From a bacterium (lineage in GTDB: Bacteria > Oederibacteriota > Muellerivitia > Muellerivitales > Muellerivitaceae): a stretch of DNA of 64,000 bases. Below the pieces are notes generated by a model. The model was not told the DNA's origin. It ran no database searches and worked only from the letters and a program-made list of their open reading frames with translations. The stretch is from NCBI GenBank assembly GCA_035549195.1, contig DASZRK010000017.1, positions 124,001-188,000 on the forward strand, read 5' to 3'. The position numbers and the translations under genes were made by a program. The first letter of the stretch is position 1, and each line of letters begins with the position of its first letter. Shown piece after piece: positions 1 to 64,000 of the stretch.

Positions 1-1377
1 ACCGGTATCCGTTCCAGGCCAAGGCCAGGGCCAGGGCCCCGAACAACACGGCCCTTCGGGTCGTTCGTCCCTTCACCTTTTCCAAAAGCGACTCCGCCCC
101 CAAGGCGGTGATCAGGTAAAGGAAGGGAAGGGCCCCGATGACACGGAACATCTCCACGTTCATGGAAAGCAGTCCCGGGACCAGGCCTAAAAGACCGCCG
201 GCCAGGATCCAACGGAAGAAAGGGTCCTTGCGTCCGGCCCAAAGACGGACGACCCCCACGAAGAACACCGCGCCCCAAAGCGGGTCCAGGAACCCGCCGC
301 TATCGGCGGTGTAACAGGCGTCCTCCTGCCACCTTCCCCAGAAAAGGGCCGCGAAATAGGAGAGCACCGTCATGGCCTGATGGCCTGCCGGGAACCAGCC
401 GCTGGCCGCGGACATGGACCAAAGATGCCGCCCAAAACCTTCGTGGATCGCCGCCCAAAGGAAAGGGACCAAGGCCAGCGACAACGCGGAAAGAAAATAA
501 AGGGGCAGTTCCCGGCGCCGTTCCGGGGCGCCCTTCCCTCCCGCGAAAAGTCCCAGGGCCACCATGACGGCGCCAACGGGCCAGACCGTGAAGGTCAGGG
601 ACCCCAGGCCGGTCACGAAACCCAAGACGGCGACCCATCCCTTTTGTTTGGCGGGCACTTTTTCTTTCAAGACCAGGGCCAACAGGAGGAAGCAGAGCAT
701 CTCCCACGGAAGGATAAGGGACCCTTGCTGACACCAACGTCCGGCATAGAAGGGCCAAAAGCCCAGCCCCAAAAGGGCGCTTCCGACCAGGGCCTGGGAC
801 CGGGACAACACCCTGCGCAGGGCCAAGGTCCCCAGGACCCAGGCCGTGAACCCCGCCAGGGCCGGCATCAGCCAGAGACCCAGGAAAGGGGAATGGAACC
901 AGGCAAGGAAGAACCGGAGTCCCCAGATCAGCAAGGGCGGATGCTGGCCGAAGGTGTAGAAGAACTGCCAAGACCAATGACGCGCCAGGCCCAGGCCCAG
1001 CATCCCGTGCAGGCCTTCATCACGGTTGGGCCAAGGCCAGGGCTCGTCGAGGTGGTAGAAGCGCAGGAAAACGACCAGGACCAGCAGGACCCACCACCAG
1101 GCCTGGGGAAAGTTCCCGAGGAATTCCCGGGAGGAAAGGCTCCCCTTTCCCCTAGGAGCCGTCCCTGTCCGGTATTGGAAGAAAAGGACGGCGGCCAGGA
1201 GGACCAGGGCGGCCAGGATAGGCGCCAGGTCCGTTCCCGAAAGACGGCTGAGGAAGAGGTTGATCGCGAGCAATGAAAGGAAGGGCCACCAGGCGGAACG
1301 GAGCAAGGTGGCGGACCCCGGGCGGGGTCTCTGGAAGGATGGGAGTCTCACGGTCCGGCTATTATCGCGGGAAACGG

Positions 1378-1381
<4 letters not shown>
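1..1381 (-). CDS. GT-C (GT39-like) membrane glycosyltransferase, 3' end cut by window edge
   Basis: About 460 residues are visible and the reading frame runs off the left edge without a stop. The protein is a string of hydrophobic helices broken by short charged loops. Near residue 120 there is a loop NRDEG followed by GLHGMLGLGLARHW and FGQHPPLL; an acidic pair in the first extracytoplasmic loop is typical of the PMT/GT39 and ArnT-like GT-C fold, whose members move sugars from polyprenyl-phosphate donors on the periplasmic face. The layout matches the second GT-C gene at 19283. The GTG start at 1381 overlaps the TGA of the glucosidase upstream (GTGA), indicating translational coupling; GTG at 1351 is an alternative. 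Donor and acceptor cannot be told from sequence. Confidence 0.7.
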
Positions 1382-3987
<2,606 letters not shown>

Positions 3988-4003
3988 TAAAAACTCCAAA
4001 TGC

Positions 4004-4059
4004 TGTCATTGCGAGGAATGCCGGCCGAATAGGTCGGCGTTCATGACGAAGCAACCTCA
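4004..4059. repeat. TGTCATTGCGAG-type intergenic element with hairpin core
   Basis: The 79-base gap between the two glycoside hydrolases holds TGTCATTGCGAGG, a core GCCGGCC-gaata-GGTCGGC able to fold as a hairpin, and then GACGAAGCAACCTCA. Edge words of this kind (TGTCATTGCGAG ... GAAGCAATCTCA) are known to me as a recurrent intergenic element in many unrelated bacterial genomes. Only one copy is in the window, so repetition itself is inferred, not seen. Confidence 0.55.
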
Positions 4060-4078
4060 GTTTAAATATGCCTCTGAA

Positions 4079-6007
4079 TTACTTCAGTACCACCTGATCT
4101 AACCTGATCGCCTCGCCCAGGGACCAGGCCTGGAAGGGGCAACCCCGGGGCGTGAAGGGCTCGTCCCCGTCGGCGATCTCGCAGAAATGGCCCAACCCCG
4201 CCTTGTCCAGGTTCTCCAAAAGGGGTTCCAGGAATTTTTGACGCGCGTCGTCCTTGGCTTGGCGTGTATTTCCCCGTGACCGCACCCAGGCTTCCACGAA
4301 GGGTCCCATGAGCCAGGGCCAGACCGTTCCCTGGTGGTAGGCGCTGTCGCGCTCCAGGATGCCGCCCTTGTATTGGCGCCGGTAGCCGGGCTCGTTGGGC
4401 GCCAAGGTCCGCAACCCCATGGGGGTCCAAAGCTTGGCCTCGACCGTGTCCAACACCAGTTTCGCCTTCTCATCGTCCAACAGGGTCAAGGGCAGGCCGC
4501 CCAGGGCGAAGACCTGGTTGGGCCGCAAGGAAGCGTCCCCCGTCCCCGGCTGGCGCTTCACATCCACCACGTCGTAGCAATGACCCGTCGCCCCGTTCCA
4601 GAAGCGGTTCTGGAAGGAGGTCAGGGCCTTCTTGAAGAGCGCTTCCCACTCCTCGGAGAAATGCCCGCCCACCCAAAGGGCGTTCACCCACAGGGCCTCC
4701 ACCTCCACGGGCTTGCCCACCCGGGGCGTCACCGCGCGGTTGTTGACCCGGGCGTCCATCCAGGTCAGGGAGTCGTCGCCTTCCCCCGCCCAAAGCAGGC
4801 CGTCGGCGTCGGCCTGGATGCCCCAGCGGGTGCCTTGCGAATAGCCCTTGAGGATCTTCTCCACCGGAGCCTGGAACTCGCTCCAATCCTTCTTGGACAG
4901 GTCCCCTTCCCGGGCGGCCTTGAGGTAGTCGTAACAGGCGATGATGTACCAGAGCGACGCGTCCACCGAATGGTATTCGGGGGTCTCGCCTCGGTCCGGG
5001 AAGCGGTTGGGGACCATCCCCTCGGAAATGGCCTTGGCCCACTCCAGGAGGATCTTGCGGCTCTCGGCGACCCGGCCGGTGGCGAGGCCCAATCCCCGGA
5101 TCGCCACGAAGGTGTCCCGGCCCCAGTCGGTGAACCAGGGATAACCCGCGATGAGGGTCTCGCCCTGGCCCCGCTTCACGAAATAGTTCTCGGCGGCCTT
5201 GGCCAGCAGGTTGGGGAATTTTCCCCGGCGTTCCTCCTCCTGGGTGCGGTAGCGGTCGAAGACCTCCTCCACCACCTTCAATTGGTCCGGGGCGGCCGGC
5301 TTGGCGGCCTCGGCGGAAAAGACCATGATCGCCCGGGTCTTGCTGATGTTCCATTGGAAGAGGCCGGGGGAAGCCAGGTCCTCCACGCAATCCAGGCCGC
5401 GGGCCTGCTCCTCGGAATAGAGGAACTGGTGGTACCAGTTGGGCTGGTGGTGGTAATGGCCGTTGTGCAGGGCGGCGAGGGTGGGCATGCCGTCGTAAGG
5501 CTTCCAATAGACGCTCTTCTCGAAAACGTCGGCCTCGAAGCGGAAGTCCGGGTTCTCCTTCTGGAGCGAATGGTAGTCGGTGAAGGACAAGAGGGGCCGC
5601 ACCGAAAGGCGCAGGGGCTCCTTGGCGTTGATCAGCTTCCAGGAAAGGACCGCCGCCGAGGCGCCCCGTGGCACGAAAAGTTCCTGCTCCAGGGCCATGC
5701 CCTTGGGCAGGCGGAAGGTCCACTTGGGCCAGGGCTCGGACTGGAAGGATTCGATGGATTCGGCCCCGTTGGGCGACACCACCCCGGGGAAATAGAGGTT
5801 CGAGTTGAGGTGGAAGATGTTGTCGTTGAACTCCACCCACACGTCCAGGCCCTTGACCAGGGCCACCCGGCCCGTCGGGGGCGTGGTGGCGGTCAGGAGG
5901 ATGGAATGGTAGCGCCGGGTGCGGATGCCATTGGTCGTGCCCAGGGCGAAGCCGCCCAGGCCGTCGGCCTCCAGCCACTCGGTGTTTTGGTTGATGGGTA
6001 AGGGCAT
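4079..6007 (-). CDS. Amylo-alpha-1,6-glucosidase (glycogen debranching enzyme, GH133)
   Basis: 642 aa. It hydrolyses the alpha-1,6 branch points of glycogen-like glucans in the cytoplasm. The N-terminal domain (residues ~8-260) has EWLEADGLGGFALGTTNGIRTRRYHSILL, typical of the bacterial GDE N domain. The catalytic (alpha/alpha)6 domain (~275-640) has AGYPWFTDWGRDTFVAIRGL, DASLWYIIACYDYL and AYHQGTVWPWLMGPFVEAW, the GDE C-domain landmarks. The length is normal for the family. ATG at 6007 follows GAGGATTT. The MGH1-type glucosidase follows after 79-91 bases, suggesting joint breakdown of storage glucan or malto-oligosaccharides. Confidence 0.93.
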   Translation of the reverse strand: MPLPINQNTEWLEADGLGGFALGTTNGIRTRRYHSILLTATTPPTGRVALVKGLDVWVEFNDNIFHLNSNLYFPGVVSPNGAESIESFQSEPWPKWTFRLPKGMALEQELFVPRGASAAVLSWKLINAKEPLRLSVRPLLSFTDYHSLQKENPDFRFEADVFEKSVYWKPYDGMPTLAALHNGHYHHQPNWYHQFLYSEEQARGLDCVEDLASPGLFQWNISKTRAIMVFSAEAAKPAAPDQLKVVEEVFDRYRTQEEERRGKFPNLLAKAAENYFVKRGQGETLIAGYPWFTDWGRDTFVAIRGLGLATGRVAESRKILLEWAKAISEGMVPNRFPDRGETPEYHSVDASLWYIIACYDYLKAAREGDLSKKDWSEFQAPVEKILKGYSQGTRWGIQADADGLLWAGEGDDSLTWMDARVNNRAVTPRVGKPVEVEALWVNALWVGGHFSEEWEALFKKALTSFQNRFWNGATGHCYDVVDVKRQPGTGDASLRPNQVFALGGLPLTLLDDEKAKLVLDTVEAKLWTPMGLRTLAPNEPGYRRQYKGGILERDSAYHQGTVWPWLMGPFVEAWVRSRGNTRQAKDDARQKFLEPLLENLDKAGLGHFCEIADGDEPFTPRGCPFQAWSLGEAIRLDQVVLK

Positions 6008-6121
6008 AAATCCTCAATTTCTAATCACTAAGGCATTGAGATCGCCAGAAAAAAACGTACTTAATTTAAAATTTCACGGTTTTAATGCGTTTCGTTACAT
6101 CGCCCTAGAACCTTGAATAAA

Positions 6122-6760
6122 TTATTGAATCATTTCCTTAACAAAACGTTTCATCGAAACAAAATCATGCTGATTGAAACAAGATTCCAGATTTTCTTTT
6201 TCTCCGATTATCCTGACTCGAACCTCATTTGCATTGGAAATTTGGATCAGTTGGTCTTTGGTAACCGAATAAAAAGCAGTTTCCTTCACTGTGGCTTCAG
6301 AATTTTCAAAAAAACCATTTTCTGAAGTCTCTCGTTTTTTACTTCCCGGTCCAGAAAAAATTATTTTCTTATCGTCCACCAAAAGGACCAACGACTTTCC
6401 CTTTCCAATGAAAAGCCAATTGGAAGATTCAAAAACAATTTTAATCTTGTATGAAACCTTTCCATTTTTAAACGTATATTTCTGAGGATCAAAATATACC
6501 CCCGTCGGAAGAGTCGGCCTCTTATCTTGTTCGTCGTCCGAACACCCAAAAAGCTTTCCTCCTTCTACAAGGGTATACGTTGTAAATCCTTCGAACTTAT
6601 CCTCTTCTCGAGAAATTTTGTACGGGTCATAGAATATATCTTCATTGTGCTTTTTCGCTTCGGCAACAAGTTGATCCAAGCTTTCCTCAGCTTTGACCGC
6701 AGTAACTTTCCCCCATGAAAAAAACATTAAAAACAACAGGGACATAAATATGAATTTCAT
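6122..6760 (-). CDS. Hypothetical secreted protein, AT-rich island
   Basis: 212 aa, not recognised. It has an N-terminal hydrophobic signal sequence (MKFIFMSLLFLMFFSW...AVKA) and a charged, beta-rich looking mature part with two cysteines, about residues 73 and 194. A start at 6760 is supported by AAAGGGAG 8 bases upstream. Base composition is far more AT-rich than the debranching gene to its right and it uses AAA/TTT-rich codons, as do all genes up to 9.8 kb. It is probably exported to the periplasm; no domain can be named. Confidence 0.65.
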   Translation of the reverse strand: MKFIFMSLLFLMFFSWGKVTAVKAEESLDQLVAEAKKHNEDIFYDPYKISREEDKFEGFTTYTLVEGGKLFGCSDDEQDKRPTLPTGVYFDPQKYTFKNGKVSYKIKIVFESSNWLFIGKGKSLVLLVDDKKIIFSGPGSKKRETSENGFFENSEATVKETAFYSVTKDQLIQISNANEVRVRIIGEKENLESCFNQHDFVSMKRFVKEMIQ

Positions 6761-6950
6761 TGGTTTTTCTCCCTTTAAAATTCCGGAACTATGCCGCTGG
6801 CAAACTCAGCCAAACAGGATTTTGTGGGCCAGTAATGAACAACCTTCTTTTAATTGTAACCTTTTCATTTAGAAAATTATCTGGGTTCTTAGCCTTTTCA
6901 GGCCGACTATTAGGATTCGCATACCAACGACTCACGAGTAGAATTTGGAC

Positions 6951-7574
6951 ATGGAATTCCTTAAATATCTTTGGCTTTCATTCACTTCATTTTTTGTCGC
7001 TTCTCTCATTGCTATTTTTCGAACAGAAATTCTCTCTTGCTTCAATCTCAATTCTGGGCAAATTCCTATGAGCGTTCTTTCTTATGTCCTGTTTGGGATT
7101 GGAGTTTTTGAGCTGGGAAGAAAATGGGACACTTTTTTCAGCAAAACTACCAAGCTTAAATGGTTTTTGAATAAGAAAATCAAACAAGGAAAAAGACTTT
7201 GTCGAAAAAGAAAATATGAATCCCTAGTCACTCGCAAAATCGAAGTGAGTCCACCAGTGAAACTTCCAAACGGTGATGTTCTAAAAGAACAAATGGATTA
7301 TTCGCAAACAGATGATTTTAGGATTATTTACAAAAAATGGACCGAACAAGTTTTTGCAGGTCTGAGGCATGGATTTGGAAAATCTATTGAAACTGAATTT
7401 AATGACCATATCCCACCTTCGGCGCTTTTCAATAGCATCTATGATATGCGGTGTGACCTTTTACGAGATTTGGAATACTTGTCCAAGAAACGTGATTCAT
7501 TAAAAGCAGACATGCTTGATTCAAATTTCAATCCTAAGTTTCTTGATGATTATGTTAATTTGGAAAACCTATGA
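6951..7574 (+). CDS. Hypothetical membrane-anchored protein, AT-rich island
   Basis: About 207 aa, not recognised. The first ~55 residues contain two hydrophobic segments (LWLSFTSFFVASLIAIF and IPMSVLSYVLFGIGVFELG), followed by a very basic stretch (KWFLNKKIKQGKRLCRKRK) and a soluble C-terminal domain of ~130 residues. This predicts an inner-membrane hairpin with a cytoplasmic domain. ATG at 6951 is used; TTG at 6945 is in frame and neither has a strong ribosome site. Its stop overlaps the start of a 36-codon ORF at 7571. Low GC sets it apart from the core genome. Confidence 0.6.
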   Translation: MEFLKYLWLSFTSFFVASLIAIFRTEILSCFNLNSGQIPMSVLSYVLFGIGVFELGRKWDTFFSKTTKLKWFLNKKIKQGKRLCRKRKYESLVTRKIEVSPPVKLPNGDVLKEQMDYSQTDDFRIIYKKWTEQVFAGLRHGFGKSIETEFNDHIPPSALFNSIYDMRCDLLRDLEYLSKKRDSLKADMLDSNFNPKFLDDYVNLENL

Positions 7575-7681
7575 AAAAATCCAAAAAAGGCAAGAAGTAC
7601 GAAAAGTCTTTAACCATGCATTCGCAAAAATCCGAAGACGCTTTAGTGGCTTTTATGAAGATCGACTCGAAGAAAACATAG
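7571..7681 (+). CDS. Lysine-rich 36-aa micro-ORF
   Basis: ATG at 7571 overlaps the TGA of the membrane protein (ATGA), so it is set up for translational coupling. The product has 10 lysines in its first 20 residues region and reads as a basic N-terminus (MKKSKKGKKYEKS) plus an acidic/hydrophobic tail ending KIDSKKT. No homologous family is recognised. The overlap and clean frame argue for a real gene, but its small size in AT-rich DNA leaves doubt. Confidence 0.4.
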   Translation: MKKSKKGKKYEKSLTMHSQKSEDALVAFMKIDSKKT

Positions 7682-7724
7682 TCTAAATAGTTTCCTAATT
7701 TTAGATGTGACATATAGTTAGGGT

Positions 7725-7901
7725 ATATCCACGAGAATTTATTGGCAAAATGGGGGTTTAACTTTTACACCGGAATCAAAAGAAGAATGGAAAGCACCTA
7801 AGGTATTTAAAAACTCGCTTTGAAACGTAAAGTTTGATGATGGTCTTACTCCCAACCCTTCATTATTGGAAGAGCATGAGAGCGCAAAGGATTTAGAATG
7901 A
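7725..7901 (+). pseudogene. Possible decayed coding remnant
   Basis: One frame reads as protein-like sequence for 59 codons (including RIYWQNGGLTFTPESKEEW and DDGLTPNPSLLEEHESAKD) broken by a single TGA at 7821 and lacking a start codon. It ends at a TGA that abuts the convergent Cas2-like gene. This would be the 3' remnant of a lost gene; chance openness cannot be excluded. Nothing else was seen in the 7682-7901 gap. Confidence 0.25.
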
Positions 7902-8156
7902 TTAGAGATTTTTGATTTTATTCATTGAATGGCGACTGGACCAGCCATCTACGTTTCCGATTAAAAGCCTATCTTGATCATCAGGGAAATAACTCTTTAG
8001 TTTTTCGAAAATTTCAGAGGCGCTTTTTTCCGCCTTAACCACCCAAACAGATTTTTGTACTCGTATTGCACCCATTGCTTCTAAGACTTCAAACAAGTCC
8101 GAATATTCATTTTCATCGGCTTTGGCAAGGTCATAACAAATAAAAAATAGTGACAT
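7902..8156 (-). CDS. Orphan Cas2-like / SinR-family small protein
   Basis: 84 aa. The sequence starts MSLFFICYDLAK, a first beta strand ending in YDL as in the ferredoxin-fold Cas2/VapD group. It continues with EYSDLFEVLEAMGAIRVQKSVWVVKAEKSASEIFEKL and DRLLIGNVDGW. The spacing (YDL, then Y..L...L...GA.R...S.W.V, then a helix and a D..L.I strand) matches the SinR-like relatives of Cas2, which occur outside CRISPR loci and whose function is unknown. No cas1 and no repeat array is present here. The start is supported by AAAGGA 8 bases upstream. The assignment to Cas2/VapD fold is by eye. Confidence 0.6.
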   Translation of the reverse strand: MSLFFICYDLAKADENEYSDLFEVLEAMGAIRVQKSVWVVKAEKSASEIFEKLKSYFPDDQDRLLIGNVDGWSSRHSMNKIKNL

Positions 8157-8181
8157 GCGAAAATCCTTTTAAATAGTCGGT

Positions 8182-8835
8182 TCATTCTATTTTTTTAATA
8201 TCTACTTTTTCTCGTCTTTTCTTTTCCGATTCTTTTTGTAAATCTTCACTTTTATATGAATTATCCAGGTCCTTCCGTATTTCTCGCATCACTTTTGGGG
8301 AATCATAAAGAACAGTGCAATAGTTAGAACCGTCATCTATTAGCCGTACTTCGGTAATGTCATTTCCATAAAGTTCCACCTCGGCATCCTCGTATGTCCA
8401 TTTTTCTTTATAGGCATATTTCTGAGAAAGCTCTTTTTTGAAAACATCATAACTACTCGTGTTTATTACAAAAGCGGCCAAGGCAAACATGTCTCTATAG
8501 AACACAAAATCCACGTCTTCATGGATTTCACCATAATGAGTAAAGTTTGTATCTTTTAAAAGCTCTTTGGGCATATGCGTGTCCGAATCTTCTGCTATAC
8601 CCAAAGCCTTAGATAGCAGAAGGCTGTCAACCCCACTTCCGAAATGATCAGGCATTGATTCATTGCCAAACATATCGGTTTCTTTCTTATCGGGCATTGT
8701 CGTCTTTAAACCGGATTCTTTGTAAGTGACTCCCCACAAGATATTTCTATACCCAGGAAATACTGATTTGACTTGGCTATTACCAAACCCGAAACAAAGC
8801 ATAAATAAAACCACGAGAAACAAACGGCCACTCAT
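8182..8835 (-). CDS. Hypothetical secreted protein, AT-rich island
   Basis: 217 aa, not recognised. A signal peptide (MSGRLFLVVLFMLCFGFGNSQ) precedes a mature region beginning with VFPGYRNILWGVTYKES, which resembles the opening of small periplasmic proteins that start with a G-x-x-W-G strand. The C-terminus is a highly charged tail (SEDLQKESEKKRREKVDIKK). ATG at 8835 is chosen because GGAGGTGAT sits 5 bases upstream; the in-frame ATG at 8847 lies at the other edge of that ribosome site and is unlikely. It runs toward the Cas2-like gene with a 25-base gap. Confidence 0.65.
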   Translation of the reverse strand: MSGRLFLVVLFMLCFGFGNSQVKSVFPGYRNILWGVTYKESGLKTTMPDKKETDMFGNESMPDHFGSGVDSLLLSKALGIAEDSDTHMPKELLKDTNFTHYGEIHEDVDFVFYRDMFALAAFVINTSSYDVFKKELSQKYAYKEKWTYEDAEVELYGNDITEVRLIDDGSNYCTVLYDSPKVMREIRKDLDNSYKSEDLQKESEKKRREKVDIKKIE

Positions 8836-8849
8836 AATCACCTCCATTG

Positions 8850-8879
8850 ACTAGCTTCGGCTAGTTTTAGAATACTAGC
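8850..8879. promoter_or_regulatory. Alternating ACTAGC / GCTAGT half-sites (possible repressor operator)
   Basis: Between the divergent genes at 8835(-) and 8903(+) the sequence ACTAGC-ttcg-GCTAGT-tttagaat-ACTAGC gives three half-sites in 30 bases, forming two overlapping inverted repeats. The first can also fold as a 6-bp stem with a TTCG loop followed by TTTT. The position directly before an XRE-type repressor remnant suggests its operator; a small terminator is the alternative. Confidence 0.45.
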
Positions 8880-8902
8880 AAAAGTTAGGTGGTCAACGGG
8901 CT

Positions 8903-9138
8903 ATGAAAAAGCTCACCGAGGCAGAGGAATTGAAGAACGCCAAAAACGGAGTCACTGTTAAGGTTTTACAGGCCAATCAGGAACTGACCTAATTCGAACT
9001 TTCTGAGAAGCCGGCATTACGGACCGCAAGGTGGTTGGATCTGTAGAACAAGCGGCTACTTATCCGTCTTTGAGAACACTGACTAAATTAGCGAAGGCTT
9101 TGAAAGTTTCGGTATCTAAACTTGTGGATGGGATATGA
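8903..9138 (+). pseudogene. Decayed XRE-family HTH regulator
   Basis: ATG at 8903 opens a frame that reads MKKLTEAEELKNAKNG...QANQELT and then meets TAA at about 8990. Continuing in that frame gives FELSEK; shifting by one base after it gives AGITDRKVVGSVEQ and YPSLRTLTKLAKALKVS..KLVDGI to a TGA at 9136-9138. Joined, this is a normal XRE helix-turn-helix protein of ~78 aa. Two lesions are needed: CAA to TAA at the glutamine of LTQ, and loss of one G in the AAG-GCC junction. The stop lies 3 bases before the next gene, so it once headed that operon. A double sequencing error is less likely than decay. Confidence 0.7.
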
Positions 9139-9141
9139 CCT

Positions 9142-9774
9142 ATGGGCAATCCAGTAGAAGATGCGGCTAAAAACGGCGAAGGTCTATTAAGTCGGATTAA
9201 TCATCCAATCTTTGGGGCTTTTCTTGGATCTTGGTTTATTTGGAACTGGAAGATTGTATATCTTTTAATTTGTGGTTTTAAAAGTCCGCAAGAAACAATT
9301 ACCAATGTTACTCAAGAATATCTAGTTAATGACTACTGGGGAAATATATCCCTCCGGTGGGGTTCTGTTGTTGTTTATCCGGCGTTATCAACTTTAGGCA
9401 TTTTGATCTTGGGACCAATATTGCATGACGGTTACATACTCTTTAAGAAATGGGTCAATGCCTGGATAAATAAAGTTGAACCAATACCTAAATCGCAATA
9501 CGTAAGAATGGAATATGAGAAGATTCAGGCGATTAATGAAAGAGTGGTAATTCAAGGCGCTTATAATTTGGTGAGAAAAAAGGAGGTGGAAATTCCAGGG
9601 ACAGATAACGGAATCGGAATGGAAGAGAGGATTCCCGCCAATAATCTGGTTCAGAATTATCTATCCAACCAAAGAGAATTGGTCGAAATAAAAAATGAAA
9701 GAGACCAACTAAAAGCAGATTTACTAGAAGCTGAAAAGAGAATCGAAAAATTAGAAGAAAATAAAAATCTTTAA
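9142..9774 (+). CDS. Membrane protein with C-terminal coiled coil, AT-rich island
   Basis: 210 aa, no named family recognised. Residues ~22-45 (HPIFGAFLGSWFIWNWKIVYLLI) and ~75-100 (VVVYPALSTLGILILGPIL) are two membrane segments; the HP-FG-F--SW---NWK pattern recurs in small two-helix membrane proteins I have seen in accessory regions. The cytoplasmic part ends in a heptad coiled coil (~170-208, LVEIKNERDQLKADLLEAEKR). It directly follows the decayed XRE regulator (3 bases). A toxin-like or defence effector role is only a guess from this pairing. Confidence 0.6.
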   Translation: MGNPVEDAAKNGEGLLSRINHPIFGAFLGSWFIWNWKIVYLLICGFKSPQETITNVTQEYLVNDYWGNISLRWGSVVVYPALSTLGILILGPILHDGYILFKKWVNAWINKVEPIPKSQYVRMEYEKIQAINERVVIQGAYNLVRKKEVEIPGTDNGIGMEERIPANNLVQNYLSNQRELVEIKNERDQLKADLLEAEKRIEKLEENKNL

Positions 9775-9868
9775 TTATTTCCTGGTGGCATCGCCGTTAA
9801 CATATGTCCACGACCATGCCTAACGATTTTGTGTCCACCTTTAACCTCTTCACCAATTCCGAAAAATT

Positions 9869-11011
9869 CTACTCGAAACTAACGATATTCTTGATGCCGC
9901 CCGGGGCTCCCAGGAGCAGGTCCTGGAACTTCTCGGGGGCGTAGCGGCCCGTGATGAGGAACTTCAGGGCGTTGGGCCAGCGTTTCTGGAAGACCCCCAG
10001 GTCCTCGATGGCCTTCTCATAGGCGTTCTTGCCCGCGTTGACCGACCCGAAGACCACCTGGTTCTTCAGCACCAGGTCCCGCATGATCAGGTCCGTGTCC
10101 ACCTCGATGGGGCCCTTGCGGCCCGGCACCCCGGTGAGGATGAAGACCCCGTTGGTGCCCAGGTACTTCATCATCTGGAAGGCGAACCCCGAGGCACCGG
10201 TGGCCTCATAGACCAGGTCCACGTTGCCCACGATCTGGGCCAACTGTTCCAGGTTGACGGTGGAACCCGACAGATAGGTGGCCCCGATCTCCTGGGTCAA
10301 TTGGGCCTTGGGGGAACCGGCCGGTTCCCTTGAGTAAACGAAGGTCTTGAAGCCGTAGGAACAAAGGAGCATGGCGCCCAAGAGCCCCACGGGCCCCGCC
10401 CCCAACACCACCGCGTTGTGGGGGTAACCGATCTCGGCGGCGGGGATCTTCTCGCCCTTGCGGTGCGGATGCTGGTCGTGGCGGCAGGCCCAGGGAAGAC
10501 GCGCCTGGATGTCCCAGACCTGGAAGAGGGATTTTTCCGCGATGGTCAGGGGCTCGGCCAACACCGCCACCTCCCGCAATTCGGCGGGAACGAGGTTCAT
10601 GAATTTTTCGTCATCCACCACCTTCTCGGTCATGAAACCGTGCAGGCCGTTGATGCCGCGCTCCTTGAAACCGCCGGTCACGCAGAAATCCTGCCGTCCC
10701 ACGCGGCAAGGCACGCAGTGGGGATCGCCGCAGGGCCTCCGAACCACGTTCACCACCAGGTCGCCCGGTCGGAGGGTCTTCACCCCGGACCCCACCTCGA
10801 TCACCTGGCCCAGGGACTCATGGCCCAGGATGAGATAGTCGGAACCCTGGGGCGGATTGCCGTATTCGAAGGCGCAGATCTCCTTGTCGGTCCCGCAAAC
10901 GCCGATGTCCAGCATCTTCAATTTGACGTCATGCGGCCCCTGGAGGGAGGGCTCGGGGGCGTCGATCAACTGGACCTTTTTCTGGCCGGGAAAGACCGCG
11001 ATGGCTTTCAT
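9869..11011 (-). CDS. Glucose 1-dehydrogenase-type zinc alcohol dehydrogenase
   Basis: 380 aa, medium-chain dehydrogenase. Catalytic zinc ligands are visible as GVCGTDKEI (C~39) and GHESLG (H~64 with E); structural zinc is bound by the four cysteines of CGDPHCVPCRVGRQDFC (~93-109). The Rossmann motif VLGAGPVGLLGAML is at ~200-213. The C-terminal region fits the glucose dehydrogenase C-domain subgroup (archaeal-type GDH) rather than classical ADH. It likely oxidises glucose or a related aldose with NAD(P)+. AAAGGATCC precedes ATG at 11011. It is divergent from the CDGSH gene, and its codon use returns to the GC-rich norm. Confidence 0.85.
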   Translation of the reverse strand: MKAIAVFPGQKKVQLIDAPEPSLQGPHDVKLKMLDIGVCGTDKEICAFEYGNPPQGSDYLILGHESLGQVIEVGSGVKTLRPGDLVVNVVRRPCGDPHCVPCRVGRQDFCVTGGFKERGINGLHGFMTEKVVDDEKFMNLVPAELREVAVLAEPLTIAEKSLFQVWDIQARLPWACRHDQHPHRKGEKIPAAEIGYPHNAVVLGAGPVGLLGAMLLCSYGFKTFVYSREPAGSPKAQLTQEIGATYLSGSTVNLEQLAQIVGNVDLVYEATGASGFAFQMMKYLGTNGVFILTGVPGRKGPIEVDTDLIMRDLVLKNQVVFGSVNAGKNAYEKAIEDLGVFQKRWPNALKFLITGRYAPEKFQDLLLGAPGGIKNIVSFE

Positions 11012-11181
11012 GGGGATCCTTTCGGATTCTTGGGATAGGGGACGGCGCAGAGGGCCATTTTGGCCCCTTCCCCGTCGGCCCGGAAGTTACTTTTGCGATA
11101 CTAAAAAAAGCGGCGCCTCATGTTCCTTTTGGGGACTTTCCGCTTTAATGATCAGGACGTTGACCGACCCAAGGAGGTTTT

Positions 11182-11424
11182 ATGTCCGAACCGAATATCG
11201 CCGCGAAATTCCCGGCCAAGGTGGAGCTGGAAGCCGGGAAGACCTACGCATGGTGCGCCTGTGGCCACTCAAAAAGCCAGCCCTTCTGCGACGGATCCCA
11301 CAAGGCCCATCCGCCCTTCACGCCGCTGGTTTTCAAGGCCGAGGAATCCAAGACCGCCTTCCTCTGCCAATGCAAGCATTCGAAGAACAAACCCTATTGC
11401 GACGGCACCCACAAAACGCTTTAA
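11182..11424 (+). CDS. CDGSH iron-sulfur domain protein (double motif)
   Basis: 80 aa with two consecutive CDGSH zinc-finger-like [2Fe-2S] sites: CACGHSKSQPFCDGSH (~26-41) and CQCKHSKNKPYCDGTH (~63-78). Each supplies three Cys and one His, so two clusters per chain are expected, as in the small bacterial/MiNT-like class. AAGGAGG lies before ATG. The gene is 9 bases upstream of an SDR-fold gene and is probably cotranscribed with it, suggesting a redox or cluster-transfer role tied to that protein. Electron partners are unknown. Confidence 0.93.
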   Translation: MSEPNIAAKFPAKVELEAGKTYAWCACGHSKSQPFCDGSHKAHPPFTPLVFKAEESKTAFLCQCKHSKNKPYCDGTHKTL

Positions 11425-11433
11425 GGATCGGAC

Positions 11434-12120
11434 ATGGCCAAGACCCTCGTTGTCTGCGGATACGGCCCCGGCGTCTCCAACGCCGTGGCGGAGCATTTCG
11501 GTTCAAAGGGATTCCCTATCGCCATCGCCGCCCGCAACCCGGACCGACTGAAGGCCGCCGAAAAAGCCCTCCAGGCCAAGGGGATCCAAGCCGCCGGATT
11601 CCCGACCGACATGGCGAGCCCCGAAGCGACCAGGGAACTGTTCGTCCGGGCACGCGCCAAGTTCGGGCCCGTCGGGGCGTTCCATTGGAACTCCTTCGCC
11701 GAAGGCGCCGGGGACCTTTTGACCGCCGACCCGGCGACCTTGCACAAGCTTTTCGATGTTTCCGTGGTGAGTTTCCTGGCCGCCGTCCGGGAGACCCTGG
11801 CCGATCTGAAGGCCGCCCAAGGCGCGATCCTGGTCACTAACGGGGGTTTTGGCTTGATGGATCCGAAAGTGGACGCCTCCGTGGTGCAATACAACGCCAT
11901 GGGCTTGGGCCTGGCCAACACCGCCAAGATGAAGACGACCCGTTTGCTTGCTGAAAAGCTCCGTCCCGAGGGCATCTACGTGGGCGAGGTCATGATCGGC
12001 GGCTTGGTGAAGGGAACGCCCTGGGACAATGGCAACGGCACCGTGGACCCCAAGGACGTCGCCACCCTCTTTTGGGACCTTTACACCAAGCGGGACAAGC
12101 TTTCGGCCTCGATCCAGTGA
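11434..12120 (+). CDS. Atypical short-chain dehydrogenase/reductase-fold protein
   Basis: 228 aa Rossmann protein. Nucleotide-binding motif CGYGPGVSNAVAEHF is at ~8-22 and AARNPDRL at ~33-40 would bind the cofactor ribose. The usual catalytic Ser and YxxxK are missing: the strand before the active site reads ILVTNGGFG and the tyrosine region reads VVQYNAMGLGLANTAKMK, with no Lys four residues after Tyr. It may therefore bind NAD(P) without standard SDR chemistry. It follows the CDGSH gene by 9 bases. Confidence 0.8.
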   Translation: MAKTLVVCGYGPGVSNAVAEHFGSKGFPIAIAARNPDRLKAAEKALQAKGIQAAGFPTDMASPEATRELFVRARAKFGPVGAFHWNSFAEGAGDLLTADPATLHKLFDVSVVSFLAAVRETLADLKAAQGAILVTNGGFGLMDPKVDASVVQYNAMGLGLANTAKMKTTRLLAEKLRPEGIYVGEVMIGGLVKGTPWDNGNGTVDPKDVATLFWDLYTKRDKLSASIQ

Positions 12121-12190
12121 CTTTTCCCCCGCTCCCTCAAGGGGCAAGGGTCCGGGATGAAGTTGACTTGATATCGGGTCCCTTGATCCT

Positions 12191-13246
12191 TCACTTGGCC
12201 CTGGCGTACTGCACCGGCCACTTCACGTCCACGCCCAGTTCCTTGGCGGCGTGGAGCGGCCAGTAGGGGTCGCGCAGCATCTGGCGGGCCAGGAAGACCA
12301 GGTCCGCCTTCCCTTCCCTCAGGATATCCTCGGCCTGTTGGGCTCCCGTGATCAGGCCCACCGCGCCCGTCGCGATGCCCGCTTCTTTTTTCACCTTCTC
12401 CGCCAACGGCACCTGGTAGCCGGGCACGACCTGGATCTTCACCCCCGGCACGTTGCCGCCGCTGGAGCAGTCGATCAGGTCCACGCCCTCTTTCTTCAGG
12501 ACCTTGGCCAGTTCCACCGAATCCTCGAGGGTCCAGCCGCCGTCCTTCCATTCGGTGGCGGAAAGCCTCACGAAAAGCGGGAACTTCTCGGGCCAAACCT
12601 TTCGAACTTCCTTCACGATCTCCCGCAGGAACCGGGAGCGGTTCTCGAAGGATCCCCCATATTCATCCTCGCGCCGGTTCGAGAAAGGCGAGAGGAACTC
12701 GTTCACGAGATAGCCGTGGGCCGCGTGCAGCTCGATGACCTGGAACCCGGCCTTCAAGGCCCGTTCCGCCGCCGCTTTAAAGAGACCTACTGTTCGGACC
12801 ACCTCTTCTTTTGAGAGGGCTTTAGGCGTCTGGTACCCATCGGCGAAGGGAATGGCACTGGGCCCCACCGGTTCCCATCCGCCCTGGTCCAGGCCGATGG
12901 GTTTTTCGGTCACCCAAGGCACGCCCGTCGAGGCCTTGCGGCCCGCGTGGGCCAGTTGGATGCCGGGCACCGCCCCGTGTTCCGCGATGAACTTCGCGAC
13001 CCGGGCCAAAGGTTCGATGTGTTCATCTTGGTAGATCCCCAGGTCCCCGGGGCTGATGCGTCCCCGCGCCTCCACCGCCGTGGCCTCGGCCATGACGAGC
13101 CCCGCGCCCCCCACCGCCCGGCTTCCCAGGTGCACCAACTGCCAATCGTTCGAGAAACCGTCCTCGTAGGAATATTCGCACATGGGCGACACCGCGATGC
13201 GGTTGCGGAAGCTCACGTCGCGTAGTTTCAATGGTTCAAAAAGCAT
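12191..13246 (-). CDS. Old Yellow Enzyme family NADPH dehydrogenase (YqjM-like)
   Basis: About 351 aa TIM-barrel FMN oxidoreductase. It reads MLFEPLKLRDVSFRNRIAVSPMCEYS, with the SPMC cysteine of the thermophilic-like (YqjM) OYE class, then LVHLGSRAVGGAGLVMAEATAV, IQLAHAGRK (residues binding flavin/substrate) and VIELHAAHGYLVNEFLSPFSNRREDEYGGS, the family hallmark. It reduces activated C=C bonds of enones or maleimides with NADPH; the natural substrate is unknown. ATG at 13246 is chosen because GGAGG lies 4-5 bases upstream; the longer frame to 13306 lacks a site and would add 20 unconserved residues. Confidence 0.92.
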   Translation of the reverse strand: MLFEPLKLRDVSFRNRIAVSPMCEYSYEDGFSNDWQLVHLGSRAVGGAGLVMAEATAVEARGRISPGDLGIYQDEHIEPLARVAKFIAEHGAVPGIQLAHAGRKASTGVPWVTEKPIGLDQGGWEPVGPSAIPFADGYQTPKALSKEEVVRTVGLFKAAAERALKAGFQVIELHAAHGYLVNEFLSPFSNRREDEYGGSFENRSRFLREIVKEVRKVWPEKFPLFVRLSATEWKDGGWTLEDSVELAKVLKKEGVDLIDCSSGGNVPGVKIQVVPGYQVPLAEKVKKEAGIATGAVGLITGAQQAEDILREGKADLVFLARQMLRDPYWPLHAAKELGVDVKWPVQYARAK

Positions 13247-13264
13247 AAGACCTCCAAAATTTCG

Positions 13265-13391
13265 AACCACAGAGGTCACAGGGATCGCAGAGAAAGGCAA
13301 AAGCACGTCTTAATTGTTTTAGGTCTCTGTCCATCCCATGCATCTGTGGCTGATTAGATTTGGCTTTTCTCTGTGTCCTCTGTGCTCTCCG
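13265..13391. repeat. CACAGAGG-type inverted repetitive element
   Basis: The gap between the OYE gene and glnE contains CACAGAGGTCACAGGGATC...GAGAAAG and, inverted, CTTTTCTCTGTGTCCTCTG; the two arms share CACAGAGG(T/A)CACAG and GAGAAA. A further word CATCTGTGGCTGATTAG lies between. This vocabulary recurs in intergenic DNA of many environmental bacteria. Here only the inverted pairing is directly visible. Confidence 0.55.
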
Positions 13392-13394
13392 GGG

Positions 13395-16300
13395 TCAGAT
13401 CGTCTTTTCCTCGAATTTCACCCATTCCGGCAATCGCTTGAACAACTCCCGGACCCGCACCTGGGTCCTCTCGATGCGTTCCATCAATTCCTCGGCGCCC
13501 GGGCCCTGGGCCCCCCCCAAACGCCAGGCCAGGCGTTTCAGGCGGACCGGGTCCGTCGGCAGTTCATCATCGGCGGTCTCCCGCACCATCCGGTGCCGGG
13601 CCTCGATGAGCCGGTAGAAACGATAGGCGTCCATCAGCTCGATCGCTATACCCCGGGGCAATAAATTCTCCTCCGCCAGGTACCCCAGGGCGCTGGGCAG
13701 GTGGGGCATCCGGATGAGCGGCCGGTCCTTGCCCCAGGCCACCTGCAGGGTCTGGACCAGGAACTCCACGTCCACGATGCCACCCGGCGAGACCTTCAGC
13801 TCGATCCCCTCGGCCTTTTTTGCCTTCTCCTCCATCTGGGAACGGATGTCGAAGATCGAACCCAGGTCCTCCTTCGTCAGCCCCCGGCCATAGACGTAAT
13901 CCTCGATGACCTCCTTGGCCCGGAACCCCACCTGGCGGTCCCCCGCCATGAAGACCGCCCGGGTATAGGCGAGACGCTCGGCGGCCTGGCCGTAGGCGGC
14001 GAAATAGCTCCGGTAGGCCTCCACCGAGTGCACCATCATGGCTTCCCGCCCCATGGGGCGCAGGCGCGCGTCGATCTTATAGGCCATGCCGTGGCTGGTG
14101 GGCGCGGCCAGTGCCCGGGTGAAGGTCTCGGAGAGCTTGAGATAGGTCTCGAACCCGATCCCCTTCCCTTCCTCATCCCCATAGATGAAGAGCAGGTCCA
14201 GGTCCGAACCGTAGTTCATCTCCCGCCCGCCCAACTTGCCCATGGCGAAGAGGCAGAAGCCTTTGGGGATCGAAGGACGTCCCGAGAGGATGGGAATGTC
14301 CATTTTTTCCGTGGCGATCCCCAGGGCGGCGCGGCTCACGGCCTGTGCCAGGCGGGAAAGCTCGGCGAAACTCTCGAAGAGGTCCCGCTTTCCCAGGATG
14401 TCCTGCAGGCCCACCCGCAGGACCTCGCTGTTGCGCAGGTCCCGGAGCCGGTTGAGCTTTTCCTCCCAATCGGAGGTCTCGGCCAGCAGGTCCTCCAGGG
14501 GGTCCAGGGTGTCCTGGATGGACTGGGGCGTCCCTTCGGACAGGGCCTTGATCACGATGTCGAAGTTGCCCGGCTGGAGCACCAGGATCTCGGAGAGGAA
14601 GAGGCTTTGGGAGAAAAGCTCCAACAACAGTTTCCGCAAGGCCGGTTTTTCCAGCAGGTAACGCACATAGAGGTCGGGCAGCGAGGTGGCCTGGAGGAAC
14701 CGTTCCATCTGGTTCAGGGCCCGGTCCGGATGGGAGACCTTCCGCAAACCGCCCAGCAGTTCGGTGGCGAAAGAGCTCCAGAGCCTTTCCCCCCGGGAGC
14801 CGGCGGTCTTGCGCAGGTGGTGGAAGATGTTCCTCAGGTTCACCCCCGCCTGGCGGGGTTCCAGGAAGAGCCCGGCCTTGGCGAGGGGCCCTTCCAGCCG
14901 GTCCAGGTCGCCCGTCATGGCCTCCTCGGCGATCAGGGCGAAGGGGTCCTTGCGCCGCTTGATCTGGAAGACTTCCTCATAGAGCGCCCGCACCCCCTTG
15001 GTGGTGGCGGCGTAATGGGCCTTGAACTGGCGGACCGGGGAGCCTTCGGCCCCGGCGTGGAACCCCAGGGACCGGGCGATCCTCTCCAGGTCCTCCTTCT
15101 TCTTGGGAAGGGTGTGGGTCTGGAGTCCGTGGACCATCTGCAGGTGGTGCTCGATGTTGCGCAGGAACCGGTAGCTGTCGGAGAGGAACTGGGCGTCGGC
15201 CTTGAGCAGGATGCCCTTGTCCCCCAGGATCGCCAGGGCCTCCAGGCTGTTGGCGTTGCGCACCTCGGGCCGGGCCCCCCCATGCACCAGCTGGAGGAAC
15301 TGGATGATGAACTCGATCTCGCGGATGCCGCCCATGCCCAGCTTCACCTGGGTGTGGAGGCGGCCCTTGGATTCCATCTTCTGCTTGATCAGGTCCATGA
15401 TCTCCCGGATCTCGGCCAGATAGACCGAGTCGTAGTTCTTCCGGAAGATGAAGGGCTCCACTTCCTTGAGGAAGCGGTCGCCCAGTCCCAGGTCGCCCGC
15501 GCAGGGCCTGGCCTTGAGCAGGGCCTGCAGTTCCCAGGGCTGGCTGCGCACCTCGTAATGCTCCAGGTAGGAGGGAAGGGAGCGGGCCATGTCGCCCAAC
15601 CCCTCGGGCCGCAGGCGCATATCGACCCGGAAGACATTCCCCAAGGGCGTGGGTTCGGACAGGACCTGGATGAGCCAGTCGGCCAGGTCGTTGAAGGCGC
15701 GGCGGGCCTTTTCCGCCTCCTCGCCCGCGAGGGGCGTGTCGTAAACGAAGAGCGGGTCGATGTCCGAACTGTAGTTGAGTTCCCGGCCGCCCAGCTTGCC
15801 CAGGCCCAGCACGCAGAAGGAGCCGGGCGGCAGGGGCGCGAAATGCGCCTTCCCCACCTCCAAGGCCTTTTCCACCAGGGCGTCGGCCAACCCCGCCATC
15901 TCGAAGGTCAGGTCCTTCACGTCGGTCAACCCCAGCAGGTCCCGGACGCCCAGGCGCAGCATCTGCCGGGCCTTCACCCGGCGCAGCGCGTTGAGCTTTC
16001 CCTCCTCATCGAGGGCCTGTTCCACTTCCACGTCCAACTCCGCCCGGAACCTCTCGGGCCGGAAGGGGGCGAAGACCCCGTCCTCCTCGAAGAGCCAGTA
16101 AAGGAGCGCCGGTTCCCGGCAAAGCACGGTGGTCAAGGCGGGACTCAACCCAAAGACCTGGGCCAAGGCCTTGCGGGCCACGGGGTTGCGGGTGAGGTAT
16201 TGGAAGAGCTGGGAGCGGTGGAAGGCGACATTGGCGAAGGTGCCGAAATGGTTGAGGGATTGGTCCGGATCGGGCGATTGGGCGAACTCGAAGAGCAGGA

Positions 16301-16469
16301 GCGGCAGGAGTTCCAGCCAGGCGGCCCGGTCGAAAAGGCCCTGGGCGAAGGCCGAAAGTTCCTTCCAGGCACGGGCGGGCTTCCGGAAGCCGTAAGGCTT
16401 CAGGAGCCGTTGGATCTCGGAGGCCGGTGGCGGCTTGGGCGAGGTGAGCAGGGGTCCCAGGGTTTCCAT
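13395..16469 (-). CDS. glnE: Bifunctional glutamine synthetase adenylyltransferase/deadenylylase
   Basis: 1024 aa, near the ~950 aa norm. It adds or removes AMP on glutamine synthetase. Two nucleotidyltransferase domains are visible: the N-terminal one with LGLGKLGGRELNYSSDIDPLFVYD (~220-243) and the C-terminal one with MGKLGGREMNYGSDLDLLFIYGD (~745-767), each with the G-S-DxD metal-binding signature. The helical linker with RQMLRLGVRDLL / LRVGLQDILGKRD repeats follows each. It is 10 bases downstream of the PII gene, so the sensor and the modifying enzyme are cotranscribed. Confidence 0.95.
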   Translation of the reverse strand: METLGPLLTSPKPPPASEIQRLLKPYGFRKPARAWKELSAFAQGLFDRAAWLELLPLLLFEFAQSPDPDQSLNHFGTFANVAFHRSQLFQYLTRNPVARKALAQVFGLSPALTTVLCREPALLYWLFEEDGVFAPFRPERFRAELDVEVEQALDEEGKLNALRRVKARQMLRLGVRDLLGLTDVKDLTFEMAGLADALVEKALEVGKAHFAPLPPGSFCVLGLGKLGGRELNYSSDIDPLFVYDTPLAGEEAEKARRAFNDLADWLIQVLSEPTPLGNVFRVDMRLRPEGLGDMARSLPSYLEHYEVRSQPWELQALLKARPCAGDLGLGDRFLKEVEPFIFRKNYDSVYLAEIREIMDLIKQKMESKGRLHTQVKLGMGGIREIEFIIQFLQLVHGGARPEVRNANSLEALAILGDKGILLKADAQFLSDSYRFLRNIEHHLQMVHGLQTHTLPKKKEDLERIARSLGFHAGAEGSPVRQFKAHYAATTKGVRALYEEVFQIKRRKDPFALIAEEAMTGDLDRLEGPLAKAGLFLEPRQAGVNLRNIFHHLRKTAGSRGERLWSSFATELLGGLRKVSHPDRALNQMERFLQATSLPDLYVRYLLEKPALRKLLLELFSQSLFLSEILVLQPGNFDIVIKALSEGTPQSIQDTLDPLEDLLAETSDWEEKLNRLRDLRNSEVLRVGLQDILGKRDLFESFAELSRLAQAVSRAALGIATEKMDIPILSGRPSIPKGFCLFAMGKLGGREMNYGSDLDLLFIYGDEEGKGIGFETYLKLSETFTRALAAPTSHGMAYKIDARLRPMGREAMMVHSVEAYRSYFAAYGQAAERLAYTRAVFMAGDRQVGFRAKEVIEDYVYGRGLTKEDLGSIFDIRSQMEEKAKKAEGIELKVSPGGIVDVEFLVQTLQVAWGKDRPLIRMPHLPSALGYLAEENLLPRGIAIELMDAYRFYRLIEARHRMVRETADDELPTDPVRLKRLAWRLGGAQGPGAEELMERIERTQVRVRELFKRLPEWVKFEEKTI

Positions 16470-16479
16470 GGGGAAGCCC

Positions 16480-16818
16480 TTACTTCACAGCTTCATCGCC
16501 TTTTTCATTGGTGCGGATGCGCAGCGCGTCGGTGACCGGCGACACGAAGACCTTCCCGTCGCCGATCTTGCCCGTCTTGGCGGCCCGGGCCAGGGCCTCC
16601 ATGATCCTGTCCTTCTGGTCGTCCGCACAGACCATCTCCAGCTTGAGCTTCGGGAGGAATTCGATGGTGACGGTGTCGCCGCCCAGTTCCTCATGGCCCT
16701 TCTGCTTGCCGAAGCCGCGCACCTCGGACACCGTCATGCCCGTGACGCCGACCTTCACCAGGGCTTCCTTCACCGCGTCCAGCTTGTGGGGCTTGATGAC
16801 CGCCTCAATCTTGACCAT
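16480..16818 (-). CDS. PII nitrogen-regulatory protein with tyrosine-less T-loop
   Basis: 112 aa. It senses 2-oxoglutarate and ATP/ADP and relays nitrogen status. MVKIEAVIKPHKLDAVKEAL, then VGVTGMTVSEVRGFGKQKGH, and TGKIGDGKVFV (B-loop) with RIRTNEKG (C-loop) are all conserved. The T-loop reads GHEELGGDTVTIEFLPK: one residue shorter than E. coli GlnB and without Tyr46 or Tyr51, so it cannot be uridylylated or adenylylated there. ATG at 16818 is fixed by AAGGAGAG; a longer reading to 16893 adds 25 non-homologous residues. Lies 10 bases before glnE. Confidence 0.93.
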   Translation of the reverse strand: MVKIEAVIKPHKLDAVKEALVKVGVTGMTVSEVRGFGKQKGHEELGGDTVTIEFLPKLKLEMVCADDQKDRIMEALARAAKTGKIGDGKVFVSPVTDALRIRTNEKGDEAVK

Positions 16819-16902
16819 GGCTCTCTCCTTGGACCTTCGGTGGTTCCGTCCTTTTCCGGGAATAAGGTTACTCCGGGGACCTACCCGTCTCAATGACCCG
16901 CC

Positions 16903-18417
16903 TCACTCCACCTGTTTGCCGAGGAAAGGGACGTCCGGCAAGGGGATGTTCTGGTAGGCCTTGGGCAGGGCGGGCTCGATGAAGCGCCGGACGATCTGGG
17001 TGTGGAAGCCCCCCAGGACCAACAGCAAGAAGGCCAGGAAATAGAGCCTCGCCCGGGAACCGGCCGACAGGGCCGCCGGCATCGTCACCTTGGTCCGGTG
17101 CTCGAAAAGCAGCCAGAGGAACCGGAAGACCATGACCAGGTTGAAGAGCAAGACCAGCGCCAGGGGCGCCAGCAGGGCCCAATCCTTCTTCTCGATCAAT
17201 CCCTGCAGCAGGTAATATTTGCCGAAACAGCCGCCGGTGGGCGGCACGCCCGCCACCGAGAAGACCAGCACCACCCAGATCAGGGCCGCCCCCGGATCCT
17301 GGCGCCCCAGGCCCGACAATTGGGCCAGGGGATGGGAACCCGCCTTCTTGATGGCCGCCATCTCCACGGCCAGGAAAAGCCCGAACACGCCGATCACCTG
17401 GCTCACCAATTCCAGCAGGGACCCGGTCATGGAACTCTTGTTCCCGCATACGAACCCCAGCAGGGGAAAACCCAATTGGGCCAGGCTCAGGTAGGCCACG
17501 GCCGAGAGCAGGTCCTTCTGCCGCGCCGCCAGGACAAAGGCCCCCAAGGGTAACAGCGCCAAAAGACCCGCCGCTCCCGTGAACCAAGCGGGCGGGACCA
17601 TGCCCGGAAGGTTCAACACGAAGAAGAGAACGAGGAACAAGAGGAAGAGCGCGATCCGGGGGAGCAGGGCGGAGAGGAATCCCCAGAGGAAGAGCGGCCC
17701 TTGCGTGAAGGCCGGGGTCTGAAGGAAGGGCAAGGGAAAGAGGAAGACCGCCGCCAGGGACCCGGTGAAAAGGATGCCCGCCGCCTGGGCCAGGTCGAAG
17801 GACTTGTCCATGAAGAGCTGAGCGCGCAGGTCACTCAGGTGGAAGGTCCCGGCGGAGGCATGGAGCACGAGGAAGCCGGAGAGGAAAAGGGTCGCGGCCA
17901 GGCTTCCCCAGAGCAGGAACCGGAATCCCTCGCCCGTTCCCTTGCGGGTGATGCCCACCAAGAGGCCCGCGCCCGCCGACACCGCGGCCTGGACCAGGAG
18001 ATAAAGGGTGAAGCCGTCCCGGACGACCAGGATCCCGGCCAGGCTCCCCGCCATCCATAAAAGGAGGGAACCCGCCAGGGTTTCCCGGCTCTTCAAGAGC
18101 CCCGCCAGAAGACCAAAGGGACCCAAGGAGGCGTATCCCAGCAATCCCGCGCCCAACACGAAGAAGCTCAGGAAAAGGGTCAAGGGCCCCAGGACCACTT
18201 CGATGCCCCAGGGGGGCGGCCAGCCGCCGAGCGAATAATGCCAAGGGCCCTGCGCCAGGACCACCGGAAGCGCGAGACACGCGAAGACCAGCGAAAGGGC
18301 CCAACCCAGGTAGCCCGCCAGTCGGGAAAGCCGGTAGGACAGGGGGCCCAAGGCCGCCACGGCCCAAGCCCCGGCCCAAAGCCCCAGGGGGATGAGGATG
18401 GGAAGGTGGTCCCTCAT
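16903..18417 (-). CDS. MrpD/NuoN-like antiporter-type membrane subunit, degenerate
   Basis: 504 aa, about 14 membrane helices. Family marks include WHYSLGGWPPPWGIEVVLGPLTLFLSFFV (N-terminus of MrpD/HyfB-like subunits), RQKDLLSAVAYLSLAQLGFPLLGF and VAGVPPTGGCFGKYYLLQGLI. By eye, several charged residues of the proton path are changed: the helix-5 glutamate position reads LLVQAAV, the helix-7 lysine position reads LLPRIAL, and the usual HAFFK/HALAK segment reads LVSQVIGVF. It may have lost proton pumping or act as a structural subunit. ATG at 18417 overlaps the previous gene's stop (ATGA). Confidence 0.75.
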   Translation of the reverse strand: MRDHLPILIPLGLWAGAWAVAALGPLSYRLSRLAGYLGWALSLVFACLALPVVLAQGPWHYSLGGWPPPWGIEVVLGPLTLFLSFFVLGAGLLGYASLGPFGLLAGLLKSRETLAGSLLLWMAGSLAGILVVRDGFTLYLLVQAAVSAGAGLLVGITRKGTGEGFRFLLWGSLAATLFLSGFLVLHASAGTFHLSDLRAQLFMDKSFDLAQAAGILFTGSLAAVFLFPLPFLQTPAFTQGPLFLWGFLSALLPRIALFLLFLVLFFVLNLPGMVPPAWFTGAAGLLALLPLGAFVLAARQKDLLSAVAYLSLAQLGFPLLGFVCGNKSSMTGSLLELVSQVIGVFGLFLAVEMAAIKKAGSHPLAQLSGLGRQDPGAALIWVVLVFSVAGVPPTGGCFGKYYLLQGLIEKKDWALLAPLALVLLFNLVMVFRFLWLLFEHRTKVTMPAALSAGSRARLYFLAFLLLVLGGFHTQIVRRFIEPALPKAYQNIPLPDVPFLGKQVE

Positions 18418-18704
18418 TTCGCGCCCTTACGGGCCGGGCCTTTGGAAACGGCCTCGGGTGCGGGGATCCGGCGGGAAAGGGCCCAGAGGACCCCGAGGAC
18501 CGTTAAGGAGACGAAACCAAAGACCCACGCGACCGTGAAGGTCACGGCCCCGCCCTGGGGTTCCAGGAGCAGGATGGCCAGCAGCCACCCGAGTTGGAAA
18601 AGGGCCCAAGCCCCGACCCGGGTCTTGGGGGATGCGGCCATGGCCATCCCGAAGAAGCCGAGGACCGCCATCAGGATCGGAAGGAGGAAATGAAGGCTAG
18701 TCAC
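18414..18704 (-). CDS. MrpC/NuoK-like small membrane subunit
   Basis: 96 aa with three predicted helices (LHFLLPILMAVLGFFGMAMAA, AWALFQLGWLLAILLLE, AVTFTVAWVFGFVSLTVLGVLWAL) and a basic tail. The size, topology and position between a B/E-like and a D-like subunit point to the MrpC/MbhG/NuoK group, although the conserved glutamates of NuoK are not obvious. GTG at 18704 has GGAG 7 bases upstream; it overlaps both neighbours by 4-8 bases. Confidence 0.5.
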   Translation of the reverse strand: MTSLHFLLPILMAVLGFFGMAMAASPKTRVGAWALFQLGWLLAILLLEPQGGAVTFTVAWVFGFVSLTVLGVLWALSRRIPAPEAVSKGPARKGAK

Positions 18705-19233
18705 GGGAATGCTCCGCCGGGCCTTCGGTCCGGAAGGCCGCCAGCAAGGCCCCTAATAAGGAAAGACCCGCCGCCCAGGAAAGCCAAAAGACACCCTTCC
18801 ACCGGGCCTCCAGCGGATCCACCCACCGGGCGAGGGCCTCATGGTCCAGGAAATTGCTGCCTTGGGCCAACTCCACCAGGCCCAGTCCCAACGCAACACC
18901 GGTGCCCAGCGTCAGCAGGAGTCCGGCCACGCCCCGGTGCCCCTTCGGGTCCAGGAGCAGCACCACCCAGCCGGCGATCCCGAAGAGGACCGAGGCGGCG
19001 GCCAGGTCGAAGCCCCGGTAATCGCCCAGGACGGCCATGCGGGGAGAGGCGATGCGGGTCTCGGACAGGGAATCTTTTTCATAACGGGGCATCAAATGGC
19101 CGGGAGGCGGATCGAGGGGGACCCGGGAGAAAGCGTCCAGGAGGGCCAGGGCCAGTAGGACGCCCAGGAACGGCAGGATTTTCTTCAAAAGAGCGCCTCT
19201 TCGCGATTGGGGCTGGGGTGACGGATGCCTCAT
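18697..19233 (-). CDS. MbhE/MrpB-like membrane subunit
   Basis: About 178 aa, five predicted helices. The segment RYEKDSLSETRIASPRMAVLGDYRGFDLAAASVLFGIAGWVVLLL resembles the MbhE/MrpB junction, where family members read ETG..N.VTAILLDYR.FDTLGE..VLF. It begins a three-gene unit with the C- and D-like subunits. The start is uncertain: ATG at 19233 lacks a ribosome site, TTG at 19188 has AGAGG 7 bases upstream; starts farther upstream would collide with the divergent glycosyltransferase. No MrpA, EFG or hydrogenase/quinone module is nearby. Confidence 0.55.
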   Translation of the reverse strand: MRHPSPQPQSRRGALLKKILPFLGVLLALALLDAFSRVPLDPPPGHLMPRYEKDSLSETRIASPRMAVLGDYRGFDLAAASVLFGIAGWVVLLLDPKGHRGVAGLLLTLGTGVALGLGLVELAQGSNFLDHEALARWVDPLEARWKGVFWLSWAAGLSLLGALLAAFRTEGPAEHSRD

Positions 19234-19282
19234 AATACAAGGAGAACGAACGGGTTCATCCGGAAAACGGAACGGAGAAAAT

Positions 19283-21415
19283 TTGGCCAACTCCCCAGCC
19301 AACGCCATCCCTTTTTTCATCGCGCTTTTCCTGGCCGCCCTGGGCCAGGCCGCCTTGGCCCTTGGGCCTTCCTTCCTGGGACTCTGCGTGGGCCTCTTGG
19401 GTTACGCGGCGGCCCTGGCGACCCTTTCCCACGCGTCCTCCGAGCCGAAAGCCGCCCCGGCGATCCCCCTGCGCTGGGAGGTCCTGGGCTTCCTGCTGGT
19501 CCTGGGGCTGGCCTTTTTCTTCCGGGTCTTCCGCATCGATTCCGTCCCGGCGGGGATGCATACGGACCAGGGCCTGACCGGGGTCTGCGCCCTTCGCATC
19601 CTGCACGAAGGATGGCGGCCCTTCGGGGAGGTCTTCGATTACGAGGTGCCCGAGGTCCTTCTTTTCTACCAACTGGCCGGGTGGTTCGGGCTGGCGGGAT
19701 CCTCCCTTTTCTCCTTCCATCTTTTCTTCATCCTGCTTTCCCTGACTTCCTTTCCCTTCATTTACTGGACGGTCCGGCAATGGGCCGGGCCCCGCACCGC
19801 CCTGCTCTCCCTCTTCGTGCTGGCGGTGATGCGGTGGAATTGGACCATGACCCGCAACGGTTACCCCAGCATCCAGGTCCCTTTCTATCTCTTCGGCGCC
19901 CTGGCCTTCTGGACCTATGGCCTGCGCCGGGACAAGCGTTGGGCCTTTTACCTTTCCGCCCTTTTCGTCGGGGCCGGGTTCTACACCTACCAGGCCTTCA
20001 AGATCGTCCCCTTCCTCATGCTGGCTTACGCGGCGGACGAATGGCTCCACCAAAAAAAGCGGGACCCCCAACCCTTCCTGCGCTATTTCCTGTTGGTGCT
20101 CATCCTTTGCGCGCCCCTTTTGGCGGTCATGGCCCAAAAGAAGCAGTTGGGTTTCCGGGAAAAGGCCCTTTTCCTGGGCACGGCCCTGGTGGAAGAGCGG
20201 AGCTTGAAACCCCTTGGGGACGTTTGGGCCGGTACGGCCCTCATGTTCAACCGCGCCGGGGACCCGAACCCCCGCCACAACATCCCGGACCGCCGGATGC
20301 TGGATGATGTCACGGGGGTCCTTTTCATCCTGGGGCTGGGACTGGCCTGGCGGAGGCGCCGGGAACCGGGCTTTTTCTATCCGCTCGCCGGCGCCGGGGC
20401 GATGCTGCTGACGAACCTCCTCACCACCGACCCCGCCCACGCCAACCGGCTGGTCTCCCTCACGCCCTTCGTGGCCTTCTTCGCGGGCGTCATGCTCGAT
20501 CGGACCTTCGAGGCCGCGGGGGCCCTGTTCAAGAAACCCAGTGTGCCCGCCCTGCTCCTGGCGAACCTGATGGCCCTCATGACCGCCCAGAACGTTCACA
20601 CCTATTTCGTGCGGCAGGCCCGGGATCCGGCCTGCCTGGACGCCTTCGGGCCCGCGCAGAACTTCATCGGCCAAAGCATCCTGAAAGCGGAACGGAACGC
20701 GCCCGGCAGGGACCGTTACTTCATCCCCTCTTCTTTTTACGGGAACCATACCGTCGCCTTCCTGACCTACCCCATGAAGGATGCGGTCCATCCTTTCCAT
20801 CTGGCGGATTGGATCTCGGGAAAGGCCCCGACCGAAAGACCTTCCCTGCTCTTCCTCGAGGGCGGGAAGAAGGGCGTCGTCGACCTGCTCGAGATGGTCC
20901 ATCCGGGCCTCTCGGCCGCCCCTTACCGGGACAGCGCCGGGCATGCCCTGCTTTATATCGGTTATATCCAACCGGCCGGCCCGAAGGGGCCGGTCCCCTG
21001 GACGAGGGGTCTCCAGGGGGTCTACTTCAACGGGGCGGATTGGAAAGGCAAGCCCACGGCCATTCAAAGGGACCCGCTCCTCAATTTCACTTCCAAGTTC
21101 GATTTCCCCTTCACCCAGGGCCCGCCCTTTCGGGTCCGCTGGACGGGGGAATTGAGGATCGACCAGGCGGGGGATTACCAGTTCCAGGCCCTGGCGACCG
21201 ACCAGGTCCGATTATGGCTGGATGGGAAAGCGGTCCAAGGGGGGCAAGGGACCCGTTTGGGGAAGGGCTCCCATTCCTTGCGGCTGGAGCTCGAGAAGGA
21301 TTCGGGGGATCAACTGGCCTTGACGCTCATCTGGAAGAGGCCCGGCACGGACAAATGGCAGGTGGTCCCCGCCACGGCCTTCGGGAAGGTCCCGCTCAGG
21401 GTTTCTTCCCGCTGA
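19283..21415 (+). CDS. GT39-type membrane glycosyltransferase fused to C-terminal PA14 domain
   Basis: 710 aa. Residues ~1-430 are a multi-helix GT-C enzyme; the first periplasmic loop has IDSVPAGMHTDQGLTGVCALRIL and FGEVFDYEVPEVLLFYQLAGW, with the acidic residues expected in PMT/ArnT-like transferases. After a soluble ~150-residue stretch, residues ~575-700 form a PA14-like beta-barrel (GVYFNGADWKGKP, FRVRWTGELRIDQAGDYQF, DQVRLWLDGKAV, SHSLRLELEK), a carbohydrate-binding module. It probably glycosylates an envelope substrate and holds glycan through PA14. TTG at 19283 is preceded by GGAG. Confidence 0.82.
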   Translation: MANSPANAIPFFIALFLAALGQAALALGPSFLGLCVGLLGYAAALATLSHASSEPKAAPAIPLRWEVLGFLLVLGLAFFFRVFRIDSVPAGMHTDQGLTGVCALRILHEGWRPFGEVFDYEVPEVLLFYQLAGWFGLAGSSLFSFHLFFILLSLTSFPFIYWTVRQWAGPRTALLSLFVLAVMRWNWTMTRNGYPSIQVPFYLFGALAFWTYGLRRDKRWAFYLSALFVGAGFYTYQAFKIVPFLMLAYAADEWLHQKKRDPQPFLRYFLLVLILCAPLLAVMAQKKQLGFREKALFLGTALVEERSLKPLGDVWAGTALMFNRAGDPNPRHNIPDRRMLDDVTGVLFILGLGLAWRRRREPGFFYPLAGAGAMLLTNLLTTDPAHANRLVSLTPFVAFFAGVMLDRTFEAAGALFKKPSVPALLLANLMALMTAQNVHTYFVRQARDPACLDAFGPAQNFIGQSILKAERNAPGRDRYFIPSSFYGNHTVAFLTYPMKDAVHPFHLADWISGKAPTERPSLLFLEGGKKGVVDLLEMVHPGLSAAPYRDSAGHALLYIGYIQPAGPKGPVPWTRGLQGVYFNGADWKGKPTAIQRDPLLNFTSKFDFPFTQGPPFRVRWTGELRIDQAGDYQFQALATDQVRLWLDGKAVQGGQGTRLGKGSHSLRLELEKDSGDQLALTLIWKRPGTDKWQVVPATAFGKVPLRVSSR

Positions 21416-21497
21416 CGATCCGGCAACTATAGGTCATTCGGGTCCATTTTTTTCTTCGAGCCCTTGGTGCGCGGCGAAAATGTTCTTCTTGGGGGAT

Positions 21498-22157
21498 CTA
21501 TTCGCTCCAACCTTCCGCCCCGACGAGCGGCACAAAACGCACCTTATAAAGGACCTTCTCCTGGATGTGGCCGGCGGCGTTCTTGTGGACCCGGATGAGG
21601 TCCTGTTCCTCCCGGCCGCCCACGGGAACGACCAGGTTCCCGCCCGGCTTCAATTGGGCGACGAGCGAAGCGGGGACCTTGGGCGCGGCGGCCGCCACCA
21701 GGATGGAATCGAAGGGCGCGGCTTCCGGCCATCCCAAACTGCCGTCCCCCGCCCGCATCTGGACCTCCCCCAGGTTGAGCTGCTTCAACCGGGCCTGCGC
21801 CTGTTCCAAAAGGCGCGGATCCTTCTCCACGCCATAGACCTCTTTCACGATGCGCCGAAGCACCGCGATGGAATAGCCGCTCCCCACCCCCACCTCCAGC
21901 ACCCGGTGGGAGGGATCGGGTTCGATGAGCTCGATCATGGAGGCGACGATGTAAGGTTGACTGATGGTCTGGCCGCCGCCGATGGGAAGGGGCCCGTCGT
22001 CGTAGGCCTTGGTCTGTTGGGTTTCGGAGAGGAAGAAATGGCGGGGTACGTCCAGCATGGCCTGGAGCACCCAGGGATTATGGATGCCGCGTTTCTCCAG
22101 TTGGTCGCGCACCATCACATGGCGTTCGGCCAGACGGCTGATCTCCCTGGCGTCCAT
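21498..22157 (-). CDS. pcm: Protein-L-isoaspartate O-methyltransferase
   Basis: 219 aa. It methylates isoaspartyl residues in damaged proteins using S-adenosylmethionine. Visible family marks are RHFFLSETQQTKAYDDGPLPIGGGQTISQPYIVASM (substrate pocket, ~35-70), the SAM motif VLEVGVGSGYSIAVL (~88-102), GVEKDPRLLEQA, AGDGSLGWPEAAPFDSILVAAAAP and LKPGGNLVVPVG. GGGAGA lies 6-7 bases before ATG at 22157. A TATAAT hexamer sits 45 bases upstream and a strong hairpin separates it from the RND gene, so it is probably its own unit. Confidence 0.95.
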   Translation of the reverse strand: MDAREISRLAERHVMVRDQLEKRGIHNPWVLQAMLDVPRHFFLSETQQTKAYDDGPLPIGGGQTISQPYIVASMIELIEPDPSHRVLEVGVGSGYSIAVLRRIVKEVYGVEKDPRLLEQAQARLKQLNLGEVQMRAGDGSLGWPEAAPFDSILVAAAAPKVPASLVAQLKPGGNLVVPVGGREEQDLIRVHKNAAGHIQEKVLYKVRFVPLVGAEGWSE

Positions 22158-22165
22158 AAGGAAGT

Positions 22166-22200
22166 CTCCCGCCCGGCCCCTCGGGGGCCGGGAACGGGAG
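22166..22200. terminator. GC-rich hairpin between the RND gene and pcm
   Basis: CCCGGCCCC (22172-22180), loop TCG, GGGGCCGGG (22184-22192) form a perfect 9-bp stem, extended by CTCCCG and CGGGAG on the outside with a 2-base bulge. It follows the stop of the leftward RND gene but has no T-run, so it may be an mRNA-stabilising or weak Rho-independent structure. Confidence 0.45.
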
Positions 22201-22201
22201 C

Positions 22202-22207
22202 ATTATA
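22202..22207 (-). promoter_or_regulatory. Putative -10 element (TATAAT) of pcm
   Basis: Exact TATAAT on the minus strand, 44 bases before the pcm ATG. No good -35 is seen at 16-18 bases, so the element is supported only by the consensus hexamer and its position. Confidence 0.35.
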
Positions 22208-22216
22208 AGGACCTCC

Positions 22217-25200
22217 TCAGGCCTTTGCCTTCACGGCTTTCCCCGCTTTGGCCTGTGTTTTCGGGTCCGTCCCGAAAAGGCGCCGTAGCCAGAGCCGGAA
22301 ATCGTCCACATAACCGTAGACCGAGGGCACCACCAGCAACGTGAGGAAGAGCGAGCTCAAGAGCCCGCCGATGACCGCCACGCCCATGGACTGGCGGAAC
22401 TTGGCCACCTCGGTCAGGGCCAGGGCTGTGGGCAGCATCCCCACGATGAGGGCCAGGGTGGTCATGAGGATGGGACGCAGCCGGATGACCCCCGCCCGCC
22501 GGATGGCTTCGTTGCGGGGGATGCCCTTGCGTTCCATCTGCACCGTGTAGTCCACCAACAGGATGGCGTTCTTGGTGACGAGCCCCATGAGCATGACCAT
22601 GGAGATCATGCTGAAGATGTTCATGGTCTGGTGGGTGAGCGCCATGAGGACGAAGGCCCCCACGATGGCCAGCGGGATCGAGACCATGATGGTCACGGGC
22701 AGGATGGGCGACTCGTAGAGGCTCGCCAGGATCATGTAGGTGAAGAGGAGGGCCAGGCCCACCGCGATGAGCATGCTGGCCATCAGGTCCTGCATGTCCT
22801 CGGACTGGCCGATGAAGCTATAGCTGACCCCCGTGGGCAGGTCCATGGCCTTGACCATCTTCTCGGCGTCGTTGCGGATGGACTGGAGGGCGCCGCCCTT
22901 GCCCAGCTGGCCCGAGATCATGATGTAGCGCTGGCGGTTGAGCCGGTTGATCTTGCTGGGCCCCTCGGTCGTGACCGGTTGCGCGATGTCCGACAGGCGG
23001 ATCAGCCGGTGGTTGGTGTTGGGCACCCAGACGTCGTAGAAATCCTTCTGGAGGTTGCGCTGGTCCTCCTGATCGCGGACCCGGATGTCGTATTCCAGGC
23101 CGTTCTCCCGGAACTTGGCGGGCACGTTGCCCTCGATCTGGGTGCGAAGCTCATTGCCCGCCTCGATGCCCAGCACGCCCAATTGCCGGCACTTGACCGG
23201 GTCCAGCACCGCTTGGAACTCGGCCTTGCCGCCGTCGTAGTTGGTGGTGATGTCGGTCAGGCCCGGGATCGACTTCATCTGTTCCTTGAGCTTGTCGGCC
23301 AGGGGTTCCAGCGTCTGGTAGTCCTCCCCCGCCAGGACCAGGTTGAAGGGCGCCTGGTTGGCCACCAGGTCGCGGTCCGCCACCTGGGGCTGGAGCTCGT
23401 CGTGATAGGGTTCCAATTCCTTACGGACCAGGTCCTTCATGTCCGAAGTGGTGAGCTTGCGGGTCTGCCAGGGGGTCAACTTGGCGTAGATGGTGCTGGT
23501 ATTATCGTTCCCCTGGGTATCGCCGATGACCTCGCTGGTCAGGGCGATCTCCTTGTGTTTGTGGATGATGGCGCTGATCTTCTCGGTCTTGTCCCGCATG
23601 GTGTCCAGGGCGGTGTTGGGGGCCGCTTTGAGGCTGACCAGGAATTCCCCGTTGTCCCCGTTGGGCAGGAAGGTGAAGGGCACGAACTTGACCCCGATGA
23701 AAAGGCTCACGAAGAAGATGACCAAGGCCGCCAATAGGACGATCCCCCGGTTGCTGAGGAAGGCCTTTCCCTTCTCGGCGACCGACCAGGTGATGAGCCT
23801 TTCATATTGCTTCTCCAGGAAGGTCTGGAAATTGTCGAACCAATGGAGGATGCCGGCGGGCCGCACGTGCTTTCCCCCCTTCGCCTTGCCCCAATAGGCC
23901 GACAACATGGGTCCCATGACCATGGCCTCGAAGAGCGAGACCCCCATGGCGAAACAGACCGTCATGCCGAACTGGCGGAAGAACTGTCCGACCGTGCCCT
24001 TGAGGAACGCGATGGGCAGGAAGACCGCGATGACGACCGAGGTGGTGGCCACCACCGCCATGGCCACTTCCAGGGTCCCGTTCAAGGCCGCCTTCTTGGG
24101 CTCCTCCCCCTCCTCCATATGGCGCCAGATGTTCTCCCGCACCACGATGGCGTCGTCGATCAGGAGCCCCACCGCCAGCGACAGGGCCAGGAGGGTCATG
24201 AGGTTCAGGGTGAAGCCCATGCCGTTCATCAGGATGAAGGCGCCCAGGAGCGACACCGGGAGCGAGGTGATGGTGATGAGGGTCGAGCGGACGGACCCCA
24301 GGAAGAAGAAGACCACCAGCACCGTCAGGGTGATGCCGATGGCGATGGTGTTGCGCACGTCCTCCAGGTTGAGGCGCACGAACTTGGCGTCGTCCCGCAC
24401 CAGGGAGATCGCCGGGTTCCCCGGATGGGTCTTGAGCACGGCGTTGATGTGGCCCATGGCCTTGAGGACCCCGTCCACCACCGCCACCGTATTGGCCTTC
24501 GATTGCTTGTGGATATTGAGAAAAAGGGAGGCCTTCCCGTTGAGGGAACTGTAGTTCTGGGCGTCCTCGGTGGTATCCAGAACCCGGCCGATCTTGTCGA
24601 CCGTGATGGGCACGTCCGACCCCAGGAAGTTGACCACCGTGTGCTTGAGGCGCTCCAGGTCGTTGTATTCCCCCACCGACCGGAAAAGGGTGTTCTGGCC
24701 GCCGGTCTCGTATTTGCCCACGGGCACGTTCTGGCCGTTGAGGCCGATGTTGTTGGCCACCGAGCTGGCGCTGATGCGGTAGGCGTTCAGGCGGTGCCGG
24801 TCCAGTTCCACGCGGATCTCCCGCTTGGAACCCCCGAAGATGTCCACCACGCCCACCCCGTCCACCTGGGACAGTTGGGGCTTGATGACCTGGTCCGCCA
24901 GGTCATAGGCCTGGTAGGCCGGAAGGGTCGAATCGAGCGCCACGATCATGACCGGCTGGTCCGAGGGGTCCAGGCGCTGGATGACCGGCTCGTCGATGTC
25001 CTTGGGCAGCCGGGGCCGCACGAAGGACAGGCGGTCGCGGACCCGCTGTTCGGCGTCCTTGCTGTCCGTTTCCAGGGTGAACTGCACGGTCACCACCGAG
25101 AAGCCCTCCTGGTTGACCGAATAGACCTTCTTCACGCCCTCCAGGGTGGAGAACTGCTCCTCCATGGGTTTGGAGATCAGGTTCTCGATCTCTTCGGGTG

Positions 25201-25363
25201 CCGCCCCCTTGTAGGGCGTGGTCACGGACACGAAGGGGAAACTGACGTCGGGGAACAGGTCCACCCCCAGGGCCTGGGAGGCCATATAACCCAGGACCAT
25301 GATGAGGATGACGATACAGCTCATGAAGACCGGCCGCTCGATGGCGAGTTTGGGGAGGTTCAT
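22217..25363 (-). CDS. RND family efflux transporter permease (HAE1 type)
   Basis: 1048 aa, the usual length for AcrB-like pumps, with 12 helices and two large periplasmic domains. It starts MNLPKLAIERPVFMSCIVILIMVLGYMA and has LFPDVSFPFVSVTTPYKGAAPEEIE. The helix-4 proton-relay pair is in LALSLAVGLLIDDAIVVREN; the second half shows FSMISMVMLMGLVTKNAILLVDYT and RLRPILMTTLALIVGMLP. It pumps hydrophobic or amphipathic compounds out with proton influx. The TolC-like gene lies 3 bases upstream; AAGGA precedes its ATG. No periplasmic adaptor gene is in this cluster. Confidence 0.95.
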   Translation of the reverse strand: MNLPKLAIERPVFMSCIVILIMVLGYMASQALGVDLFPDVSFPFVSVTTPYKGAAPEEIENLISKPMEEQFSTLEGVKKVYSVNQEGFSVVTVQFTLETDSKDAEQRVRDRLSFVRPRLPKDIDEPVIQRLDPSDQPVMIVALDSTLPAYQAYDLADQVIKPQLSQVDGVGVVDIFGGSKREIRVELDRHRLNAYRISASSVANNIGLNGQNVPVGKYETGGQNTLFRSVGEYNDLERLKHTVVNFLGSDVPITVDKIGRVLDTTEDAQNYSSLNGKASLFLNIHKQSKANTVAVVDGVLKAMGHINAVLKTHPGNPAISLVRDDAKFVRLNLEDVRNTIAIGITLTVLVVFFFLGSVRSTLITITSLPVSLLGAFILMNGMGFTLNLMTLLALSLAVGLLIDDAIVVRENIWRHMEEGEEPKKAALNGTLEVAMAVVATTSVVIAVFLPIAFLKGTVGQFFRQFGMTVCFAMGVSLFEAMVMGPMLSAYWGKAKGGKHVRPAGILHWFDNFQTFLEKQYERLITWSVAEKGKAFLSNRGIVLLAALVIFFVSLFIGVKFVPFTFLPNGDNGEFLVSLKAAPNTALDTMRDKTEKISAIIHKHKEIALTSEVIGDTQGNDNTSTIYAKLTPWQTRKLTTSDMKDLVRKELEPYHDELQPQVADRDLVANQAPFNLVLAGEDYQTLEPLADKLKEQMKSIPGLTDITTNYDGGKAEFQAVLDPVKCRQLGVLGIEAGNELRTQIEGNVPAKFRENGLEYDIRVRDQEDQRNLQKDFYDVWVPNTNHRLIRLSDIAQPVTTEGPSKINRLNRQRYIMISGQLGKGGALQSIRNDAEKMVKAMDLPTGVSYSFIGQSEDMQDLMASMLIAVGLALLFTYMILASLYESPILPVTIMVSIPLAIVGAFVLMALTHQTMNIFSMISMVMLMGLVTKNAILLVDYTVQMERKGIPRNEAIRRAGVIRLRPILMTTLALIVGMLPTALALTEVAKFRQSMGVAVIGGLLSSLFLTLLVVPSVYGYVDDFRLWLRRLFGTDPKTQAKAGKAVKAKA

Positions 25364-25366
25364 GGA

Positions 25367-26827
25367 TCAGTCCTTTCCGGAGGCATCGGGTTCGGTCGTC
25401 AACCACCACTGGGCCTGGGCTAGGTAGGACAGCTTTTCCAGGACCAGGGAAAGGCGGTTCAAGCGGGCCAGCGAATAATCGTTCTCGAAGGATAGGAGCT
25501 GGAATTGGGTGGTGCGGCCCAGTTCCAGGCGGGTCTTCTCCTGGTCGGCCTTGTCCTTCTGGATGGACTCGATCTGGGCGGCCATCTCGAGCCGCTTGTC
25601 CACGTCCGTGAGGTGGTGCCGGAGGTCCTGCCATTGCTGGCCAACCTCGGCCTTCTTGTCCTCCAGGGCCAATTGGGCGCTCTTGTAGTTCAGTTCATAA
25701 CCGTCGGCGGTCCTTTGGGCCGTGAAGACGTCCAGGGAAAGGTTGAACTGGGCGCCCAGGGTCCAGACCGGGTGATCGGTGCCGAAGGCCATGTCGTTGG
25801 CCGGGCCCCATTGGGACCCCAGGCCGTTGCCCTGGTAGGAGGCCAGGAGCGTGATGTCCGGCAGGATGTTCTGGTAGGCCTCGTCGAAGACCGCCTTCTG
25901 CTGCAGGGCGGTCGATTCGGTGGCGCGCAGGTCCATCCGGGCCGCCGGATCCTCCGGGACCTCCACCTTCATACCGGCCAGAGAATCCTCGAGCGATCCG
26001 AGTTTTTCCGGCACCTGGTCCTCGGGGACGTTCCGGTAACGGTTGAACTCCAGCCGGGCGGACCTTTCGTCCTCCTGGGCCGTCTCCAGGTCCAGTTCCG
26101 CCACACGCACCGAGGCTTCGGCCTGGAGCGCGTCCGGCGGATCGGCCAGGTTGCGGGCGACCCGGCGCTTGGTCCACTCCCAGATCTTCTGGCTGCGCTC
26201 CAGCGTGTTCTGGCGGATGGCCAGGGTCTCCCGGGCCAGCGCCAAACGCCAATAGGCCACCTTGGCGTTGAAGAGGACCTGCTCCCTTTGGAAGACCGCG
26301 CCTTGGGAAGCCGACTCCAATTGGTATTGGACCTTCTTCGCTCCCGCGTGGGTCTGCGTGCCCAGGAAATCCTTCACCAAGGGCATGGAGAGGGACGCCA
26401 CCGGCGCGGCCTGGAAATATTCGGGGTAGTAGTTGGGCAGGCTTCCCAGGAAGGCCAGGGCGGAGGACGGGAATTCCAGGTTCACGTTGGTCACCGCGTA
26501 GCCCAGGGAGATGGAAGGCCCGAAGGGAAGCTTATCGGACAGGGACGCGATGAAACTGTCGCCCAGGGTGCTGGTGGGATAGAAGGGGTTGTTCGGCTGG
26601 AGCTGGTAATTGCTCTGGTGACCGTAGCTCAATCCCAGTTGGGGGGAGTAGAGGAGGTCCTGCTGGTGGGACTGTTTCTCATAGCCTTCCACCGAAGCCT
26701 GGGCGGCGCGGTAGGCCGGGCCCTTGGCCTTGACCTGCCCCAGGTAATCGTCCAAGACCAACTTATCCTGCGCGAAGGCCGCCTGGGCCAGGATGAAAAG
26801 GACCGCCACGGCATGGAACCGAGACAT
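25367..26827 (-). CDS. TolC-family outer membrane efflux protein
   Basis: About 486 aa. A signal peptide (MSRFHAVAVLFILAQAAFA) precedes two repeats of the OEP fold with long helical hairpins: DYLGQVKAKGPAYRAAQASVEGYEK near the N-terminus and ELNYKSAQLALEDKKAEVGQQWQDL, QAQWWLTTEP at the end. It would form a trimeric channel through the outer membrane. ATG at 26827 is chosen because GGGAGG lies 6 bases upstream and it starts the signal peptide; the frame extends to 26869, overlapping the tetR stop. It is the middle gene of tetR-tolC-RND. Confidence 0.9.
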   Translation of the reverse strand: MSRFHAVAVLFILAQAAFAQDKLVLDDYLGQVKAKGPAYRAAQASVEGYEKQSHQQDLLYSPQLGLSYGHQSNYQLQPNNPFYPTSTLGDSFIASLSDKLPFGPSISLGYAVTNVNLEFPSSALAFLGSLPNYYPEYFQAAPVASLSMPLVKDFLGTQTHAGAKKVQYQLESASQGAVFQREQVLFNAKVAYWRLALARETLAIRQNTLERSQKIWEWTKRRVARNLADPPDALQAEASVRVAELDLETAQEDERSARLEFNRYRNVPEDQVPEKLGSLEDSLAGMKVEVPEDPAARMDLRATESTALQQKAVFDEAYQNILPDITLLASYQGNGLGSQWGPANDMAFGTDHPVWTLGAQFNLSLDVFTAQRTADGYELNYKSAQLALEDKKAEVGQQWQDLRHHLTDVDKRLEMAAQIESIQKDKADQEKTRLELGRTTQFQLLSFENDYSLARLNRLSLVLEKLSYLAQAQWWLTTEPDASGKD

Positions 26828-26865
26828 AACCGACCTCCCTTGTTGGACCGTCGAAAAAAGAAAAG

Positions 26866-27474
26866 TCATCCGTTCAACACCGCGGCGGCGTAGGTCTTGG
26901 ACAGCCGCCGCACGAAGGTTTCGTCATCCCCCAAAAGCTCCGACAGGCTCCCCACCATCTTGCTGTTCCAGTTGTAGTGGATGAGACCGGCCATGAACTG
27001 GAAGAAGAGCAGTTTCAACTCCCGCTCGTCCTTACGGCCCTTCACGAAGGGGGCCAGCACCTCCCGGGCGCCCCGGGTGATGTTCTCCACCACGAAATCC
27101 ATGTAATACTTCTTCATCTCCGGGTTCTTCATGGTCTCCGAGAGCAGGATCTTCATCAGTTCCAGGTTCTCGGGCTTGTCCATGTGCTCCAGATGGCTTT
27201 TGCCGATCTGGTAGAAACACTCCTCGAGATTGGCGGGCATCGGCCCCCGGCTCATGTCCACGATCTCGGCGTTGCGGCAGGCGAGGATCTCCTTGAGGAT
27301 CTCCTCCTTGCTTCGGAAGTAGTGGTAAAGGGTGGCCTTGGTCACCTGGCAGGCGTTCGCCATCTGGGACATGCTGGTTTCCTTCACCCCTTGGGAGGCG
27401 AAGAGCTGGCGGGCCTTGGCGAGCAGGCACATGCGTTGGGTCTGATGCTTTTCTTCGTTGATCTTGTTGACCAT
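26866..27474 (-). CDS. TetR/AcrR-family transcriptional repressor
   Basis: 202 aa. The N-terminal helix-turn-helix is clear: AKARQLFASQGVKETSMSQMANACQVTKATLYHYFRSKEEILKEIL (~18-63). The ligand-binding part is alpha-helical and variable. The C-terminus ends RRLSKTYAAAVLNG. It is the first gene of the efflux operon, and an imperfect 14-bp palindrome sits 14 bases upstream of its ATG, so it most likely represses its own operon until an effluxed compound binds. Confidence 0.92.
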   Translation of the reverse strand: MVNKINEEKHQTQRMCLLAKARQLFASQGVKETSMSQMANACQVTKATLYHYFRSKEEILKEILACRNAEIVDMSRGPMPANLEECFYQIGKSHLEHMDKPENLELMKILLSETMKNPEMKKYYMDFVVENITRGAREVLAPFVKGRKDERELKLLFFQFMAGLIHYNWNSKMVGSLSELLGDDETFVRRLSKTYAAAVLNG

Positions 27475-27487
27475 GGGGCATTAACCT

Positions 27488-27501
27488 ACCAACCGGTCGG
27501 T
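27488..27501. promoter_or_regulatory. TetR-type operator palindrome
   Basis: ACCAACCGGTCGGT is a 14-base near-perfect palindrome (ACC-R-ACCGGT-Y-GGT) immediately upstream of the tetR-like gene. The ACCGACCGGT type of site is well known for AcrR/TetR-like regulators of efflux genes. It would overlap the promoter of the leftward operon and allow autoregulation. Confidence 0.65.
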
Positions 27502-27646
27502 CAATAATCAAGCCCTATTCCCTTTCTCGATCAAGGTGTACGAGGTAACCTCAAGGGGTCTTGGGTAGGCAACTCCCCGGTCGCCAGGCCCGTCTTATAA
27601 GAGGTGGGCGCGATCGGAACGACCCACCCATTCAAGGAGGATGAGG

Positions 27647-27829
27647 ATGAAAAAGATTTTGACCGCTGTTCTGGCGTTGGGTTTCCTAGCCGTGACTTCC
27701 GGATTCGTGATGGCCGATGACGCCGCCCCGGCTCCCGTCGTCAAGAAACACCACATGAAGCACCATAAAAAAACCGCCAAGAAGCATGTCGCTCCGGCTT
27801 CGACCCCGGCGGCCGCTCCAGCGAAGTAA
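27647..27829 (+). CDS. Small secreted Lys/His/Ala-rich protein
   Basis: 60 aa. A signal peptide (MKKILTAVLALGFLAVTSGFVMA) is followed by a 35-residue mature tail of Pro, Ala, Lys and His (VVKKHHMKHHKKTAKKH). Such a tail could bind metal or polyanions, but no function is known. ATG at 27647 is fixed by AGGAGG 6 bases upstream; the ATG at 27641 abuts that site. A strong terminator follows directly, so it is a single-gene transcript. Confidence 0.7.
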   Translation: MKKILTAVLALGFLAVTSGFVMADDAAPAPVVKKHHMKHHKKTAKKHVAPASTPAAAPAK

Positions 27830-27843
27830 TTCCCGCTCGGTCC

Positions 27844-27875
27844 AGGCGGCCCGGTTCTCCGGGCCGCCTTTTTTT
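27844..27875 (+). terminator. Rho-independent terminator
   Basis: Perfect 11-bp stem AGGCGGCCCGG - loop TTCT - CCGGGCCGCCT, followed by a run of seven T. It lies 15 bases after the stop of the small Lys/His-rich gene. Confidence 0.92.
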
Positions 27876-27907
27876 ATGCCACGACCCTCATTAAAAAAGG
27901 AACCCGC

Positions 27908-28645
27908 TTGGAACGACTGAAGCTGGGAATGCTGGTGATCCTCCTAACGGCCCTGCCCGACCCGGGCCGTTCCAGCCTGGAGCCCTCGCTCGAGGACATC
28001 CTGACGGCTTATTTCATCACCGACATCCAAGGGTCGGGCCAGGTCCAGTTCCGTTCCGAGGGGTCCGCCGGTTGGGAACGCGGGCGCTTGGGCACGCGCC
28101 TGGAGGAAGGCGACCGCATCCTGGTCGGGGAGGGGACGCAGGCCGTGCTCTCGCTCAAGAAAGGCATCCTGGTACACCTGGATGGGAACAGTGAAATGAC
28201 CATTGAGACCCTGCGGGAGGAGGCGGGGAACGGATTCCGGACCCGGTTGAAACTCTGGACGGGCGATCTTTTGGGTGACGTGGGGGAACCAATGGAGAAG
28301 ACCGGGTCCTCTTTCGAGGTGGGTACGGAAGGCGTGGTCTGCGGTGCGCAAGGGACGGTCTTCGAGATCGCCTCCCATGGGGGCACGGTGGAGACCGCCG
28401 TGCGGGCGGGCCGGGTCCATGTCCAGGGTGGGGACTTCTCGAGGGATTGCGGGCCCGGGCAGACCTGCCGGGCGGCCCATGGGCGGTTCCAGGGACTTCA
28501 AAGGTCCCTTCCCCAATGCGCCCGGCGTTTCGCGGCTTGGGAAAGGTTGGGCCCGCCCCTGCGGGGGTTGGAGCCGGGTCAGGCCCCAAGGGTGGGGGCT
28601 TTCCTTCCGCTTTCGGGGCTGGGCCCAACCGCCCCGCCCCGCTGA
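27908..28645 (+). CDS. Secreted FecR-domain protein
   Basis: 245 aa. A hydrophobic start (LKLGMLVILLTALPDPGRS) looks like a signal sequence. Residues ~42-185 match the FecR beta-sandwich: GSAGWERGRLGTRLEEGDRILVGEGTQAVLSL, LWTGDLLGDV and SSFEVGTEGVVCGAQGTVFEIAS (the FEV-TP-x-x-GVRGT-like motif), VRAGRVHVQGG. In these stand-alone proteins FecR is an extracytoplasmic module of unclear partner, not a sigma-factor regulator. The C-terminal ~60 residues are Pro/Arg/Gly-rich. The start is TTG with AAGGA 7 bases upstream. Confidence 0.78.
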   Translation: MERLKLGMLVILLTALPDPGRSSLEPSLEDILTAYFITDIQGSGQVQFRSEGSAGWERGRLGTRLEEGDRILVGEGTQAVLSLKKGILVHLDGNSEMTIETLREEAGNGFRTRLKLWTGDLLGDVGEPMEKTGSSFEVGTEGVVCGAQGTVFEIASHGGTVETAVRAGRVHVQGGDFSRDCGPGQTCRAAHGRFQGLQRSLPQCARRFAAWERLGPPLRGLEPGQAPRVGAFLPLSGLGPTAPPR

Positions 28646-28738
28646 GGTTTCAAGGCATCCTGCGGCGCATTGACACCCCGGGGGGCCGGGGGGTAAAAAG
28701 GTCCCCTTTCGAATTACGGAAGATCCAAGGAAACGACA

Positions 28739-29662
28739 ATGGGAACAAAAAGACATTGGTTCCTGGGCCTGCTCCTGTTGGCCCTGATGACTCCCCTTTT
28801 CAGCGGCTGTTTCATCAAGTCCATGATGGTGGATTCCTTCGCCGACAGCCTGGCGGCCCCCGGCGACACCTTTTCCTCCGATAACGACCCCGAGCTCATC
28901 CGCCAGGCGGTCCCCTTCAGCTTGAAACTGATGGAGAGCATCCTCTCCGCCACCCCCCGCCATGTGCCGCTCCTCACCGCCCTTTCCAAGAGCTTCACCG
29001 AATACGCCTACGCCTTCGTGCACTCCGACGGGGAATACATCGCCGACAAGGACTATCCCAGGTCCCAGGAGCTGAAGGAACGGGCCAAGAAGCTCTATAT
29101 CCGCGCCCGGGACTACGGCCTGCGGGGCTTCGACGTGCGCTACGAGCATTTCAGCGACCTGCTCCTCAAGGACCCCAAGGCCGCGGTCGCCCTGGCGAAA
29201 AAGGAGGACATCGACCTGCTCTATTGGACCGGTGTCTCCTGGCTGGCCGCCATCTCCCTTTCCAAGGACGACCCCGAACTGGTCTCCGACGTGCCCCAGG
29301 GCGAGGCCCTGATCTACCGGGCCTACGAGCTGGAGCCCGATTACGACGACGGCTCCCTGCATGAGTTCCTCATCACCTACGAGGGAAGCCGCCCGGCCCT
29401 GATGGGCGGTTCGCTCAAGAAGGCCAAGGAACATTTCGAGGCCGCGCTGAAGCTCAACGGGGGCCTGAGCGCCTCTACCTACGTGAACTACGCCGCGGCC
29501 GTCGATGAGAAGGAGCAGGACCGCGAGGAGTTCATCGAGATGTGCAACAAGGCCCTCGCCATCGACGTCGACAAGAAACCCAGCTGGCGCCTGGTCAACC
29601 TGATCACGCAAAAAAGGGCCAAATGGCTCCTTTCCCATGTCGATACTTTGTTCGTGAAGTAA
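28739..29662 (+). CDS. TRAP transporter TatT component lipoprotein
   Basis: 307 aa. A lipoprotein signal ends in LFSGC (cysteine ~24), so it is anchored in an envelope membrane. The rest is helical TPR-like sequence: RYEHFSDLLLKDPKAAV, YWTGVSWLAAISLSKDDPEL, GEALIYRAYELEPDYDDGSLHEFLITYEGSRPALMGGSLKKAKEHFEAAL, matching the TatT family (Treponema Tp0956 type) that forms a trimer docking TRAP substrate-binding proteins. It is followed at once by dctP and dctQM, confirming the assignment. AAGGA lies 8 bases before ATG. Confidence 0.9.
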   Translation: MGTKRHWFLGLLLLALMTPLFSGCFIKSMMVDSFADSLAAPGDTFSSDNDPELIRQAVPFSLKLMESILSATPRHVPLLTALSKSFTEYAYAFVHSDGEYIADKDYPRSQELKERAKKLYIRARDYGLRGFDVRYEHFSDLLLKDPKAAVALAKKEDIDLLYWTGVSWLAAISLSKDDPELVSDVPQGEALIYRAYELEPDYDDGSLHEFLITYEGSRPALMGGSLKKAKEHFEAALKLNGGLSASTYVNYAAAVDEKEQDREEFIEMCNKALAIDVDKKPSWRLVNLITQKRAKWLLSHVDTLFVK

Positions 29663-29710
29663 CCGTCTAACGTTAGAATGGTCGGCAATCCGTTTTACAA
29701 GGAGTCCCTC

Positions 29711-30718
29711 GTGCGCCTTTCCCTCAAGAACATCCTGCTGTCGGCCCTGCTCTTGGCGGCCCCCGCGCTCCAAGCCCAGGACCTGACCCTGAAGCTGGGG
29801 ACCCTGGCCCCCGAGGGCTCGGTGTGGGACAAGATCATGCGGGAAATGGGCGAACAGTGGAAGGCCGCGGGGGTGAACCTCACCATGTATCCCGGCGGCG
29901 TGCTGGGCGACGAGCCCGACATGGTCAGCAAGATGCGCATCGGCCAGATCCAGGTGGGTGTCTTCACCGTGGTGGGGCTGGGCCAGATCGACAAGGGCGT
30001 GCAGGTGCTCTCCGTCCCCATGATGTATCGCGACTACGCCGAGAGCGATTACGTGCGCTCCAAGATGCAGCCCATCCTGGAGGACCGCCTCCTGAAGAAG
30101 GGCTTCAAGGTCCTCAACTGGGGCGACGCCGGCTGGGTCATGTTCTTCGGCAAGAAGCCCATCCTCACCCCCGACGACCTCAAGAAGGCCAAGTTCTTCG
30201 TGTGGGGCGATGACGCCGACACCATGAGCATCTGGAAGTCCGCCGGCTACTCCCCCATCCCCCTGGCCGCCACCGACATCCTGCCCAACCTCCAGACCGG
30301 CCTCATCAATTCCTTCGACACGACCCCCATCTCGGCCCTTTCCTTCCAATGGTTCGCCCTGGCCCCCCACATGACCGACATGAAATGGGCCCCGCTGGTC
30401 GGCGCCACCGTCATCACCACCAAGGCCTGGGCCAAGGTCCCCGCCTCCGCCCAGCCCGCGCTCCTCAAGGCCGCCCAGACGGCCGGGGTCGCCTTCCGCG
30501 ACCAGATCCGTTCCGGGGAAGCCAAGGCCATCGAGGTCATGAAAAAGAAGGGCCTGATCATCCATGAGATCACCCCCGACCAATACGCCCAATGGGAGGC
30601 CCTGAACGCCAGCATCTCCAAGGAGATCGGCGGCAAGGTCATCCCCCAGGACATCCTGGACCAGGCCACGGCCTTCCGCGACGAGTACCGCGCCAAACAT
30701 AAGGCGGCCGCTCCCTAA
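29711..30718 (+). CDS. TRAP transporter substrate-binding protein, DctP family
   Basis: 335 aa periplasmic receptor. A signal peptide (VRLSLKNILLSALLLAAPALQA) precedes LTLKLGTLAPEGSVWDKIMREMGEQWKAAG and GVLGDEPDMVSKMRIGQIQVGVFT, then DLKKAKFFVWGDDADTMSIWKSAGYSPIPL, which are DctP landmarks. Ligand identity is not evident; the conserved carboxylate-binding arginine is not obvious in the expected strand. GTG at 29711 with AAGGAG 5 bases upstream is preferred to the ATG at 29678, which would put 11 residues before the signal. It ends TAATG with the permease gene. Confidence 0.92.
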   Translation: MRLSLKNILLSALLLAAPALQAQDLTLKLGTLAPEGSVWDKIMREMGEQWKAAGVNLTMYPGGVLGDEPDMVSKMRIGQIQVGVFTVVGLGQIDKGVQVLSVPMMYRDYAESDYVRSKMQPILEDRLLKKGFKVLNWGDAGWVMFFGKKPILTPDDLKKAKFFVWGDDADTMSIWKSAGYSPIPLAATDILPNLQTGLINSFDTTPISALSFQWFALAPHMTDMKWAPLVGATVITTKAWAKVPASAQPALLKAAQTAGVAFRDQIRSGEAKAIEVMKKKGLIIHEITPDQYAQWEALNASISKEIGGKVIPQDILDQATAFRDEYRAKHKAAAP

Positions 30719-32970
30719 TGCCTTCCCGTAAGCGGCCCTCCCGGGGCCCCTCGAAGAAAAAATGGTCCCCGGCCCGGGCCCGGAAGGTCCCGGTCCCGTC
30801 GGCCCCCGCACCATCACCCGAGTCCCCGGTCGATATCCATTCGGGCCTCGTCATGGACGGACATCCCGGCGAAGCGCCCTCCAAACCCGCCCCCTGGCAC
30901 GGTCCTGAGAACCTCTTCCTGACCTTCTTCTTCGGGGTCATGATGGCCCTGCCGTTGTTGGACATCCTGGCCCGCAAGCTCCACGCCATCTTCGACTGGT
31001 TCCCGCCCCTCCTGGTGCCCGGCTCCCTCAACCTGGTCCAGCACTCGGTGCTGGCCATCATGATGTTCGGAGGTGCCATCGCCGCCCGCGAGGGCAAGCT
31101 GTTGCAGCTCGCCACCACCGCCAGCATGATCCCCGACCGTTTCAAGGCCGCCGCCCATATCGTGACCGCGGGTCTGGGCGCCGCCATCACCCTTTACCTG
31201 GTCAAGGCCAGTTGGTCCTTCGCCATGATCGAACGGGACGTGGATTCCATCATCGCCATCGGCCTGCCCAAATGGGTGGTCCTGCTCAGCATCCCCGTGG
31301 GCTTCTCCATGATCCTGCTCAGGATGATCTGGCGTTCCTCGGAAAAATGGAACGAACGCCTGATCACCCTCTTCATCGCCGGCTGGCTGGCCTACCTGGC
31401 CCCCATGATCCACAACCCCTCCCAGACCTTCATCTATATCTGCTTCGGCATCCTGATGGTGGCGGTGGTCTTCGGCATGCCCGTCTTCCTGGTGCTGGGC
31501 GGCGCGGCCCTGATCTTCCTGTGGAACTCGGACACCCCCATCGATTCCATCCCCGTGGAGACCTACCGCATGGTGGTCTCGCCCACCATCCCCACCATTC
31601 CCCTCTTCACCCTGACCGGTTATTTCCTGGCCGAGGGCGGCGCCTCCCAACGCCTGCTCAGGGTCTTCGAGGCCTTCTTCGGATCCTTGCGGGGCGGGCC
31701 CGCCATCGTGACGGCCTGCGTCTGTGCCTTCTTCACCGCCTTCACCGGCGGTTCGGGCGTGACCATCCTGGCCCTGGGCGGTCTGCTCATGCCCATCCTC
31801 CTGGCCGAGAAATACAAGGAGCGGGACGCCCTGGGGCTCCTCACCTCCGCCGGGTCCCTGGGCATGCTCTTTCCCCCCAGCCTTCCCGTGATCCTCTACG
31901 GCGTGGTCTCCGCCACCTCCATCAAGGACCTTTTCCTCGGCGGATTCATCCCCGGCATGATCCTTCTCCTCCTCACCGCCCTCTGGGGCATCTGGAAGGC
32001 GTCCAAGGAGACCCTGGGGAAATATTCCATTTGGCGTACCCTGAAACTTTGGACCTGCGTCGGCTCCTTAGGCGTCTTCTTGGCCGTCCTGGCCTTTTAC
32101 GGATGGAAATATTTCGCCCAGTTCGCCTGGATGGTCCTGGGCGCGCTGGACGGCGCCAAGGCGGCGACCGCGACCGTGGGCCCCATCACCTTCGTGCACC
32201 TCTCCTCGCTGGGCTTCGTGCTGGTGCTTTGCAGCTATCTCTTCCCGATCATCCAAAGGACCGTCCTGGCGCCCTGGAGCCGCGGCTGGGACGTGGAAAA
32301 GAAGGTCAACGAGGCCCTCGCCTCCTTCTGGGAAGCCAAGTGGGAACTGGCCCTGCCCCTGGTGGTCTTCTTCTTCCTCTTCATCATCAAGGTGACCCTG
32401 GTCGAATCCGCCGCCCTGACCGCCCTTTACGCCTTCCTGGTGGAGGTCTTCCTGTACCGGAAGCTGAGGATGGTGGATGTCCCCAAGGTCATCACCGAAT
32501 GCGGCATCCTGGTGGGGGGCGTGCTGCTCATCCTGGGCGTCTCGCTGGGTTTCACCAACGACATGGTGGACGCCCAGGTGCCCGCCCGGCTCGCCGCCTG
32601 GGTGCACGACACCGTGCATTCCCAATGGGTCTTCCTCTTGATGGTGAACCTCATGCTCATCGTGGTGGGGAGCCTGCTGGAGATCTTCGCCGCCATCGTG
32701 GTGGTGGTGCCGCTCCTCATGCCCATGTCCGACGCCTTCGGGGTGGACCGGGTGCACATGGGCATCATCTTCCTGGCCAACATGGAACTGGGCTTCATCG
32801 CGCCCCCCTTGGGGATCAACCTCTTCCTGTCCAGCTACCGCTTCAAGAAACCCATGACCGAGGTCTATTGGGCGGTGCTGCCCATGTACCTGATCCTGCA
32901 CGCCATGGTCTTCGCCATCACCTATATCCCCATCCTCACGACCTGGCTGCCCAAGTTCTTCGCGGACTGA
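30718..32970 (+). CDS. Fused TRAP transporter permease DctQM
   Basis: 750 aa. After a ~60-residue Pro/Ser/Lys-rich cytoplasmic tail, residues ~60-210 form the four-helix DctQ part (FFFGVMMALPLLDILARK, MFGGAIAAREGKLLQL). Residues ~225-750 are the DctM transport part: PVFLVLGGAALIF, IPTIPLFTLTGYFLAEGGASQRLLR, TACVCAFFTAFTGGSGVTILALGGLLMPIL, SLGMLFPPSLPVILYG, and NMELGFIAPPLGINLFL. Sodium-driven uptake of an organic acid or similar solute is expected. A ~100-residue extra segment lies in the middle of DctM (~440-560). ATG overlaps the dctP stop. Confidence 0.92.
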   Translation: MPSRKRPSRGPSKKKWSPARARKVPVPSAPAPSPESPVDIHSGLVMDGHPGEAPSKPAPWHGPENLFLTFFFGVMMALPLLDILARKLHAIFDWFPPLLVPGSLNLVQHSVLAIMMFGGAIAAREGKLLQLATTASMIPDRFKAAAHIVTAGLGAAITLYLVKASWSFAMIERDVDSIIAIGLPKWVVLLSIPVGFSMILLRMIWRSSEKWNERLITLFIAGWLAYLAPMIHNPSQTFIYICFGILMVAVVFGMPVFLVLGGAALIFLWNSDTPIDSIPVETYRMVVSPTIPTIPLFTLTGYFLAEGGASQRLLRVFEAFFGSLRGGPAIVTACVCAFFTAFTGGSGVTILALGGLLMPILLAEKYKERDALGLLTSAGSLGMLFPPSLPVILYGVVSATSIKDLFLGGFIPGMILLLLTALWGIWKASKETLGKYSIWRTLKLWTCVGSLGVFLAVLAFYGWKYFAQFAWMVLGALDGAKAATATVGPITFVHLSSLGFVLVLCSYLFPIIQRTVLAPWSRGWDVEKKVNEALASFWEAKWELALPLVVFFFLFIIKVTLVESAALTALYAFLVEVFLYRKLRMVDVPKVITECGILVGGVLLILGVSLGFTNDMVDAQVPARLAAWVHDTVHSQWVFLLMVNLMLIVVGSLLEIFAAIVVVVPLLMPMSDAFGVDRVHMGIIFLANMELGFIAPPLGINLFLSSYRFKKPMTEVYWAVLPMYLILHAMVFAITYIPILTTWLPKFFAD

Positions 32971-32978
32971 GGCGGGCT

Positions 32979-33935
32979 TTGCGTCCTCCCTTCCGGCCCG
33001 TTCTGCTTCTTTCCCTTCTGCCTCTTTTACTCATCTCCTGCGCGTCCCTGAAGGCCGCTTCCCTGACCTCCCGTCCCGAGAACGGCTCCATGGCCTGGGA
33101 CGGCCTGAAGCGCACCTATGTCCTCTACCGCCCCGCCACCCTGGACCCGAAGCTCCGGCATCCCCTCCTGCTTTGCCTGCACGGGGGCACGGGGACCGGG
33201 TCCGGCATGCAGAAGCTCACCTTCGATCGCTTCAATGAATTGGCCGACCGGGACGGATGGCTGGTCGCCTATCCCGATGGGATCGGGAAGAACTGGAACG
33301 ACGGGCGCAAGATCGACGATGAGGCCCACGGCAAGGACTTGGACGACGTGGGTTTCCTGTCGGCTCTCATCGACCTCATGGTCCAAAAAGAGGGCGTGGA
33401 CCCGAAGCGGGTCTATGTGACGGGCATCTCCAACGGGGCCATGATGACCTGCCGCCTGGTCTGCGAGCTTTCGGACAAGATCGCGGCGGGGGCCCCCGTG
33501 GCCGGTTCCATGCCCAAGAACCTGCCGGCGGTCTGTTCCCCCAAGTTCCCCGTTTCCATGCTCTTCATCAACGGCGATAAGGATCCCCTGGTCCCCTTCG
33601 AAGGGGGCTTCGTCCATTTCTTCCGCCGCAAGCGCGGCGAGATCATCGCCCCGGCCCGGGCCGCGGCCGATTGGGCGGCCCTGGACGGATGCAAGGGCGC
33701 GCCGGTCACCACCGCCTTGCCCGTCCTGGACCCCAAGGACCCCACTCGGGTGGACCGCATCGCCTATCCCCCTTCGGCCAACGGCAGCGAGGTCCTCTTC
33801 TTCGTCGTCCACGGCGGGGGCCATACCTGGCCGGGCGGCCTTCGTTACGCGGGGGAATGGATGGTGGGCAAGGTGAGCCGCCAACTGGACGCCAGCGACC
33901 TCATTTGGGACTTCTTCAAGCGCCATTCCCGCTAA
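32979..33935 (+). CDS. LpqC-like poly(3-hydroxyalkanoate) depolymerase/feruloyl-esterase family lipoprotein
   Basis: 318 aa alpha/beta hydrolase. A lipoprotein signal ends LLLISC (Cys21). The esterase core has LLLCLHGGTGTGSGMQKLT (oxyanion loop), the nucleophile elbow GISNGAMMTC (Ser ~150), FINGDKDPLVPFEGG (acid region ~200) and VVHGGGHTWPGG (His ~281), matching the COG3509 group. It likely hydrolyses ester-linked substrates at the cell envelope. TTG at 32979 is chosen: GAGG lies 6 bases upstream and it opens the signal peptide. It starts 8 bases after dctQM and may be cotranscribed. Confidence 0.85.
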   Translation: MRPPFRPVLLLSLLPLLLISCASLKAASLTSRPENGSMAWDGLKRTYVLYRPATLDPKLRHPLLLCLHGGTGTGSGMQKLTFDRFNELADRDGWLVAYPDGIGKNWNDGRKIDDEAHGKDLDDVGFLSALIDLMVQKEGVDPKRVYVTGISNGAMMTCRLVCELSDKIAAGAPVAGSMPKNLPAVCSPKFPVSMLFINGDKDPLVPFEGGFVHFFRRKRGEIIAPARAAADWAALDGCKGAPVTTALPVLDPKDPTRVDRIAYPPSANGSEVLFFVVHGGGHTWPGGLRYAGEWMVGKVSRQLDASDLIWDFFKRHSR

Positions 33936-33998
33936 AAACCGCCTTTCTTGCCAATATCAAAATTAGGTGTTAATTTGCCTATAGCCTAGGAGGCGCCC

Positions 33999-34274
33999 AT
34001 GCCCATCATCAAATCCATTTCCAGTCTCCGGAACCAGACCCGGAAGATCTCCACCCTGTGTCATGAGCAGGATGAACCCGTTTATCTGACCACCAATGGT
34101 GAAGGCGACCTCGTGGTCATGAGCATGGAGCACTATGAGAAGCTGAGATCGCAGTTGGATCTTTTTGAGAAATTATCCGTGGCACAGGCCCAATCCGCCT
34201 CCGGGGATAAGGGCCTCTCCCATCCCCAAATGATCCAGGCCCTCAAGCGGCGTTTGAATGCCCAGCAGGCGTAG
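33999..34274 (+). CDS. Phd/YefM-type antitoxin
   Basis: 91 aa. MPIIKSISSLRNQTRKISTLCHEQDEPVYLTTNGEGDLVVMSMEHYEKL matches the DNA-binding N-terminal half of Phd/YefM antitoxins (strand-helix-helix with the V-Y-x-T-x-N-G and L-V-V-M-S motifs). The C-terminal ~30 residues, ending ALKRRLNAQQA, would wrap the toxin. AGGAGG lies 6 bases before ATG. It overlaps the toxin gene by 17 bases and should repress the shared promoter. Confidence 0.93.
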   Translation: MPIIKSISSLRNQTRKISTLCHEQDEPVYLTTNGEGDLVVMSMEHYEKLRSQLDLFEKLSVAQAQSASGDKGLSHPQMIQALKRRLNAQQA

Positions 34275-34563
34275 CCTCCGTTACCTCCAAGCGGCCCAAG
34301 ACGACCTGGTCTCGATCCTCGATTGGATCGCGCTGGATAGCCCATCCCGCGCGGCCGCCTTCGTTCAAACCGTTGATAAACGGATCGGGCGGCTGGAGGC
34401 CCACCCCGAAATGGGCCGGGTCCCACGGAACGATAAATTGAAGAAATTGGGCTATCGTGTTCTCATGCTCGGGAACTTCCTGGTTTTCTACCTGGTCCGG
34501 GGTTCAATGATCGAGATCCATCGCGTCATTCACGGCTCCAAGAACTTGGAAGATATCCTCTAG
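34258..34563 (+). CDS. ParE/RelE-superfamily toxin
   Basis: 101 aa. YLQAAQDDLVSILDWIALDSPSRAAAFVQTVDKRIGRLEAHPEMGRV is the two-helix hairpin of ParE-like toxins, and YRVLMLGNFLVFYLVRGSMIEIHRVIHGSKNLEDIL is the beta-sheet with the R-V-x-H-G-S/R signature. The target may be gyrase (ParE) or mRNA (RelE); the sequence favours ParE-like but does not settle it. The toxin stop is 17 bases before pncB, so the TA pair may be transcribed through into NAD-salvage genes. Confidence 0.9.
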   Translation: MPSRRSLRYLQAAQDDLVSILDWIALDSPSRAAAFVQTVDKRIGRLEAHPEMGRVPRNDKLKKLGYRVLMLGNFLVFYLVRGSMIEIHRVIHGSKNLEDIL

Positions 34564-34580
34564 AACCTTAGGATGGCCCC

Positions 34581-36005
34581 ATGTCCTCCCTCATCCCCCG
34601 TCACACCGGCCTCTACACGGACTTCTATGAACTGACCATGGCCCAGGGCTATGTCCTGACCGGCCAAGAGAACATCCCCGCCTGTTTCGATTACTTCTTC
34701 CGGGAGAACCCCTTCAAGGGCGGCTACACCGTTTTCGCGGGGCTCGACGACCTCCTGCCCGTGCTGGAGGAGTTCCGCTACGAGCCCGAGGACCTGGATT
34801 ACCTGAAGGAGCAGGGTTTCGAAAAGCGGTTCCTCGATCACCTGAAGGACTTCCGTTTCCGGGGCAAGATCTTTTCCGTCCGGGAGGGGGAGGTGGTCTT
34901 CCCCCTGGAACCGGTCCTAAGGGTCCACGGTACCCTGCTGGAGACCCAGCTGGTGGAGACCCTCATCCTCAATTTCCTGAACTTCGAATCCCTGATCGCC
35001 ACCAAGGCCGCCCGCATGGTCTTCGCCGCCGAGGGCCGCAAGGTGGTGGACTTCGGCTTCCGGCGTTCCCAGGGCCTGGCCGGCATCCAGGCCTCCCGGG
35101 CCGCCTACATCGGGGGCGTGACCGCCACTTCCAACGTCTTCTCGGCCCGGGAGTTCGGCCTCTCCCCCTCGGGCACCCAGGCCCACTCCTGGATCCAGAG
35201 CTTTCCCGATGAGCTCACCGCCTTCCGGAAGTTCACGGAGATCTATCCCGAACGCTGCACCCTTTTGGTGGACACCTACAACACCCTCGACAGCGGTGTG
35301 CCCAACGCCATCCTGGTCGCCAAGGAGCTGGAGGAGAAGGGCCACCGGCTTTCCGGCATCCGCCTGGACTCGGGGGACCTGGCCTACCTGAGCAAGCATG
35401 CCCGGGGCATGCTCGATGCCGCCGGACTGCATTACGTGAAGATCGTGGCCTCCAACCAGCTCGACGAATACCTCATCCGCAGCCTCCTGGACCAGCACGC
35501 CCCCATCAACGTCTTTGGCGTGGGGACCAGCCTGCTGACCGGCCAGGACCAATCGGCCTTGGACGGGGTCTATAAGCTGGGGGTCCTGGGCGACCGCCCC
35601 ACCCTCAAGATCTCGGAGAACCTGTCCAAGACCTCGCTGCCGGGCGTCAAAAAGGTGGTGCGCTATACCGACCCGGAGGGGTTCTTCTACGCCGACGGCA
35701 TCCTGTTGGAGGAAGAAAGGGCCGTGGAGACCATCTTTCACCCCGTTTCACCCGATAAAAAAAGCCGGATCGCCCACTGTTTTCCTGAGTCTTTACTTTT
35801 TAAAGTGATGGAAGAGGGCCGCGCGCTGGCCCGGCCGACGGTCAAGGAATCGGCGGCCTACGCCAAGGAACGGCTCTCCAAGCTCTCGCCCGAGCGCAAG
35901 CGCTTCGAGAACCCCCACACCTACAAGGTGGGGTTGAGCGCCAAGTTGATGGGACTGCGGGACAATTTGTTGAGGGAATTCCAGGGCCCCGAGGGGAAAA
36001 CATGA
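34581..36005 (+). CDS. pncB: Nicotinate phosphoribosyltransferase
   Basis: 474 aa. It makes nicotinate mononucleotide from nicotinate and PRPP in the NAD salvage (Preiss-Handler) pathway. Visible marks: TDFYELTMAQGYVLTG (N-terminus), VDFGFRRSQGLAGIQASRAAYIGGVTATSNVFSAREFGL (catalytic region, ~155-195), AHSWIQSF, LLVDTYNT, GIRLDSGDLAYLSKHAR and NVFGVGTSLLTGQDQSALDGVYKL. Length is normal for the ~480 aa class. AGGATGG precedes ATG. The next gene is nicotinamidase, overlapping by 4 bases. Confidence 0.95.
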   Translation: MSSLIPRHTGLYTDFYELTMAQGYVLTGQENIPACFDYFFRENPFKGGYTVFAGLDDLLPVLEEFRYEPEDLDYLKEQGFEKRFLDHLKDFRFRGKIFSVREGEVVFPLEPVLRVHGTLLETQLVETLILNFLNFESLIATKAARMVFAAEGRKVVDFGFRRSQGLAGIQASRAAYIGGVTATSNVFSAREFGLSPSGTQAHSWIQSFPDELTAFRKFTEIYPERCTLLVDTYNTLDSGVPNAILVAKELEEKGHRLSGIRLDSGDLAYLSKHARGMLDAAGLHYVKIVASNQLDEYLIRSLLDQHAPINVFGVGTSLLTGQDQSALDGVYKLGVLGDRPTLKISENLSKTSLPGVKKVVRYTDPEGFFYADGILLEEERAVETIFHPVSPDKKSRIAHCFPESLLFKVMEEGRALARPTVKESAAYAKERLSKLSPERKRFENPHTYKVGLSAKLMGLRDNLLREFQGPEGKT

Positions 36006-36550
36006 AGGCCTTGCTGGTGGTGGACGTCCAGAACGATTTCTGCCCCGGCGGCGCCTTGGCCGTTCCGGAAGGGGACAAGGTCGTGCCCGTCATCAATTCC
36101 CTCATGCCGGCCTTCCCCCTGGTGATCGCCTCCAAGGACTGGCATCCCAAGGGCAGCGTGCACTTCAAGAAATGGCCGCCCCACTGCGTGCAGGACACGC
36201 CCGGCGCCGACTTCCACCCCAAGCTGGACGTTTCCAAGCTCAAGAAGGTCTTCCTGAAGGGCACCAAGAACAAGGACGACGGCTATTCGGCCTTCGAAGC
36301 CACCAACACGAACTTGGCGGAATTCCTCAAGAAAGAGGGCGTCGAGGATCTCTACGTGGTGGGTCTGGCCACCGACTATTGCGTGAAGGCCACCGCCCTG
36401 GACGCGGACAAATACGGCTTCGAGACCTTCGTGGTGGAGGACGCCGTGGCTGCGGTCAACGCCAAGCCCGGCGACGGGGACAAGGCCCTGAAGGCCATGG
36501 CCCACGCGGGCATCACCCTCCTGACCGCCGACGAGGTCCTGGAGAAATAA
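36002..36550 (+). CDS. pncA: Nicotinamidase
   Basis: 182 aa. It deamidates nicotinamide to nicotinate, the substrate of the upstream enzyme. ALLVVDVQNDFCPGGALAVPEGDKVV contains the catalytic Asp; SKDWHPKGSVHF supplies the metal-binding D-x-H-x-H-like residues; KGTKNKDDGYSAF carries the catalytic Lys region; and VEDLYVVGLATDYCVKATALDA holds the catalytic Cys. ATG overlaps the pncB stop as ATGA, so the two salvage steps are translationally coupled. Confidence 0.96.
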   Translation: MKALLVVDVQNDFCPGGALAVPEGDKVVPVINSLMPAFPLVIASKDWHPKGSVHFKKWPPHCVQDTPGADFHPKLDVSKLKKVFLKGTKNKDDGYSAFEATNTNLAEFLKKEGVEDLYVVGLATDYCVKATALDADKYGFETFVVEDAVAAVNAKPGDGDKALKAMAHAGITLLTADEVLEK

Positions 36551-36578
36551 AAAAGCCCCCCGGTTTCCCGGGAGGCTT
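36549..36578 (-). terminator. Rho-independent terminator of the leftward Cys-rich gene
   Basis: An 11-bp stem with one mismatch (AAGCCcCCCGG / CCGGGaGGCTT, loop of four) is followed, on the minus strand, by TTTTTTATTT. It lies between the convergent pncA and the Cys-rich secreted gene and may also act weakly on pncA. Confidence 0.8.
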
Positions 36579-36602
36579 CCGGCCGTTCTCGATGATCTCG
36601 GG

Positions 36603-36986
36603 TTACTTCTTTTTCCCCATGTCGGCCAGGATCAGGAAGTGGGTCCCATCCTTGTCGACGATGTTCCCCCGGACCTTCACCTTTTCCCCTCCCTTGGAGA
36701 CGAAACGGGTGCGGACCTGGTGGAATTCCGGCGTCACGGGAACGCAAAGCTTCCCCTCGCAAAGCAGGGCCAGCATCCCGCCCTCGCTGATGCACTTGGC
36801 GGCGCAGGCCGTGTGGTCCGGCCCATGGGCGCCCTTGCCCAGGTAGCAGGCCACATCGACGACCTCGCACTCCAGGATCTTGGAGTGGTCTTCCTTCAGG
36901 TGCTTGTCCTTCATTTCATCGGCTTGGACCAATCCGGTCACGGCTAGAAAAGCCAAACCCAGGCCAAAAACAAAAGCTTTTTTCAT
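36603..36986 (-). CDS. Small secreted Cys-containing protein (conserved hypothetical)
   Basis: 127 aa. A signal peptide (MKKAFVFGLGLAFLAVTGLVQA) precedes ILECEVVDVACYLGKGAHGPDHTACAAKCISEGGMLALLCEGKLCV and ends VKVRGNIVDKDGTHFLILADM. The G/C-E-V-V-D-x-x-C-Y-L...H--CA--C pattern with an OB-like C-terminal strand pair is a recurrent periplasmic protein type in environmental bacteria without a known function; the Cys/His pattern could bind heme, copper or a cluster. ATG at 36986 follows GGAGGGGG. Its own terminator follows. Confidence 0.75.
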   Translation of the reverse strand: MKKAFVFGLGLAFLAVTGLVQADEMKDKHLKEDHSKILECEVVDVACYLGKGAHGPDHTACAAKCISEGGMLALLCEGKLCVPVTPEFHQVRTRFVSKGGEKVKVRGNIVDKDGTHFLILADMGKKK

Positions 36987-37145
36987 CGTCTCCCCCTCCA
37001 AAGGTGGATTTTCTTCCGAGGCATTAACCCTAGGACCTTCCCAAGGTTACACAGGTGCCTTTTGGAAACAAGCCCCCAATTGGGTTTCTCCGGCGGGATC
37101 AAGGACATCCGGAACCAGGAGGCCATGCGCCTTTCAGGAATAAGC

Positions 37146-37184
37146 AAAACCCGGCCCCGGACCAAAGACCTGCACCGGGCTTTT
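37146..37184. terminator. Possible bidirectional terminator after the giant gene
   Basis: AAAACCCGG ... CCGGGCTTTT, with a 20-base interior, gives a short GC stem flanked by A- and T-runs. On the minus strand the stem is followed by TTTTGCTT and it lies 38 bases beyond the giant gene's stop. Nothing else is visible in the 37002-37221 gap. Confidence 0.4.
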
Positions 37185-37221
37185 CAGGGATCAAGTCCCT
37201 TGGGCGGAAGTGTCTTTAGGC

Positions 37222-40200
37222 CTAATGCAGCACGGCCAACTTGCCGATCTTTTGGAGGGTTTTCGTTCCATCGTGCGCGGTCAATTTGAAGATATAGAGA
37301 CCGCTGGCGACCTTTGTCTTCCACTGGTTCTCCAGGTCCCAAAGAAGGGCATTTTCCCCGGTCCTGCCTTCCAGGGTTTCGGTGTAGACCACCTCCCCGG
37401 AGATATCCACCAGCGTCAGGTCCAGGGTCATATCCTTCGGCAGGGAGACCTTGAATTGGATGGGTTCCCCATTCCGGGAGATGTTGGGCGCCGCCACCAC
37501 GAATTGGTTCGGATCGGGAGTTGGGGAAGGAGTGATCGTGGGGGTCGAGGTCGGCGTGAAGGTGGGGCCCTCATGGCCCTCATTCGTCGCCGAACCGCTC
37601 CTGCGAATGTTGGGCCCGCCGGGTGTCGGCGTCAGGGTCGGCTCCACGGCACAACCATGGAACATCTCGACCTTATTCGTATTGGAGAAGCTGACCAGCA
37701 CGTTGCCGAACTCGTTCGGTTGGACCCCCATCAAAACGTTGCCGCTCCGGGTGCATTGCCACCACCAGTCGAAATTGGGGTAGAGCGCCTGGAAGCGGGA
37801 ATCCGTTCCGTCCGTGACATAGACGTCCCCGGCCAGGTCTGGCTTAACGAAGAACGGCAACGCCACTTCCCCGTGGTCAAATCCGGAGCTCAGTATCTCC
37901 TGTGGAGTACCATAGGAATAAACGCCTTGATTGACCGTTTCCGTGAAGACCAGCACCCGGTTATGGCTCGAATCCGCCACATAGACCTGGTCGCCTTCCT
38001 TGTAGACCCCCGTCGGGACCCCCACGCTATCGCCCCCGAAGGAAACCGTCATGCTGTAGACGTTCGGGCTGGTCTCGTCGAACCGGAAGACCGCCCCGGC
38101 ACTTCCCCATTGGCAGGTCGCGTAGACACCTCCCCCCGAGTCGACGAAAACACCTCTGACGTTCCCCAAGACCCCGGCCCCGATGAAGGTAACCCCGGTC
38201 CCATCGGTCTGTAGCTTTTGCACCCGGGCATTGCTGTACTCGGCGACGTAGAGATAGCCGTCCTGTCCGTAGGCGATGTCGTAGGGGAAGTCGAATTGGC
38301 CCAGTCCCGTACCCGTACTGCCGAAGACTCCGGCGGTCACCCCGGCGGTCGTATAGACCTGGATCTGGTCGTTGGCCGCGTCGGTGATGTAGAGCCGATG
38401 CTGACCGTAATCGGCCGTCATTCCCTGAGGGCTGCCGAAACCGCCCGACTGGTCGGGAAGGTCCATAACCGTCTGGCAGCAATCGGGAGTAGGTGTTGAG
38501 GTCGGGGTCCGGGTCGGCGTGGGGGTGAAGGTCGCGGTCCCCAAGGCGGGACTGGAGGGCGAGTACCAGACGTCATGGCGGTCCGTGCTGCCATTCGTCC
38601 CTCCAATGACGAGCATTTTCCCGGCGAAAAAGACACTGGTATGGCCGTAACGGGCCGAAAAATCGGCCGCCGAAGTCGCCTGGGTCCAGGAATAGCCGTT
38701 GGGGGAATACCAAACGTCATTCTTTTCCTGGGTGGAACTGGTCGCCCCCCCGATCACCCAAAGACGGCGGTCGGCGATAAGGCTCGTGTGTTCGGCCCTG
38801 GCCGTGAAACCAGCCGACGAGGTTTCCTGGTCCCAATGGACACCATCGGTGGACATCCAGATGTCGTTGTAATAGGTGCTGCCCGATCGCCCCCCGACGA
38901 TCCACAGCCTATTGTTCCATGCGATAAGGGCATGCCCCATCCGGGCGCTGAAATCGGCCCCGGAGGTGGCCTGCGTCCAGGAACTACCGTCGGAGGAATA
39001 CCAAACGTCGTTCAGGCGGTTGGTCCCATTATCCCCGCCCACCAACCACATTTTGGCGCCTGTACCATCATCAAAGACCGCCACTTGATGGCCCGTCCGG
39101 GCCGAGAAAGCCGCGCCGGATGTCACCTGAGTCCAAGTCACCCCGTCACTGGAGGACCAAACATCGTTCTTTTTGGTCCCCGTATCCCCGCCGATCACCC
39201 AGATCTTCCCGTTGTAGGTCACCGACGCCTGCCCGGACCGGCCTCCCCAACCCGCGTTGGTGACCGCCTGGGTCCAGTTGATCCCATCCGGCGAGGACCA
39301 CACATCCGAGAACTTATTCGATCCGCTGGCACCCCCGATCACATAAACCCGATCATCCCCATCGGCGTTGAAAACAACGCTGGAATGGTCCCATCGCGTT
39401 GAAAATCCCGTATTGAAGCTGGCCATATCCCAGGTGGAGCCATAATTGGGCTTGGCCGTGGGTGTGGGAGTCGCTGTTGGGACGGCCGGGGTGGAATTCG
39501 AATACCAGGCGTCGTGATAATAGGTCGTTGAACCATTGCTGGTATGATGGACACCCGCTACAGCCCAAAGCTTGCCGAGAAAATAAGCGCCCGTATGGCT
39601 ATCCCGGCTCGTAAAATCAGCCGCGTCCGTTGTTTCGTACCAATTGGCTCCATCAGTGGAGAACCACGCATCGTTATAGTTGACTTGGTTGTTGTTGCCG
39701 ATAAAGCGGTAGCCCCCTATGACCCACATCCGTCCACCCGCGACCATGCTGGTTTGACCGCTCCTTCGGTCAAACGCGGCGTTCGAAGTCGATTGGGTCC
39801 AGGTCGAACCATTGGTCGAATACCAAACATCTTTGTAGTAGGTGCCCGTACTCCCGGACCGTCCGCCGATCACATAAAGCGCACCGCTATAGGCGACGCT
39901 GGAAAGCTGTTCCCTGGCCCCGAAACCCGCGCTGGAAGTGGCCTGGGTCCATGTCGCGCCATCGCTGGAATACCAGACGTCCTGTTTGACCGAACCATCG
40001 TTCCCGCCGATCAACCACATCGCCGTTCCATTATTATCGACCACCACCGTGTGGAAATAGCGGGCGCTGAATCCCGCGCTGGAGGTGACTTGGGTCCAAT
40101 TCACCCCATTGACGGATGACCAGACATCGTTTTTCAAACCGAAGCCGGCCTTCCCGCCGATGACCCAGATCTTCCCCTTGTAAACCACGGAAGCCTGCCC

Positions 40201-43200
40201 ATAGCGGGCACCCCATCCGACGTTCGTGACCGCTTGGGCCCAATTCGTTCCATCTGGGGAGGTCCAAACATCGGCATAAGCATTGGAGCCATTCCAACCA
40301 CCCATCATGTAGAACTTAGCACCGAACCCGTCATCGAACACCGCCGCAGAAGAGTTCGCCCGGGTGGTGAACCCGGTGTTGGAGGCCGCTATTGCCCAGG
40401 TACTTCCTAGATCGCTGGTCGGCGTTGAGGTGACCGTCGAGGTCGCCGTGGAAGTAGCGGTCTTCGTGGCCGTTTTCGTCGCGGTGGAGCTGGCGGTATT
40501 GGTTCCCGTGGAAGTGGCCGTGGAACTGGGGGTGGAGGTCGCGGTCCGGGTGGCGGTCGAAGTCGCCGTGGAGGTAGCGGTCGGCGTCGCCGTATTGCTG
40601 GGGGTGGAAGTCGCGGTATTGGAGGCTGTGTTGGTCGGCGTATCAGTGGCGGTGGAAGTTGTGGTATTGGTCGCCGAATGGGTGGCTGTATCGGTCGGTG
40701 TTTCCGTAGCCGTGGAGGTCGCTGTATCCGTGGTGGTGAAGCTGGGGGTATGGGTGGCCGAGGAGGTCGGGGTTTGGGTGGCGCTGGGGGTCGCGGTGGA
40801 GGTCGCCGTAGAGGTCAGGGTCGGGGCTACCGTTCCGACAGGTGTACCATCCAAGGTGCAATTGGCGAATTTTAGGACGATCCCATTGTTACGCCCCACC
40901 GAATACCACACGGCGTTCCCGGTATCTATATCGGTCATATTCCCCAAGGACGTATCGGTCGATCCGATGAGGGTCCCGCTCCCATTGAATATCGCGGCCG
41001 CGTTGCCGTCGGAAACATATACCAATCCGCCCTGGTCCACTGAAATGTGGTAAGGCTCGTATAAATAGGTCCCTTGCCTTGTGTCCCACTGGCGGAGCCA
41101 TGTTCCATCCGGATCAAAGACCTGGATCAAACCCGTGTTGATATCGGAGACATAGACATTCCCTGAGGGATCCAAGGAAATATCAGCGATGCCGCTGAAG
41201 GTGCCATTGCCGCCGGAACCGGAAGACCCCCATTGAGTAACCGGTTGGCCGTCCAAGGTAAAGACCTGGACCTTTTGGTGGCTGCCTCCGTCGGTCACAT
41301 AGACCAAACTGACGGCTTTATTGATCGCTATCCCATCCAGCACCTGTAATTGACCCGCGCCATTCCCGGAAGAGCCCCATTGGGTGATGAATTGTCCATT
41401 ACCATCGAAAATTTTGATAGGAGGGATCCCGCCATCCTCCACATAAACCCTTCCTTGGGCATCGACCGCGAGTCCACGGGGTTCATTGATATGCCCTTGG
41501 CCGTCCCACAGGGTGATGGGTTGGCCCGCGGGGTTGAAAACAGCGATATACCGGTTGGAATTCTCCGAAACCAAATAATAGCCGCCTACATAGACATTCC
41601 CTTGCCCGTCCAAAGCAACCGATTCGGCCCCTTGCGCGCTCCAGGTTGCGACCGGCGGGCAAACGATGAGAATAGGCGTGGGAGTCGGGGATGGGGTGAA
41701 GGTACACGTATCGCTTGGATAACCGCAGGGTGTTTCCGTCCAAGTATGGGTTGGCGTTGGTGTCAGCAAATGGATGAAAACGCCGAAATCCGTTATCCGG
41801 TCCGTCACGACCGTCAAGGTGTGGTTCGTTTCATCCAAACCGGAAGCAACGTCGACCCACGTCGAGCCGTTGTAGTAAGCAGCTTGCAATTGGCCGGCCG
41901 AGTAACCGCCCGGTATTTCACCGGGGTCATAAACCAGGGTCAAGGTGACGGTGTTGCTTCCAACGTCCGTCACCGGCCCTCCGGTCCCCTCCGCCCTGAA
42001 GGAATAGACATCGCCGATCGAAGGCTGATAGGCGCCAGCGGGAGGGGCATCCGCGGGAGCCAAGTCGGCGATCGTCACTGTGGTTCCCTGGTCCAGGGCG
42101 CCCGCGCCTGCCCAAAGTGAGGTTCCATTCGGCAAAGTAACGGTCACTCCCAACGCATCTACCGTCGCAACGGCCGTGACCATCGGGGTGGGGGATAGGG
42201 TGGGTGTGGGTGTATTCGTGACCGTCGGCGTCAATGTGATCGTCGGAGTGAACGTTTCTGTGGGGGTGTCTTGCATGACCACATTGAGCACGAACGAAAA
42301 TCGAACACTTTCGGAGTTGGGATGCTGGCTATCGCCATAACTTCCCGGGGAAGAGGCTCCGACATTCAGCCATTTATCATTATTCGGGCCGGGAGTGAAG
42401 TAAGCCGATAGGAGCCCACCGCCGCGCACTAGGCTTTGGGCTTGTCCGCAAATGGTTTGGGGAGCAAAAACTTTGAACTTTGAAGTCGAGTTTTCATTAT
42501 AAGGAAATGCCGGCAAGAACTGCGCTACCGAAGATGGTCTTCCATTCGCATAGGCCATGATCGGCCAATCCGGAAAATAATGCGCGGTTTCATAAAAGGA
42601 AGACCGGCTGTAGTCGGTATTATCCGGAATTTGGATCCAACCCCAGGTATAACCACCCGTTCGAAATTGGGTGCCTGACCAAAACTGCCAAACATCCAAA
42701 TCGTCTTGCGTGATAGAAATGACGGTGTTCGCGCCTGCGGGATTCCCCCCTCCCAAATTGAAGGTATTGGTCTTGTCCCATCCGGGTTCATCATCGTTCA
42801 GATTTCCTGCCGCATCGATATAAGCTGTTGTTCCAGGATCCGAATCCAAGTCATCCCCGTCCATATTCTTCATCTCTCCGACGAAAATCTTCACCGATCC
42901 ATTTGACCCGGTTTGCAATTGACTGGAATTCACGGTTCCTTGCCAAGTTTGAGAGTCTGTCCAACTTCCGCAGACGGTCTCAATTCGACCATTTGAGAAA
43001 ACAAAAAGAACACTGGGCTGCAAGCTTTGGTCCGTCGGCATATTGAAGGAGAGCGTAACTACCAAATCCTGACCTGCAGACATAGTCCCGTTTTGCGTTA
43101 TTCGGTGGGTCCGCGTATGGGACCCCTGCGGTTGCCAGTCGGCGCTATAGACAGTACCACTTTGGACTAGAGTAACCGCTTTGAGATAAGGCACGGGATC

Positions 43201-44799
43201 GGATCCAACCTGGAAAAAGTGATTTTGGTCGGGATCGGAGACGAGGGTGACGCCTGTCACGCCATCCAGCCAGGTCGTTCCATCACTGCTTCGCAAAGCA
43301 ATATTCCCGGGATAAGAATTGAGTATGTTCCCAGTCAGATCTTTGGCGCCCCCTATTTCGAGGGTTACGTCCCCGAGGTAAGTGACCGGAATAAGACCCG
43401 ATTCCGCGTTGACGACCCAGGTCTGGGCTTGCCCCGCGCCATTGGTGATCCAACTCCCTGCGGCGGTCACCGGATTTTCCTGGCCCGTATTAAGGGCGAA
43501 TGTCACACCAGGCGAGGTGGTGGTGTCCATGTATTCGCTGAAGATGACCGTCAAGGCCATTCCGGCATCGGGAGTCGGGACCGGCGTAAAAACCGGGAAA
43601 TTCATGTCTCCGAGGATCGTTGTGGACTGCGCAGTGGTGGGCCAAGAAGCCGTGTAGAAAACGTTGGCGCCCTGGGATGCAATGACCTCTTGCACATAGG
43701 GCATGAAATTGTCCAGCGTTACTTGTTGAGAAGCCGTTCCGGTATTTCCAACAGTATCTCCAAATAAAACATTTACTGATACTGGACCATCAGGAAACTG
43801 GGCCTGCAAATTAATCGAGGTCTCAGTTGGTTCATCAATAAAATTATCATCAGAATCTAAAACAGGTTGACCCTTCATTAGTTTAGTATCCCAAAACCCA
43901 TTGACGGGAGACGAGCCCCCGGTTGTTTCTCCTGTGACCCAATAACCGTTTAATTGGTGTGTATCCTCATGATCTGGATCTTTAACTAAAAAAAGGTGGA
44001 TATATTCGGCGGTATCGTTCTGAGGATAAAAATCAAATAAGATTGTTGGCTTAGTCGTAAATCTATCAATCAAGATATTTCCTAATTTATCTAAAACAAT
44101 GTATCCAATTTTATACGGCGCAATGTTCCCTCCTCTTGATAGAACAGTATCAACTGTTTCTTCACCGGAAAGTGTTACACCATTACCATTAACATATTGA
44201 ATTGTGTCGTATCCAACTGCGCTGATGTCAACACGACCAAATAATTTATTCGAGGTGTTTTCAACGTCATTGGTATGGTCATAAAAAGATATTTGCTGTA
44301 TTTGTGGAGAACCAACATCTTGAAATGGGCTTATGTCTAATAGCGGATTAGATCCATCCGTATTTTGATAATGAACATGTGAAGCAATTCCATTAGTCCA
44401 CGAGAATAAAGTCCCGATATATTGGCCAAAGGTTACAGAGTCTTGATTCGAAATAACCGGTAAAACATGAAAATACATTAAGCCACCCACCGTAATGTGA
44501 ACGTCGGGTAGAGTGACTGGTTGCCCGTTAACAATGGTGACAGGAATCACTACCGATGCAGTTCCTGCCGTAACAGAAAAAACGCTTACCCCACTATTAC
44601 TCTCAGGCAGTCTTGTTATGTCAACGCCACGATGAAAACGGGTTGGATCTCCAGCTCTATAACCACCAACAACTTGGCGTATCAGATGTTGAACTGTCGA
44701 AGGCATGTTCCCACTAGGATCTGGATACGGCCAATCCAAAGTCCAAGATTGACTTGCCACCAAAAACAACAAGGCAAAGTAAATAAACCTCTGTAGCAA
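37222..44799 (-). CDS. Giant secreted multidomain protein: M23-like, NHL, kelch, FlgD-like C-terminus
   Basis: About 2525 aa, probably surface or secreted. Order: signal peptide (1-20); M23/LytM-like domain (~50-190) with zinc set HRGVD (H56, D60), YFHV (H111) and HVH (H141, H143); bacterial Ig-like stretches (~330-830); TPT-rich linker (~843-870); a ZU5-like beta domain (~875-1020); six-blade NHL repeats (~1050-1313); a Thr/Ser/Ala linker (~1323-1455); two blocks of six kelch-like repeats (~1463-1770 and ~1790-2080, each ending NDVWYS(S/T)DG..W.QAT); a second NHL propeller (~2110-2385); and a FlgD/T9SS-type Ig C-terminal domain (~2433-2525, ASGLYIFKL). Start TTG at 44799 has AAGGA upstream. 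The first ~350 codons are AT-rich, the rest GC-rich. Confidence 0.88.
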   Translation of the reverse strand: MLQRFIYFALLFLVASQSWTLDWPYPDPSGNMPSTVQHLIRQVVGGYRAGDPTRFHRGVDITRLPESNSGVSVFSVTAGTASVVIPVTIVNGQPVTLPDVHITVGGLMYFHVLPVISNQDSVTFGQYIGTLFSWTNGIASHVHYQNTDGSNPLLDISPFQDVGSPQIQQISFYDHTNDVENTSNKLFGRVDISAVGYDTIQYVNGNGVTLSGEETVDTVLSRGGNIAPYKIGYIVLDKLGNILIDRFTTKPTILFDFYPQNDTAEYIHLFLVKDPDHEDTHQLNGYWVTGETTGGSSPVNGFWDTKLMKGQPVLDSDDNFIDEPTETSINLQAQFPDGPVSVNVLFGDTVGNTGTASQQVTLDNFMPYVQEVIASQGANVFYTASWPTTAQSTTILGDMNFPVFTPVPTPDAGMALTVIFSEYMDTTTSPGVTFALNTGQENPVTAAGSWITNGAGQAQTWVVNAESGLIPVTYLGDVTLEIGGAKDLTGNILNSYPGNIALRSSDGTTWLDGVTGVTLVSDPDQNHFFQVGSDPVPYLKAVTLVQSGTVYSADWQPQGSHTRTHRITQNGTMSAGQDLVVTLSFNMPTDQSLQPSVLFVFSNGRIETVCGSWTDSQTWQGTVNSSQLQTGSNGSVKIFVGEMKNMDGDDLDSDPGTTAYIDAAGNLNDDEPGWDKTNTFNLGGGNPAGANTVISITQDDLDVWQFWSGTQFRTGGYTWGWIQIPDNTDYSRSSFYETAHYFPDWPIMAYANGRPSSVAQFLPAFPYNENSTSKFKVFAPQTICGQAQSLVRGGGLLSAYFTPGPNNDKWLNVGASSPGSYGDSQHPNSESVRFSFVLNVVMQDTPTETFTPTITLTPTVTNTPTPTLSPTPMVTAVATVDALGVTVTLPNGTSLWAGAGALDQGTTVTIADLAPADAPPAGAYQPSIGDVYSFRAEGTGGPVTDVGSNTVTLTLVYDPGEIPGGYSAGQLQAAYYNGSTWVDVASGLDETNHTLTVVTDRITDFGVFIHLLTPTPTHTWTETPCGYPSDTCTFTPSPTPTPILIVCPPVATWSAQGAESVALDGQGNVYVGGYYLVSENSNRYIAVFNPAGQPITLWDGQGHINEPRGLAVDAQGRVYVEDGGIPPIKIFDGNGQFITQWGSSGNGAGQLQVLDGIAINKAVSLVYVTDGGSHQKVQVFTLDGQPVTQWGSSGSGGNGTFSGIADISLDPSGNVYVSDINTGLIQVFDPDGTWLRQWDTRQGTYLYEPYHISVDQGGLVYVSDGNAAAIFNGSGTLIGSTDTSLGNMTDIDTGNAVWYSVGRNNGIVLKFANCTLDGTPVGTVAPTLTSTATSTATPSATQTPTSSATHTPSFTTTDTATSTATETPTDTATHSATNTTTSTATDTPTNTASNTATSTPSNTATPTATSTATSTATRTATSTPSSTATSTGTNTASSTATKTATKTATSTATSTVTSTPTSDLGSTWAIAASNTGFTTRANSSAAVFDDGFGAKFYMMGGWNGSNAYADVWTSPDGTNWAQAVTNVGWGARYGQASVVYKGKIWVIGGKAGFGLKNDVWSSVNGVNWTQVTSSAGFSARYFHTVVVDNNGTAMWLIGGNDGSVKQDVWYSSDGATWTQATSSAGFGAREQLSSVAYSGALYVIGGRSGSTGTYYKDVWYSTNGSTWTQSTSNAAFDRRSGQTSMVAGGRMWVIGGYRFIGNNNQVNYNDAWFSTDGANWYETTDAADFTSRDSHTGAYFLGKLWAVAGVHHTSNGSTTYYHDAWYSNSTPAVPTATPTPTAKPNYGSTWDMASFNTGFSTRWDHSSVVFNADGDDRVYVIGGASGSNKFSDVWSSPDGINWTQAVTNAGWGGRSGQASVTYNGKIWVIGGDTGTKKNDVWSSSDGVTWTQVTSGAAFSARTGHQVAVFDDGTGAKMWLVGGDNGTNRLNDVWYSSDGSSWTQATSGADFSARMGHALIAWNNRLWIVGGRSGSTYYNDIWMSTDGVHWDQETSSAGFTARAEHTSLIADRRLWVIGGATSSTQEKNDVWYSPNGYSWTQATSAADFSARYGHTSVFFAGKMLVIGGTNGSTDRHDVWYSPSSPALGTATFTPTPTRTPTSTPTPDCCQTVMDLPDQSGGFGSPQGMTADYGQHRLYITDAANDQIQVYTTAGVTAGVFGSTGTGLGQFDFPYDIAYGQDGYLYVAEYSNARVQKLQTDGTGVTFIGAGVLGNVRGVFVDSGGGVYATCQWGSAGAVFRFDETSPNVYSMTVSFGGDSVGVPTGVYKEGDQVYVADSSHNRVLVFTETVNQGVYSYGTPQEILSSGFDHGEVALPFFVKPDLAGDVYVTDGTDSRFQALYPNFDWWWQCTRSGNVLMGVQPNEFGNVLVSFSNTNKVEMFHGCAVEPTLTPTPGGPNIRRSGSATNEGHEGPTFTPTSTPTITPSPTPDPNQFVVAAPNISRNGEPIQFKVSLPKDMTLDLTLVDISGEVVYTETLEGRTGENALLWDLENQWKTKVASGLYIFKLTAHDGTKTLQKIGKLAVLH
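38548..39447 (-). repeat. Kelch block B (six repeats) of the giant gene
   Basis: Encodes six ~50-residue blades, e.g. WDMASFNTGFSTRWDHSS, VYVIGGASGSNKFSDVW. Each blade has the frame h-x-VIGG-x-G....N.DVW.S.DG..W.Q.TS.A.F.AR.GH. It parallels block A blade for blade. Confidence 0.8.
39480..40415 (-). repeat. Kelch block A (six repeats) of the giant gene
   Basis: Encodes six blades starting WAIAASNTGFTTRANSS and ending DAWYSNSTPAV. Opening and second blades match block B closely (DVW-SPDG-NW-QAVTN-GWG-R-GQASV-Y-GKIWVIGG), showing an internal duplication of a whole propeller. Confidence 0.8.
40430..40835 (-). repeat. Low-complexity Thr/Ser/Ala linker repeat
   Basis: About 400 bases of degenerate 6- and 12-base periodicity (gtcgcggtgga-like on the plus strand) encode a Thr-rich linker of the type TATSTATxTPTxT. 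It separates NHL propeller 1 from kelch block A and is a probable site of slippage and O-glycosylation. Confidence 0.85.
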
Positions 44800-44811
44800 A
44801 GTAAATTTTCC

Positions 44812-45831
44812 TTAAAAAATCTTACCCGTTATTAAATCTAATTTTTGTCTGCTAGGTTTATTCTCAACACGAATACAATGTTTTCCATTTTTGTCCATTT
44901 CTTTATAAACATAATCTAGGGGAACAATTGTTCCGTACCTGTCTGAAAGGTCAAAATAATATTTTTCGGCATCCAGCTCCCATAATTTATTCCCGTTAAA
45001 ATCTAGTCCGAAATATCTTTCAAACTGCCTTGTCTTGCGTCTTCCCCTACCCGAATCACCTTTAATTACAATCATTTTAAAATCCTCAAAAACACCCAAA
45101 ACGGATTTGAATCTAGATTGTTCGTCGAATTTTTGAAACAGAATGTCTCCATTCCCGTCAAGTAACGTAATTTCATTTTTAAAATCATTAGTCTCTGATG
45201 ATTCTCTTGAAATACAAACATATTTACACTTTTCTGATGGTTGGGAACTAAATTCGATTTCTGAATCTTCTTCATCATCCAGCGTTGAGTGTTCACTGGG
45301 TGCCTGAGGCGAAAACTGTTTTTCTGTTTTTTCTTTCCCATTAACAGAAAATATCTTTAATGTCCCTTTTAATGCATTAATAATCATGATCGTATTGTTT
45401 TCATCATTTGGAATAATGTCCGCGAAATAACCAATCACAAATAATTCGGGTGGCACTTTCCACTTTGTTGCCCCTTTTAAATCCAAAACCGTCCCATCCA
45501 CAATGGTCCTGCTATCTTTTGAATAAATTCTTCTAATTGTTATGTATTTTTCTGAATGAAGAATTTTGTAGTCGGGATCTTTGATTGGAGAAGAAGGGAA
45601 TATTTGAAATGTGCTAAAGACCTTATTGTGATCGTCCACGAAATATATTCTGCTTGTTTCAATTTTTTTTTCTTTTTTTACTAAATAAATATGGTCATCA
45701 ATTATTTTTTCTTTTTTTTCGTTTGCGTTTAAAGATAAATTCGTTTGATTACGGCCTTCCTGGGAATTAACCACTCCACAAATATTCCACGCCACTATAA
45801 TTAAAATATAATTAAGGCCTAAATTTTTCAT
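44812..45831 (-). CDS. Hypothetical secreted protein, AT-rich
   Basis: 339 aa, not recognised. A signal sequence (MKNLGLNYILIIVAWNICGVVNS) precedes a Lys/Glu/Asn-rich protein with repeating hydrophobic-strand pattern (YITIRRIYSKDSRTIVDGTVLDLKG, FADIIPNDENNTIMIINALKGTLKIFSVNG, LDGNGDILFQKF, LDFNGNKLWELDAEKYYFDLSDRYG), suggesting a beta-propeller-like secreted protein. AGGA lies 6 bases before ATG. It is 12 bases upstream of the giant gene and probably in the same transcript. Its composition is much more AT-rich than the genome norm. Confidence 0.65.
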   Translation of the reverse strand: MKNLGLNYILIIVAWNICGVVNSQEGRNQTNLSLNANEKKEKIIDDHIYLVKKEKKIETSRIYFVDDHNKVFSTFQIFPSSPIKDPDYKILHSEKYITIRRIYSKDSRTIVDGTVLDLKGATKWKVPPELFVIGYFADIIPNDENNTIMIINALKGTLKIFSVNGKEKTEKQFSPQAPSEHSTLDDEEDSEIEFSSQPSEKCKYVCISRESSETNDFKNEITLLDGNGDILFQKFDEQSRFKSVLGVFEDFKMIVIKGDSGRGRRKTRQFERYFGLDFNGNKLWELDAEKYYFDLSDRYGTIVPLDYVYKEMDKNGKHCIRVENKPSRQKLDLITGKIF

Positions 45832-46137
45832 TTTTTGTCCTAACCATTTTCACTTGGGAGTTCTTTATGTCTGTTTATTTATTTTTATGATCGTTTCTCT
45901 CGTCTCTCGGAAAATAATGCACTTTTATTTTAGGACAACAAATAAGCTAATGGGTCACATCTTTGTTGAAAGGAAAGAATTTCTAAAAGTGAATTTAGCT
46001 TATTCTTAAGTTCTAATGCAGGTGCCAATTGTTGATTTACTGTCCGTTTTCATGGCTTAGATTGATTTGGCTTTACTTTGAAATAACTGCTTAAAATAAT
46101 CTTGGGTGATTCCAAAGGGTTTATCGGGGAAAAGACC
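45832..46137. other. AT-rich intergenic region between divergent genes
   Basis: A 306-base gap with no convincing reading frame. It must hold the divergent promoters for the AT-rich secreted gene to the left and the small secreted gene to the right; a TAAAAT at 46092 is a possible -10 for the latter but no matching -35 is seen. No RNA gene or repeat was recognised. Confidence 0.5.
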
Positions 46138-46470
46138 ATGAAAAAACTGTATTTCTTTTTTGTTTTTTTCTTCACCTTTACGTTACTTTCAACCGCCAAA
46201 ACCCCTGTTCCCTTAACGAATCCAGACCCAACGATTTCAGCGATCAACTACAAAATCTTGACTCAAATGGATTTAATTCGTTTGGCGTTAAAGGCCAAGA
46301 AAATCACCAAAGTTAAGGCGGCATCCCTATGGGACGATCTTCAGGCCGTTATGGACAAGAAAAAACAATACCTGTTGGCGGGGGACGGCAAGAGTTTGAC
46401 CCTCTCTCAGGCCGCTGATCTGAATTCAATGCTGGCGACGATCTCGGTTTCAGTTCCAAACGTGAAATGA
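46138..46470 (+). CDS. Small secreted hypothetical protein
   Basis: 110 aa, not recognised. A signal peptide (MKKLYFFFVFFFTFTLLSTA) precedes a short helical domain: NYKILTQMDLIRLALKAKKITKVKAASLWDDLQAVMDKKKQYLLAG, SLTLSQAADLNSML. The DQxxLLRLALKAG...AxxLWxxL pattern is reminiscent of small periplasmic helical repeats. ATG at 46138 is chosen as it opens the signal peptide with GGGGAA upstream. Confidence 0.65.
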   Translation: MKKLYFFFVFFFTFTLLSTAKTPVPLTNPDPTISAINYKILTQMDLIRLALKAKKITKVKAASLWDDLQAVMDKKKQYLLAGDGKSLTLSQAADLNSMLATISVSVPNVK

Positions 46471-46504
46471 TCTAAATAGATCCCGGCAAAAGAGCTTTTA
46501 GATC
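46469..46504. terminator. Inverted repeat between convergent genes
   Basis: GATCTAAA (46469-46476) and TTTAGATC (46497-46504) form 8-bp arms over a 20-base interior that itself contains AAAAGAGCTTTT. It spans both stop codons of the convergent genes and may serve as a weak bidirectional terminator. Confidence 0.35.
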
Positions 46505-46791
46505 CCTTCCATGTCCAGCGTCACGGACTTTTGGTCGATCTCGCTTCCGAGCTTGTTCTCGTCCCCGCTTTTTTTCTTCGCGCTTTTGGCCTTGGCCTTC
46601 CCCTTGGTTTTCTTGGCCTTCTTGGGGGTCTTTTTCGCGTGCTGGGTCTTGGCCTTTTTGCTTTTGGCCTTCTTCACGGCCTTCCCGTGGGACGGGACGC
46701 TTGTCCCAGGGGCCTTTCCGGATACCCCGGCCAGGACCGGCGCCGCGGCCATGGTCGCCATCATCAGCAGTGCTATCAGGATCTTTCGCAT
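46498..46791 (-). CDS. Small secreted lysine-rich (histone-tail-like) protein
   Basis: 97 aa. A signal peptide (MRKILIALLMMATMAAAPVLA) is followed by ~50 residues that are almost half lysine (AVKKAKSKKAKTQHAKKTPKK..KTKGKAKAKSAKKK) and a short acidic tail (ENKLGSEIDQKSVTLDMEGI). The tract resembles histone H1/HU tails but the signal sends it out of the cytoplasm. ATG at 46791 is fixed by GGAGG 5 bases upstream. TATAAT lies 54 bases upstream. Confidence 0.7.
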   Translation of the reverse strand: MRKILIALLMMATMAAAPVLAGVSGKAPGTSVPSHGKAVKKAKSKKAKTQHAKKTPKKAKKTKGKAKAKSAKKKSGDENKLGSEIDQKSVTLDMEGI

Positions 46792-46845
46792 GAGGGCCTC
46801 CGGTGCGACCCCTCGGACGTCAAGCGGATGGGGGAACACAAGGGC

Positions 46846-46851
46846 ATTATA
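46846..46851 (-). promoter_or_regulatory. Putative -10 element (TATAAT) of the lysine-rich gene
   Basis: Exact TATAAT on the minus strand, 54 bases before the ATG at 46791. It lies at the very end of the metallochaperone reading frame; no consensus -35 is seen. Confidence 0.35.
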
Positions 46852-47353
46852 CCCGGCCCGAGGGCCCCGACGATCCATCCAGGTAGCGTCGGACCTGCCC
46901 CCAACAACACTGCCCGGAGGGGTTCAATCGCTCGCACAAGCCGGAATTCTGGGCCGCATGTTCTCGGATCGACCTCACGACCGAGCCGTTCCCCTCCCGG
47001 CCGGCGTCCCGTCGGATATCCTCGAGCGTGAACCCCAAGCAATAGCAGATCGGACGGGGGGAGGGGGCATTGCTCTTGAACCCCAAGGGCTTGTTGCAAT
47101 AGCGGGCCGGCACCATCCGCCAAAGGGAATAATAAAGACAGTCGCAGGAGGGGTTCAGGCAGGTAAAGGCCCTGGTCCAGGCGTGGACCATGGCGATCCC
47201 TTCCGGCTCCAGATGGTCCCACATCGCGTGGCGGGAGATGGGCGGCCCCGTTTCCCCGCAGGCGGGACAGGCCTCCCGAGGCCCATGGGCCAGGTATCCT
47301 TGAAATGGGGCCGGCGGCTCAGGAGGCAACGGATCGCCTTCTCCGGCGATCAC
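46847..47353 (-). CDS. Putative Fe-S cluster-binding metallochaperone (CopZ-N-like)
   Basis: 168 aa, Cys-rich. The N-terminal half has a CPACGETG zinc-ribbon-like pair and CLNPSCDCLYYSLWR. The C-terminal half has the signature ICYCLGFTLEDIRRDA...IREH...GLCERLNPSGQCCWGQVRRYL, as in the [2Fe-2S]-type domain found in CopZ-like proteins beside metal-resistance genes. It probably binds or delivers a heavy metal. GTG at 47353 overlaps the merR-like stop (GTGA); TTG at 47329 with GGAGAAGG upstream is an alternative. It is cotranscribed with the MerR-type regulator. Confidence 0.8.
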   Translation of the reverse strand: MIAGEGDPLPPEPPAPFQGYLAHGPREACPACGETGPPISRHAMWDHLEPEGIAMVHAWTRAFTCLNPSCDCLYYSLWRMVPARYCNKPLGFKSNAPSPRPICYCLGFTLEDIRRDAGREGNGSVVRSIREHAAQNSGLCERLNPSGQCCWGQVRRYLDGSSGPSGRV

Positions 47354-47766
47354 GCCTCCTCATAACCGCTCCCCTGGTAGAACCGCGACAGGATGGGGCA
47401 ACCCGCCCGGCCATGCCTCCGACCGCATTCCCGGAGGAGCCGGGTCAGGTTATCGACGATCTTTTCCAGGTCATCGATCTTGCGGTCGACCTCCAGGACC
47501 TTGATCTCCGCCATCCGCTTCGCCTTGCGGCACGCGAAAGAGGACCGGGGGTCCAGTTTCAATAGGGTCCCGATCTCCTTGAGGGAGAACCCTTGGTCCT
47601 GGGCATACCGGATGAACTTCAAACGCAGGAGGGAGCCTTCGTTATAGAGCCGGTAACCCGAGGAGGCCCGCCCCACGGGCTTCAACAGCCCGAAATGCTC
47701 GTAATACCTCAGCGTGGCTAGGTTCACTTTGGCCCGCTTGGCCAAGGAGCCTATGGTCATGTCCAT
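47350..47766 (-). CDS. MerR-family metal-responsive regulator (three-cysteine type)
   Basis: 138 aa. The winged HTH (MTIGSLAKRAKVNLATLRYYEHFGLLKPVGRASSGYRLY) is followed by a dimerisation helix and metal loop. Cysteines at 79, 114 and 123 have the same spacing (35 and 9) as the metal-binding set in MerR/ZntR/CadR/PbrR, so a divalent ion (Hg, Cd, Pb or Zn) is likelier than copper. ATG at 47766 is fixed by AAGGAGG. It governs its own promoter through a dyad in a 19-base spacer and is followed by the metallochaperone. No merA, merT or P-type ATPase is present in the window. Confidence 0.93.
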   Translation of the reverse strand: MDMTIGSLAKRAKVNLATLRYYEHFGLLKPVGRASSGYRLYNEGSLLRLKFIRYAQDQGFSLKEIGTLLKLDPRSSFACRKAKRMAEIKVLEVDRKIDDLEKIVDNLTRLLRECGRRHGRAGCPILSRFYQGSGYEEA

Positions 47767-47786
47767 GGCTGCCTCCTTGGCGCGCA

Positions 47787-47818
47787 AGCATAAACCTTCC
47801 ACCGTGGTGGAAGGTCAA
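47787..47818 (-). promoter_or_regulatory. MerR-type promoter with operator dyad in 19-bp spacer
   Basis: On the minus strand TTGACC (-35, 47818-47813) and TTATGC (-10, 47793-47788; or TATGCT with 20 bases) are separated by 19 bases. The spacer holds the dyad ACCTTCCACC / GGTGGAAGGT (2-base centre, 47794-47815), as in promoters that MerR-family proteins untwist on metal binding. The half-site ACCTTCC is closest to CueR/PbrR-like operators. Confidence 0.85.
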
Positions 47819-47893
47819 GCTCTATGACGATCCGTCATCGCACGTCCTTATTTACGTTGGGTAGGGCGGAAGGTCAAAAACAAGGGGGTCGGG

Positions 47894-48205
47894 TCACTTT
47901 TCCTCGTGGGTCCACTGCCAAAGGTTATGCTGGGTAAAGCCTTCTTTCTTGGCCAAATTCTTCACTTCGGACTTGAAGGACTGGACGATCCGGTTCACGT
48001 CCTCATCCAGCCTTTGAAGGTCCAGGACCATCTCGACCCGGTCGGGATGGATGACCGGCTCCACCACCTTCAGGCCCGGAAAGCGCTTCGGCAGGCTCCT
48101 TAACGCCTGTTCCACGAAGACACGGAGGTTCCCTTGCAGATAGGGTCGCCGGGAGGCGGTAGGAAGGGTCACCCGGACCCGCGAATCGGAAAGGTCCTCG
48201 TTCAT
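47894..48205 (-). CDS. Y1/IS200-transposase-like protein lacking the HUH motif
   Basis: 103 aa. It reads RVRVTLPTASRRPYLQGNLRVFVEQALRSL, KVVEPVIHPDRVEMVLDL and VNRIVQSFKSEVKNLAKKEGFTQHNLWQW. This follows the REP-associated/IS200 Y1 transposase template: first strand, helix, V-MP-H-V-H-L-L strand, then I-QS-KS helix and LWQ. The HUH histidines are replaced (IHPDRVEMVL) and the chain ends before the catalytic tyrosine position. A domesticated binding protein is possible. It overlaps the ssuA-like gene by 4 bases (ATGA), so it is the last gene of the lipA operon. Assignment is by eye. Confidence 0.5.
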   Translation of the reverse strand: MNEDLSDSRVRVTLPTASRRPYLQGNLRVFVEQALRSLPKRFPGLKVVEPVIHPDRVEMVLDLQRLDEDVNRIVQSFKSEVKNLAKKEGFTQHNLWQWTHEEK

Positions 48206-49143
48206 TTCCCCATTCCCTTTTCGTATCCCAGGTCGAAGAGCTCCCCGATGGGAAAGTCCTTGCGGATGACCTTGCTCGCCAAAAGATAATCCTTAATGGC
48301 TCCCATGGCCCGGATATCCTCCGGTTCGATCCTCAAGGACCAGTCATACCCCCGGAGGGAGGGCTTCAGGTCCTCCGCGGGGAACCGGCTTTCCCGGGCC
48401 AGGAATTCGAGGGTCTTCCGGGGATGGCCTTTCATATAACGGTTCGTTTCCCGGGTGGCCCTCAGGAAGGCCCGGACCACCTCCGGGTCCTTTCGGCCGA
48501 AGGCATTGCGGACCGCGTAGAAGCTGTAGCCGCCGGGCACATGGGCGCTGTCCGCCACCACCCGGGCCTTGCCCGCCCTTTCCAATTGGGTCCGGTAGGG
48601 CATCCAAAGCAGGATGGCGTCCACCGCTCCGCTCTGAAGGGCCGGGCCCTGGTCCGGCCCCGCCAGGTTGACCAACCTTACATCCTTCAAGGTCAGTCCC
48701 GCCCGGGCAAGGAGCTGGCCCAGGAAGAAATGGAGGCTGGAGCCCACCTGGGCCGCCACCTTCTTGCCCTTCAGGTCGGCGACGGAATGGATGGGCGAGT
48801 CGGGCCGCACCAGCAGGGCGTTGGTGGCCGGATTGAAGGCCGCCTTGGCGATGACCTTCAGGTCGATGCCGCCGGCCCGGGCCACCAGGGGCGGCATGTT
48901 GCCGATCCCCAGCAGGTCCACCCGGTCCCCCGCCGCCGCCTCCACCATGACAGGCCCGGACAGGAACGGGAGCCATTCGACCTTCTTTCCCAACTTCGCC
49001 AATTCCTTCTCGTAAAAGCCCTTGGCCTTGCCGACCAAGAGCACGCTGCTGGAAGGTTGGTAGCCGATTCGCACCGTCCCCAGGTCCGTCGCCCCAAGGG
49101 ACGCGGCCGACAGGAGGAAAATGGCCAGGGACCGGATGTTCAT
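48202..49143 (-). CDS. SsuA-like ABC transporter substrate-binding protein
   Basis: 313 aa. A signal peptide (MNIRSLAIFLLSAASLGA) precedes TVRIGYQPSSSVLLVGKAKGFYEKEL, EWLPFLSGPVMVEAAAGDRVDLLGIGNMPPLVARA, LKGKKVAAQVGSSLHFFLGQLL and GAVDAILLWMPY, all characteristic of the nitrate/sulfonate/taurine (NMT1/SsuA) family. Alkanesulfonate or taurine are the family ligands; the true ligand may differ as no desulfonating enzyme is near. Overlaps both neighbours by 4 bases. Confidence 0.88.
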   Translation of the reverse strand: MNIRSLAIFLLSAASLGATDLGTVRIGYQPSSSVLLVGKAKGFYEKELAKLGKKVEWLPFLSGPVMVEAAAGDRVDLLGIGNMPPLVARAGGIDLKVIAKAAFNPATNALLVRPDSPIHSVADLKGKKVAAQVGSSLHFFLGQLLARAGLTLKDVRLVNLAGPDQGPALQSGAVDAILLWMPYRTQLERAGKARVVADSAHVPGGYSFYAVRNAFGRKDPEVVRAFLRATRETNRYMKGHPRKTLEFLARESRFPAEDLKPSLRGYDWSLRIEPEDIRAMGAIKDYLLASKVIRKDFPIGELFDLGYEKGMGK

Positions 49144-49913
49144 GTTCGGGACCTCCTTCGCGGGCGGGACGGCTTGCGGAAGAACTCATCGTAGATCCGG
49201 GCCCGGATACGGACCAAGGCCGCCCCGTTCCGGTCCCGGGGATGGGACAGGGGCACCGAGAAGACCCTCTTCACCCGCCCCGGGCGCGGGCTCAGGACCA
49301 CCACCCGGTCCCCCAGGAAGACCGCCTCATCGATATCGTGGGTCACCAGCACCAAGGTGGCCTTCTCCCGTTCCTTCAGCCGCAGGGTCTCTTCCTGCAT
49401 GCGGATCCTCGTCAGGGCGTCCAGGGCCCCGAAGGGCTCGTCCATCAACAATAGCCGGGGACGGCTGACGAGGGTTCGGGCCAAGGCCGCCCTTTGCCGC
49501 ATGCCGCCCGACAACTGGGACGGATAGGCCTTCTCGAATCCCTTCAGGCCCGTCCAACCGACGATCTCGTCCACCTTGCCTCCGGGATCCGCGCCCTCCG
49601 GCAGGCCGAAGGCCACGTTCCCTTCCACCGTCATCCAGGGGAAAAGGCGCGGCTCCTGGAAGACCATGCCCCGTTCCAGGGCCGGACCCGTCACAAGCCG
49701 GCCGTCGAAAAGGACACGGCCTTCGCTGGGCTTCTCCAACCCCGCCATCAGCCGAAGAAGGGTCGATTTACCGCAGCCGCTTTCCCCCACCAGCACCAGG
49801 GTCTCGCCCCGGGCCACCGTTAGGTCGATCCCCGACAGGGCGGTCAGGGGGCCTCCGGCCATCTCGAAGCGTTTGTGGACACCCGATAGGACCAGAAGGG
49901 GATCGGAGCTCAT
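49140..49913 (-). CDS. SsuB-like ABC transporter ATP-binding protein
   Basis: 257 aa. Walker A GESGCGKSTLLRLMAGL (~38-54), Q-loop FQEPRLFPWMTV, signature LSGGMRQRAALARTL, Walker B RLLLMDEPFGALDALTR and H-loop VTHDIDEAVFLGDRV are intact, and the EPRLFPW form is typical of the SsuB/TauB group. It energises import by the adjacent permease. ATG overlaps the permease stop (ATGA). Confidence 0.92.
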   Translation of the reverse strand: MSSDPLLVLSGVHKRFEMAGGPLTALSGIDLTVARGETLVLVGESGCGKSTLLRLMAGLEKPSEGRVLFDGRLVTGPALERGMVFQEPRLFPWMTVEGNVAFGLPEGADPGGKVDEIVGWTGLKGFEKAYPSQLSGGMRQRAALARTLVSRPRLLLMDEPFGALDALTRIRMQEETLRLKEREKATLVLVTHDIDEAVFLGDRVVVLSPRPGRVKRVFSVPLSHPRDRNGAALVRIRARIYDEFFRKPSRPRRRSRT

Positions 49914-50695
49914 TGGCCCTCCCCCCGGGTCTGCCAGCGGAGGAACCGCCGCTCGGTCCTCTCGAAAGCCAGGTCGATCAGGATGCCCGTCAGGCCGATG
50001 ACCGCCACCCCCGCGAGCATCACGTCGGGTTGGGAGACCTCCCGGGCGTACATGATGAGGTAGCCCACCCCGGCGGAAGCCGCGATGAGCTCCGCCCCCA
50101 CCACGCTGGCCCAGGCGATCCCCATGGCGATACGAAGCCCGGTGAGGATCGCGGGGAAAGCCGAAGGGAGCACGACCCGTAAAAGCAGCGTTCGGGGGCC
50201 CTTTTCAAGCGCCCGGGCCACCTCCAATAGTTTTGGGTCCGTATCCCGTACACCCCGAAGCGTGTTCAAGAGCACCGGCCAAAAGCTCCCCACGGCGATG
50301 ACGGTCACCTTCGAGCCCTCGTCGATGCCCATCCAGAGGATGAGCACCGGGATCCAGGCGATGGTGGGGATGGGCCGCAGGAACCCCGTCACCAACCAGA
50401 GGGCCCGCTCCAGCCGGGGGGAAAGGCCGAGCCCGAGTCCCAGCAGGATGCCTAGGCCCGATCCGGCGAGGAAGCCCTCCAGGACCCGCACCATGCTCAC
50501 CCTCCAATGGTGCCAAAGCTCGCCGGAAGCCAAAAGGTCGAGGAAAGCCTTTCCCACCGCGAGGGGCGCGGGCAAGAGTGCGGGCTTGATCCATCCCAGG
50601 TCGGAGGCCCCTTGCCATAGGAAAAGGACCAGGACGGGCGCGACGAGCGGCAGGAAGAAACGGAAGGACCAGGAAGGGCCGGGACCCTTGGACAT
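49910..50695 (-). CDS. SsuC-like ABC transporter permease
   Basis: 261 aa, six predicted helices. PTIAWIPVLILWMGIDEGSKVTVIAVGSFWPVLLNTLRGVRDTDPKLLEVARALE contains the coupling-helix (EAA-like) loop, followed by VVLPSAFPAILTGLRIAMGIAWASVVGAELIA, hallmark of the SsuC/TauC family. ATG at 50695 overlaps the lipA stop by one base (TAATG), so translation is coupled to lipA. Confidence 0.92.
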   Translation of the reverse strand: MSKGPGPSWSFRFFLPLVAPVLVLFLWQGASDLGWIKPALLPAPLAVGKAFLDLLASGELWHHWRVSMVRVLEGFLAGSGLGILLGLGLGLSPRLERALWLVTGFLRPIPTIAWIPVLILWMGIDEGSKVTVIAVGSFWPVLLNTLRGVRDTDPKLLEVARALEKGPRTLLLRVVLPSAFPAILTGLRIAMGIAWASVVGAELIAASAGVGYLIMYAREVSQPDVMLAGVAVIGLTGILIDLAFERTERRFLRWQTRGEGQ

Positions 50696-51576
50696 TATCG
50701 GCCGCCGGCCAATCGGTCGGCCAGGTAGCTGGATCGGGTGAGCGGGCTGGCCTGGACGGCCAGACCCATCCGGGCCCCTTCCTCGGTCCAGCGCCGGTAA
50801 CGGTCGAGGGGCACGTATTCGGCCACCTCCAGGGTCGAACCGGGCGGCTTCAGGTATTGGCCGATGGTGAAGAACTTCACGCCCGCGTCCTTCGCGTCGC
50901 GAAGGACCTGGAGCACTTCCTCCTCCGTCTCGCCGAAACCCACCATCAACCCGGCCTTGAGCATGACCTTGGCGCCGCCGGCGCTCCCGCGGAACCAACG
51001 GAACAAGCCCAGGGAGCGTCCATAGTCGGCCCCGGGCCGGATGGGTCCGTAAAGACGCGGGATGGTCTGAAGGTCGTGGGCGATGGTGTCCGGCGGGTCC
51101 TGGAGGAGAACGGCGTAGGAACTTTCCTTGCCCTGGAAGTCGGGCACGAGGATCTCGATCTTGAGCGCCGGGTTGAAGTCGCGCAGGGCCCGCACGATGC
51201 GGGTGAACTGCCCCGCGCCGCCGTCGGGAAGCTCGTCCCGGTTGGGGGATGTCATCACCAGGTAGCGCACATCGAGGGTCCGGGCGATCTCCACCACCTT
51301 GGCCGGCTCGTCCGGGTCCAAGGGAAGGGGCTTGCCCGTCGTGACCGCGCAGAAGGGGCATCCCCGGGTGCAGATGGAACCCATCACCATGATGGAGATG
51401 GTCCCGTGATGGGGCAGGCATTCACCCCGGTTGGGACACTTGGCCTCCTCACAGATGGTATGCACCCCGTTCATGGGAAGCTTGCCGATGGCGTCCCGGA
51501 AGACGTGCTTGGGATGGGGATTGATGAGGAAGGACGGAACGGGCGAAGGGGTCGCTGGGATCGTGTCAGGGCTCAT
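50695..51576 (-). CDS. lipA: Lipoyl synthase
   Basis: 293 aa radical-SAM enzyme that inserts two sulfurs into protein-bound octanoate. The auxiliary cluster ligands are in CEEAKCPNRGEC (~43-54), the radical-SAM triad is CTRGCPFC (~69-76), and the C-terminal R-S-S-Y serine ligand is in PLTRSSYLAD (~280). Other marks: VMTSPNRDELPDGGAGQF, LMVGFGETEEEVLQVLRDA and TIGQYLKPPGSTLEV. Length is typical. It follows a ferredoxin-like gene by 37 bases and overlaps the importer genes downstream. Confidence 0.96.
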   Translation of the reverse strand: MSPDTIPATPSPVPSFLINPHPKHVFRDAIGKLPMNGVHTICEEAKCPNRGECLPHHGTISIMVMGSICTRGCPFCAVTTGKPLPLDPDEPAKVVEIARTLDVRYLVMTSPNRDELPDGGAGQFTRIVRALRDFNPALKIEILVPDFQGKESSYAVLLQDPPDTIAHDLQTIPRLYGPIRPGADYGRSLGLFRWFRGSAGGAKVMLKAGLMVGFGETEEEVLQVLRDAKDAGVKFFTIGQYLKPPGSTLEVAEYVPLDRYRRWTEEGARMGLAVQASPLTRSSYLADRLAGGR

Positions 51577-51613
51577 GGGGCCTCAGGATAAACGAAAAGG
51601 GCATGGGAAGCAC

Positions 51614-51874
51614 CTAGGGCCGGGAGGCCTTCAGGTCCTCCAAGGTCGGCGGCGGGTCCAGGCTGAGCGCACCGGAGGGGCACAGGATCACTTGATCGCG
51701 GATCTCGATCGTGGCCGCGGCCTTGGGGTCCACCCAGGGACGCCGGGAAGGATCGAAGACCTTGGGCAAGCCCGCCGCGCATAGCCCCGAGTGGATGCAA
51801 AGGTGGGGCTTCCAGACGACGGTGATCTCGCCGTTGGGATAGCGTTTGGTGATCTTGCGGCCCTTGAGGTCCAT
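51614..51874 (-). CDS. Fer4_19/YjdI-type iron-sulfur (ferredoxin-like) protein
   Basis: 86 aa. KITKRYPNGEITVVWKPHLCIHSGLCAAGLPKVFDPSRRPWVDP and IEIRDQVILCPSGALS match the small divergent ferredoxin family represented by YjdI, with cysteines in C-x5-C and a distal CPSGAL site. Only three or so cysteines are evident, so the cluster type is open. ATG at 51874 follows AGGTGA; the longer frame to 51973 is not conserved. It heads the lipA operon. Confidence 0.82.
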   Translation of the reverse strand: MDLKGRKITKRYPNGEITVVWKPHLCIHSGLCAAGLPKVFDPSRRPWVDPKAAATIEIRDQVILCPSGALSLDPPPTLEDLKASRP

Positions 51875-51943
51875 GGATTTCACCTTTGTTTCTCGGCGGA
51901 ATTGGCCTTGGGAAACCGGTTTCCAGCTTCCGAGGCGGGGCGA

Positions 51944-51949
51944 TATACT
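51944..51949 (+). promoter_or_regulatory. Putative -10 element (TATACT) of the TPR outer-membrane gene
   Basis: TATACT lies 41 bases before ATG at 51991 in the short gap to the divergent ferredoxin-like gene. No clear -35 hexamer is seen. Confidence 0.3.
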
Positions 51950-51990
51950 CCTACCCGTTCCGAGCCATCCCAATTATCCAGAGAGGCCCT

Positions 51991-53019
51991 ATGAAAAACC
52001 ATTCCCTCAAATCGTTCTTTTTCGCGATCGTCGCACTTTTAGGAATGGCCGCTTCCCAAGCCCGGGCCCAGGCCACGGCCAACCAATATCTGACCGCCGC
52101 CAATCAATTTTACAACCAGAAGAACTACACCCAGGCCGCCGTTTATTACCGGGCCGCCGCCCAAGTGGACCCGAACAACGCCGTCGCCTACCAGGGTCTC
52201 GGTAGCTGTCAGTATGCCCAGGGCCAAAAAGCCGAGGCCTTGGCCTCCTACGAAAGATCGCTCGTCTTGAACCCCAACAACCCTCCCTTGGCCAATTTCG
52301 TCCAGTCCCTGCGGGCCCAGGTGGGGACCTCCCCCGCCGCCCAATACCCGGCTTCTTCCGGTTCCTCGGGCATCGCCCAGGACGTTCTGGCCAGCCCCTC
52401 CAACGCCTACGCCGTTCCCGGCGCCCAGGAAGCGGTGCCCAACAACCCGAACAATCCCAACGAGTCCAACAGTTGGACGGCGGGCCACAGCCATGACCGC
52501 AACAACGTGGACATCTTCCTGGGACCGGTCTTCTACAGCGGCATGACGGGCTTCGGCTTGGGTTCCACCTACAACTTCCCCATCGACAACAATTTCGAGG
52601 TGGGGATCGGCTCGAACCTTTATTTCTTCAGCCAGACCCTGAACGACCAATACGGCTACAGCTACACCAACATCCAATTCTTCACGGAGGGGCTGCTGCT
52701 GGCCAAGTACCTGTTCGGGAACAAGAAGGACATCCGCCCCTTCGCCTTCGGCGGCGGCGGCTTGGACGCCTTGGTGGGCTTGAACACGGGGAGCAACGGT
52801 TACGGCGGGTCTTCTTTCGGCTTCGACCCCATGCTCCAGCTCGGCGGCGGGGTGAACATCCCCTTGGGCACCTCCGCGGCTTTCTTCCTTCAGGGCAAGA
52901 TCTCGCTGGTCTTCGGGGGGATCAACAGCAGCACTTCCTCCAGCGGGACCCAGACCTCGGGCGGGGGCGGCAGTTTCTCCTACATTCCCCTGGAAGCGGG
53001 CTTCTCCCTCCCGCTCTGA
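51991..53019 (+). CDS. Secreted TPR plus outer-membrane beta-barrel protein
   Basis: 342 aa. A signal peptide (MKNHSLKSFFFAIVALLGMAASQARA) is followed by two to three TPR units (ANQYLTAANQFYNQKNYTQAAVYYRAAAQVDPNNAVAYQGLGSCQYAQGQKAEALASYERSLVLNPNN, ~27-95), a disordered Pro/Ser/Asn linker (~105-165) and an eight-stranded-barrel-like domain (~170-342) with alternating hydrophobic strands and aromatic ends (VDIFLGPVFYSGMTGFGLGSTYNF, ending IPLEAGFSLPL). ATG at 51991 follows AGAGG. Convergent with the lipoprotein gene, 3 bases apart. Confidence 0.78.
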   Translation: MKNHSLKSFFFAIVALLGMAASQARAQATANQYLTAANQFYNQKNYTQAAVYYRAAAQVDPNNAVAYQGLGSCQYAQGQKAEALASYERSLVLNPNNPPLANFVQSLRAQVGTSPAAQYPASSGSSGIAQDVLASPSNAYAVPGAQEAVPNNPNNPNESNSWTAGHSHDRNNVDIFLGPVFYSGMTGFGLGSTYNFPIDNNFEVGIGSNLYFFSQTLNDQYGYSYTNIQFFTEGLLLAKYLFGNKKDIRPFAFGGGGLDALVGLNTGSNGYGGSSFGFDPMLQLGGGVNIPLGTSAAFFLQGKISLVFGGINSSTSSSGTQTSGGGGSFSYIPLEAGFSLPL

Positions 53020-53022
53020 CCC

Positions 53023-53580
53023 TTACTGGGGACGGGAGCTGAGGATCCGGATGGCGTTGGCGATGATGGGCGCCCAGGGCGTGTTCGCCGCGTTGGGTTG
53101 GATCATTTGGAGCACTTCCAATTGGTTCGGCCGGTCCACCCGCTCCAAGTAACTGTCGGACGCGAAGAAATCCCCCTTCTCCACCACCCGGTAGGACCCC
53201 AGGAAATAAAGTCTCCCCGGCTGGGTGATCGTGAAATCGTAACCCTGTTCCGGGAACTTCATGTTGTATTGGGAGACGTTGGTGAAGATGGCGTGGGGGC
53301 TCCCGCCGTACTCGGCGAGTTTGAAGCGGCCCGGCACGGTGAAATCCTCCCGGTAGAAGGCCTTCTGGTCGATGCGCATGTAATAAAAAGGCTTCTCGAT
53401 GGCGGGGTAGGTCTGCTGGTATTCGATGTAATTCAGGTTGCAAGGCGACTTATCGGTGTCCAGGTAGCCGAAGACCAGGGCATGGGACGCCGTGTCGGTG
53501 AACTCCAACTCCTTGCTCAGGCCCGCGCAGCCCACACAGACCAGGATCACCGACGACAGGAAAAGAAGGAACCATTTCAT
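53023..53580 (-). CDS. Hypothetical lipoprotein
   Basis: 185 aa, family not recognised. The signal ends in VCVGC (Cys18), a lipobox. The mature part has SHALVFGYLDTDKSPCNLNYIEYQQ and FKLAEYGGSPHAIFTNVSQYNMKFPEQGYDFTITQPGRLYFLGSYRVVEKGDFF, a beta-rich pattern seen in lipoproteins that handle small-molecule or lipid surfaces. It is probably anchored at the outer membrane. A TAGAAT -10-like element with TTTGCC 17 bases upstream lies before it. Confidence 0.7.
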   Translation of the reverse strand: MKWFLLFLSSVILVCVGCAGLSKELEFTDTASHALVFGYLDTDKSPCNLNYIEYQQTYPAIEKPFYYMRIDQKAFYREDFTVPGRFKLAEYGGSPHAIFTNVSQYNMKFPEQGYDFTITQPGRLYFLGSYRVVEKGDFFASDSYLERVDRPNQLEVLQMIQPNAANTPWAPIIANAIRILSSRPQ

Positions 53581-53623
53581 AACCCACCCCCGCTTTCAAG
53601 ATAAAGGCCCCGGCAACCGGGCC

Positions 53624-53652
53624 ATTCTAGGCGCAAAGATGGGGAAGGCAAA
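53624..53652 (-). promoter_or_regulatory. Putative sigma70-type promoter of the lipoprotein gene
   Basis: On the minus strand TTTGCC (53652-53647), a 17-base spacer and TAGAAT (53629-53624), 43 bases before the ATG. Confidence 0.4.
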
Positions 53653-53674
53653 TGATCGGAAAGGGAGGTTTTCC

Positions 53675-54934
53675 CTAGAAATTGACGTCGAGCCGGGTCC
53701 CCAGTTCGGCCATCTGGCCCGGAAGGTAGAAGGTCCCGCCCAACGAGCCCCAGTGGGCCGTGGCATAGACCCGGCCACTGAGGCGGTCGCTGAACTGACA
53801 GACCGTGTCCAGGCGGGAAAGCCCGCTCGTGTCGATGAGGTTGTAGAGGTTGGTCTCGATGAAGGTCAGGTCGGTCCAACCGCCCGGCCCGGGAAGGTAG
53901 ATGGAGAAGATCCCGTATTCGGCCAGGGCCCCCGCCTGGAAATGCTCGGCCTGCAGGGTCACCGTATTGCTGGAGCGGTCGGCATACTTGATCTCCCAAC
54001 TGGCGCCCACGCTGGTGGCGTCCTTCCATTCGCCCGCGTCGTTCTGGCCCATGGCCCCTTCGAAGTAGAAGTCCAGGTCCCCCACCGACTGGGAGATGTC
54101 GAAACCCGCCTTCCCGGTTTGACCCCGGGGCAGGATGCCCGACAGGGATATCTCGCCCGCCCCTAAAAGACCCTCGAGGCCGTCATACCCCAGTTCCCCC
54201 CGGAAGTAGCCGCCGCTCGGGTTCCCCGTGGAGGGATTCCCCACCAGGCCGCAGAGGTAAAGATTGGCCGTACCCGAGGGGACCTGCATCTTCACCATAT
54301 CCACGCCCGGGCGTTCGTCGGACGGCAGGAAGAAATCGAACTGTTGGGAATTGAGGAAGTCGGTCGGGTTGAAGAACTTGGCCGCGCCGTATTTCACCTT
54401 TTGGCGGCCGAGGGTGAAGAAGAGCTGGTGGCCGATGTTGGCGGAAATGCGCAGTTCCTGCAGGCTCACCTGCAGGTTCTCGCTGGTCCCCAGGCCGAAG
54501 CCATAGGGATTGGAGAAGGAGGCCGAACCTCCGCCCCCGGTCAGGCCCGTGGGATCGTAGTAAAGACGGGTCCGGGCGAAGACCCGGCTGTCGTTCTCCA
54601 GCTTCGAGTCGAGGTAGAGGAAAAGCAGGTTGGGGTTGGCCACTTGGTCGTTCTCCAAGGGAACGCCGTTGACCAGGTAATAGTCCGCCTCGCTGGAAAG
54701 GGTCCCGCCGATCTGCAGGCTCTCCTCGGGGATGTCCTTCTTCCGCATCGCCGGCGCGCCGGACTCGTCCGCCGGCGTGGTGGCCGCGGGCTTGGCTTGT
54801 TCACCGCCGAAAAGGTCGTCTTCCTTGGGCCGGTCCGCCGCTAAAGAAGGCCGGGTGATCCCCATGAGAAGAAAAAATAAAAAAATAAGACCTTTGGCCG
54901 CGAATTGGCGCGGATGAACGCGGATCAAACCCAA
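53675..54934 (-). CDS. Outer-membrane beta-barrel protein (DUF1302-like)
   Basis: About 419 aa. A signal peptide ends PSLAA, then an acidic linker (~35-70), then a barrel-like part starting LQIGGTLSSEADYYLVNG with LFLYLDSKLENDSRVFARTRLYYDPTG, LQELRISANIGHQLFFTLGRQKVKYGAAKFFNPTDFLNS and ending LGTRLDVNF (terminal aromatic). The GRQ-x-V-x-WG-like and F-N-PTD motifs resemble DUF1302-type outer membrane proteins that occur with LolA-like and export genes. It is last in the Lol-like operon and likely the outer-membrane element. TTG at 54934 has AAGGAG 6 bases upstream; ATG at 54940 abuts the site. Confidence 0.78.
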   Translation of the reverse strand: MGLIRVHPRQFAAKGLIFLFFLLMGITRPSLAADRPKEDDLFGGEQAKPAATTPADESGAPAMRKKDIPEESLQIGGTLSSEADYYLVNGVPLENDQVANPNLLFLYLDSKLENDSRVFARTRLYYDPTGLTGGGGSASFSNPYGFGLGTSENLQVSLQELRISANIGHQLFFTLGRQKVKYGAAKFFNPTDFLNSQQFDFFLPSDERPGVDMVKMQVPSGTANLYLCGLVGNPSTGNPSGGYFRGELGYDGLEGLLGAGEISLSGILPRGQTGKAGFDISQSVGDLDFYFEGAMGQNDAGEWKDATSVGASWEIKYADRSSNTVTLQAEHFQAGALAEYGIFSIYLPGPGGWTDLTFIETNLYNLIDTSGLSRLDTVCQFSDRLSGRVYATAHWGSLGGTFYLPGQMAELGTRLDVNF

Positions 54935-54997
54935 GTCCATCTCCTTTTGTCTTTTTCTTTCATTCGCGGAAATTCGCGCCGATTTGCGGCCAAGCCT
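54898..54997. repeat. GCGCGGATGAACGCGGAT-type element overlapping a gene start
   Basis: GAATTGGCGCGGATGAACGC..GATCAAA on one side and CATTCGCGGAAATTCGCG..GATTTGCGG on the other form a word-repeat element of a kind common between genes in environmental bacteria. Here its left half also codes for the first ~15 residues of the outer-membrane protein. Confidence 0.5.
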
Positions 54998-55818
54998 TAC
55001 CGGCTCTTCGTTTCCAGCCAGGCCTTGGTGAACATGTTGTCGGGCAGGGCCGAGAGGTCCACCGATTCGATGATCACCAGGGTCGAATTGGCCTTGTCGA
55101 TCTCATCGAAGATGCGGATCTCCTTGGGATACCAGACCTCGCCCTTCTTGGTCTCGCTGTAGAGCTTCTGCCACTTGGGCCGGTAGCTGGTTCGCATGAG
55201 GCGGCCTGAGAGGGCGAAATCCTGCCGCTTGAGGTCGTTGCCGGAGTCCTCGTCCACCCAAAATTCCACGATCGGGTAGGCCAGGTCCTTGCCGGGTTTG
55301 CCGGTCAGTTTCAGGTGCCAGACCTTGAAGTTGCCCAGTTTCTCCTCACCGAGATACTCCGGATCGTATTCATTGGCCAGGTCGGACTGGTCGAAGTCCT
55401 CCCGACGGGAATCGGTGCCGCCGATGCGCTCCCGGTCCGTGCGGCGTTCCCACTTGCCCACGGTCGGGTCGTAGTACCAGAGGTTCCGGTCCACGCGCAG
55501 GTATCCCTTCCCTGCGTCGGTCTTGGGCTTGGTGAAGAGGATCATGAGCTTCTGGTCCAGGTCCCGGCGGTAGACCAGGGCATCCCGGGCCACATCGGGC
55601 TTGTCCTTCTCGTGCTGTTCGATGTAGACCAGGGCCTTGTAGTCCCCCGGGCTCTTGATGCGCTCGTCGATGCCCTTCAGGATCTCGACCATCCGGGCCT
55701 TGCTGAGGGCTTCGGCCGCCGAAAGGAACCCGGGAGCCAACACCAACATCAAGACCAAAAGGCGATTTTTACCGCGAAGAAACGAAGTCCGCGAAGAAAG
55801 ATCTTTTGTCGTTTTCAA
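54997..55818 (-). CDS. LolA-like outer-membrane lipoprotein-sorting protein
   Basis: About 273 aa. After a basic n-region and hydrophobic signal (RLLVLMLVLAPGFLSAAEA), the mature part has GDYKALVYIEQHEKDKPDVARDALVYRRDLDQKLMILFTKPKTDAGKGYLRVDRNLWYYDPTVGKWERRTDRERIGGTDSRREDFDQSDLA, then GNFKVWHLKLTGKPGKDLAYPIVEFWVDEDSG. This is the LolA/LolB-like half-barrel family found beside FtsX-type ABC operons. It would carry a lipidic substrate or lipoprotein across the periplasm. TTG at 55818 is chosen because GGGAGGG lies 7 bases upstream. Confidence 0.87.
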   Translation of the reverse strand: MKTTKDLSSRTSFLRGKNRLLVLMLVLAPGFLSAAEALSKARMVEILKGIDERIKSPGDYKALVYIEQHEKDKPDVARDALVYRRDLDQKLMILFTKPKTDAGKGYLRVDRNLWYYDPTVGKWERRTDRERIGGTDSRREDFDQSDLANEYDPEYLGEEKLGNFKVWHLKLTGKPGKDLAYPIVEFWVDEDSGNDLKRQDFALSGRLMRTSYRPKWQKLYSETKKGEVWYPKEIRIFDEIDKANSTLVIIESVDLSALPDNMFTKAWLETKSR

Positions 55819-55885
55819 TTCCGAACCCTCCCTTTTCATTCTTCTAACTTCGCCCTCTTCGCGTCTTCGTGGTCCCAATAGGGTC
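55765..55885. repeat. GCGAAGA-type repetitive words around the lolA-like start
   Basis: ACCGCGAAGAAACGAAG..CCGCGAAGAAAG (55767-55799) and, inverted, CTTCGCCCTCTTCGCGTCTTCGTGG (55850-55873) flank and overlap the start of the LolA-like gene. The words match the GCGAAGA vocabulary seen between genes in many environmental bacteria. Confidence 0.45.
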
Positions 55886-57189
55886 TATCCAACGTGGGAC
55901 ATGGCCGTGACCGGCTTCAAACGGGCGGCCCGGAACGAGGGGATGAGCGACACCAGCGTGCAGCAAAGGGTGATGACCAGGGCGCTGCCCAGGATGCGGA
56001 CGGGCTCCAGGGCGAAGCGCAGCGTGTTGGACATGGTGAAGAACTGGGCCCCCTCGGGCACCGGGATATGCAGGTGGTCGAGGAAAAGCGCGATCAGGCA
56101 GCCCAGGAATGCCCCGGCGGCGGTCCCCAGCAGCCCCAAGAGGAAGGTCTCGATCACGAACATGACCATCACCCGCCAGCGCCGCATGCCGATGGCCCGG
56201 AGCGTCCCGATCTCCCGTGTGCGTTCCCGGATGGCGATCCAGAGGGTGTTCATGATCCCCACCGCGATGATGACCAAGAGCACCGTGGTCAGCAGGAAGC
56301 TCAGGCCGTCGATGGCGGTGAGCGCCCAGATGACGTAGCTGATCTCGTCCTCCCAGGTGGTGATGTCGAGCTTCTGGCCCGTCCATTCCTCCCGGTTCAC
56401 CTCCTGGAATTTCTGCCAAAAGGCCTTGTTGGCGCTCCGGTCCATGACCGTGTAGCCGGCCTCGGTGAGGGCCTTGCGCAGCAGGTCCATGTCCCGGGGG
56501 ATGTTCTTCATGTCCTTCAGGTAGACCAGCAGGGCCCCGGTGGCCGAATCATTGATCTGGTAAAGCCGATTCAAGGTCTCCTCGGGCACGAAGACGTTCC
56601 AGGAGGTCATGAGCCCCATGTCCTCGGCCACCGCCGCCACCTTCACGTCCACCGTGTTGTTCACGCCCCGGTCGGTCAGCACCGAGAAGACCATGCTGTC
56701 CCCGGCCTTCACCTTGAACTTCTTGGCCTGGCTGGCGAAGATCAGCACCGACCCGGGTTTGGCCAGGTCCGAGAGCTTCCCGTCGCGGATCTTGAGCACC
56801 TGGGGGAGGTTGGGCTCCTTGGAAAGCTCCACGCCTGCGATCCCTACCTGCATGCTGGCCTCTTCCGAGACCAGGCGGGCCCAGCCCCGGCCGCGGGCCG
56901 TCACGTAATCCAGGTCGGGCAGGGTCTTTTCCACGATCTGTTGGATGCGCTTGTAATCGGTCACCAGGGGGGCGCTCTGGCCGGCGGTGATCTTGTAGAA
57001 GCCGCCCACGTTCAGGTGGCCCGTGGCCACCGTGGTGGCGGATTCGAGCATGGTCTTTTTTACGCCCGAGGAAAGGCACCCCAGGAAGACCAGCAGGGTC
57101 GTCACGGCCGCGATGGCCCCGCCCAGCATGAAGGTGCGCCGGCCGTGGCTCAGGAGATTGCGATACGCGATCAAAAACAATTGATCCAT
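55885..57189 (-). CDS. FtsX/LolE-type ABC transporter permease
   Basis: 434 aa. One N-terminal helix (RTFMLGGAIAAVTTLLVFLGCLSSG), a ~220-residue periplasmic MacB-PCD-like domain, and three C-terminal helices (ALTAIDGLSFLLTTVLLVIIAVGIMNTLWIAIRERTREIGTLRAIGMRRWRVMVMFVIETFLLGLLGTAAGAFLGC) carry the FtsX signature R-E-I-G-T-L-R-A-I-G. Pairs with the ATPase and the second permease as a LolCDE-like extractor of membrane lipids or lipoproteins. AAGGA lies 7 bases before ATG. Confidence 0.9.
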   Translation of the reverse strand: MDQLFLIAYRNLLSHGRRTFMLGGAIAAVTTLLVFLGCLSSGVKKTMLESATTVATGHLNVGGFYKITAGQSAPLVTDYKRIQQIVEKTLPDLDYVTARGRGWARLVSEEASMQVGIAGVELSKEPNLPQVLKIRDGKLSDLAKPGSVLIFASQAKKFKVKAGDSMVFSVLTDRGVNNTVDVKVAAVAEDMGLMTSWNVFVPEETLNRLYQINDSATGALLVYLKDMKNIPRDMDLLRKALTEAGYTVMDRSANKAFWQKFQEVNREEWTGQKLDITTWEDEISYVIWALTAIDGLSFLLTTVLLVIIAVGIMNTLWIAIRERTREIGTLRAIGMRRWRVMVMFVIETFLLGLLGTAAGAFLGCLIALFLDHLHIPVPEGAQFFTMSNTLRFALEPVRILGSALVITLCCTLVSLIPSFRAARLKPVTAMSHVG

Positions 57190-57195
57190 TTTTAA

Positions 57196-57305
57196 ATCCT
57201 TAATTTCGAATTAAGAACCCAGAATCATGAATGACGGTGGATTTTCGAGATTTTCGAAAATCTTCCAACATTCAAAATTTAAAATTCAAAATTCTTAATT
57301 GCCTT
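57196..57305. repeat. AATTCAAAATT-type element between the permease genes
   Basis: The 121-base gap between the two permeases contains TTTCGAGATTTTCGAAAATC, CATTCAAAATTTAAAATTC and AAAATTCTTAATT in an otherwise GC-rich region. The words are of the AATTCAAAATTCAAAATT kind frequent in intergenic DNA of uncultured bacteria. It interrupts an operon without separating its genes in orientation. Confidence 0.45.
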
Positions 57306-57310
57306 TCTAG

Positions 57311-59395
57311 CTAGTCATCCGAGGCCATCGCCGTCACCGGCGAGACCCGGGTGGCCATCAGGGCGGGGTAAAGCGCCGAGATGCAGGTCACGATGAGCAC
57401 CACGAAGAAGGCCCCGATCAGGCTCCCCGGATTGACCCAGGGATAGAGCTTGGGGCCCGAGAAAAAGAAATAAAGGAAGTCATTGGCCGCCGGGATGCCC
57501 GCCTTCCCCATATAGCCGACCCAAAGGGTCCCCAGCAGGGCCCCCACCGTGCCGAAGACCAGCCCCAGCACCACGGTCTCGGTGAGCACCATGGCCAGCA
57601 CGAAGGCCCGGCGAGCCCCGATGGCCCGGAGCGTCCCGATCTCCCGCACCCGCTGGAGGGTGGCCATGACCACCGCGTTGTTGATGATGACCAGGGCCAC
57701 CACGAAGATGATGGCGGTGGCGAAATAAAGGATACCCTTGGCCACGAAGACGAACTGGCCCAGGTTCCCCGCCGCCTTCTGCCAGTCGATGACCTTGAGT
57801 CCCAGTTTGTCCCGGTCACTGATCTCCTGGAGCTCCTTCAGGGTCTGCTTCATCTTGGAAGGGTCCTTCAGGATGATCGCGGCCCCCAGGGCCACCCCCT
57901 TCTCCATCTCCTCTGGGGAATAGGTCCGGTGGACCAGGTCCGCCCGGTCGACCTTGTGGGCGCTTCCCATCTCCTTGGCCACGTCGATCTTCTTTTGATG
58001 GGTTTCCTGGACCACCGAGGATTCGGACCCGCCGAAAAGCTCCTCCTCGGCCTTGTCCCGGGGCACATAGGTGGCCCCGGCGGCCTTCTTGAGGGCCTGG
58101 GTCTCGGCGATCTTGTCGGGGGTGATGTAGCCATAAAGGTCCCGGAAGCTCATCAGGTCCATGAGCGACATGCCCCCGGCCAGGCCGGACTTCTCCAGGC
58201 CCTTGAACTGGAAGGTGCCGTAGACCTTCACGCTGACGGCCTGCACGTAACCCGACTTGGTATAGGCCTTGATGGTGAGGAAATCCCCGGGCTTGATCCG
58301 GTAAAGGTCCACCAACGGGGCCAGTTGATCATAGAAAACCTTGTAGCGGGCCTCGAAGTTGGCGTCGTCCGTGTCGAAGAAGGCGGAAAGCAGCTTCGCC
58401 ACCTCCGTTTCCTTCGAGCCCAGGACGCCCTGCAGAATGGAGACGGCCTTCTTCGTGGAGAGGGGGTCGAGTTGGAGGACGATCTCGCGGGTCTGCTGGC
58501 GGTTCTGCTTCACCAGGTCCTGCAGGTCCGGATCCTTGGCGATCTTCTTGTGTTTCTCCGTCAGGGCCTCATGGATCTGGTCGAGGCGGTGGGCCGCCTT
58601 CAGCTTGAACTGCTCCTCATAGGTGTACTTGGAGAGCAGCATTCCTCGGTGCCCGGGCGGGACCGCCTGGCCGTCCACGATCTGGAGGCGGTCGAAGCTC
58701 TTCGTGAAGCTGTCCAGGTCCGTGCCCACGTAACCCAGGAAGATCTGGTCCGAATCCGGCACCAGGTAGGCGATATGGTTCTCCAGGAACTCCAGGTGGT
58801 CCAGCGGGTCGGCATCGAAGGTCCGCCAAAAACCGGGGGAGGAGGCCTTCGCCAGGTCCCGCAGGGCCTGGGGATCCACCGCGTCCTTGGCCGCGATCTT
58901 GCCCAACTTTCCCATGTCGGTCTGGATGACGGTGATCATCTGGCGCACATGGGCCTTGAGGCTCTCGATCTTCTCCCGGGGCAAGCGGGTTCCCGGGGTC
59001 TCGCCCTTGCGCAGTTTCTCCAGGACCTGGTCGATGGTATTGCCGTAGACCAGGATGGCGGTGTTGATGCCCTCGGGCACCACCGCCGCCACGTTCGGGT
59101 GCTGAAGGAGCGGTCCCTTGATCCTGGAGAAATCCGGTATGGGGTCCAGGTCGGGGATCTGCCATTGCTCGAACAGGGAGGGCGAGTCCTTGGAGGAGGC
59201 CTGGTAGACCTGGAGGTTCCCGGCGATGGAGCCGATGATGCTCCGGCTCATGGCCTTGTCCATGCTGTTGACCAGCGATCCCCCGACGACGAAGAGGAGG
59301 GTCCCCACCAGGAGGATGAGCCCGATCACCACGTTCAGGAAGCTGGAAAAGACGTTCCGGAGCGCGATACGAAAGAGAAGAAGGGCCTGGTCCAT
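57311..59395 (-). CDS. FtsX-family ABC transporter permease, large
   Basis: 694 aa, longer than LolC/LolE (~410 aa) because the periplasmic domain between helix 1 (VVIGLILLVGTLLFVVGG) and the C-terminal helices is ~500 residues. It contains helical, charged stretches (LDQIHEALTEKHKKIAKDPDLQDLVKQNRQQTREIV). The C-terminus has VALVIINNAVVMATLQRVREIGTLRAIGARRAFVLAMVLTETVVLGLVFG, the FtsX signature. The first base of its ATG is shared with the ATPase stop. It probably contacts the periplasmic carrier directly. Confidence 0.9.
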   Translation of the reverse strand: MDQALLLFRIALRNVFSSFLNVVIGLILLVGTLLFVVGGSLVNSMDKAMSRSIIGSIAGNLQVYQASSKDSPSLFEQWQIPDLDPIPDFSRIKGPLLQHPNVAAVVPEGINTAILVYGNTIDQVLEKLRKGETPGTRLPREKIESLKAHVRQMITVIQTDMGKLGKIAAKDAVDPQALRDLAKASSPGFWRTFDADPLDHLEFLENHIAYLVPDSDQIFLGYVGTDLDSFTKSFDRLQIVDGQAVPPGHRGMLLSKYTYEEQFKLKAAHRLDQIHEALTEKHKKIAKDPDLQDLVKQNRQQTREIVLQLDPLSTKKAVSILQGVLGSKETEVAKLLSAFFDTDDANFEARYKVFYDQLAPLVDLYRIKPGDFLTIKAYTKSGYVQAVSVKVYGTFQFKGLEKSGLAGGMSLMDLMSFRDLYGYITPDKIAETQALKKAAGATYVPRDKAEEELFGGSESSVVQETHQKKIDVAKEMGSAHKVDRADLVHRTYSPEEMEKGVALGAAIILKDPSKMKQTLKELQEISDRDKLGLKVIDWQKAAGNLGQFVFVAKGILYFATAIIFVVALVIINNAVVMATLQRVREIGTLRAIGARRAFVLAMVLTETVVLGLVFGTVGALLGTLWVGYMGKAGIPAANDFLYFFFSGPKLYPWVNPGSLIGAFFVVLIVTCISALYPALMATRVSPVTAMASDD

Positions 59396-60099
59396 CAGCG
59401 GGCCATGGCCTTCTTCTCGGTGCCGTCGGCGATCCTGCCGTCGGCCAGGCGGACCACCGAGTTGGCGTGGCTCATGACCTTGGCGTCATGGGTGGAGAAG
59501 ATGAAGGTGGTCTTCTCCACCCGGTTCATCTCCTTCATCAGGTCGATGATGTTCTCCCCCGTCACCGAGTCCAGGTTGGCGGTGGGCTCGTCGGCCAGCA
59601 CGATCTTGGGCCGCGTCACCAGGGCCCGGGCGATGGCCACCCGTTGGCGCTGGCCGCCGGAGAGCTCGCTGGGGCGGTGATGGGAATGCTTGTCCAACCC
59701 CACCTTTTCCAGGAGCGCGTTCACCCGCTTGGCCCTCTCCTCCTTGCCCAGTTTGCGCTGCAAAAGCAGGGGGAACTCCACGTTCTGGAAGACCGAGAGC
59801 ACCGGCACCAGGTTGAAGCTCTGGAAGATGAAACCCAGCGTGTTCAGCCGGAGGTCGGTCAATTGCCGGTCGTTCAGGTTCCGGGTGTCATGGCCGTCCA
59901 CCAGCACCGTGCCCCGGGTGGCCGTATCCACGCAACCGATGAGGTTGAGGAGCGTCGTCTTGCCGGACCCGGAGGGGCCCACGATGGAAAGGAAGTCGCC
60001 CTGGGAGACGGACAGGTCCACGCCCTGGAGGGCGGGCACCACCACCTTGTCCAGGTGGTATTCCTTATGAACGTCCTGGATGGAAACGATGTCGCCCAT
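59395..60099 (-). CDS. LolD/MacB-type ABC transporter ATP-binding protein
   Basis: 234 aa. Walker A GPSGSGKTTLLNLIGCVD (~39-56), Q-loop IFQSFNLVPVLSVFQNVEFPLLL, signature ELSGGQRQRVAIARALV, Walker B KIVLADEPTANLDSVTGENI and H-loop FIFSTHDAKVM are intact and of the LolD/MacB type. First gene of the five-gene Lol-like operon (ATPase, two permeases, LolA-like carrier, barrel). It drives mechanotransmission rather than transport through the membrane. Confidence 0.95.
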   Translation of the reverse strand: MGDIVSIQDVHKEYHLDKVVVPALQGVDLSVSQGDFLSIVGPSGSGKTTLLNLIGCVDTATRGTVLVDGHDTRNLNDRQLTDLRLNTLGFIFQSFNLVPVLSVFQNVEFPLLLQRKLGKEERAKRVNALLEKVGLDKHSHHRPSELSGGQRQRVAIARALVTRPKIVLADEPTANLDSVTGENIIDLMKEMNRVEKTTFIFSTHDAKVMSHANSVVRLADGRIADGTEKKAMAR

Positions 60100-60254
60100 A
60101 ACGGCTCCTTGTGCGGGTTAGGGCCTTTCAGCTGCCCTTGAAGACGGGAAAAAATAGCAATGTCCAGGGTGGAATCTCAAGCCCTTCCGGAGAAAGCGGG
60201 CCTCGCCACCCTTGAATGAACGACGAACGGGTCGACCCGGACCGGACAGGCCTA

Positions 60255-60626
60255 TCAGGCCTTGCTCTTGAAGGTGGAAGCGATCACCAGGGCCCCACCC
60301 AGGAGCCCTGTATCCTTATAAAGGCCCATCAGGGACATCATCTGGGTCGGGGGGTCGGCCAACCCGGGCAGGTGGACCGTGGCGATGAAGACGAGCAGCA
60401 TGAGGGCCAGGCCGAAGCAGGCGGCCCGCCCCTGTTTGCCCGTGATGATGGCCAGCGCCGCCAGGATCATGGCCACGCCCGTGAAATAGATCCAAAAGGC
60501 CCCGCCCGGGAACATCCCCGGGACCATTCCCTTCATCTTGTCCGCGTTCATCAGGTGCCCCGCCCCGAACCCCAGGAACGGCAGGGAATAGATGGTGCGG
60601 CCCACGAAGACCAATAACTTTTCCAT
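60255..60626 (-). CDS. DoxX-family membrane protein
   Basis: 123 aa, four predicted helices. RTIYSLPFLGFGAGHLMNADKMKGMVPGMFPGGAFWIYFTGVAMILAALAIITGKQGRAACFGLALMLLVFIATVHL fits the DoxX/DoxD-like family: helix-1 F-x-F-G-x-x-H-L, the M-V-P loop, and A-A-L-A-I. Members are integral membrane proteins linked to quinol or thiol redox; the exact reaction is unknown. AGGAGG lies 5 bases before ATG. Confidence 0.8.
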   Translation of the reverse strand: MEKLLVFVGRTIYSLPFLGFGAGHLMNADKMKGMVPGMFPGGAFWIYFTGVAMILAALAIITGKQGRAACFGLALMLLVFIATVHLPGLADPPTQMMSLMGLYKDTGLLGGALVIASTFKSKA

Positions 60627-60661
60627 GGATGCCTCCTAAAAGGAAGGATTTGTTTACGGCC

Positions 60662-60667
60662 ATTCTA
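60662..60667 (-). promoter_or_regulatory. Putative -10 element (TAGAAT) of the DoxX gene
   Basis: TAGAAT on the minus strand 35 bases before the ATG, in the same word (CGCCTAGAATGGCC) that precedes the lipoprotein gene at 53580. A small CCGCCT-ttcc-AGGCGG hairpin lies just upstream. Confidence 0.35.
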
Positions 60668-60737
60668 GGCGACCCCGCCTTTCCAGGCGGCAAGGAAGGG
60701 TAAATTTCGGGGGTAATCGTAGAACGAAGGGAAAAGC

Positions 60738-61556
60738 CTAAAAATCGTCGGCGACGATCTTCACACTGATGGTCGGTTCGGACTTTTTGCGGGTAAAGAC
60801 CACCTCTTCCATATCCTCCAGCACGGACACGATGGCGCTCCCGGTCCCGATAAGGCTCAAGTGGGCCGATTTGAGGGTGCCCGGGTAACTGTGGAGCCCG
60901 GCGAAGTGCTTGGGCGAATGGTGGATGTAGGTGTAGCCCTGGGGATCGTAGCGGCAGGCCGCTTCGATGACGGGTTTCTGGTCGTCCTTGTTGAGGGCCT
61001 TGGTCAGCATGACCTCCAGCGTGTCCTCGTCGAGCTTTCGGTCGGGAATGTCGAAGAAGACCGCCGAGACGCAGTAATTGGAGTCCGGTGCGAAGCGCAG
61101 CTTGGTGGCCGCCTTCTTGACCGAGTGGAAGAGCTTCTCCGGCTCCTCCTTTAGGGCCAACTCCTTGCCCACGATCTCATGCAAGGTCACGGTGCGGGCG
61201 GGCTTCTTGATGAGCTTGTTCATGCGCTCGAACATGAGCCGGCCGTCCTTCTCGGGGCTGCAGGTATAGAGCTCGTCGATCAGCCGCTTGGTCTTAGGGT
61301 TATAGATGAGGCAACGGTGGGACTCGGAAAGGATCCAGGAGAATTGGAGGACCGTCTCCGGTCCGACCAGGCCCAGGCCGGGGAACGGGATGAAGCCCAG
61401 GATGTTGAAATGATTGGCCAGCAGGCTGTCGTTGCCCATCTCCAGCAGGGCCGTCCCGAGTTTTTTGGGATCGGCGGGCATCTCCACCTTCTCATAAATG
61501 GAGAAGATGCCGGTGCCTTTGGCGTATTTGGAATCGTCGAGCGTTTCGGTGGTCAT
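60738..61556 (-). CDS. Conserved-looking hypothetical protein
   Basis: 272 aa, not recognised. No signal peptide. The sequence has regular alternating strands and helices: NHFNILGFIPFPGLGLVGPETVLQFSWILSESHRCLIYNPKTKRLIDELYTC, LHEIVGKELALKEEPEKLFHSVKKAATKLRFAPDSNYCVSAVFFDIPDRK, YTYIHHSPKHFAGLHSYPGTLKSAHLSLIGTGSAIVSVLEDMEEVVF, suggesting a soluble cytoplasmic enzyme-like or binding domain. No metal or nucleotide motif stands out. It is monocistronic by layout (112 bases from DoxX, 102 from tag). Confidence 0.6.
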   Translation of the reverse strand: MTTETLDDSKYAKGTGIFSIYEKVEMPADPKKLGTALLEMGNDSLLANHFNILGFIPFPGLGLVGPETVLQFSWILSESHRCLIYNPKTKRLIDELYTCSPEKDGRLMFERMNKLIKKPARTVTLHEIVGKELALKEEPEKLFHSVKKAATKLRFAPDSNYCVSAVFFDIPDRKLDEDTLEVMLTKALNKDDQKPVIEAACRYDPQGYTYIHHSPKHFAGLHSYPGTLKSAHLSLIGTGSAIVSVLEDMEEVVFTRKKSEPTISVKIVADDF

Positions 61557-61658
61557 GGAGTGCCGATATTCTATGAAAAAGGGGATGAAAAAGGAAAATC
61601 AAAACACTCTTGATCGCGGAAGGACCCTTCCGAACTTCCCGTCATGCAGAACGGAGCC

Positions 61659-62288
61659 TTAAACGACCCTTCGCTTCTTCCCGGTTTTTTCGCTTCTTCG
61701 AGGTGAGGTTTTTACCCCGTGGTAACGGAAACAATCCACGATGTGGTCGTTCACCATCCCCGCGGCCTGCATATGGGCGTAGAGGACCGTCGGGCCCAGG
61801 AAGCCGAAGCCCCTTTTTTTCAGGTCCTTCGACCAGGCCTCCGCTTCCGGGATCACCACCGGGACCTGCTTGAGCGAACGGAACCGGTGGTGGATGGGCT
61901 TCCCGCCGACCCATCCCCACATATAGCGGGAAAAGGACCCGAACTCCTTTTGGACCTCGAGGAAGCAGCGGGCGTTCCGGATGACCGCCTTGATCTTGGC
62001 GCGGTTGCGCACGATCCCCGCGTCCTTGAGGAGCCGGGCCTGCTCCCGGGCGCCCCAGCGGGCGATGCGCTTCGGGTCGAGGCCCCGGAAAGCCCGGCGG
62101 AAGTTCTCGCGCTTATGAAGGACCGTTCTCCAGGAGAGGCCCGCCTGGAAGGCCTCCAGGACCAGGTATTCGAAGATGCGCCGGTCGTTGCGCAGGGGAA
62201 CGCCCCACTCCCGGTCATGGTAGGCGACCATGAGAAGGTCATCGCTATTGAGCCATCCGCAACGGGTCCGAGGTTTAGGCGCGGGCAA
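61659..62288 (-). CDS. tag: DNA-3-methyladenine glycosylase I
   Basis: 209 aa. It excises 3-methyladenine from DNA. RCGWLNSDDLLMVAYHDREWGVPLRNDRRIFEYLVLEAFQAGLSWRTVLHKRENFRRAF matches Tag closely, and the zinc set is complete: the Cys of RCGW, His of YHDREWG, and His and Cys of VNDHIVDC. KKRGFGFLGPTVLYAHMQAAG is the C-terminal landmark. The C-terminus carries a basic extension. TTG at 62288 is the first start after the upstream gene's stop; longer readings overlap that gene. Confidence 0.92.
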   Translation of the reverse strand: MPAPKPRTRCGWLNSDDLLMVAYHDREWGVPLRNDRRIFEYLVLEAFQAGLSWRTVLHKRENFRRAFRGLDPKRIARWGAREQARLLKDAGIVRNRAKIKAVIRNARCFLEVQKEFGSFSRYMWGWVGGKPIHHRFRSLKQVPVVIPEAEAWSKDLKKRGFGFLGPTVLYAHMQAAGMVNDHIVDCFRYHGVKTSPRRSEKTGKKRRVV

Positions 62289-62290
62289 GA

Positions 62291-62635
62291 CTATTGAACG
62301 GCGAGGATGCGGGCGGTATGCAGGGATTGGTTGTCCTTGAACAGGATCAGGTAGACCCCGCTGGCCACCTTGTCCCCGTTCACGTTCTTCCCATCCCAAC
62401 TATAGGATTGGGTGAAGGCGCCGATGGTGTCGATGTGCTCCAGGATCCGGACCAATTCCCCCACGGAGTTGTAGATGCGCAGGGAGACGGTATTCGGGAA
62501 ATTCGGGGCCGTGACCTGGATATCGACGGTGTCCGTGCCGGGCGTGAAAACGTTCTTGGACACGTAAAGTTCGTCCGATTGGGCCCAGGCGCAAGCGGCC
62601 CCGGCGAGGAACAACGCGGTCAAGATCGTCTTCAA
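62291..62635 (-). CDS. Secreted solo FlgD/T9SS-like Ig C-terminal domain protein
   Basis: 114 aa. A signal peptide (LKTILTALFLAGAACAWA) leads straight into one FlgD-like Ig domain: ELYVSKNVFTPGTDTVDIQVTAPN, VSLRIYNSVGELVRILEHID, YSWDGKNVNGDKVASGVYLILFKDNQSLHTARILAV. The F-T-P, I-Y-N-x-x-G-E-x-V and W-D-G-x-N-x-x-G-x-x-V-x-S-G-V-Y marks are classic. Normally this fold ends large surface proteins, as at 37222; here it is alone. TTG at 62635 has AGGAGG 6 bases upstream. The tag start is 2 bases past its stop. Confidence 0.85.
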   Translation of the reverse strand: MKTILTALFLAGAACAWAQSDELYVSKNVFTPGTDTVDIQVTAPNFPNTVSLRIYNSVGELVRILEHIDTIGAFTQSYSWDGKNVNGDKVASGVYLILFKDNQSLHTARILAVQ

Positions 62636-62665
62636 ATCATCCTCCTGAAAAAGTCCCTTGGATGG

Positions 62666-62671
62666 ATTATA
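62666..62671 (-). promoter_or_regulatory. Putative -10 element (TATAAT) of the solo FlgD-like gene
   Basis: Exact TATAAT on the minus strand 30 bases before the TTG start; no clear -35. Confidence 0.35.
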
Positions 62672-62746
62672 CCCCGGTTCGGGCGGGCTGGGGGGCCGCC
62701 CCAAGCCCGGACCTCGCCCTTTCTTCCCGTTCAACCCGGGCCAAGG

Positions 62747-63034
62747 TCACTGGAAGAGGTCCTTCCACTTCTTTTCCATGTCTTCCTTCGGCGGGCCCGC
62801 CGCTCCGCCCCCTTTCGCGCCCATCTCGAACTCATCGCAGAAATTCCGCTTGTCCTTCTCGCGCACGGGTTCGGTGGTGCGGCTCAGGCATTGATTGTGG
62901 ACGGATGGATCGTAGAGCCGGCAGTTCCGGCAGCAATGAAGGTCCGCGCCGCATCCGGCGCAGGTCTCGTTGCGCCCGGGCTGGGAACCGGGCGTCCCTT
63001 CCCAAGGCTTGCCGCAAGCATGGCATTTCCTCAT
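62747..63034 (-). CDS. Cys-rich zinc-ribbon-like protein
   Basis: 95 aa. MRKCHACGKPWEG, RNETCAGCGADLHCCRNCRLYDPSVHNQC and KDKRNFCDEFE give at least ten cysteines in CxxC-type pairs, a conserved small protein pattern of bacterial genomes that suggests one or two zinc (or Fe-S) sites. No function is known. ATG at 63034 with AAGGA 7 bases upstream is preferred; an ATG at 63067 is in frame. Confidence 0.75.
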   Translation of the reverse strand: MRKCHACGKPWEGTPGSQPGRNETCAGCGADLHCCRNCRLYDPSVHNQCLSRTTEPVREKDKRNFCDEFEMGAKGGGAAGPPKEDMEKKWKDLFQ

Positions 63035-63198
63035 GATCGTCCTTCCGTGTTGATCGTTCTTGGACATTCTTCCACCGGGATTTCTCCTTGAAAAGACCGT
63101 ATCACGCGTTACGGCCAGGTTAAAAAATCCGGGGAAAGGGTCCGTTGACGTCGTGGGGAATGATAATAGCCCCCCATCGGCCGACCCCGGAGGATACC

Positions 63199-64000
63199 GT
63201 GATCAAGAAAAGTTTCCTGAACAAGTTCGTCATCAAACCCGGAAAACAGGTCTACTTCCGGGACCTGGACCCGGGCTGGGCCTCCCACAAGGACCTGCTG
63301 GACAGGTTCGGCGAGGAAAGGGTCATGCGCCTGGCCAAGAAGATCCTCAAGCGCAACCTGGAGAACCTGGCCGAGGCCCAGAACCTTTTGTGGGCCTCCG
63401 ATACCTACGGCATCCTGGTGATCCTCCAGGCCATGGACGCCGCCGGAAAGGACGGCATCATCCGCCATGTGATGTCGGGGCTCAACCCCCAGGCCTGCCA
63501 GGTGCACAACTTCAAGAAACCCACCAACGACGAGTTGGACCACAATTTCCTCTGGCGCTACATGAAGGCCCTGCCCCAGCGCGGTCGCATCGGTATCTTC
63601 AACCGTTCCTATTACGAGGACGTGCTGGTGGTGAAGGTGCACCCCGAATATCTCGATCACCAGAAGCTCCCGCCCGGCGTCAAGGGCGAGAACATCTGGA
63701 GGCACCGTTACAGCGACATCAACCATTTCGAGAAGCACCTGACCCGGAACGGCATCATCGTCCTGAAGTTCTACCTGCACATGTCCAAGGATGAGCAGCG
63801 CAAGCGGCTCCTGGCCCGTTTGAACAATCCGGCGAAACATTGGAAATTCTCCGATTCGGACCTGCCCGAGCGGGCCTATTGGGACGATTACATGAAGGCT
63901 TACGAGGACGCCTTGACCGCCACCTCCACCGAATGGGCGCCTTGGTACGTGATCCCCTCCAACCACAAATGGGCCTCGCGGACCCTGGTGGCGGACATCC
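63199..64000 (+). CDS. PPK2-family polyphosphate kinase, 3' end cut by window edge
   Basis: About 267 residues visible; the gene continues past the right edge. It transfers phosphate between polyphosphate and nucleotides. GILVILQAMDAAGKDGIIRHVMSGLNPQ is the PPK2 Walker A region (G-x-D-x-x-GKDG), IGIFNRSYYEDVLVVKVHPE the Walker B region, and NHFEKHLTRNGIIVLKFYLHMSKDEQRKRLLAR the lid/arginine region; WKFSDSDLPERAYWDDYMKAYEDAL follows as in the family. GTG at 63199 has GGAGG 5 bases upstream. Confidence 0.95.
   Translation, partial: MIKKSFLNKFVIKPGKQVYFRDLDPGWASHKDLLDRFGEERVMRLAKKILKRNLENLAEAQNLLWASDTYGILVILQAMDAAGKDGIIRHVMSGLNPQACQVHNFKKPTNDELDHNFLWRYMKALPQRGRIGIFNRSYYEDVLVVKVHPEYLDHQKLPPGVKGENIWRHRYSDINHFEKHLTRNGIIVLKFYLHMSKDEQRKRLLARLNNPAKHWKFSDSDLPERAYWDDYMKAYEDALTATSTEWAPWYVIPSNHKWASRTLVADI

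Follow-up and report, generated by a model that had tools for sequence, protein, structure and literature searches.

A three-gene Mrp/Mbh-like membrane module with a putatively interrupted ion path, conserved in one bacterial family

What can a Mrp/Mbh-like membrane module do when only three of its genes stand together and the residues that should carry the ions appear to be replaced? The question is raised by a locus in the window analysed here, a stretch of 64,000 nucleotides (contig DASZRK010000017.1, positions 124,001 to 188,000), to which all unlabelled coordinates refer. The host genome, G000, has 3.2 Mb and a completeness of 97.9%. A preliminary description, made from the sequence alone, had reported three overlapping genes similar to MbhE/MrpB, MrpC and MrpD, with neither MrpA nor any hydrogenase or quinone subunit, and had proposed a minimal or repurposed membrane complex. 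The three genes are indeed found as one overlapping array on the minus strand at 16903-19233 (B and C share 8 bases, C and D share 4), and profile matches give the order B, C, D as MbhE/MrpB, MbhG/MrpC and MbhH/MrpD, in agreement with the identities first proposed.

Gene B: 18697..19233, minus strand, 178 amino acids from the ATG, MbhE-like N-terminal half joined to the C-terminal half of MnhB/MrpB
Gene C: 18414..18704, minus strand, MbhG/MrpC/NuoK-like protein of 96 amino acids with a shortened TM2-TM3 loop
Gene D: 16903..18417, minus strand, MbhH/MrpD-like antiporter-fold subunit of 504 amino acids

The identity of D is clear. It matches PF00361 (E = 2.7e-21; 76.5 bits versus a cut-off of 21.5), and its best relatives of solved structure are MbsH (6u8y_H, E = 8.3e-31), MrpD (7qru_D, 3.4e-30) and MbhH (6cfw_H, 7.2e-28). 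The predicted structure, of moderate confidence (pLDDT 64.7, pTM 0.70) and built, as was that of B, on seven sequences only, has the 14-helix fold of antiporters and of complex I antiporter-like subunits, and 450 of its residues align with 6z16_D (Z 24.2, rmsd 4.4). A single B or C protein gave no Pfam match over the cut-off. Profiles built from the proteins of seven genomes (described below) connected C with MbhG (profile A2 against 6cfw_G, E = 1.8e-4) and B with MbsE (profile A3 against 6u8y_E, E = 6.4e-6).

In other genomes, the N-terminal half of B matches MbhE ORFs and its C-terminal half matches MnhB ORFs, and at locus L175 a single fused protein matches both halves, with about 60 extra residues between them. 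Judged by these alignments, B is an MbhE-MrpB fusion minus the MrpB signature region: 70 of the 79 relative loci have an ORF with a PGGGF/L motif, and none of the seven B proteins shows the related H-PGGG pattern. The start of the gene may lie at a TTG near 19188, which fits the start of the orthologues better than the ATG. A fold search with the B model (pLDDT 74.3) returned unrelated helical bundles, and MbsE was absent among the rows shown. Regarding C, the MrpC/MbhG subfamily is marked by a TM2 Gln and a long TM2-TM3 loop followed by NPLPH-LTAIVV; in an alignment with 72 relatives, the loop of C is shortened and the LTAIVV motif is not kept. The Gln of C (Gln37) was considered as a neutralised carboxylate and this was rejected, since Gln is the subfamily norm (68/72 relatives).

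The survey of other genomes suggested in the preliminary description was carried out, and it found the trio in seven of the eight genomes of the host family (f1, placed near FCPU426) and in none of the 37 other genomes of the phylum. Besides the host, the search with D among these 45 genomes gave full-length orthologues (40-55% identity) in six further genomes of the family, and the remaining matches in the phylum were far weaker (E of 1e-23 or above). The seven genomes span four genera (g1, g2, g4 and g5). The closest named relative of D, full length and 55% identical, lies on a contig (L021) labelled "candidate division FCPU426". With a profile of the seven D sequences (A1), run against 384 genomes of 331 genera, the seven scored 771-906 bits and no other match listed exceeded 279 bits, and five genomes in the phylum of G138, a genome with a related D protein, held no trio-like D above 279 bits. 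The same profile found 13 pattern matches and no relative of D in the viral contigs scanned. The eighth genome of the family, G025, was rejected as a genuine absence, as its completeness is 65% and the best match there to the glycosyltransferase found next to the trio in the other genomes, on a contig of 5978 bases and without the MHTDQG motif, looks like another paralogue. The trio is thus real and so far seen in one family only. The open-licence literature, screened by titles and the beginnings of abstracts, yielded no recognisable description of such an incomplete or inactive Mrp-like module, and nothing linking FCPU426 with complex I and Mrp.

Across the seven genomes, with start codons chosen by us, all frames of the trio are intact and the order B, C, D is constant. 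The overlap of C and D is 4 bases in every genome, and B overlaps or directly adjoins C in six, with a gap in G030. A promoter scan found no promoter. The dN/dS ratios, calculated by the Nei-Gojobori method with many pairs near saturation, are 0.12-0.45 for D in 21 pairwise comparisons (0.148 for the closest pair, with dS 0.67) and, where finite, 0.22-0.68 for B and 0.17-0.90 for C, so B and C evolve faster than D. Hence, the trio is under continued purifying selection throughout the family.

The constraint on D has also moved, towards its loops and a new C-terminal tail.

D residues 482-504: 16906..16974, minus strand, new and nearly invariant C-terminal tail, probably periplasmic

The conservation of D was compared with that of control sets, each made of seven relatives with a similar mean identity (300 of the 658 sets); these sets share sequences, so the z values are descriptive only. 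Over all helices D resembles the controls (z -1.4). Conservation is lower in loop 4-5 (-15.5, three columns), loop 5-6 (-7.2) and the break in TM7 (-7.4), and it is higher in loop 1-2 (7.7, four columns), loop 6-7 (5.3), loop 11-12 (5.4) and loop 13-14 (4.4). The tail reaches 0.87 compared to 0.24 in the control sets, in which the relatives mostly end before it. From the helices of the model and the positively charged loops, both ends of D are predicted to be periplasmic.

The relatives used in these comparisons are 79 D proteins, that is, the best 80 of 222 loci from one scan minus the orthologue on L021, so they were chosen by likeness to the query; 75 of these loci provided relatives of B and 72 relatives of C. 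Positions of the ion path were carried over to D by alignment from MbsH (E138, E219, K250, H330 and K393, as excerpted from PMC7684303) and from MrpD (E137, as excerpted from PMC7419157).

D Gln143: 17989..17991, minus strand, at the TM5 Glu (MrpD E137 / MbsH E138), QQQQQEE in the seven versus Glu in 79/79 relatives
D residues 223-224: 17746..17751, minus strand, site where the TM7 Lys (MrpD K219) is deleted, a one-residue gap in 7/7
D Arg254: 17656..17658, minus strand, at the TM8 Lys (MbsH K250), Arg in 7/7 versus Lys in 77/79
D Glu336: 17410..17412, minus strand, at the TM11 His (MbsH H330), Glu in 7/7 versus His in 78/79
D Lys400: 17218..17220, minus strand, the TM12 Lys (MbsH K393), kept in 7/7 and in 79/79

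The path formed by the TM5 Glu, the Lys of TM7 and TM8, the His and Lys of TM11 and the TM12 Lys is incomplete in D, where only the last of them is found in all seven proteins. The TM5 Glu is retained in two genomes, G024 and G029. The column of the deleted TM7 Lys holds Lys in 78 relatives and Glu in one (n = 79), and in TM11 the second His is replaced by Gln340 (Gln in 7/7 versus His in 74/79) and the Lys by Val344 (Val in 7/7 versus Lys in 74/79). The preliminary description had read Gln, Arg and Ser/Val at the Glu, Lys and His/Lys positions. Gln143 (Gln in five of the seven genomes) and Arg254 bear out the first two. The third was wrong in part, because the TM12 Lys is kept; Ser and Val had to be rejected as the TM11 positions, where the alignment places Glu336, Gln340 and Val344.

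A full scan of D, counting as lost a position charged in at most two of the seven, extended this picture: besides the deleted Lys, D has lost 12 positions at which a charged residue or His is conserved in more than 80% of relatives, and the lost titratable positions include D77, H230, R262, K304 and E435. It had been foreseen that the charges might merely have shifted. D gained 16 charged or His positions, and only two of them (R32 and H472) lie inside helix cores of the model, which speaks mostly against such a shift. On the other hand, D is not wholly stripped, since the TM12 Lys remains and a Glu occupies the TM11 His position. This Glu336 need not be a defect because NuoM of the same genome also carries Glu there, and Arg254 preserves the charge of the Lys.

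In B, one further position of this kind was found.

B Ala80: 18994..18996, minus strand, Glu in all 75 MbhE-like relatives, probably equivalent to the essential MrpA E796

The seven B proteins have A, A, V, V, L, T and L at this position. Nearby, an invariant Asn, an invariant Thr and two invariant Val are also gone, and the Tyr-Arg of DYR is kept. The lost Glu was equated with E796 of MrpA because of its D-x3-E spacing from D792; E796 is described as essential in the portion of PMC7419157 drawn on here. Taken together, and as far as alignment can tell, most of the conserved ion-path residues are lost in B and D.

The consequences may be judged from Bacillus Mrp, where the mutations MrpD-E137A and MrpD-K219A leave the complex intact and abolish all antiport, and where the MrpABCD subcomplex without EFG is inactive (both from an excerpt of PMC5703873). 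E137 and K219 are the same two positions that are altered in D. Nearly all ion-moving residues have been lost and selection still persists, which suggests an old ion pump turned into a membrane scaffold. We therefore lean, without great assurance, towards the trio being what is left of a larger Mrp/Mbh-like antiporter complex, no longer pumping but retained as a scaffold in the membrane. B would contribute the MbhE helices together with the last two of MrpB, C would be the small subunit of the NuoK/MrpC type and D the antiporter-fold subunit with its 14 helices. As in MBS, the three would pack side by side, and presumably no proton or cation would cross the membrane through them; the tail and the conserved loops of D may instead bind a partner at the periplasmic face. 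Of this reading, the loss of pumping has good support. The idea of a minimal or repurposed complex is strengthened in that the trio is family-wide, selected, partnerless by profile and deprived of most of its path, and weakened in that D keeps the TM12 Lys and has Glu336. A non-pumping scaffold is our own interpretation of these substitutions, and the TM12 Lys kept in 7/7, the TM5 Glu kept in 2/7, the Glu336 shared with NuoM and the charge of Arg254 count against it, as do the ordinary Gln of C, the faster evolution of B and C and the example of HycC in formate hydrogenlyase, which works although its TM7 Lys is missing and its path interrupted (excerpt of PMC9474812).

These same residues could belong to a transporter that still works along another route, with K400, E336 and R254 (and Glu143 in two genomes) as a modified half-channel for protons or some other cation, through which transport might be passive. 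K400, E336 and R254 are invariant in the seven, and HycC of formate hydrogenlyase is a case of an antiporter-like subunit that can take a different path (excerpt of PMC9474812). Nevertheless, this is unlikely, if worth keeping in mind, given that the core holds no compensating charges beyond R32 and H472, that the TM7 Lys is deleted in all seven, that B lacks the Glu found in every one of its 75 MbhE relatives, and that EFG and the MrpB signature parts are missing.

As to the missing partners, the profiles of MnhB, MbhE, MrpG, MrpE and MrpF found nothing in nine genomes (the eight of the family and G023), and the MbhD profile had one match, below the cut-off, in G023 and none in G000. For the first five families, matches were obtained in 5 to 7 of the 14 genomes used as controls. 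The B of the trio itself is not found by PF20501, and therefore degenerate partners could escape these profiles too. G000 has seven PF00361 matches, which by place and likeness are two L/M/N-type sets plus D. By profile, the MrpA-G set is incomplete in G000, with the proviso that profiles can miss degenerate members. No hydrogenase or reductase arm was found beside the trio, in G000 by Pfam annotation of its neighbours and in the other genomes by blast and ORF lists. The remaining Mrp genes, whose presence elsewhere would have counted against the preliminary description, did not turn up in the nine genomes by profile.

The failure of PF20501 on B leaves room for a full Mrp/Mbh complex whose other subunits have diverged beyond recognition by profiles. 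We give this little credence, because G000 has no PF00361 protein beyond the two L/M/N-type sets and D, and no further conserved same-strand membrane subunit stands beside the trio across the seven genomes. It is just as improbable that the trio attaches as an accessory to one of the two complex I sets and brings a dead antiporter-like subunit into its membrane arm. The complex I antiporter fold of D and the presence of two L/M/N-type sets in G000 would fit, but no nuo gene occurs in the stretches examined around the trio in seven genomes, complex I-type matches were found in all nine genomes whereas the trio, within the phylum, is confined to seven of the eight of its family, and the ORF list of nuo operon 1 has its own small and large membrane ORFs, as judged by order and size. 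These ORFs were also the reason to reject the trio as the source of a missing small complex I subunit. A decaying relic without function, which the lost residues and the poor conservation of B and C might suggest, is very hard to reconcile with frames open in 7/7, overlapping starts kept, the low dN/dS of D in the closest pair and a near-invariant tail.

The two L/M/N-type sets of G000 lie on contig C17 (395000-414000) and on contigs C3 and C76; from its position and the contig ends, the second appears to be split. Three further PF00361 proteins lie side by side in G029 (C13, 90753-97119) and G025 (C489, 2642-8997) and are absent from G000. They are possibly another hydrogenase- or Mrp-type cluster.

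The origin of the trio is indicated by its relatives. In a tree of 61 rows, with 35 of the 79 relatives, the seven D proteins group in a single clade (100/100) whose stem measures 2.1 changes per column, and which lies within a larger one (100/99) that also holds D proteins from Acidobacteriota, Actinomycetota, Bacillota and G138. Near relatives of the trio are full clusters with MrpE-F-G-MbhE-MnhB-C-D and two further antiporter-like genes. The one at L172 encodes MNHE, MrpF, MrpG, MbhE, MnhB, a NuoK-like protein, D and two more antiporter-like proteins, so the trio is probably a reduced form of a full Mrp-like cluster.

Among known systems, the membrane arm of the archaeal MBS and MBH (MbsE, MbsG and MbsH; 6u8y, 6cfw) has the same families in the same order, E(F)-G-H. 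MbsE is likewise of the E/F type; its TMH1-2 belong to the proximal module and its TMH3-6 to the distal one (excerpt of PMC7684303). In contrast to MBS and MBH, the trio has no adjoining hydrogenase-like or sulfane reductase arm, no MbhA-D turned up, the MrpB part of B is without its first half and the charged axis is mostly gone. The C-terminus of MrpA, MrpB, MrpC and MrpD of the Mrp (CPA3) Na+/H+ antiporter are homologous to the trio, in order, but the trio lacks MrpA, E, F and G and the residues whose mutation abolishes antiport. HycC is antiporter-like as D is, with the TM7 Lys missing and the path interrupted, and is still part of a working enzyme (excerpt of PMC9474812); unlike D, which has no enzyme arm nearby, it has retained the TM5 Glu and is built into a redox enzyme. 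The NuoM/NuoN-type proteins of complex I in the same genome belong to the family of D, and one NuoM shares the TM11 Glu, but the TM5 Glu and the TM7 Lys are both present in that NuoM and in the NuoN-type proteins aligned.

If the scaffold reading is true, the trio would be a natural counterpart of engineered dead Mrp and complex I mutants, in which evolution has removed most of the proton path and kept the fold through several genera. Comparison with intact relatives could then separate the residues of the ion path from those of folding and assembly, a question so far addressed piecemeal by mutagenesis of complex I and Mrp, and the complex I superfamily would gain a pseudo-transporter.

A candidate for the partner of such a scaffold is the divergent neighbour.

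PMT_2 glycosyltransferase with a C-terminal PA14 domain: 19283..21415, plus strand, divergent from the trio and adjacent to it in 7/7 genomes

The protein matches the Pfam families PMT_2 (E = 2.7e-12) and PA14 (E = 4e-10). As a guess, it could be the partner because it is the neighbour in all seven genomes, all seven trio-adjacent PMT proteins share the MHTDQG motif, and the tail of D and the active face of PMT, which we take to be periplasmic, would lie on the same side. Against this, the adjacency could be plain synteny. More specifically, and in our view doubtful, the dead Mrp/Mbh-type module might be a periplasm-facing platform whose tail and outer loops hold the PMT-PA14 protein or its lipid-linked sugar substrate, and thus serve envelope glycosylation and not bioenergetics. 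G000 has several PMT-PA14 paralogues, with seven matches (L182 and L183; contigs C23 and C40), some of which read through a stop or come in pieces.

The remaining neighbours of the trio in the window are, by Pfam, AcrB, Pcm, P-II, GlnE and an OYE-type oxidoreductase. Pcm is near the trio in five of the seven genomes, and AcrB was matched in five (two stretches stop short of it). P-II (16480-16818) and GlnE (13395-16469) are on the minus strand, with 84 bases from D to the ATG of P-II. They follow D in two genomes, G000 and G026, and none of the five remaining trio stretches, two of which end soon after D, showed this arrangement; as they adjoin D in only 2/7, P-II and GlnE were rejected as functional partners. 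Finally, a Mrp-like cluster of another phylum adjoins an ORF of 1004 amino acids (L178, 11797-14811, minus strand) that by eye resembles DabA, a protein that works with an antiporter-like one in the uptake of inorganic carbon.
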